IMG/VR virus record: IMGVR_UViG_3300034407_000490
Span: 1 to 25,314 of that record
Length of the DNA: 25,314 nt
From: a virus
Direction: 5' to 3' (one strand)
Below are positions 1 to 25,314 of this stretch, piece by piece; the first letter of the stretch is position 1; each line of letters starts with the position of its first letter. Both the position numbers and the translations under genes were made by a program. The notes under the pieces were generated by a model, which saw only the letters and a list, made by a program, of their open reading frames with translations, had not been told where the DNA came from and did no database searches.

Positions 1-77
1 AATTTATATTAGCTATTTTGTTGGTAACAATCTTATCTGGTTGTGTTGGGGTTTCATCAAAAGGTGTTTTTGGGACA
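1..77. other. Unique left tip, probably an alternative upstream sequence
   Basis: These 77 bases precede the repeat but differ from what precedes its other copy. They are AT-rich. One frame is open across the right part and would end at the TAA at 80-82, the stop position used by the gene at the other end, so this could be the 3' end of a variant gene from a related strain. No function can be assigned. A host-junction or strain-variant branch are both possible. Confidence 0.5.
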
Positions 78-154
78 TGTAACATCTAAAATAGGTTGAC
101 AACACTTCAGACATGTTGTATACTAATAACATAAACGAAAACATAACGGGTTCA
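78..154. repeat. 77-base direct repeat closing the contig (copy 1)
   Basis: Bases 78-154 are identical to 25238-25314, the last 77 bases of the window. The repeat carries a sigma70 promoter. Because the second copy ends exactly at the window end and is 77 bases long, a common assembler k-mer size, I read this as the overlap of a circular assembly path rather than a biological terminal repeat. The circle would be 25,160 bp. Confidence 0.85.
96..124 (+). promoter_or_regulatory. Consensus sigma70 promoter with inverted repeat
   Basis: TTGACA at 96-101 and TATACT at 119-124 are separated by 17 bases. An inverted repeat, ACAACA (99-104) and TGTTGT (114-119), spans the spacer and could be an operator. 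Transcription should start near 131. No ORF starts before the hairpin at 170-196, so the immediate product appears to be a short RNA or an attenuated leader of the 242 operon. Confidence 0.75.
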
Positions 155-204
155 TTGTTTTCTTTCTCCAGGCCCTGCGATAGCATCAAGGGGCCTTTCC
201 TTTT
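131..204 (+). ncRNA. Possible short RNA or attenuated leader
   Basis: The span runs from the predicted start of the sigma70 promoter at 96-124 to the terminator-like hairpin at 170-196. It has no ORF. It may be a roughly 75-base regulatory RNA, or a leader whose hairpin limits read-through into the packaging operon. The late-type promoter at 230-236 lies just beyond it, so the downstream genes do not need this promoter. Confidence 0.4.
170..204 (+). terminator. Hairpin followed by T-rich run
   Basis: AGGCCC (170-175) pairs with GGGCCT (191-196), extended by a T-G wobble at 176/190. It is followed by TTCCTTTT. The T tract is interrupted, so this is a moderate intrinsic terminator or attenuator. 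Confidence 0.5.
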
Positions 205-229
205 ATTAATTCATTATTTTACTTTCTAA

Positions 230-236
230 CTAAATA
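230..236 (+). promoter_or_regulatory. T4-type late promoter motif CTAAATA, leaderless start
   Basis: CTAAATA ends five bases before the ATG at 242. In T4 late promoters the octamer occupies -13 to -6, so +1 would be the A of this ATG. No Shine-Dalgarno sequence is present. The string CTAAATAACAGTATGAA recurs at 23222, where it has the same geometry. Confidence 0.65.
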
Positions 237-241
237 ACAGT

Positions 242-595
242 ATGAATACAAAATATGTTCCTAAAAGCACACGTAAAAGTAATTGTCCAAACGGTCGCCC
301 CGTTAACCCAGACAATTGGGTCACTGGACCGTGTCCTATTAGAAGAGACAAATACTATGCATGGCTCAAGCATCGCAACCAAGAACGATACTTGGGACGA
401 GAATACAACCTCACGTGGGAAGACTGGGAAAGTGTTTGGACAGATGCCTGTTGGGCAGGCAGAGGCAGAGGCAGTGACAATCTTTGTCTAGCAAGGTTAG
501 ACAGTGGACAACCCTGGAGTCTTAGCAATGTACAAGTTATGACACGTAGAGAACAATTACAAATTCCTAGACAGTATAAAAGGAAAAAGACATGA
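242..595 (+). CDS. Small HNH/AP2-like DNA-binding protein
   Basis: This 117-residue basic protein contains the pattern of small phage HNH/AP2-type proteins: a central aromatic WLKHR segment, then RLDSGQPWSLSNVQVMTRRE (about residues 85-104), which matches the usual 'RiDn..Y.p.NcrW.t..eQ' block. The canonical HNH histidines are not obvious, so nuclease activity is uncertain. It resembles the next gene, suggesting a duplicated pair, and overlaps it by ATGA. HNH proteins beside terminase genes often assist phage packaging; that is only one possibility here. There is no Shine-Dalgarno sequence, and the start is set by the late motif five bases upstream. Confidence 0.7.
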   Translation: MNTKYVPKSTRKSNCPNGRPVNPDNWVTGPCPIRRDKYYAWLKHRNQERYLGREYNLTWEDWESVWTDACWAGRGRGSDNLCLARLDSGQPWSLSNVQVMTRREQLQIPRQYKRKKT

Positions 596-927
596 CAAGT
601 TTATACACTGAATATAGACGACAGTATTTGAGAATGTGGCGTTGCTGGCACAGGATGCACAGACGATGCGCCCTTGGTGAAGACTACTGTGAAAACATTA
701 GTGTAGATCCAGACTGGTCAGGCCCACAAGGCTTTGTTAACTTTGTAGATTATCTAGGCCCACGTCCTTCAGACAAACATTGGATAGTGCGTAAAGACAA
801 GAGTCAGGACTACACACCTTCAAATGTTGAGTGGAGCACTGTAAAAGAAGATTGGCGTAGACGAGACAAAGAGAATATTCGTGAACGGGCCAAGACCCTG
901 CACAAGTATAGAGAGAACAGTGTATGA
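592..927 (+). CDS. Small HNH/AP2-like protein, paralogue of upstream gene
   Basis: This protein has 111 residues. The N-terminal MWRCWHRMHRRC, a tryptophan-rich middle, and the block from GPRPSDKHW to YTPSNVEWSTVKED (about residues 61-88) follow the layout of HNH/AP2-like small phage proteins. It shares the PSNV/LSNV block with the preceding gene. The invariant histidine pair of active HNH nucleases is not clear. The start ATG overlaps the previous stop (ATGA), as does its own stop with the next gene, so translation is likely coupled. The role is unknown; DNA binding near packaging is plausible. Confidence 0.7.
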   Translation: MTSLYTEYRRQYLRMWRCWHRMHRRCALGEDYCENISVDPDWSGPQGFVNFVDYLGPRPSDKHWIVRKDKSQDYTPSNVEWSTVKEDWRRRDKENIRERAKTLHKYRENSV

Positions 928-1136
928 TAGAGTTTGATCCGTACCAGGAACTATTAGATCAAAGAGACATGATTGAAGAACTGGTAGCGCATGTTAATCA
1001 CCTAATAGTAAACAACAACAAACTCACTGATAAACTTGAATACATTACAAGTGAATTTAACATAGTGACTTCGTTAATAAAGAACCATCAGGAACGTTTA
1101 CATGATCTTGAGGATATGATTTATGATTCTGAGTGA
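924..1136 (+). CDS. Small coiled-coil protein upstream of TerL
   Basis: This 70-residue acidic protein has heptad-like spacing of leucine, isoleucine and valine across most of its length, indicating a coiled coil. There is no recognisable family. It starts by ATGA overlap with the upstream gene and overlaps the terminase start by 14 bases, so it belongs to the packaging operon. It could be a terminase accessory or oligomerisation factor; nothing in the sequence proves this. Confidence 0.65.
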   Translation: MIEFDPYQELLDQRDMIEELVAHVNHLIVNNNKLTDKLEYITSEFNIVTSLIKNHQERLHDLEDMIYDSE

Positions 1137-2355
1137 AGTGCAAAGACAAGTAGCAGATGACAAGCATAGATTCAAAGTGGTCTGTGCGGGACGCCGTTGG
1201 GGCAAAACATATTTGAGCCTGCGTGAAATCTGTTACCATGCACGACAACCCAATAAAAATATATTCTATATTACTACAAGTTATAGAGCAGCTAAAATGA
1301 TTATGTGGAAGCCTCTAAAAACACGGTTACTAGAACTTAAATGGGCCAAGAAGATTAACGAAAGTGAATTGCAAATAACACTTAAAAACAATACTACAAT
1401 AAGTCTTAAAGGATCAGAAGATCCAGACCGTATACGTGGTATTAGTGCAAGTTATATTGTAATTGATGAAGCTGCTGATTGTGACCTTGATGCACTATGG
1501 GGAGAAGTTTGTCGTCCTGCACTTGCTGACCAAGAAGGCGGTGCAATGTTTATTGGAACACCCAAAGGCAAATCAAATCCATTTTATGACCTATGGTTAC
1601 AAGGAGAACGTGAACCTGATCAATGGGCCAGTTGGCAGTTTACTACTATTAGCGGCGGCAGAGTAAGCGCACGAGAACTTGAAGCAGCCAAACAAGATAT
1701 GAGTGCAAGTCAGTATGCACAAGAATTTTTAGCAGACTGGACAACAAGTCAGAACCTTGTGGCTTGGGAGTTTACACGTGAAGGTAATATTCAAGAAGCA
1801 CCAGACGACGATGTTAGTGTGCTAGAAGTAGGATGTGACTTTAACGTATCGCCAATTGCAGCAAGTGTTATGGTGCGTAGAGGCGATGACTTATATGCCA
1901 TTGATGAGGTGGTGTTGTACAATAGCAACACACAAGAACTTGCACAAGAACTACGCAATAGATATCCACGCAGTCGCATTACAGTCTATCCTGACCCTGC
2001 TGGCAGTGCTAGAAAAACAAGTTCAAATGGACAAACTGACCACACTATATTAGAGAACGCAGGATTTACAGTTAAAGCACCAAGACGACACGACCCAGTA
2101 AGAGACAGGGTAAATGCCAGTAACGCACGTTTAAAGACGGCTGACGGCGTTAGACATGCATTTATCAGTAAAAAGTGTAAATATACAATAGAATGTCTAG
2201 AGAAACACAGTTTCAAAAAGGGAACGCAGATACCAGACAAAGGGGAGTGGGATCACATGTTTGATGCATGGTCGTATGCTATTGCATATATGTTCCCCCT
2301 GAGAAAAGCAACGCCAACACCGCCGCCACAGCGCTGGGGCACCAAAACATACTAG
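1123..2355 (+). CDS. terL: Terminase large subunit
   Basis: TerL is the ATP-driven motor and nuclease that packages DNA through the portal. Of 410 residues, the N-terminal ATPase shows Walker A GRRWGKT (23-29) and Walker B IVIDEA (112-117). The C-terminal RNase H-like nuclease has candidate acidic residues D239 (in GCDFNVSP), D291 (in YPDPAG) and D377/D381 (in WDHMFDAW). The protein is compact for a TerL but both domains are complete. GAGG at 1110-1113, nine bases before ATG 1123, supports this start. The portal follows after nine bases. The small subunit is probably the separate gene at 23234. Confidence 0.95.
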   Translation: MILSEVQRQVADDKHRFKVVCAGRRWGKTYLSLREICYHARQPNKNIFYITTSYRAAKMIMWKPLKTRLLELKWAKKINESELQITLKNNTTISLKGSEDPDRIRGISASYIVIDEAADCDLDALWGEVCRPALADQEGGAMFIGTPKGKSNPFYDLWLQGEREPDQWASWQFTTISGGRVSARELEAAKQDMSASQYAQEFLADWTTSQNLVAWEFTREGNIQEAPDDDVSVLEVGCDFNVSPIAASVMVRRGDDLYAIDEVVLYNSNTQELAQELRNRYPRSRITVYPDPAGSARKTSSNGQTDHTILENAGFTVKAPRRHDPVRDRVNASNARLKTADGVRHAFISKKCKYTIECLEKHSFKKGTQIPDKGEWDHMFDAWSYAIAYMFPLRKATPTPPPQRWGTKTY

Positions 2356-2364
2356 GAAAAAACA

Positions 2365-3837
2365 ATGGATCAGATACAAACACTATCAAGTGCAGTGCAA
2401 TCAGCAATTGCTGGCAATACACTGTACGACACATATAAACCGCAATACGAATTTCATTTAGAAAGTTATTTAGGCGGAGAAGAATATAGAAACGCTGGGC
2501 ATTTAATACGCTATCAGCTTGAAACACAAAGTGAATACAATGCAAGACTTGCACAAACTCCACTAGACAATCACTGTGCTAGTGTTGTTAGCATCTTTAA
2601 TAGTTTCTTGTTTAGAGAAGAACCAGACCGTGACCTAGCACAATTGGAAAACTTTCCTGAAACAAAACAATTCTTAGAAGATGCTGACTTAGACGGACGT
2701 AGTCTTAATGCGTTTATGAAAGATGTTGCAACTTGGTCAAGTGTATTAGGACATTGCTGGATCATTGCTGTTAAGCCTAACATTGGTGCTAAAACAAGAG
2801 CAGAAGAATTAGCAGCTGGTGTGCGTCCTTACTTGTCATATCTAACACCAATGGTTGTGCTAGACTGGGATTGGAAACGCAGCCCAATGGGTCGTTACGA
2901 ACTTGAATATTTCAAATACATTGAAGAAGTAACTGGCGGAGTTCAAGTAATCAAAGAATGGACACGCACAAGTATTACTACTACCACAGTTGATATTGAA
3001 AATGACAATGTTAATGAAGAAGTTGTTGAAGCAAACTTATTGGGCAAAATTCCTGCTGTATGTGTATACAACAAGAAGGGCGTAGTAAGAGGTATTGGCG
3101 TAAGTGACATTGCTGACATTGCCCAACAACAAAAGTTCTTGTATAACTGTGCAAGTGAAATTCAACAGTCAATCTCAATGGACACACATCCTAGTTTAGT
3201 TGCTACACCTGAAACAAATGTTGGCACTGGTAGTGGTGCGCTTATTCATATGCCAGAAAACATTGACCCAGGACTTAAACCATACTTACTAGAGTTTAGT
3301 GGCGCTGGTGTTGACAAAATCTTAAATGCAATGAGCCATGCAATTGACAGCATTGACAAAATGGCAAACATTGGTAGCATACGTGGCACTGAAGCCAAGC
3401 GCATGAGTGGTGTTGCACAGCGTCAAGAGTTTGAACTACTAAATGCACGCCTAAGTGAAAAAGCTGACAACCTAGAACTTGCTGAAGAACAAGTATGGGA
3501 ACTGTTTGCAGAATATGTAGGAACTACATGGCAGGGTGAAATTGAATATCCAGGCAGCTTTAACATTCGTGACACTGCTGATGAAATTGCTCAACTTAAA
3601 ATGGCAGCAGAAACTGTTGGCGAAAGTGTTGCAGCACGTCAAGCAATTACTGAAGAAGTTATGAGTTGGTTGGGTTACGAGTTTGAACCAAGTAACATGC
3701 CTAATCCAGAACCTAAACCAGTGTTTGAACCACATCAGATGTTCAACCTTGAAACTGGTGAAGTTGTTACTGTTCAAAGTGTAGAAGAGCATGAAGCACT
3801 AGCTAGCCAGGGATGGCGCCACGAGGGAGAATACTAA
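2365..3837 (+). CDS. Portal protein (DUF4055-like)
   Basis: The portal forms the dodecameric ring at the capsid vertex through which DNA passes and to which the tail attaches. The 490-residue length and position directly after TerL are typical. The segment RPYLSYLTPMVVLDWDW (about residues 153-170) is characteristic of the DUF4055 portal-like family, and the C-terminal half is helical and charged, fitting the stem and crown. AGGA at 2354-2357 overlaps the TerL stop and lies seven bases before the ATG. Confidence 0.88.
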   Translation: MDQIQTLSSAVQSAIAGNTLYDTYKPQYEFHLESYLGGEEYRNAGHLIRYQLETQSEYNARLAQTPLDNHCASVVSIFNSFLFREEPDRDLAQLENFPETKQFLEDADLDGRSLNAFMKDVATWSSVLGHCWIIAVKPNIGAKTRAEELAAGVRPYLSYLTPMVVLDWDWKRSPMGRYELEYFKYIEEVTGGVQVIKEWTRTSITTTTVDIENDNVNEEVVEANLLGKIPAVCVYNKKGVVRGIGVSDIADIAQQQKFLYNCASEIQQSISMDTHPSLVATPETNVGTGSGALIHMPENIDPGLKPYLLEFSGAGVDKILNAMSHAIDSIDKMANIGSIRGTEAKRMSGVAQRQEFELLNARLSEKADNLELAEEQVWELFAEYVGTTWQGEIEYPGSFNIRDTADEIAQLKMAAETVGESVAARQAITEEVMSWLGYEFEPSNMPNPEPKPVFEPHQMFNLETGEVVTVQSVEEHEALASQGWRHEGEY

Positions 3838-3838
3838 T

Positions 3839-3886
3839 ATGGCATATAAGAAAAAAGGCAAAAAGAAAAAGGGTTACGGCAAGTAA
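3839..3886 (+). CDS. 15-residue lysine-rich micropeptide
   Basis: The ORF reads MAYKKKGKKKKGYGK and stops with TAA whose last A starts the next ATG (TAATG). A good Shine-Dalgarno GGAG at 3826-3829 lies nine bases upstream. Eight of 15 residues are lysine. Its tight coupling on both sides, between portal and the next head-region gene, argues that it is translated. It might bind DNA or the acidic scaffold; function is unknown. Confidence 0.6.
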   Translation: MAYKKKGKKKKGYGK

Positions 3887-4092
3887 TGGCCCGTAAACTT
3901 AAACAATTGCGCTTTCAGAATCTAAGTGCATGTAAAGGCGATTGTAGCGGGCATAATGCTGGCTACAATTATGCCAACGGCGGAGGATCAACTCCTTCAC
4001 CGTATTCAGGCAGCTTTAATAACGGCATGCGAATTGCTTTGGGTACCTTTGTTAAGCCCAAAAGAAAGCGTAGAACTCGTAAATCGCCATAA
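3886..4092 (+). CDS. Small cysteine/glycine protein in head module
   Basis: This 68-residue protein has a short Cys-His cluster (ACKGDCSGHNAGYNYANGG, about residues 15-33), a Gly/Ser/Pro-rich middle and a very basic tail (PKRKRRTRKSP). The CSGH-AGY block is familiar to me from small unassigned proteins of marine phages, but I know no function. It begins in a TAATG overlap with the micropeptide and lies before the capsid promoter, so it is probably a minor virion or head-assembly protein. Confidence 0.65.
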   Translation: MARKLKQLRFQNLSACKGDCSGHNAGYNYANGGGSTPSPYSGSFNNGMRIALGTFVKPKRKRRTRKSP

Positions 4093-4106
4093 AAGATATT
4101 ACGAGG

Positions 4107-4113
4107 CTAAATA
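4107..4113 (+). promoter_or_regulatory. T4-type late promoter motif CTAAATA before scaffold/capsid
   Basis: The motif sits in the 58-base gap before the scaffold gene. With T4 geometry +1 is T4119, giving a 32-base leader with a strong Shine-Dalgarno AAAGGAGG at 4133-4140. It would raise transcription of scaffold and major capsid. Confidence 0.65.
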
Positions 4114-4150
4114 ATACATTAACATTTACTCTAAAGGAGGCACGCTAACG

Positions 4151-4837
4151 ATGAGCGATCAATCATTGGAAACTGAAGTGGCAACTGATGCCCAAGTCAC
4201 CCGTACTGAAAATCAGGAAACTGTAGCTAAAACTTATACCCAAGAAGAGTTTGATAACCATATGGCAGGACTTAAAAATAGTCTTACTAAAAAGTTTGAA
4301 AAACAATTTGCGGATTTAGGCGATTTGGATCAACTTAGAGAACTCAAGGCAACAGCTGAAAAGCAACGCCAAGAAGAAGCCATTAAACGTGGTGAGTTTG
4401 AAAAGATTTTACAAGACATGGCTGCAAAAAAAGACGCTGAGATAATTGAGAAAAATAAAGTTATTGAAGAATATACGGTGAATACACCACTACTAAATGC
4501 AGCGGCACAATACAAAGCAGTAAATCCACAACAAGTGGTACAACTAATTCGCAACCAGGTAAGACTTGGAGAGAATGGAACTGCTGAAGTTGTTGATGCT
4601 AATGGCAGTGTACGTTATGATGATAAAGGCACTCCACTGACCCCAGAGGCGTTGGTGCAAGAGTTTTTAACAACTAACACACACTTTGTAGCGGCAGCAC
4701 CTAGCACTACTAATGCATCAAATAATGTAAATAGTGGTACTACTTTTGAAAACTTTGATATTTCTAAATTAGATCTTAGCAAACCTGAGCACAGAAAGAT
4801 GTATCAGCAAGCTAAAGCAAAAGGTTTGTTGATGTAA
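4151..4837 (+). CDS. Capsid scaffolding protein
   Basis: Scaffold proteins guide capsid assembly and leave before or during packaging. This 228-residue acidic protein sits directly before the major capsid gene. Residues about 30-120 form a charged coiled coil rich in Glu, Lys and Gln. The C-terminal end (FDISKLDLSKPEHRKMYQQ) is a short helical segment typical of scaffolds that touch the coat. The start follows AAAGGAGG by ten bases. Identification rests on composition, length and order rather than a signature motif. Confidence 0.82.
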   Translation: MSDQSLETEVATDAQVTRTENQETVAKTYTQEEFDNHMAGLKNSLTKKFEKQFADLGDLDQLRELKATAEKQRQEEAIKRGEFEKILQDMAAKKDAEIIEKNKVIEEYTVNTPLLNAAAQYKAVNPQQVVQLIRNQVRLGENGTAEVVDANGSVRYDDKGTPLTPEALVQEFLTTNTHFVAAAPSTTNASNNVNSGTTFENFDISKLDLSKPEHRKMYQQAKAKGLLM

Positions 4838-4876
4838 TACATCACAACACGCAATTATTAATCAAGGAGACTTACA

Positions 4877-5686
4877 ATGGCGTTTAACACAGCTTATGAC
4901 CTAGATAGCTTAATGGTCAACACTAAAGCCGCAACAGTTTACACTGCACATGAGAATTCATTATTCCTTAGCGGCAACATCGTACCAATGGTAAACTTAC
5001 CAGCTGGTTCATTCACAGCACAGATCCCAGTAATGGGTTCAGTAACTGCACAGAAGCTAACTTCAGCTTCACACGCAGTAGACGACTTTAATGCACTTGG
5101 CATTTCAGACACTAAAGTAACAATCAATGCTGACATTTATGCAGCACGTGATGTTATCCGTGACCTAGGTGGCGTTGATCCACAAGAACTAGGCCGCGTA
5201 TTGGGTAACTCCATCCAGGCAGCTTTTGACGCAGACGTAGTTGCTGCAATGAACGGCCTAACTGCTTCTACTGCTGACAGTGATCCTGTTTCTGTAGACG
5301 CGATCTTTGACGCTGTTGCACAAATCCGTGGAACTGGCGAAATGGGTCCATTAGTAGGTATCATCAGCCCAGCTGAAGCTGCTAACCTAATGAAAGCAAT
5401 TGGTTCACAAGCATATGCTGGTGGTGACTTCCAAACTGAAGCATTGCGCAACGGTTTCGTAGGAACTGTTGGTGGTGTACGTATGTTCTCAAGTTCATAT
5501 GTAAGTGGTGCTAACAAAGGCTTCATCTTCGCTCAAGACGCAATGCGTATTGCAATGTTTAAGAACGTTGATCTAGAAGTTGCACGCCGTGCTGAAGCAG
5601 TAGGTAACGACATCGTTGCTTCTCTACATGCAGGCGTTGGCGTTGTTGACGCAACTCGCGGCATCAAACTAGTCAACGTAGTTTAA
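4877..5686 (+). CDS. Major capsid protein
   Basis: The shell protein, probably of the HK97 fold. The 269 residues begin with AFNTAYDLDSLMVNTKAA and proceed through beta-rich and Ala-rich segments, with a helical spine near residues 95-120 (DLGGVDPQELGRVLGNSIQA). It follows the scaffold and precedes the connector, as expected. The Shine-Dalgarno AAGGAG is strong, and codon choice is richer in C-ending codons than in neighbouring genes, consistent with high expression. No cleaved prodomain is visible. Confidence 0.9.
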   Translation: MAFNTAYDLDSLMVNTKAATVYTAHENSLFLSGNIVPMVNLPAGSFTAQIPVMGSVTAQKLTSASHAVDDFNALGISDTKVTINADIYAARDVIRDLGGVDPQELGRVLGNSIQAAFDADVVAAMNGLTASTADSDPVSVDAIFDAVAQIRGTGEMGPLVGIISPAEAANLMKAIGSQAYAGGDFQTEALRNGFVGTVGGVRMFSSSYVSGANKGFIFAQDAMRIAMFKNVDLEVARRAEAVGNDIVASLHAGVGVVDATRGIKLVNVV

Positions 5687-5696
5687 GGAGTTAAGT

Positions 5697-6203
5697 ATGG
5701 CATTCATTATAGAAAATGATGTAACAGTCAGTTTTGCTGAATATGACGATGTTCTTGATAAAGATCAACGTCTATTTGAAAGTAATGAAGGCCTAACTGA
5801 TGACATTGTAGAAGACTTTCTGATTAGAGCAACTGAGCGTGTGTTGGACAAATTACGTTCAACTGCATGGTGGAGAGACTATTACCGTAAACGTAGTAGC
5901 GACTCTATCAGCTCAGTTGCTGACATTCCAGCTCTTGACCCAAGCAAAATCCTAGCACGCCAAAACGACTTTACTGACTTATGTGTTTACACAGCGCTCA
6001 GTGAATACATTCTACCTAGAGTGGCAGATTTTGGTAACGAAGACAATGCTGAACGTCAGAAGATGGGATACTATCAGAATAAGGGAGATAGTTTGTTTGC
6101 AGATTTAGTGCAAGCAGGTGACTGGTATGATTTTGACAATGATGCAATTGTATCAAGTTCAGAAAAAGACCCAGGCAGAATCAACCTAAAGAGAGTTAGA
6201 TAA
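5697..6203 (+). CDS. Head-tail connector/adaptor
   Basis: This 168-residue protein follows the major capsid by ten bases with Shine-Dalgarno AAGGAG. An acidic N-terminal part is followed by helices containing DDIVEDFLIRATERVLDKLR (about residues 35-54) and WWRDYY, a layout shared with gp6-like adaptor proteins that bind beneath the portal. Its stop overlaps the next start (TAATG). The assignment is from order and helical pattern. Confidence 0.65.
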   Translation: MAFIIENDVTVSFAEYDDVLDKDQRLFESNEGLTDDIVEDFLIRATERVLDKLRSTAWWRDYYRKRSSDSISSVADIPALDPSKILARQNDFTDLCVYTALSEYILPRVADFGNEDNAERQKMGYYQNKGDSLFADLVQAGDWYDFDNDAIVSSSEKDPGRINLKRVR

Positions 6204-6592
6204 TGAGAGATCAAATATACAGTTACATTCAAACATTAAATCTAGGGACGTTCAGTTTAACTAATGAACAACCTTACGATGACAACGGTGTAGCACTGTA
6301 TGTTAAAAATCCAAAACGCATTTATGTAGGAAGCAGTCAAACTGAAAGCAATCCTCTTGTAACTGCGTTAAACGGTCTACATATATCTAACACAACTACT
6401 ACAGTATCAGTTTACTTTACGACTGACGCAAAACAAGTTCCAGCTAACTATGACTCAATAGTTAATCAGCTTCAAGCAGCTAAAGATATAAGTGTAAGTG
6501 GTGTTCGCACACGTACTGCAACTGTATCAACAGAGTTTGAAAATGACCTATTAGTTACAGCGGTGGAATTATCATATACGAAGTTAACCTAA
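6203..6592 (+). CDS. Probable tail terminator / tail completion protein
   Basis: This 129-residue protein is translationally coupled to the connector. The order (connector, this gene, tail tube) and a segment with YFTTDAKQVPANYDSIVNQL (about residues 72-91) fit small tail-terminator proteins that cap the tail tube where it meets the head. No catalytic motif is present, and none is expected. Confidence 0.6.
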   Translation: MRDQIYSYIQTLNLGTFSLTNEQPYDDNGVALYVKNPKRIYVGSSQTESNPLVTALNGLHISNTTTTVSVYFTTDAKQVPANYDSIVNQLQAAKDISVSGVRTRTATVSTEFENDLLVTAVELSYTKLT

Positions 6593-6604
6593 GGAGCAAA
6601 CAAG

Positions 6605-7072
6605 ATGGCGTATATCTATCCAGCACCAGGTAATGCAACCGCAGAGGTCACTCTAAACTTAAAAGTTTCAGGTGATACTGTAGGTTTGGATTTGCCTGCA
6701 CTACAAGACGTAACTTTAAATGCGGCCAACGATGTCTTTACATGGACACAGTTGGATTCAGCATCTAAGTTGCAGATCGCTACTACAGCGACAAACTCAT
6801 TAAGTATGAACATTGTTCTTGAACAAGATACATTCTTTGGAGCAACAGCAGCAGGTGAAGCTGCTCAAACATCAGGTATCTTTGGCTTGTCAACTGACAA
6901 AACTAAAGTTACTTTTGAACTCTATATGGGCGACACTGACACAGGTGGCGCAGGTAAAACCATTAGTGGTTCAGGATACATCACTGGTCTAGCACCAACT
7001 GTATCTGCTGATAGCCCTGTGTGGGTTTCACCAATCACACTTACTGTTGACGGCGACTACACAGTAGCATAA
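6605..7072 (+). CDS. Major tail tube protein
   Basis: This 155-residue beta-rich protein, high in Thr, Ala, Gly and Ser, lies between the terminator-like gene and the tail chaperones, the standard place for the tail tube subunit. A strong Shine-Dalgarno AAGGAG precedes it and a GC-rich hairpin follows it, both consistent with abundant expression. It has no cysteine. Confidence 0.78.
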   Translation: MAYIYPAPGNATAEVTLNLKVSGDTVGLDLPALQDVTLNAANDVFTWTQLDSASKLQIATTATNSLSMNIVLEQDTFFGATAAGEAAQTSGIFGLSTDKTKVTFELYMGDTDTGGAGKTISGSGYITGLAPTVSADSPVWVSPITLTVDGDYTVA

Positions 7073-7093
7073 TAGCAGAGCGTGAGGCAATGG

Positions 7094-7119
7094 AGAGGGG
7101 GTTTTAGGACCCCCTCTTT
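7094..7119 (+). terminator. Hairpin terminator after tail tube gene
   Basis: AGAGGGGGT (7094-7102) pairs with ACCCCCTCT (7109-7117) around a six-base loop. It is followed by TTCTCTATT, a weak T tract. It lies just upstream of a late-type promoter, separating the head/tail-tube unit from the tail-assembly unit. Confidence 0.65.
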
Positions 7120-7128
7120 CTCTATTCG

Positions 7129-7135
7129 CTAAATA
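7129..7135 (+). promoter_or_regulatory. T4-type late promoter motif CTAAATA before tail-assembly genes
   Basis: Predicted +1 is G7141. The transcript would begin GAAGGACAGACAG and then ATG at 7154. This places Shine-Dalgarno AAGGA at the 5' end and excludes the ATG at 7139 from the message, which decides the start of the next gene. Confidence 0.65.
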
Positions 7136-7153
7136 CATATGAAGGACAGACAG

Positions 7154-7327
7154 ATGGATGTATTAGATAAACAGACAGATGAAGACTTACTTAAAAGTAG
7201 TCTAGCAGAAATAGCAAAAGCTAAAAACGAAATTCAATGCGCAAAACGTGACATTGATAAAGCAACAAGTAGATTAAACTTTCTAATTGTGCTTACAAAT
7301 AAACTGATTGATAGAAAAAAGGATTAA
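7154..7327 (+). CDS. Small coiled-coil protein
   Basis: This protein has 57 residues from the ATG at 7154, which has AAGGA seven bases upstream. An in-frame ATG at 7139 lies at or before the predicted transcript start and lacks a ribosome site. The sequence is charged and helical (LLKSSLAEIAKAKNEIQ), ending in a leucine-rich segment. Family unknown. It directly precedes the tail chaperones and might be a tail-assembly accessory. Confidence 0.55.
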   Translation: MDVLDKQTDEDLLKSSLAEIAKAKNEIQCAKRDIDKATSRLNFLIVLTNKLIDRKKD

Positions 7328-7330
7328 AAG

Positions 7331-7651
7331 ATGAACTTAGAAAAATTAGCAGCAAACCCCCAACTTACAAAAATGTCAATTGATGACGAAGATACTGTAA
7401 AGCAATTTGGCGAATCAGTAGACTTCTACATTTATGACCGTCAAGATATGGCGACTTTTATGAAATTAGCCACTGTGTCAGAAGATAATGCTGACAGTAT
7501 GATTGAACTTGTAGAACAATTAGTATTAAATGAAGAAGGTAATCAAATCCTCACTGGAGGCAAGGTATTACCTCCTGTAATTACTATGAAAATTGTTCAG
7601 AAGGTTGTTGAATCGTTGGGAAACTCAGTAGGGTCAGTTACGCAAAGTTAA
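7331..7651 (+). CDS. Tail assembly chaperone, short form (gpG-like)
   Basis: This 106-residue acidic helical protein between tail tube and tape measure corresponds to lambda gpG. Such chaperones coat the tape measure during tail assembly. Shine-Dalgarno AAGGA precedes the ATG. Near its 3' end the zero-frame codons GGA AAC are preceded by G, forming the slippery heptamer GGGAAAC at 7618-7624. A fraction of ribosomes should shift -1 there to make the long form. Confidence 0.8.
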   Translation: MNLEKLAANPQLTKMSIDDEDTVKQFGESVDFYIYDRQDMATFMKLATVSEDNADSMIELVEQLVLNEEGNQILTGGKVLPPVITMKIVQKVVESLGNSVGSVTQS

Positions 7652-7908
7652 GTCCAGCGGACAGTGCGTGGTTGACTCTTGACACAGTAGCAAAAAGGTA
7701 CGGTACATTACCATCTAAGATAATGCATGAAGGTGATAGTTTAGATATGTACTGTGCTAACCTTGCTTTAGGGTATGAGGCTTATCTAAGAAACAAAGAT
7801 GATCCTAATACACTGACTAAGCAGTTTAGTCAAGAAGAACTGAAATCAATGGTAGCGAGGGTAAAGGGCAAAAATGAGCGTAAAAGTAAAAAACAACAAG
7901 ATGTTTAG
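7331..7908 (+). CDS. Tail assembly chaperone, -1 frameshift long form (gpGT-like)
   Basis: After a -1 shift on GGGAAAC (7618-7624) reading continues in an overlapping frame that is open from 7612 to 7908. The product would be about 192 residues: 98 from the first frame and 94 from the second, entering as LSRVSYAKLSPADSAWLTLD. The second part (AKRYGTLPSKIMHEGDSLD) matches the usual downstream chaperone domain. The second frame has only a TTG at 7672 as a possible independent start, without a good ribosome site, so frameshifting is the better explanation. The end overlaps the next gene. Confidence 0.8.
7618..7624 (+). promoter_or_regulatory. Programmed -1 frameshift slippery site GGGAAAC
   Basis: The heptamer has X XXY YYZ form and sits in the correct register (zero frame GGA AAC). 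Lambda G/GT uses the near-identical GGGAAAG. The location 28 bases before the first-frame stop and the open -1 frame support it. Confidence 0.8.
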
Positions 7909-8161
7909 AAGTTTAGGTAGAATGGAAGTAGAATTTCAAACACTGCCTAAAAAGGCATTTGAACACTGGCGTAAAATAACACCAGTAGACAAGGGCAATG
8001 CCAGACGCAAGACTAGGTTAAACAGAAAAACCATTGAAGCTCGTTATCCTTACGCAAAAAGACTTGACGAAGGCCATTCAAAGCAAGCACCAAACGGTAT
8101 GCTAGCACCTACAGTGGCCTTCCTCAATAAGATAACTAGAAGAATAGTGAGGAAAAAGTAA
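7874..8161 (+). CDS. HK97 gp10-like neck / tail completion protein
   Basis: This basic protein has 95 residues. The block ITPVDKGNARRKTRL, then YPYAKRLDEGHSKQAPNGML (about residues 61-80), matches the 'P.dTG.lr..i ... YA.y.E.G....p' layout of HK97 gp10-type neck proteins, which join head and tail. The position between chaperones and tape measure is unusual, since these normally sit beside the connector. It overlaps the chaperone frame by 35 bases and its last base starts the tape measure (TAATG). Confidence 0.6.
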   Translation: MSVKVKNNKMFRSLGRMEVEFQTLPKKAFEHWRKITPVDKGNARRKTRLNRKTIEARYPYAKRLDEGHSKQAPNGMLAPTVAFLNKITRRIVRKK

Positions 8162-10497
8162 TGGCAGATCAAACATATACAGTTGGTATTGAAACTAGAC
8201 AAGCTACTACTGCACTGGCAGGATTAAGGTCTCAAATACTAGGCGTTGGAGCTGCTCTTGCTGGCGCATTTACAATTAGAGAACTAATAGATGTAACTAG
8301 TAGATTTGAAAACTTAAGAACTAGCTTAGGGTTAGTATTTAAAGATGTAGAAGCAGGCGCTGCTGCATTTGATCAGATTAAAGCATTTGCTGCTTCAAGT
8401 GTGTTTAGTGTTGAACAACTTACTGAAACAGTTATTAAACTTAAAGCTGCTGGATTAGACCCAACAGTTAAACAATTACAATTATTTGCTGATATTTCAA
8501 GCGTTGCTGCTGACAGTGTTGGTGCATTAGCAGCAGTAACAGACTTGTTTGCAAGAACAACCGCAGGTGGTTTAGGACTTGAAGATCTAAACAGACTACA
8601 AGACAGAGGTATCCCAGTCTTTAAGATTCTAGCTGAAGAAGCAGGATTGGCAAGAGACGAAATATCCAAAGTTGGTCAGAGTGCAGAAGGTGCGCAAGCA
8701 ATTCTTGCAGTGTTGCAAGACGGACTATCTAAACAGTTTAGCGGTGCAAGTGCTGCAAAAGCAACAACTCTAAGTCAAGCTATTAGTAACTTGCAAGATG
8801 CATTAGACAACATGTTTGACAGTATTGGTCAGAGTGGATTTAATGAAGCATTGCGTGATGCTATCAATAGTTTAACAGACTTTATTACAAAAAACAAAGA
8901 ACTAATACAAACTATTGGTGCTGGATTAGGCGAAGCAATTCGCTTTGCTGCTGATAATGCTAAAATCTTAGCAGGTGTTATGGCAGGCATATTTGCTGCT
9001 AGTGTTGCTAATACTATTATTACAATAGTACAAAGTGTTATTGCTTTCTCTAAAGCAATGAAGGCTGCTGCAATTAGTGGTGCTATTTTACAAGGCGTCA
9101 TTGGCGTTGGTATTCCTAAACTTCTAGCAGGCTTAGCTGCAACAGGCGCTGCTGTTGCTACTATCAATGCGTTAAGTGATGATGCTACAGAAGCAATGAA
9201 AAGCGTCAACGACGAAAGAGACAGACTTAATAGCGGACCAATAACTGCTGGCACTGGAGTAGATGCTGCGGCATTAGAACAATCTAAGACTTTAATTACA
9301 CAATTAAAAACTGGCCAGGACGGTTTAAATGCAAGTGCTAACAAGTATTTTGATCAGTATAGAAACGGTGTAGCTGACTTTGAAAAGAACATCAGTCAAC
9401 AAAATGAATTATTAAAATTAACTGATGCACAAGCTGAAGTTCAGCGTGGTTTAAACACGTTTGAACAACAATATCTCAATACAATTCGTCCATTACACGA
9501 AAAAATTGTTGAACTAAAAGCCAAGGGCACTGATGCAAGCCGTGCTGAAGCAGAACAAATACAAGCTCAGATCACAGCAATTACTTCTTTGTATAATGAA
9601 TCAACACAAGGTGTTAGAGAACAGTTACAGCTACAACAAAGCGTAACTAGTGAAATGGAAAGACAGCGGGTACTAGCTGAAACATTAAGAGATATAGGCA
9701 ATGACCAGGTTGATTTTGCAAAGTCAATGGACGAAGCAGTCAGACAGTCACAGTATGCCTTAGATGATCTAAACTTATTTGGTTTTGACGCACAGCTAAA
9801 CGATATTAAACGTACTATGGGCAGCGATTTAGTTGCAGCACAAGAACGTTTAAACACCGCAGTTGCAAATAACGAAATAACATCAGGCGAAGCAGCTAAA
9901 CAATATGAAATATTTGAAAAGACTGCTGTTTCAGCCTACGAACAAATTATAGCAAACGCAGAAGCAGTGTACGAACAACAACGTAGCTTTACATATGGTT
10001 GGAAGAAAGCATTTGAATCATACAAAGACGAAGCAACAAATGCTGCTAAAGCTGCTGAAAGAATCTTTGACAGAGTTACAAGCGGCATGGAAGATGCTAT
10101 TGTTGGATTTGCAAAGACAGGCAAGTTTGCATTTAAAGAGTTTGCAGCAAGTGTACTAGAAGACATGTTGCGTATTCAAGCAAGGCAGCTAATCACAAGT
10201 TCATTAAGCACCATAGGTGGCATGATGGGCGGCAGTCAAGGTAAAGGATTGTTTGGTGGATTCTTTGCAACTGGCGGCTTCATACCAGAAGGAAGATTTG
10301 GCGTAGTTGGAGAAGCAGGTGCTGAAGTAGTTGAAGGTCCAGCAAATGTAACACCACTAAGTAAACTAGGTCAATCAGTAACATATAATATTAACGCAGT
10401 AGATGCAAGAAGTTTCAGAGACCTTGTAGCTAGAGATCCAGGATTTATCCATGCAATTGCAATGCGTGGCGGTGCTGCGATACCATCAGGGAGATAA
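8161..10497 (+). CDS. Tape measure protein
   Basis: The tape measure sets tail length and exits with the DNA. Of 778 residues, most is helical and Ala/Gln-rich. A hydrophobic zone at about 265-345 is typical of the membrane-interacting part. The C-terminus has FATGGFIPEGRFGVVGEAG, the common end motif of lambda-like tape measures. At about 0.15 nm per residue it suggests a tail near 115-120 nm, so siphovirus morphology. It is the longest head/tail-assembly gene and follows the frameshifted chaperones as expected. Confidence 0.9.
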   Translation: MADQTYTVGIETRQATTALAGLRSQILGVGAALAGAFTIRELIDVTSRFENLRTSLGLVFKDVEAGAAAFDQIKAFAASSVFSVEQLTETVIKLKAAGLDPTVKQLQLFADISSVAADSVGALAAVTDLFARTTAGGLGLEDLNRLQDRGIPVFKILAEEAGLARDEISKVGQSAEGAQAILAVLQDGLSKQFSGASAAKATTLSQAISNLQDALDNMFDSIGQSGFNEALRDAINSLTDFITKNKELIQTIGAGLGEAIRFAADNAKILAGVMAGIFAASVANTIITIVQSVIAFSKAMKAAAISGAILQGVIGVGIPKLLAGLAATGAAVATINALSDDATEAMKSVNDERDRLNSGPITAGTGVDAAALEQSKTLITQLKTGQDGLNASANKYFDQYRNGVADFEKNISQQNELLKLTDAQAEVQRGLNTFEQQYLNTIRPLHEKIVELKAKGTDASRAEAEQIQAQITAITSLYNESTQGVREQLQLQQSVTSEMERQRVLAETLRDIGNDQVDFAKSMDEAVRQSQYALDDLNLFGFDAQLNDIKRTMGSDLVAAQERLNTAVANNEITSGEAAKQYEIFEKTAVSAYEQIIANAEAVYEQQRSFTYGWKKAFESYKDEATNAAKAAERIFDRVTSGMEDAIVGFAKTGKFAFKEFAASVLEDMLRIQARQLITSSLSTIGGMMGGSQGKGLFGGFFATGGFIPEGRFGVVGEAGAEVVEGPANVTPLSKLGQSVTYNINAVDARSFRDLVARDPGFIHAIAMRGGAAIPSGR

Positions 10498-10503
10498 AAA
10501 GAT

Positions 10504-10881
10504 ATGAGTTTTCAATGGATAATAGATAATGCTGAAGGTTTAAGCATTAACAGAAAAGACACAGTTGCTAGTACTGTAGCAAGAGACGGAACTGTGAGAG
10601 CAGTCAAAAGAGGCGATGCTAAAAAAGTAATTACAGTTAATTTGCCTGATGGACCTAGATGGAGCGACATTAGAACAGACATTGCTGCTGCTGAAGCATT
10701 AGACAGATATACAACAGCAGTGATATCAATACCTTATGCAAGTTTTCCTTGGTATTACGGAAATGTAGATCCAGGCACAGACGAAAGTTACACTGTTATT
10801 TGCATAAACTTTCCTGAATGGACTATATTTGCACGTGATCAGGTAAGCTGGACTGGACCATTTGTGTTTGTAGAGGTGTAA
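10504..10881 (+). CDS. Distal tail / minor tail protein (gpM-like position)
   Basis: This 125-residue beta-rich protein lies directly after the tape measure, where lambda-like phages carry minor tail proteins (gpM) or distal tail proteins that end the tube. It opens with SFQWIIDNAEGLSINRKDTV and has several aromatic residues near the end (FPEWTIF). No firm family signature is seen; the call is mainly positional. Confidence 0.55.
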   Translation: MSFQWIIDNAEGLSINRKDTVASTVARDGTVRAVKRGDAKKVITVNLPDGPRWSDIRTDIAAAEALDRYTTAVISIPYASFPWYYGNVDPGTDESYTVICINFPEWTIFARDQVSWTGPFVFVEV

Positions 10882-10882
10882 T

Positions 10883-11476
10883 ATGGCAGACTTAACTTCA
10901 TACACTAGTTTAATATCAGCACTATTTGTTCGTATACAAGTTGATGCATATAGCACAACAGGCGTTGGAAGTTATACTTCCCAGGTACTAAAGTTTAGTG
11001 ACCACAGTGAACCGTTTACAATTAACAGTGAAGTTTACACACCATTGGGCAATTTATTGTCAGTATCTAAGAGTGTTAGTGAACTTAGACCAAGCTCAGG
11101 ATCATTAACTATAACGCTTAGTGGTATTCCAGACAGTAGCATTGCTGAAATTATACACAGTAAACTTAAAGGTGCACCTGTTTCAGTATATCGTGCATTC
11201 TTTACAATTGCAGGATCACAAATAGGCGAAACTGAAGGACGTTTTATTGGAAATGTCAACAACTACAGTTTAGAAGAAGACTTTGACCCAGTTGCAAAAT
11301 CAGCTTCTAACCTAATACAGTTTGAATGTCTAAGTAACATTGATGTTTTACAAAATAAAGTAGCAGGCAGAAGGACTAATCCTGAAAGCATGCAAGCGTT
11401 TTATTCATCAGATACGAGTTTTAATAGAGTTCCAGGTTTAGTAGGTGCTCAGTACAACTTTGGAGCAGATAAATGA
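10883..11476 (+). CDS. Tail tip / baseplate hub-associated protein
   Basis: This 197-residue protein has the layout of DUF2163/gpL-like tail-tip proteins: YTPLGNLLSVSKSVSELRPS near residues 53-72, a beta segment with LSGIPDSSIAEII, EGRFIGNV, and a C-terminal GRRTNPESMQAFYSSDTSFN motif like the 'GRR..SQ....D..F' ending of that group. It sits between the distal tail gene and the split tail-tip gene. The ribosome site GAGGTG is good and the stop overlaps the next start (ATGA). Confidence 0.65.
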   Translation: MADLTSYTSLISALFVRIQVDAYSTTGVGSYTSQVLKFSDHSEPFTINSEVYTPLGNLLSVSKSVSELRPSSGSLTITLSGIPDSSIAEIIHSKLKGAPVSVYRAFFTIAGSQIGETEGRFIGNVNNYSLEEDFDPVAKSASNLIQFECLSNIDVLQNKVAGRRTNPESMQAFYSSDTSFNRVPGLVGAQYNFGADK

Positions 11477-12237
11477 GTTTTATAGATAAAATAGGCAAGG
11501 TTGCTAAAAGCGTTGGAGGATTTCTTTCTAGCAATAGCATTGGATCAAACATTGCCAAAACAGCATTATATGGTTATGCACTAAACAGGTTAACCAAAAG
11601 TATACAAAAAGAAAGTGATATAGACAATCAACCTGATCCAGGACGCCAGATTGTTTTAGATCCTGACACAAAAAATAGTATTCCTGTAGCATACGGTGAT
11701 ACCTATGTTTCAGGCATTGTAACAGATGCTTGGATGGCCACAAATAACAAAGCAATGTGGGTGTGTTTAACACTAAGTGAAAAGACAGGCAATCTAATTG
11801 ACGGAACACCAAGTCAATTAACTTTTAAAGAAGTATACCGCGACGGATTGCGTTTAGACTTTGAACCAGACGGTAATACTGTTGATATTGCATATGATGA
11901 CGCAGGCAACAGCACTAATGACCTTAAAGGATATATCAAGGTGTATCCGTTTGTTAATGGCAGCAATAGTCCAACAAAATTTTACACAGAACCTAACGGA
12001 AATACAAATCCTGCGTACAACATATTTCCAAATTGGACAGCTAATGATGCAATGAGTGGTCTAGTATTTGCGTTAGTTTACATTCAGTACAGACCAAAAA
12101 ACAATATTACAGGTATAGGCGAATGGAAGTTTAGATTGAACAACACCATGAAGCAGCCAGGTGATGTATTATACGATTACATGACCAATACACGCTACGG
12201 CGCAGGAATACCAGCAGCGGAGATTAATGCATCATGA
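11473..12237 (+). CDS. Tail tip protein, N-terminal half (J-like, split)
   Basis: This protein has 254 residues. The segment IPVAYGDTYVSGIV (about 69-82) and the end PGDVLYDYMTNTRYGAGIP are conserved in J-like tip-attachment proteins. In intact relatives this point is followed, after a short linker, by a 'RYEINGLIDT' block. Here that block is found 2.4 kb downstream in 14608-16119. The gene stops in an ATGA overlap with a large beta-propeller ORF. The protein therefore looks like the N-terminal part of a split hub that must assemble with the downstream piece. Confidence 0.78.
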   Translation: MSFIDKIGKVAKSVGGFLSSNSIGSNIAKTALYGYALNRLTKSIQKESDIDNQPDPGRQIVLDPDTKNSIPVAYGDTYVSGIVTDAWMATNNKAMWVCLTLSEKTGNLIDGTPSQLTFKEVYRDGLRLDFEPDGNTVDIAYDDAGNSTNDLKGYIKVYPFVNGSNSPTKFYTEPNGNTNPAYNIFPNWTANDAMSGLVFALVYIQYRPKNNITGIGEWKFRLNNTMKQPGDVLYDYMTNTRYGAGIPAAEINAS

Positions 12238-14597
12238 AAACACTAGAATATCTAAACACAGTTTCAGTTTCAACAGTTAGTTACACTGATACTAGAACAC
12301 CAAATGTTATATTTGACAGACGCCAGCCTAAAGATACACTATTTGTATTAGAAAATAACAATTTTTCAGTAATTGCTGCTGCAAACATCATTGAGATTGT
12401 ACAACCACAATCAACTAACATTCAATATATTTTAGAATTGCCAACAGTGCCATCTAGTATGGTAGTTGACTTTGGAGTGTTGCCAGCAGGGTGTACGGTA
12501 TCACAAGTAGGTTCTGTTTATACTGTATCAGGTATTGACAGTGTAGACGATTGGCAGGCAATTAAAAATCCAAGTGTTACATTTCCTATAACATATGAAG
12601 GCGACATTGTATATAATGTTAGTGTTAGGTACAATACTGCACAAGGCATAAAAACTGTGTCTTGGGTAGTTGGTACATTCATACCATTTAGCAGAATGAT
12701 TGCTAACGCAACACTTGAATGTGATCTAACTGCATCTACTGCTGCTATTGCTAGATTACGCCCTGGTTTTTACTTAATAAGTGACTTTGAATATACAGGT
12801 TTAGGAGTTGCTCCTAGAGTAGATTGGTTAGCAAATACTGCTAATATAAATTTTGTAGGTCCTGAAATAACAGAAGTTATAGAAGATACCTGGACTGTTG
12901 AAGTTGAACCAAGCAATATAGCATACGTTACAGATATAAGCGAAAATGGAACAGCAAGTAGTACATTTGACTCTGTTAATAAAATATTAACAATAACAGG
13001 TACTAGAGGCCAAGTTAATGATTCTTTGTCAAAGTTACGATTTGATTCTGGTACTATTAAAACTGATTTTACATTTGAATATCTTGCATTTAGAGCTGGC
13101 AATCCTACTGTAGAATACACTAGGTCACAACCTGCACGTTGTATGAACTTGCAATATCTAACAGACGCAAGAGGCACAGCTACATATCAGACTAATTTAG
13201 AAACAACAGTTGGACTAAGTTCACCAACAGTTTACGATCCAGACTACACTGATCCTAAGGGAATATACTTTATTGATGTTGTCCCAGTTAATCCTCAATT
13301 TGTTAAGGCAATAGGACTTGGCAGTTCAAGACTAACACGTTGGGCAACTGAACAAACAGAAACAAGTACAGATATTAATCAGATTCCTGTATCTGTAGCA
13401 TATGGTTCTACAAACAGCATTATGGCAGTGGGCAGATACTTAGACGATCTTGCTTCTACAAATGCAGGTGAAATAACAATATATGAAAAAACAGGCAATA
13501 CATGGAATGTAATTGATAGTGTTGTAGGATTAAACAATGGCGAATCACAGGTAGGCAGAAATCTGTTAATGACAGATGATGATACTATTATTGCTTCTGG
13601 TTATACATATTATACAACTAATCCTAATGACCCAAGAGGTCGTGTACTAGTGTATGAAAGAAACCCATTAGGCTGGGAACTAGCGCAAACACTAGCAGCA
13701 CCAGTTGATGCTAATGATGCTTGGTTTGGTAAACAAATAAGCGCAACACGAAATGGTGACATACTTGCAGTGTCTGAAACAAATAATGGCACCAATGGGC
13801 GTTATGGTAAGGTTCATATCTACACTAGAACAGGCACAGGCGACTATACGCTATCAGCATCTATTAATGATCCTGATACTGATGATGCTACAGAATTTGG
13901 CGATTTACAAGTCAAATTAAACCCAAGTGGTAATAGAGTAGCAATATCAAGAATGGCTACTGCTCAAGATACTTACTTCTATACAAATAATGGCGGCACT
14001 TGGACTTTAGACGAAACTTTATCTAATCAAACACGGTATGTTGAATGGATTGACGATGACAATTATTTGTGGCAAGACGGAACATCGTTTTATGTGTATC
14101 AACGACAAGTAGGCGGTAACTACACAGAACAAGCAAGTTTTACTCCTAGTGATAGCATGATTAGTTTTAAAATTAACCAGGCAAAGGATCTTATTGTTGC
14201 TAAGGTTACAGGAGAAGATTATATCTTTATTGATTTTGACACAGTAACTAACGGATTTGTTGAACAGCGTATCAATCCAAGTGAAATGACAAGTACAGAT
14301 GATTGGACAGTTAGCGACAACGGATTAGAAGTTATATTTGTTGGAAGAACTGATACGTCAACAGAATACGGTTGGAAAGCACTTACATATACAACTAAAA
14401 TTAATGCACAAATATTTGATAGTGAAACTAAAACACTGTCTTTTTATGGCACCAAATCAGAAATTGCAGACGACATTGATTCATTAACGTTGACTTCTGC
14501 AGTTGGCGTTGTTAGCAATATTACATTAAATGTAAGTATTGATACTCCAGAAGGTAATAATCAGACTAAGTCATTTACCGCAGAATATACAGATTAA
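12234..14597 (+). CDS. Beta-propeller / beta-sandwich ORF inserted in tail-tip gene
   Basis: This protein has 787 residues. The first ~17 residues (EYLNTVSVSTVSYTDT) look like the linker of a J-like tail-tip protein. Next come beta-sandwich domains, one containing KILTITGTRGQVNDSLSKL (about 249-267). Then FG-GAP-like propeller blades begin with GEITIYEKTG, GRVLVYERNP and GKVHIYTRTG, each with an internal 'FG/VG' turn. A second copy of the sandwich motif (KTLSFYGTKSEIADDIDSL) follows near the C-terminus. It is probably displayed at the tail tip for host recognition. It is coupled by ATGA to the N-terminal half and followed after ten bases by the C-terminal half. Confidence 0.75.
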   Translation: MKTLEYLNTVSVSTVSYTDTRTPNVIFDRRQPKDTLFVLENNNFSVIAAANIIEIVQPQSTNIQYILELPTVPSSMVVDFGVLPAGCTVSQVGSVYTVSGIDSVDDWQAIKNPSVTFPITYEGDIVYNVSVRYNTAQGIKTVSWVVGTFIPFSRMIANATLECDLTASTAAIARLRPGFYLISDFEYTGLGVAPRVDWLANTANINFVGPEITEVIEDTWTVEVEPSNIAYVTDISENGTASSTFDSVNKILTITGTRGQVNDSLSKLRFDSGTIKTDFTFEYLAFRAGNPTVEYTRSQPARCMNLQYLTDARGTATYQTNLETTVGLSSPTVYDPDYTDPKGIYFIDVVPVNPQFVKAIGLGSSRLTRWATEQTETSTDINQIPVSVAYGSTNSIMAVGRYLDDLASTNAGEITIYEKTGNTWNVIDSVVGLNNGESQVGRNLLMTDDDTIIASGYTYYTTNPNDPRGRVLVYERNPLGWELAQTLAAPVDANDAWFGKQISATRNGDILAVSETNNGTNGRYGKVHIYTRTGTGDYTLSASINDPDTDDATEFGDLQVKLNPSGNRVAISRMATAQDTYFYTNNGGTWTLDETLSNQTRYVEWIDDDNYLWQDGTSFYVYQRQVGGNYTEQASFTPSDSMISFKINQAKDLIVAKVTGEDYIFIDFDTVTNGFVEQRINPSEMTSTDDWTVSDNGLEVIFVGRTDTSTEYGWKALTYTTKINAQIFDSETKTLSFYGTKSEIADDIDSLTLTSAVGVVSNITLNVSIDTPEGNNQTKSFTAEYTD

Positions 14598-14607
14598 GGA
14601 TATACAG

Positions 14608-16119
14608 ATGGCAATAATACAAAAATATGAAATAAACGGATTAATTGATACAAGCAACAATGTTCTTAAAAACATTAATGAACTTGCTACTTCAGCAGGA
14701 TGTTTTGTAACTTGGGATCCATCTCAAGGGCATTGGAGCGTTGTAGTTAACGAAGCTGGAACAAGTGTTTTTAGTTTTAATGATAGCAACATTATTAGTG
14801 CAATAACTGTAGGCGGTACAGGAATTAATGATTTATACAATAGTGTAGTTGTAGAGTTTCCGCATAGAGATTTACGCGATGCAATAGACTATCTAACTAT
14901 TACAGTTCCAGAAATAGACAGATATCCGCAAGAAGCAGAAAAACAATTAACAATAAAACTTACTACAATTAATGATCCAGTACAAGCATCACTTATTGGC
15001 ACTCAAGAATTAAAACAAAATCGTGTTGACAAAGTTATCCAGTTTTCATCTGACTTTACTGCTAACGGATTAAAAGCAGGAGACATTGTTGATGTTACTG
15101 CTAGCATGTATAGTTTTGCTGCTAAACCTTTTAGAATTATTAACATTGAAGAAGAAGACGGCGATGACGGCGCAATTGTATACAGTATTACTGCATTAGA
15201 ATATGACAGTGATGTATATTCAACAGGTGGTTTAGAGTACGAATATAGAACTAAGGAAAACAACATTCCTTCTAAGATACTAAATCAAGAAATGGCAGTT
15301 GAAGATGATATTGATGTAGGCAGTCAAGTTGGTCGTCTGTTAGCAGCAAATGCGGTACTTGGGCTTGCAAATAGTTTGTTTGACAATATTATTAATCCTC
15401 TTACAGGTGCAATTAATATGAAGTTTGCTGATGATAATAAGCAAGAAATAATGAATAAACTTAGAGCACCAGGACTGAATACTAGTTCATCAGGAAGTGG
15501 CGTACCAGGTGCAACATCAGTTTGTGCAGGCGACGATGCAGTGTTATCATTTACATTTGATTGCGGTGATTGTTTGTACAAAGACACAGAGTTTCAATAC
15601 GAGTACGAAGTTACTGGTGTTGACGCTGCTGATTTAGGAGAAGACTTTGCAACTTCAGGAAGTGTTGCAGTTAACGCAAGTGGAGGGTCACTTACTATTC
15701 CTACTGTAGCCAATGGCGCAGGTAAAACAATGACAGTGACAGTTAATGGCGAAGCTACAGAAATATCTATTGTTGATTGTAGTATTACTCCTTTACCAGG
15801 TACGCCAGGTGGCGAAGCATTGCCAACTTTCTGCGAATATGTAAGTGTTCCTATTGCATGGTGTGGCCAATTTAACGGAGATACTGGAGATTTAGAAGGC
15901 ATTTCAGTTAAAGCAACAGCATTATTTCCAGTTCCAACAAGTGGCGGCACAGCAGTTCCATTAACTTGCAGTGTAACATCTGGTGGAGTTATTCAAATAG
16001 ACAGCACAGTTGAAATTAGTCCTAACGGCAGTGGAGCAGCACACAGAATCTTTACAAGTTTTAGTGGTGCATCTAACAATATGATTACAGGTTCAGGTAG
16101 TACCTTCTACGGGTATTAA
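14608..16119 (+). CDS. Tail tip protein, C-terminal half (J-like, split)
   Basis: This protein has 503 residues from ATG 14608, chosen over an upstream in-frame ATG at 14539 because AAGGA lies seven bases before it. It opens at once with QKYEINGLIDTSNNV, then AGCFVTWDPSQGHWSVV and DLYNSVVVEFPHRDLRDAID, which are internal blocks of J-like tail-tip proteins of marine phages. An acidic segment and ALEYDSDVYSTGG close the hub. The C-terminal third is a beta-rich region with cysteine pairs (CGDC). It must complement the half encoded at 11473-12237. Confidence 0.8.
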   Translation: MAIIQKYEINGLIDTSNNVLKNINELATSAGCFVTWDPSQGHWSVVVNEAGTSVFSFNDSNIISAITVGGTGINDLYNSVVVEFPHRDLRDAIDYLTITVPEIDRYPQEAEKQLTIKLTTINDPVQASLIGTQELKQNRVDKVIQFSSDFTANGLKAGDIVDVTASMYSFAAKPFRIINIEEEDGDDGAIVYSITALEYDSDVYSTGGLEYEYRTKENNIPSKILNQEMAVEDDIDVGSQVGRLLAANAVLGLANSLFDNIINPLTGAINMKFADDNKQEIMNKLRAPGLNTSSSGSGVPGATSVCAGDDAVLSFTFDCGDCLYKDTEFQYEYEVTGVDAADLGEDFATSGSVAVNASGGSLTIPTVANGAGKTMTVTVNGEATEISIVDCSITPLPGTPGGEALPTFCEYVSVPIAWCGQFNGDTGDLEGISVKATALFPVPTSGGTAVPLTCSVTSGGVIQIDSTVEISPNGSGAAHRIFTSFSGASNNMITGSGSTFYGY

Positions 16120-16168
16120 TATTTTTTTACCTTTTTTTCACGTTTTTTTAAGTTTTTAAATAAAACGA

Positions 16169-16175
16169 CTAAATA
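16169..16175 (+). promoter_or_regulatory. T4-type late promoter motif CTAAATA before fibre genes
   Basis: The motif lies in the 121-base gap after the tail-tip gene, downstream of three T runs. Predicted +1 is A16181, exactly the first base of a seven-base-pair hairpin. A TTAAATA at 16157-16163 is a weaker neighbour. Confidence 0.65.
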
Positions 16176-16180
16176 GTAAC

Positions 16181-16201
16181 AGCAGACTAAAAGTGTCTGC
16201 T
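16181..16201 (+). promoter_or_regulatory. 5'-terminal mRNA hairpin
   Basis: AGCAGAC (16181-16187) pairs with GTCTGCT (16195-16201) around a seven-base loop. If the late promoter is used the stem begins at base one of the transcript, which commonly protects mRNA from 5'-end decay. TTTTGC follows, so a terminator for upstream transcription is an alternative reading. Confidence 0.55.
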
Positions 16202-16240
16202 TTTGCAAAATCGCAGACAACTTTTAAAGGAGAAAATAAG

Positions 16241-16624
16241 ATGGCAGCGGCTTCAGACTATACAGAAAACTTGGCCCTTGAGTGGCTATTAACAGGAAAT
16301 GCAGCAACACGCCCAACAGCGTGGTACTTGGGTCTTTTCACAACTGATCCAACAGATGCAGGTTCAGGCACAGAAGTAGCAGGTAACGGCTACTCACGTC
16401 AAACAGTGGCATTTACTGTTACTGGCGACACAGCTGAAAATTCAGCAACAGTTACTTTTGGACCAGCAACTGGTTCTTGGGGCACAGTTACGCACGTAGG
16501 TATCTACGATGCAGCAACAACAGGCAACTTGTTGTTCCACGGTGCGTTGACTACTTCAAAAGCAATCGCAACTGATGATTCCTTGCAAGTAACAGCAGGC
16601 AACCTAACTATTACATTAGCATAA
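16241..16624 (+). CDS. Tail fibre-associated protein
   Basis: This protein has 127 residues from ATG 16241, which has AAAGGAG eight bases upstream; a longer in-frame start would run through the 5' hairpin. The pattern (AWYLGLFTTDPTDAGSGTEV, then WGTVTHVGIYDAATTGNLLFHG and a final beta strand) matches a widespread small phage tail-fibre family. A trimeric fibre or tip subunit is likely. It is followed by a stable hairpin and the next fibre gene. Confidence 0.72.
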   Translation: MAAASDYTENLALEWLLTGNAATRPTAWYLGLFTTDPTDAGSGTEVAGNGYSRQTVAFTVTGDTAENSATVTFGPATGSWGTVTHVGIYDAATTGNLLFHGALTTSKAIATDDSLQVTAGNLTITLA

Positions 16625-16630
16625 TGTGAA

Positions 16631-16651
16631 GGGGGAGTGTAATGCTCCCCC
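16631..16651 (+). terminator. GC-rich hairpin between fibre genes
   Basis: GGGGGAG (16631-16637) pairs with CTCCCCC (16645-16651) with a seven-base loop. No T tract follows, so it may be a weak terminator, an RNA-processing signal or a 3' stability element between two fibre messages. Confidence 0.5.
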
Positions 16652-16675
16652 AACTGCTTTACTAAGGAGACATAA

Positions 16676-17503
16676 ATGAGCACGATAGTTTTAAGAGAAG
16701 TTAAAGGCAGTGCTCTCACATTTGCTGAGGGTGACGCTAACTTTACTAACTTGAACACTGACAAGTTAGAATTAACTGATATTTCAGTTACAACTGGAGC
16801 AGCATCTGGCGATGGCGCTCTAAGTTACAATAATACCACTGGCGTCTTTACATTCAACCCAGCAGACACAGGCGACTTAGTAGGATTAACTGACTTTAGT
16901 GTAATTACTGGAGCAGCAAGCGGCGATGGTGCGTTAGCATACAACAACCTAACTGGTGTGTTTACGTTTAATCCTGCAGATACTGCTGGACTAGCAGCAC
17001 TAGACGATTTTAGTGTTACTACAACAACAGCATCAGGTGGTGGTACATTATCATATAATAATGTTACTGGTGTGTTTACATTTGCCCCAGCTGTTCCTGG
17101 TATTGCAAGTGTAAGTGCAGACACAACACCTGCGTTAGGTGGTAATTTAGACTGTGGCGGCAATGTAGTAATAGAGCCACAACTTGAAGGCTACAGAGAA
17201 ACTGTTTACACAGCTGGCGCAACAACTGGCATTATCACACCTGATCCGCAAAACGGCAACGTGCAAAAGATCACACTGACAGGCAACATTACATTTAATG
17301 CATTTGGCGGAACACCAACTGCTGGTGATTCAATGACACTGATTATTGGGCAAAGTATCACAGGCGGTGAAACACTAACTTCAACAATGATGTTTGCAGG
17401 TGGTAACAAGACATTAAGTGTTGATGCAGATGCAATTGACATCTTAACAGTGTTTTATGACGGAACAGATTACTACGCAAGTTTAGCAAACGACTTTATC
17501 TAA
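16676..17503 (+). CDS. Tail fibre with tandem 34-37-residue repeats
   Basis: This protein has 275 residues. Three tandem repeats at about 30-145 share 'SVxTGAASGDGALSYNN.TGVFTF.PAD'. They are typical of trimeric fibre shafts in marine phages. The N-terminus (STIVLREVKGSALTFAEGD) is a common virion-anchoring start, and the C-terminal 100 residues form a beta-rich head domain. Shine-Dalgarno AAGGAG is present. Confidence 0.78.
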   Translation: MSTIVLREVKGSALTFAEGDANFTNLNTDKLELTDISVTTGAASGDGALSYNNTTGVFTFNPADTGDLVGLTDFSVITGAASGDGALAYNNLTGVFTFNPADTAGLAALDDFSVTTTTASGGGTLSYNNVTGVFTFAPAVPGIASVSADTTPALGGNLDCGGNVVIEPQLEGYRETVYTAGATTGIITPDPQNGNVQKITLTGNITFNAFGGTPTAGDSMTLIIGQSITGGETLTSTMMFAGGNKTLSVDADAIDILTVFYDGTDYYASLANDFI

Positions 17504-17515
17504 GGGAGATAATAT

Positions 17516-19015
17516 ATGCCTTTAGGAGCAGCAAGACTTAACACACTAGCAAGATACGCAGCACCAGTAGGAGCTGCGGCTAGAGCAATTTACACAGGGT
17601 ATTTTAATGATGCCTGGGGACAAATTGTTTTAGCAGCGCCGTTTGATAAAGATTATACAGATGTTAGTCAAACACTAAAAGACATTGGTGGATACACGTT
17701 AACCACACAAAGCACAGTTACTACAGGAACTAACACAGAACTAGTAGCTGACCAAGTATATTGGCCAGATGCTTACACTAAAAGTGCAGAGTTTGGTGTT
17801 AATGGATGGACAAGTGGCAACGCAGGTGCCGTTTATACACTAGGCACAAGCATTCCAGCAAGCTCAAGTGGAACATTCCTTATTGAGTTTTGGGCCTACG
17901 CACTAGATTCAACTGCAAACAGAAACTGGTGTATATCAAGCTCAGATGTTGGCGGACGTTTCTTGTTTGGCATTAACAATTCAACGTCAAGTAACTTTGG
18001 TAACGAAAACAACATAGGTATTGGCACTGGTTGGCACCATGTTGCTATTTCATGCACAGGCGGAACTAAACGTGTGCATGTAGATGGCACATACAAAGGC
18101 CAATGGATATCTAGTAACACTGGATTTACTGACTTACACGTTGGACAGTTTAACGCAGGCGACTTGTATGACTTTAGAGGTTACATTCAAGACCTTAGAG
18201 TATATGTAGGAACTAGTAAAAACTTTACACAAAATAACACAGTTGATGATACGAGCGAACCAATTATTGCAGCATACAGTTCAGATAACGCAAGACTATG
18301 TTCAACTATATTCAGTCATCACCCACAATACACAGGCACAAGATCAACTGTTGGCAAATTTAATGTTGGCGGCAATGACGGATCAATGTATTACAACGTG
18401 GTTAGCAGCACAGGCGAACGCACTAGAGTAATTATTAACGCTGATGCAGCTGACGGCGGCGATGCAAGACTCAGTAGTGACAATCAATGGACTATTGAAT
18501 TTTGGTGGAAAACTAATAGTGCAGACATGTGGACTCGCTCAGGTTTGTTAATGAGTACTAATGAAAGCGACTTTAACTATGCTAGTTTAGACACCACTGA
18601 CGAAGTAAGTTTAGGATTTAGTTACGGTGGACAAATGCAATGTTTAGTAGACGGGTCATACATTTATGGAAACACATCTGGACAACTTAGTATCAATACT
18701 TGGTATCACGAAGCTATTGTATGTGACGGAGCAGGCAATGTTAAATGGTATCACGACGGTGTGTTAAAAGGAACTGTTACTGGAAAGAGTTTTATCAACT
18801 ATAGCTTTGCAATAGGTTGTGGTTACATGAGTAGTAACAGTATGACTTCTAGCACCTACGCATATTTTGATGAAATAAGAGTAAGCAACGTGCAGCGATA
18901 CACTTCAAACTTTAGTGTCCCAACTGCTGTATATGTAGACGATGCTGACACAATAGGCTTGTTCCACATTACCACTTTTGATGATGTTGACGATATTACA
19001 AATGGAGTTGCATAA
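17516..19015 (+). CDS. Adhesin/fibre protein with two LamG-like domains
   Basis: This 499-residue protein has two concanavalin A/LamG_3-like folds. The first is at about 120-235, from FLIEFWAYA through GWHHVAISC and VHVDGTYKG to GYIQDLRVYVG. The second is at about 324-475, from WTIEFWWKT through WYHEAIVCD and WYHDGVLKG to FDEIRVSNVQRY. Such domains bind carbohydrates, so host-surface binding is likely. It overlaps the next gene by one base (TAATG). Confidence 0.82.
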   Translation: MPLGAARLNTLARYAAPVGAAARAIYTGYFNDAWGQIVLAAPFDKDYTDVSQTLKDIGGYTLTTQSTVTTGTNTELVADQVYWPDAYTKSAEFGVNGWTSGNAGAVYTLGTSIPASSSGTFLIEFWAYALDSTANRNWCISSSDVGGRFLFGINNSTSSNFGNENNIGIGTGWHHVAISCTGGTKRVHVDGTYKGQWISSNTGFTDLHVGQFNAGDLYDFRGYIQDLRVYVGTSKNFTQNNTVDDTSEPIIAAYSSDNARLCSTIFSHHPQYTGTRSTVGKFNVGGNDGSMYYNVVSSTGERTRVIINADAADGGDARLSSDNQWTIEFWWKTNSADMWTRSGLLMSTNESDFNYASLDTTDEVSLGFSYGGQMQCLVDGSYIYGNTSGQLSINTWYHEAIVCDGAGNVKWYHDGVLKGTVTGKSFINYSFAIGCGYMSSNSMTSSTYAYFDEIRVSNVQRYTSNFSVPTAVYVDDADTIGLFHITTFDDVDDITNGVA

Positions 19016-19287
19016 TGTTAAACTATAGAATAGAATACAGCTTAGAACCGCCTGTAATCAATGCAGTTGATTGTCCACATTGCGAGGATGGTTATGTGCA
19101 TCTTGAAGACAGCACACAACTTGCTTGCGGCGTATGTGATTCAACAGGCACACTAGCTGAAACTCAATGGTTGAATATACAAGTTGTTCAACACCAATTT
19201 GAAAGTATGCCAACATTTGATGATATTAAAGCAATTACAGATGCAATAGAGTGTTATGCTATTGTGTTCCAAGGATTTGAGGAATAA
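19015..19287 (+). CDS. Small zinc-ribbon-like protein in fibre operon
   Basis: This 90-residue acidic protein contains CPHCEDGY and CGVCDSTGT (about residues 20-45), two CxxC pairs like half of a DnaJ-type zinc domain. The rest is helical. It lies between fibre genes and is coupled to them, so a fibre assembly chaperone is possible. No specific family is recognised. Confidence 0.62.
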   Translation: MLNYRIEYSLEPPVINAVDCPHCEDGYVHLEDSTQLACGVCDSTGTLAETQWLNIQVVQHQFESMPTFDDIKAITDAIECYAIVFQGFEE

Positions 19288-19290
19288 GCA

Positions 19291-20757
19291 ATGGCAGACT
19301 TTACCAGCAGTTATTTTGTAGATGATTATATTGAAGTAGATTACTTTGATACAGTAACGCTTCACGACGCAAGTGCAAACTTAACTGCTAGTGCTTCTGC
19401 AACTGCTGATGCGTTTATTCCAAGCACAAGTGGTTACTTCTTAGAAGGATATATCTTAGAAGACTATTTTGTTGCAGGCGGCGAAGTATTCATTGGTGAT
19501 GCAGTACTTGGTTCAAACTTTACTGCAATTACAGATGCTAATAGAATATTAGGAACAGACTTAATTGCCAACAGTGCGTTTACAAATATTGTTGACGCAG
19601 GAGCAATACGCGGTGTAGACGCTGACCTAAATGGTGCTGCTACATTTGATATGACTGCTCTGCTTTCAAAACCTGGTGATATTACACTTGTTGTAACATC
19701 AGCTATGACTACAGACGCTGGTAAGATACACAGTGACGGTCCAGTACTAGATTCAAACTTTACAACAGTTGCAGCAGCTGGTAAGATAAACACAGATGGC
19801 CCAATACTCAACAGCACATTTAGCAGCGCAGTTGAAGCGTTTAGAACACGCGGAATAGGCCCAGATCTTACAGCAACTACAACACTAGTTGCAAATAACA
19901 TTCGTGTTCAAAGTGCAACTAGTGACCAATTAAGTAGCTTTGAAGTTATTGCAGCTTCAGGACAAATTGAAAGCTCTAATGCAACTTTATCAAGTGCATT
20001 TAGTTCAACAGTAACAGCTGGTAAAATTAACACCATTGAGCCATTATTCAATACAAATGCTACAGCAATTACAGATGCAGCATTGGTTGCAAGCAGTGGC
20101 AGTGCATTGGTTGCAGGGTTTGCAGTAGGCAACATTGCTGGTATTATAGGTGATTACGGTGTTATTATTCAACCGCAGTTTACTATGAGTGCAACATTGG
20201 GCAAAGTAAGTCCTGTTAGTTCAGCACAAGTTAGTACAATGTCATTACCAGGCGTTGATAGTATTAGAATAATTGACGACAGTGCTAATTTAAACAGCGA
20301 ATTTACTGACAGTGCAAAAGTTAATTTAATAGCAAGCAGCGGTCCAACACTTAGCACAAGCGCAACGCTTGCAAGTGAAATGCAGCGTACAAGACTTGCA
20401 GAAGCAGCTCTTGCTAATACTATGCAGTTTGGTTTGGCTGTGCTTGGATTAAAACCAGGCGAAATTAATATAGCAATAAATAGTACACTGGCAAGTAACG
20501 CAAGTGTAATTGCACAAACTAGTTTAAATCTTAACAGCAACTTTAATGTTCCAGACACACAAAGTTATGCAATAAGAGCAACAGGTTTAAATGCAATTGT
20601 AACTGCAACACTTGCAACTGAAGGCAGACTGTTTGTTCTAAATGATAATATTGTATACGTAGTACCGCGTGAAACAAGAACATTTAGTATTAAGAATGAA
20701 ATCAGAAGTGCAAACATAGAATATGAATCAAGAGAATACACAGTTAGGAGCATATGA
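19291..20757 (+). CDS. Repetitive structural protein of the tail
   Basis: This protein has 488 residues, very rich in Ala, Ser, Thr and Asn with almost no charge clusters. It is built of repeats of roughly 20-24 residues with a core like 'DGPxLxSxFTxxxxAGKI' (e.g. DGPVLDSNFTTVAAAGKI and DGPILNSTFSSAVEAFRT), at least eight visible. This predicts a regular beta-solenoid or filament. The N-terminus has paired tyrosine motifs (SYFVDDYIEVDYFD and YFLEGYILEDYFV). Probably a fibre or tail-decoration component. Confidence 0.68.
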   Translation: MADFTSSYFVDDYIEVDYFDTVTLHDASANLTASASATADAFIPSTSGYFLEGYILEDYFVAGGEVFIGDAVLGSNFTAITDANRILGTDLIANSAFTNIVDAGAIRGVDADLNGAATFDMTALLSKPGDITLVVTSAMTTDAGKIHSDGPVLDSNFTTVAAAGKINTDGPILNSTFSSAVEAFRTRGIGPDLTATTTLVANNIRVQSATSDQLSSFEVIAASGQIESSNATLSSAFSSTVTAGKINTIEPLFNTNATAITDAALVASSGSALVAGFAVGNIAGIIGDYGVIIQPQFTMSATLGKVSPVSSAQVSTMSLPGVDSIRIIDDSANLNSEFTDSAKVNLIASSGPTLSTSATLASEMQRTRLAEAALANTMQFGLAVLGLKPGEINIAINSTLASNASVIAQTSLNLNSNFNVPDTQSYAIRATGLNAIVTATLATEGRLFVLNDNIVYVVPRETRTFSIKNEIRSANIEYESREYTVRSI

Positions 20758-21089
20758 TGAGAAGATCAGGATTTGAACAAACCAATCAAGGTTTATGGAT
20801 AGACAAAGACGTAGAAGCACAACTACAATATACGCTAGACTGGAGTGAATGGCTAGATACGGGCGACACTATTGCAACTGTTGAATATGATGTTGCAGCA
20901 AGGCGCAATGACCCAGCTCCGCTTACTACTGTAAGCACAGGCCTAGACGAAACAAACAAGAAAACATACATTGAACTTAGTGGTGGACAAACTGACAAAG
21001 TGTATATTGTAACTGCAAAGGTTACAACTAACACTGGGTTAATTGACCGTAGAAACTTTAGAGTAAATGTTGTTGCGCGGAGTGCGTAA
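20757..21089 (+). CDS. Small tail-associated beta protein
   Basis: This protein has 110 residues. Two consecutive ATGs occur at 20754 and 20757; AGGAG at 20746-20750 is three bases from the first and six from the second, so I prefer 20757. Segments LWIDKDVEAQLQYTLDWSEW and GDTIATVEYDV resemble a family of small tail or fibre-adjacent phage proteins with an immunoglobulin-like fold ending in strands (IVTAKVTTNTGLIDRRNF). Exact role unknown. Confidence 0.65.
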   Translation: MRRSGFEQTNQGLWIDKDVEAQLQYTLDWSEWLDTGDTIATVEYDVAARRNDPAPLTTVSTGLDETNKKTYIELSGGQTDKVYIVTAKVTTNTGLIDRRNFRVNVVARSA

Positions 21090-21091
21090 TA

Positions 21092-21295
21092 ATGGACAAC
21101 GATGTGAGATTGAGCCTAGTGGAACAAAACTACGAGCAGTTAAGCAAGAGACTTGAAAAAGTTGAAGAGAAGATTGATCACTTGCGTGACGATGTGTTGG
21201 CCAGTCAACACAGCATGACCAAGGTTATTATTGGAGCAGCTGGAACTATATTTGCTGGATTATTATCCACAATTGTAGTGTTATTATTGCAGTAA
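21092..21295 (+). CDS. XhlA-like holin candidate
   Basis: This protein has 67 residues. Residues 1-42 form a charged coiled coil (LVEQNYEQLSKRLEKVEEKI) and residues 44-66 a single hydrophobic membrane span (VIIGAAGTIFAGLLSTIVVLLL). This is the layout of XhlA-type haemolysin/holin proteins. It lies at the end of the late structural genes where lysis genes usually sit. No endolysin follows, which weakens or makes odd the lysis assignment. Confidence 0.62.
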   Translation: MDNDVRLSLVEQNYEQLSKRLEKVEEKIDHLRDDVLASQHSMTKVIIGAAGTIFAGLLSTIVVLLLQ

Positions 21296-21296
21296 C

Positions 21297-21304
21297 TTTA
21301 AATA
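21297..21304 (+). promoter_or_regulatory. T4-type late promoter motif TTTAAATA, leaderless start
   Basis: The octamer ends five bases before ATG 21310, so the T4-type +1 would be the A of ATG. There is no Shine-Dalgarno sequence. This is the same geometry as at 230 and 23222. Confidence 0.5.
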
Positions 21305-21309
21305 TCTGC

Positions 21310-21600
21310 ATGAAAGATATTCCAGAAGACATCAAGAAGCGTGTTGAACTTGTAGTAAAGGACGACATGCTGACAGTTAAAAAAGTGTTGCACCAATCTA
21401 AACCATGCGAAAATTGCGGTTTAGAAGTGCAAAACAGAACTGAAAACATCACCATCAACCGTGGAGTTAACCAAGGCGTAATAAGAAGACGTTGTGCGCC
21501 TTGTGGCAAATACTACAACTGTTTAACAGGCGAGTATTCAATTTCCAATGAAGGTAGCTGGAAGGCCCACGTTAATAAGGTGGTAAACAGCAAAGCATAA
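21310..21600 (+). CDS. Zinc-ribbon protein, probable leaderless mRNA
   Basis: This 96-residue protein has two CxxC pairs, CENC (about 34-37) and CAPC (about 62-65), followed by CGKYYN-type aromatic residues. They would bind zinc, as in small nucleic-acid-binding or regulatory phage proteins. The N-terminal third is helical (IPEDIKKRVELVV). The start lacks a ribosome site and coincides with the predicted +1 of TTTAAATA. Family not recognised. Confidence 0.65.
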   Translation: MKDIPEDIKKRVELVVKDDMLTVKKVLHQSKPCENCGLEVQNRTENITINRGVNQGVIRRRCAPCGKYYNCLTGEYSISNEGSWKAHVNKVVNSKA

Positions 21601-21603
21601 ATA
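21596..21603 (+). promoter_or_regulatory. T4-type late promoter motif CATAAATA before ncRNA
   Basis: The motif overlaps the stop codon of the zinc-ribbon gene. Predicted +1 is G21609, the first base of a ten-pair hairpin including a G-T wobble. No ORF follows before a strong terminator at 21691-21738. Confidence 0.55.
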
Positions 21604-21608
21604 CAACT

Positions 21609-21738
21609 GTTGTAAGAGATCAAGATGTTTGTCATGTTCTATCTCCCTCTTACAATGGTTTGTCATAGTATAAAAACTGCAAAGTTTTATCCCCCGTCCA
21701 TTAACTACTTCCTTAGTTTGCAGGCGGGGGTTTTTTTT
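21609..21738 (+). ncRNA. Putative structured ncRNA 1 (about 130 bases)
   Basis: A late-type promoter and an intrinsic terminator bound this non-coding stretch. Visible structure: TTGTAAGAG (21610-21618) pairs with CTCTTACAA (21647-21655), AAAACT (21673-21678) pairs with AGTTTT (21683-21688), and the terminal stem follows. TTTGTCAT occurs twice (around 21629 and 21659). It may be an antisense regulator, packaging RNA or decoy. No known RNA family is recognised and it is not a tRNA. Confidence 0.55.
21691..21738 (+). terminator. Strong intrinsic terminator
   Basis: CCCCCGTC (21691-21698) pairs with GGCGGGGG (21723-21730), with one G-T pair and an inner AACT/AGTT helix, followed by eight T residues (21731-21738). 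It ends the long rightward structural transcript and the putative ncRNA. Confidence 0.88.
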
Positions 21739-21741
21739 AGA

Positions 21742-21748
21742 CTAAATA
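21742..21748 (+). promoter_or_regulatory. T4-type late promoter motif CTAAATA before second ncRNA
   Basis: It begins four bases after the T run of the terminator. Predicted +1 is G21754, exactly the first base of a nine-pair hairpin arm. Confidence 0.6.
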
Positions 21749-21753
21749 CTTTT

Positions 21754-21840
21754 GTGTAACGCTCTCCTAAACTACAAGCCATGTTCTTTATGCGTTACAC
21801 ACAAGGGCTAGGTTACAGTCATTACCTAGCCCTTATCTAC
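21754..21840 (+). ncRNA. Putative structured ncRNA 2 (about 85 bases)
   Basis: GTGTAACGC (21754-21762) pairs with GCGTTACAC (21792-21800) over a 29-base loop. A second hairpin follows: AAGGGCTAGGT (21803-21813) with ACCTAGCCCTT (21824-21834), loop ten bases. No ORF is present. The second stem lacks a long T tract, so the 3' end is uncertain. It has the same plan as ncRNA 1: late motif, hairpin at +1, second stable hairpin. Confidence 0.5.
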
Positions 21841-22060
21841 CTCTAAACAGTCATTAAATCTTAAACCATTGCTTAACCACGAAACTAACGCATTGCAATG
21901 CACCGCAAACGCATGGCTTCTAATTTCTTGTTGTATACACCACCTAAAGTATCGTTGTAGCAGATTGTAAAACTTGTGCAATTTAAGAGCCATTTTAGAC
22001 TTGTAATACACTAAAGTAATTTAATGTTATTATTATTAATATACGTGGCATTACAATCAC
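21841..22060. other. Gene-poor spacer before minus-strand gene
   Basis: No convincing gene is present. A 61-codon minus-strand frame (21826-22011) lacks a ribosome site. The spacer contains one copy (21999-22014) of a 16-base inverted repeat whose partner lies at 23170-23185, beyond the minus-strand gene, and an AT-rich run at 22020-22045. Confidence 0.5.
21999..22014 (+). repeat. 16-base inverted repeat, left copy
   Basis: ACTTGTAATACACTAA here is the exact reverse complement of 23170-23185. The two copies flank the single minus-strand gene. The right copy lies in that gene's sigma70 promoter. Confidence 0.75.
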
Positions 22061-23128
22061 TTAGTAGTCAGTTCGTTCAACATAATCATCCACATGTCTC
22101 TCAAATACTTCGTAGTCAAACTCAATCCAATATCCAGTCTGTCGTTCAATAAGCAGTTGAAGTTCTCTCACAGATATTGACTGAGTACTTCTCCAACCAT
22201 CATGCTCGTGAAAGTACTGAATACCTTGTTTGTCTAAGAACTTATGAACCACACGCATTACTTTTAATTCTTCTTGGAAGTATATGCCCCACTTGGTTCT
22301 ACTATTCATAAGACTCAACTGTTGATCTTGTTTGATAGCATCCCACAGTTTCTTGATATCTTTAGCAAGGTCTACTGCAAACCACTGATCTTGTTGTAGG
22401 CGATTGTGTAGTATCCAACGTCCACCCAACTGATCCAGTATTGAATTACGTGCACCAAATCTTGCGCCAGCAAACTTAGCAGTGATCAATTGCTTGACTA
22501 CTTTAGCATCAACTTCCAATAGATTAGCAAGGCGTTGACGATGATAGTCTTTGTCTTTGAGATAGTCTTCAATTACTGTTACAGGGCGTGTAAGTCCACT
22601 GCGTTTGGCCAATTGTACAAGTATAGTTGGCGAGGCTGTTTGAATATCATACTCGTGTATGTAACCATAATTTGCAAACAGGGGTTTTCTTATTTCAGTT
22701 GCAATGTTTTGAATGTCATTCCACATGCGACTGCTTTTGGTTTTGTATTCAAACACGCCACTTTCAATAGTAGCACCATGTAGTGCGTCAACTGCACTTA
22801 ACTTAGCATCCAATACTTGTGTAGTATTAGGTGTAGAATTTGTAAGTTTACCCAACATACAGCCTAGTGTGATATATCCATCTTGATTGAGCAAATACTT
22901 CTTTGCTGTGCCCAACTGTGCATTGTAATAGTGACAGTCTATAATTAGTAATTGTTCTCGCAGCCATTTGCTTAGGGGGTTTTGTTGTTGACCAAACCAA
23001 ACGTCAATTTGTCGTGTGCTCCACTGTCTTGCTCGTGTGGTGCTTAGATTTGCACTTGAATAGCGCCATGCACTTTCCAAACGTCTTAGGGTCCTTGGAT
23101 CTTTAAGATTAGGATTATATTTTGCCAT
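22061..23128 (-). CDS. Putative replication protein with polymerase-like palm motifs
   Basis: This 355-residue protein is encoded alone on the minus strand. I see a possible palm-domain series: motif A-like YDIQTASPTI (160-169, D161), a motif B-like segment K209 to G225 (KVVKQLITAKFAGARFG), and motif C-like FHEHDGW (306-312, D310). Their order and the final His-Asp pair resemble single-subunit polymerases of the Pol A/T7 RNAP class, but the protein is far smaller. A primase or origin-specific polymerase is possible. AAGGAG supports the start. It has a consensus sigma70 promoter and a late-like motif. It is the only replication candidate in the window, and the function is inferred. Confidence 0.6.
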   Translation of the reverse strand: MAKYNPNLKDPRTLRRLESAWRYSSANLSTTRARQWSTRQIDVWFGQQQNPLSKWLREQLLIIDCHYYNAQLGTAKKYLLNQDGYITLGCMLGKLTNSTPNTTQVLDAKLSAVDALHGATIESGVFEYKTKSSRMWNDIQNIATEIRKPLFANYGYIHEYDIQTASPTILVQLAKRSGLTRPVTVIEDYLKDKDYHRQRLANLLEVDAKVVKQLITAKFAGARFGARNSILDQLGGRWILHNRLQQDQWFAVDLAKDIKKLWDAIKQDQQLSLMNSRTKWGIYFQEELKVMRVVHKFLDKQGIQYFHEHDGWRSTQSISVRELQLLIERQTGYWIEFDYEVFERHVDDYVERTDY

Positions 23129-23148
23129 GTTATTTCTCCTTATACTGT

Positions 23149-23155
23149 TATTTAT
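23149..23155 (-). promoter_or_regulatory. T4-type late-like motif ATAAATA on minus strand
   Basis: On the minus strand ATAAATA is followed by ACAGT and predicted +1 at 23143, giving a 15-base leader with AAGGAG. The extended string TAAATAACAGTAT matches those at 231 and 23223, supporting a shared element. Confidence 0.45.
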
Positions 23156-23166
23156 CTATATACTGT

Positions 23167-23195
23167 ATATTAGTGTATTACAAGTGATTTGTCAA
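23167..23195 (-). promoter_or_regulatory. Consensus sigma70 promoter for minus-strand gene
   Basis: On the minus strand TTGACA (23195-23190) and TAATAT (23172-23167) are separated by 17 bases. The right copy of the 16-base inverted repeat covers most of the spacer and half of the -10 element, suggesting an operator. Confidence 0.75.
23170..23185 (-). repeat. 16-base inverted repeat, right copy
   Basis: This is the reverse complement of 21999-22014. It overlaps the spacer and -10 of the sigma70 promoter of the minus-strand gene, so an operator role is plausible for this copy. Confidence 0.75.
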
Positions 23196-23221
23196 GATAA
23201 AACGAATAATTTAATAAAAGG

Positions 23222-23228
23222 CTAAATA
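23222..23228 (+). promoter_or_regulatory. T4-type late promoter motif CTAAATA, leaderless start
   Basis: CTAAATA, five bases (ACAGT), then ATG at 23234. Predicted +1 is the A of ATG. The 17-base string CTAAATAACAGTATGAA is identical to that at 230-246. Confidence 0.65.
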
Positions 23229-23233
23229 ACAGT

Positions 23234-23665
23234 ATGAAAACAGAACAACCTAAAAAACGTGGTCCCAAACCCAAACAGTTGATTGAAGCAACTATTATTG
23301 GCAAACCTGTTGGTCGTGACAATACAGTAGTTCCACCAGATCAAGTTGAAGAACTTGCTGCCCTAGGATGCAACAACAAAGAGATTGCAAACTTCTTTGG
23401 CGTTACAGAAGATGCTATTAGTAGAAACTTCGCCGTAGAACTTACAAAAGGCAAAGAGATTATGAAGATTAAATTGCGTAGAGCAATGTTTCATAATGCT
23501 TGCTCAAGTATGAATGCTGCGGTGCAGATCTTCCTTGCTAAAAACATATTGGGTATGAGTTCAGAACCAATTGACAGTGAAGCCAATGAGCCATTACCGT
23601 GGGTTGAAGGTAACACTGTAGAGATAACAAACTATGATGAGGACTTACATAATGAAGAAGATTAA
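23234..23665 (+). CDS. Terminase small subunit candidate
   Basis: This protein has 143 residues. A basic N-terminus (KKRGPKPK) is followed by a helix-turn-helix at about 38-66 (CNNKEIANFFGVTEDAISRN). The segment FHNACSSMNAAVQIFLAKNI (about 86-105) then LGMSSE is the usual C-terminal part of small terminases in many tailed phages. Small terminases recognise the packaging site and recruit TerL. In the circle it lies about 3 kb upstream of TerL. It has no Shine-Dalgarno sequence and the predicted transcript is leaderless. A transcription regulator with the same fold is a less likely alternative. Confidence 0.78.
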   Translation: MKTEQPKKRGPKPKQLIEATIIGKPVGRDNTVVPPDQVEELAALGCNNKEIANFFGVTEDAISRNFAVELTKGKEIMKIKLRRAMFHNACSSMNAAVQIFLAKNILGMSSEPIDSEANEPLPWVEGNTVEITNYDEDLHNEED

Positions 23666-23843
23666 AAACGTATCAAGAACACACAGCATTTGGGAAGACA
23701 ATGGTGTGTACCGTATTAAAGAAGGAAAGACACTGTTAGAAGGAAAGTTTAATAGTGTACAAGACTGTGAAGACCATTTGTCAGACAGCACAACTGATAT
23801 TGCTCCAATGGATATGGGCAGTATTAAACTAATAAAGACTTAG
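23652..23843 (+). CDS. Small hypothetical protein downstream of small terminase
   Basis: This protein has 63 residues from ATG 23652, which has GAGG at 23639-23642 nine bases upstream; two in-frame ATGs at 23634/23637 lack a ribosome site. It starts within the end of the small terminase gene. The sequence (SIWEDNGVYRIKEGKTLLEG, then an acidic patch) suggests a small alpha/beta fold. No family recognised. Confidence 0.6.
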   Translation: MKKIKNVSRTHSIWEDNGVYRIKEGKTLLEGKFNSVQDCEDHLSDSTTDIAPMDMGSIKLIKT

Positions 23844-23845
23844 CC

Positions 23846-23882
23846 AAACTGTTTGACAAACCACAGTTTAGCAATGTATAAT
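23846..23882 (+). promoter_or_regulatory. Sigma70 promoter with inverted repeat before 23901 operon
   Basis: TTGACA at 23853-23858 and TATAAT at 23877-23882, spacer 18. AAACTGT (23846-23852) and ACAGTTT (23863-23869) form an inverted repeat around the -35, extending to ten-base arms with one mismatch. It may be an operator, or a weak terminator for the preceding gene. Confidence 0.75.
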
Positions 23883-23900
23883 TAAATTAAGGAAGAGAAC

Positions 23901-24395
23901 ATGATAAAGAAACCCTATGAACAACAACTTAAAAATATTAACGATTGGGTAGAAATCGTTAATTATTATTGGATCCAATTAGACGGCGTACTTCATGCCA
24001 ATACAGAATTTTGGAACAACACACTACACGCAATGTCGCCAGAAGATTGGTGGGATTGGATTGAAATAGCACCTGCACTTAAAGCACAACACCGCGACGA
24101 ATGGCAGCGACACAATTTAGTACACGATACAAAAGCAATTGAAAAGAAACTAATGATGGGGAAACCTGTTGTTAAGAAAATGCGTCCAGAAAGTAATCGT
24201 GATGCATTCCGCACACTAATGAAAATTAAAGACTTCATTAATGATATCAACGGTACACCTACAGTACAGTTTAGTAAAGCTACTCCCAAACGAGGCACAA
24301 CTGCTGCTAAAGAATTAACAAAACAAAAACAAACAGAAATACTTAACAGCGTTACATCTTTTGAGAAACTATTTGAGATTAAAGACAATGACTAA
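23901..24395 (+). CDS. Hypothetical early protein
   Basis: This protein has 164 residues with no recognised family. The N-terminal half is rich in tryptophan and aromatic residues (WVEIVNYYWIQLDG, EDWWDWIEIAP), the C-terminal half basic and helical. It has a consensus sigma70 promoter and AAGGAAGAG ribosome site, is first in a three-gene operon, and overlaps the next gene by ATGA-type coupling. An early protein acting on host or rival phage is possible but unproven. Confidence 0.65.
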   Translation: MIKKPYEQQLKNINDWVEIVNYYWIQLDGVLHANTEFWNNTLHAMSPEDWWDWIEIAPALKAQHRDEWQRHNLVHDTKAIEKKLMMGKPVVKKMRPESNRDAFRTLMKIKDFINDINGTPTVQFSKATPKRGTTAAKELTKQKQTEILNSVTSFEKLFEIKDND

Positions 24396-24543
24396 AGAAA
24401 CCCCAACCAAGATTGAAATAAATGAAGGTGAAGCATATGTGCGTTATGAAGGCGTAACATATCGTGTTAAACTCAGTTACTTCAAACTAGAAGCAACACC
24501 TAACTCAAAAGAAATAGAGATAGAAGGTTACGTAGTCAAGTGA
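24388..24543 (+). CDS. Small hypothetical protein
   Basis: This protein has 51 residues from ATG 24388, which overlaps the end of the preceding gene; an upstream in-frame ATG is inside that gene and less likely. It is a short beta-rich protein (EAYVRYEGVTYRVKLSYFKL). Its stop overlaps the GTG start of the nuclease gene (GTGA). Function unknown. Confidence 0.55.
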   Translation: MTKETPTKIEINEGEAYVRYEGVTYRVKLSYFKLEATPNSKEIEIEGYVVK

Positions 24544-24950
24544 CTTGGATATACAACAACAGCCCTTTCACAGTTGCCCCTGAAGACTGTGAAGGGTTTG
24601 TGTATGTGATACAAAATCCATTTACTAAAAGATATTACATTGGACAGAAACGTTTCTGGAGTGTAAAGAAACTGCCGCCACTCAAAGGCAAAGTAAACAA
24701 GCGTCATAAGACTGTAGAAACAAACTGGAAAGACTATTGGGGCAGTTCAGACGCATTGCAACTTGCACTAGAGGCAGAAGGTAAACACACCTACAAAAGG
24801 ATCATACTTAAACTGTGCAAGACCAAAGGTGATCTAAACTATGAAGAAACAAGACTGCAATTTGAATACAATGTACTGCGTGACCCTTTAAGTTTTAACG
24901 GCATCATTAACTGCAAAATACACCGTAGTCATTTGTCTAATAACAATTGA
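24540..24950 (+). CDS. SegE-like GIY-YIG endonuclease
   Basis: This 136-residue protein starts at GTG 24540 overlapping the previous stop. Residues GFVYVI (19-24) and YYIGQK (32-37) form the GIY-YIG core, followed by basic residues, NWKDYWGSS (62-70) and a conserved acidic region (YEETRLQFEY, 101-110) that would supply the metal-binding glutamate. This is the layout of SegE-type free-standing endonucleases common in T4-like phages. It is transcribed from a sigma70 promoter, so likely early. Role could be homing or cutting a competing phage genome. Confidence 0.75.
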   Translation: MTWIYNNSPFTVAPEDCEGFVYVIQNPFTKRYYIGQKRFWSVKKLPPLKGKVNKRHKTVETNWKDYWGSSDALQLALEAEGKHTYKRIILKLCKTKGDLNYEETRLQFEYNVLRDPLSFNGIINCKIHRSHLSNNN

Positions 24951-24975
24951 CATTTGTGCTGACAAATGTTATTAT
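24947..24975 (+). promoter_or_regulatory. Sigma70 promoter with perfect operator-like inverted repeat
   Basis: TTGACA at 24947-24952 and TATTAT at 24970-24975, spacer 17. ACATTTGT (24950-24957) and ACAAATGT (24962-24969) form a perfect eight-base inverted repeat filling the spacer, typical of a dimeric repressor site. Confidence 0.75.
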
Positions 24976-25011
24976 AGTTGTGTAACCAGACAAACACTAA
25001 GGTAAAATAAC

Positions 25012-25242
25012 ATGATAGCAGTAGATAATTTAGAAACAATTGAACAAGAACAGATTCAAGAAGTAATGCAATGTTGGCGGGCACAAGACAGTAGTATGCG
25101 AATTGCAGCATTAGAATACGAGCAATCACACGGTCATGCTGGTCACGGATTAGGCGACCTTGACAGTTTGTGCGAGTTGGCACCTGGCGAAGTGTGCCCA
25201 GCATGTGGCATTACTAACGTTGTGCGAAATTATTCATTGTAA
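25012..25242 (+). CDS. Hypothetical early protein with cysteine cluster
   Basis: This 76-residue acidic protein has HGHAGHGLGDL and CELAPGEVCPACGI (about residues 40-67); the cysteines and histidines could bind one zinc. No family recognised. It has its own sigma70 promoter. Its stop lies inside the 77-base repeat, so in the closed circle the 96-124 promoter follows at once. The unique left tip may encode a different C-terminus of a variant gene. Confidence 0.6.
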   Translation: MIAVDNLETIEQEQIQEVMQCWRAQDSSMRIAALEYEQSHGHAGHGLGDLDSLCELAPGEVCPACGITNVVRNYSL

Positions 25243-25314
25243 CATCTAAAATAGGTTGACAACACTTCAGACATGTTGTATACTAATAACATAAACGAAA
25301 ACATAACGGGTTCA
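25238..25314. repeat. 77-base direct repeat closing the contig (copy 2)
   Basis: This is the same sequence as 78-154. It includes the last bases of the preceding gene (stop TAA at 25240-25242) and the following sigma70 promoter. In the closed circle, 25237 is followed by 78 and the two copies are one locus. Confidence 0.85.

Follow-up and report, generated by a model that had tools for sequence, protein, structure and literature searches.

The polymerase gene and its surroundings

The window analysed here, 25,314 bp in length, is an entire IMG/VR record, and on its minus strand (positions 22,061 to 23,128) lies a gene for a TV-Pol-like superfamily-A polymerase of 355 aa. The first-pass annotation had described this open reading frame as bearing three polymerase-like motifs, and these are present as described, namely YDIQTASPTI with D161, KVVKQLITAKFAGARFG with K212 and FHEHDGW with D310, the numbering of both aspartates being correct. 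Since the last 77 nucleotides of the contig (25,238 to 25,314, plus strand) are identical to bases 78 to 154 (plus strand), the assembly is probably a complete genome of about 25.16 kb, either circular or terminally redundant; bases 1 to 77 do not fit a circle, and a repeat common to other DNA could mimic circularity.

The divergent neighbour of the polymerase is a small terminase-like gene (23,234 to 23,665, plus strand), and the large terminase (1,123 to 2,355, plus strand) is the sole Walker-A protein in the window. No helicase, primase or second polymerase was found in the window by family scans of accessory genes, by searches with DnaB_C, Helicase_C and D5_N, or by the Walker-A scan. The earlier claim that the polymerase is the only replication gene is thus borne out, in that these scans support it as the sole recognisable replication enzyme of an apparently complete circular genome. 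Near the terminase region there are also a SegE-type GIY-YIG endonuclease and two HNH-like genes (window 24,540 to 24,950 and 242 to 927).

Upstream of the polymerase gene, a sigma-70-like promoter match (TTGACA-17-TAATAT, 10/12) is located at 23,167 to 23,195 on the minus strand, such matches being no more numerous in the promoter region than in shuffled sequence. A perfect 16-nt inverted repeat flanks the gene, with its left arm at 21,999 to 22,014 (plus strand) and its right arm at 23,170 to 23,185 (minus strand), within the spacer of the promoter. Nearly all other genes in the window run in the opposite direction to the polymerase gene, and it is possible that the segment is an inverted or invertible cassette. 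As a family-wide element the inverted repeat was rejected, for no relative has it.

A family of minimal polymerases within the TV-Pol class

Searches with the window protein as a single sequence returned no relative, whether in Pfam, PHROGs and PDB or by tblastn against phages and plasmids. Motif A, written as a degenerate DNA pattern (YDIxxAxPT[IL]L), hit 12 viral contigs, ten or eleven of them with real homologues, and the alignment built from these matches brought the total in IMG/VR to 25 homologues. The resulting family alignment, A2, has 26 members, which are 28-53% identical to the window protein. None of them matches Pfam DNA_pol_A (PF00476), and the family is missing from Pfam, PHROGs and NCBIfam annotation; its recognition puts a name to a protein left unannotated by all three. 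Two database matches were taken as chance, a weak one to phrog_31446 (0.012) and one to NCBIfam DpdB (0.0016), far under the DpdB cut-off. The same motif A pattern found no relative in GTDB contigs, where the matches L091 and L092 were due to chance, and nothing was found with a virophage-type motif pattern.

D161 (22,646 to 22,648, minus strand, as for all residues below) is kept in 26/26 rows of the alignment and D310 (22,199 to 22,201) in 25/25 rows covering that column, so that, with 25 homologues at hand, the open reading frame is more than a chance one. Motif A itself (Y160 to L170) served as search bait, and invariance there is biased and means little. The residues R134, Q140, R197, K212, H309 and D310 are invariant as well, and none of them was in the search pattern; R134 (22,727 to 22,729) is found in 26/26 rows, and R197 (22,538 to 22,540) and K212 (22,493 to 22,495) are the invariant arginine of the fingers and the motif B lysine, respectively. 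The K-x-x-K that had been proposed as motif B holds in its second lysine, K212, and is not conserved as an element. Nor does the family alignment show a conserved arginine four residues before K212, where the RxxxK fingers motif of the literature has one; it is missing there, too, from the sampled TV-Pols when these are aligned at the equivalent lysine.

The AlphaFold2 model made with the A2 alignment is of high confidence (mean pLDDT 91.5, pTM 0.85). Its N-terminal region (residues 1 to 80; 22,889 to 23,128, minus strand) has a helix-helix-helix-strand-strand order resembling a winged helix-turn-helix, is weakly similar to its counterpart in bacterial TV-Pols, and possibly binds DNA or an origin. 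Two helices follow (82 to 91 and 102 to 123), a candidate thumb pair in the model, and then a predicted beta-hairpin (strands 129 to 131 and 134 to 136) which precedes the palm and presents R134, the template-contacting arginine of TV-Pols. D161 is placed at the end of strand 158 to 162; after this first palm strand the modelled helices 165 to 219 form the helical fingers bearing R197 and K212 (the latter within helix 208 to 219), and two long helices lead to a hairpin (305 to 314) with D310 in its turn, a helix and a last strand. The order of elements is thumb, fingers and palm, as in TV-Pols, and from this topology D161 and D310 would be expected to lie side by side. No exonuclease domain is seen in the model and none would fit in 355 aa, in agreement with the first-pass annotation.

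Against the PDB, Foldseek ranked Klenow, Taq, T7 DNA polymerase, pol gamma and pol theta at the top, with a modest best E value of 2.4e-3 (prob 1.00); against BFVD, uncultured phage proteins came first (3e-10), and the matches included the replication proteins of Zamilon and of the Qinghai Lake virophage, which are primase-polymerases. The conserved aspartates, together with a confident right-hand model best matched by Klenow, Taq and T7 DNA polymerase, uphold the palm-type polymerase that had been suggested from the sequence.

In principle such a fold might also belong to a single-subunit RNA polymerase transcribing the genes of the phage, like those of T7 and N4, given that T7-like RNA polymerases are members of superfamily A. 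Pol I has a glutamate five residues after the motif A aspartate. All rows of the family alignment have alanine or serine at this position, hence ribonucleotides may be accepted. In addition, the 13-mer TAAATAACAGTAT occurs in the window exactly three times (231 to 243; 23,142 to 23,154, minus strand; 23,223 to 23,235), each time where a transcription unit starts, namely those of the ORF at 242, the polymerase and the small terminase. Yet no family-wide phage promoter was found: unlike what T7-type promoters would lead one to expect, 15/17 fetched relatives lack any 11-mer that occurs three times upstream of genes, and the other two (G017 and G024) have local sets only. Moreover, the fold search ranks DNA polymerases above RNA polymerases, and 355 aa are too few to accommodate the N-terminal promoter-binding domain of T7 RNA polymerase. 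A role in transcription is therefore very unlikely.

TV-Pols are a minimal class of superfamily-A polymerases, defined in 2008 by Iyer, Abhiman and Aravind (PMC2579912). A profile-profile comparison, which the first-pass annotation had proposed, ties the family to them: when A2 was aligned by hhalign with four TV-Pols (that of Ma-LMM01 and those of three plasmids), the match had a probability of 98.7 and E=4e-16 and paired R134, D161, R197, K212 and D310. The A2 HMM also retrieved TV-Pol-like proteins in 3/398 genomes of one bacterial phylum, two of them strongly (1e-23 and 8e-21, proteins of about 500 aa). Like the known TV-Pols (Ma-LMM01 MAP_030, Sputnik V13 and the Polaromonas plasmid proteins), the window protein has a minimal superfamily-A core with no exonuclease, an arginine-bearing beta-hairpin, the motif A aspartate, the fingers lysine and an HDG motif C. 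It differs from them in being smaller (355 aa versus 400-600), in its motif A, which in the family reads YDIxxA[AS]PT and in most sampled TV-Pols YDxxxCH, in its setting, the family being found in small tailed-phage genomes, and in having no D5 helicase fused or encoded, whereas known TV-Pols are usually helicase-linked. By its palm, its arginine hairpin and its profile similarity, the family is a previously undescribed subfamily of the known TV-Pol class. The "new minimal family" of the earlier annotation was accordingly right as to novelty at the level of a subfamily, while the minimal class itself had already been described.

More distant relationships are less distinct. With DNA polymerase I and T7 DNA polymerase the window protein has in common the palm-fingers-thumb fold, as opposed to their 3'-5' or 5'-3' exonucleases, which it lacks, and the kinship in sequence is marginal (A2 versus Pol I by hhalign: 0.037 alone, which is insignificant, and 7e-4 with TV-Pols added). 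The divPolA2 proteins of barbaviruses and Vibrio phages are also exonuclease-less, PolA-like phage proteins of similar size (430 aa), with a similar GR..QN....R...YD order; their profile match to the family is not significant (by hhalign, an E value of 0.044 alone and of 0.0011 when TV-Pols are added). Barbaviruses have in addition a regular PolB, and genomes of 80-85 kb (PMC11348598). As for the Polaromonas plasmids pH8NP1 and pW9NP1 (L127 and L128), they are small, their TV-Pols are annotated as Clp-domain or hypothetical proteins, and on one of the two RepA adjoins the TV-Pol.

The family genomes and probable gene exchange

Besides the window, 17 family contigs were read from end to end, which makes 18 genomes, all picked for having the polymerase. 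Family phages are of roughly 24-38 kb. Several contigs, with exact repeats of 44-126 nt at or close to their two ends, are probably complete. The genomes span at least two unrelated structural modules, and the only gene cluster common to all 18 is that of the polymerase. A tree of 16 polymerases requires four changes of structural module, a single origin being recovered in no bootstrap tree; because the branching of the polymerases is at odds with the capsid and structural modules, the gene has probably been exchanged between phages.

Among the 25 commonest PHROG families, the matches of the family's accessory genes are to HNH and GIY-YIG nucleases, methyltransferases and ParB-like proteins, and not to replication enzymes. 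Searches with DnaB_C, Helicase_C and D5_N returned nothing in the 18 contigs (one of the searches covering most of them), leaving DnaB, SF1/2 and D5 helicases undetected there. Two further phages (G003 and G014; L154-L157), with homologous large terminases and apparently circular genomes of 26-28 kb, lack the polymerase of the family and have no recognisable polymerase, helicase or primase. Since these terminase relatives do without it, the polymerase is not essential to that phage type, where it may have an accessory role.

Could the gene then stand outside phage replication altogether, as an accessory or mobile-cassette polymerase (for repair or translesion synthesis, or as a selfish element) in phages copied wholly by host enzymes? 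The polymerase-less relatives of similar size, the discordance between the polymerase tree and the structural modules, and the antisense gene of the window, framed by its inverted repeat, would all suit such a role, and the divPolA2 phage PolAs are themselves thought to be accessory (PMC11348598). Nevertheless, no other polymerase was recognised in the family genomes by the accessory-gene scans, and most relatives carry the gene in the same direction as their other genes, making this account quite unlikely.

A possible role in starting phage DNA synthesis

The reading that I favour, with moderate confidence, is that of a primase-polymerase, i.e. an exonuclease-less TV-Pol with N-terminal DNA binding which starts phage DNA synthesis with the help of the host helicase and replicase. 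The N-terminal winged-helix-like region would probably bind DNA near the phage origin; the palm, with D161, D310 and two metal ions, and the fingers, with R197 and K212, would synthesise a short strand on the opened template and lengthen it; the host DnaB helicase and Pol III would take care of unwinding and bulk synthesis. In some relatives an OB-fold protein may act as priming partner. I infer in this way nucleotide polymerisation, primer synthesis, use of an origin and of the host helicase, and, in some relatives, the OB-fold partner. The conservation of R134, D161, R197, K212 and D310, the fold, the profile kinship with TV-Pols and the precedent of CcPol-MP argue for a primase-polymerase, and the suggestion of a primase or origin-dedicated polymerase in the first-pass annotation is a plausible one. 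Against it count the modest E value of the PDB matches, the polymerase-less terminase relatives, the helicase that was not found in the genomes searched, the non-conserved arginine of RxxxK, and the OB-fold partner, which is absent from the window and elsewhere weakly matched (E 0.06 or worse).

TV-Pols are predicted prim-pols, tied to priming by their genomic context (PMC2579912), and CcPol was the only one to have been assayed at the time of the eLife 2020 paper. CcPol primes DNA together with its partner MP, D169 and D324 being essential, and when MP is left out it performs primer extension only (PMC7581432); MP is a predicted OB fold (PMC10061031). The CcPol-MP (PolA-SSB) primases of SCCmec and other Bacillota elements resemble the present case in being built on a small A-family polymerase, shown (CcPol) or proposed to be a primase, and in CcPol the two catalytic aspartates are about 150 residues apart, as in the window protein. 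Their elements differ in having a D5- or DUF927-type helicase and recombinases, of which, as of an OB-fold partner, the window is devoid.

In five relatives a protein of 123-150 aa adjoins the polymerase. Its model (pLDDT 82.6) has among its leading Foldseek matches the OB-fold ssDNA-binding proteins PrgE, RPA70 and SSBs, all of them weak (E 0.06-0.5), and it is predicted to be an OB-fold-like protein resembling the MP of CcPol-MP. The window yielded no MP-like OB-fold protein. Along this line, the enzyme might be a primer-dependent DNA polymerase only, one that extends host-made primers or fills in or repairs DNA and starts no strands; so behaves CcPol without MP, and the fold is closest to DNA polymerase I and T7 DNA polymerase. 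The contextual link of TV-Pols to priming stands against this, as does the modelled winged-helix-like N terminus, which suggests a site-binding initiator, and a purely primer-dependent enzyme is on balance unlikely.

A bolder form of the primase-polymerase reading would have one small prim-pol, handed on among unrelated tailed phages, as the whole of the phage-encoded replication system: the origin would be recognised by the N-terminal winged helix, priming and extension would be carried out alone or with a small OB-fold partner, and host DnaB would be recruited with neither a phage helicase nor a loader. This is put forward tentatively, and is rather doubtful. A family of this kind, in which no helicase was recognised and whose phages measure roughly 24-38 kb, would show what one minimal A-family polymerase can do at an origin, whether an OB-fold partner is dispensable for priming by such polymerases, and by what means small phages lacking known replication genes are copied.

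Two further observations concern the neighbours of the polymerase. In seven genomes (G033, G027, G018, G026, G031, G034 and G035) zinc-ribbon-like proteins of 55-107 aa, with a conserved H-x(n)-C-x2-C/H pattern, adjoin the polymerase or lie near it. Furthermore, unrelated proteins encoded near polymerase or terminase genes have in common an acidic tail with F-x-x-L-F (window 23,901 to 24,392; L107, 1,657 to 2,043; L101, 4,557 to 5,663), which, judged from its sequence, is possibly a docking peptide.
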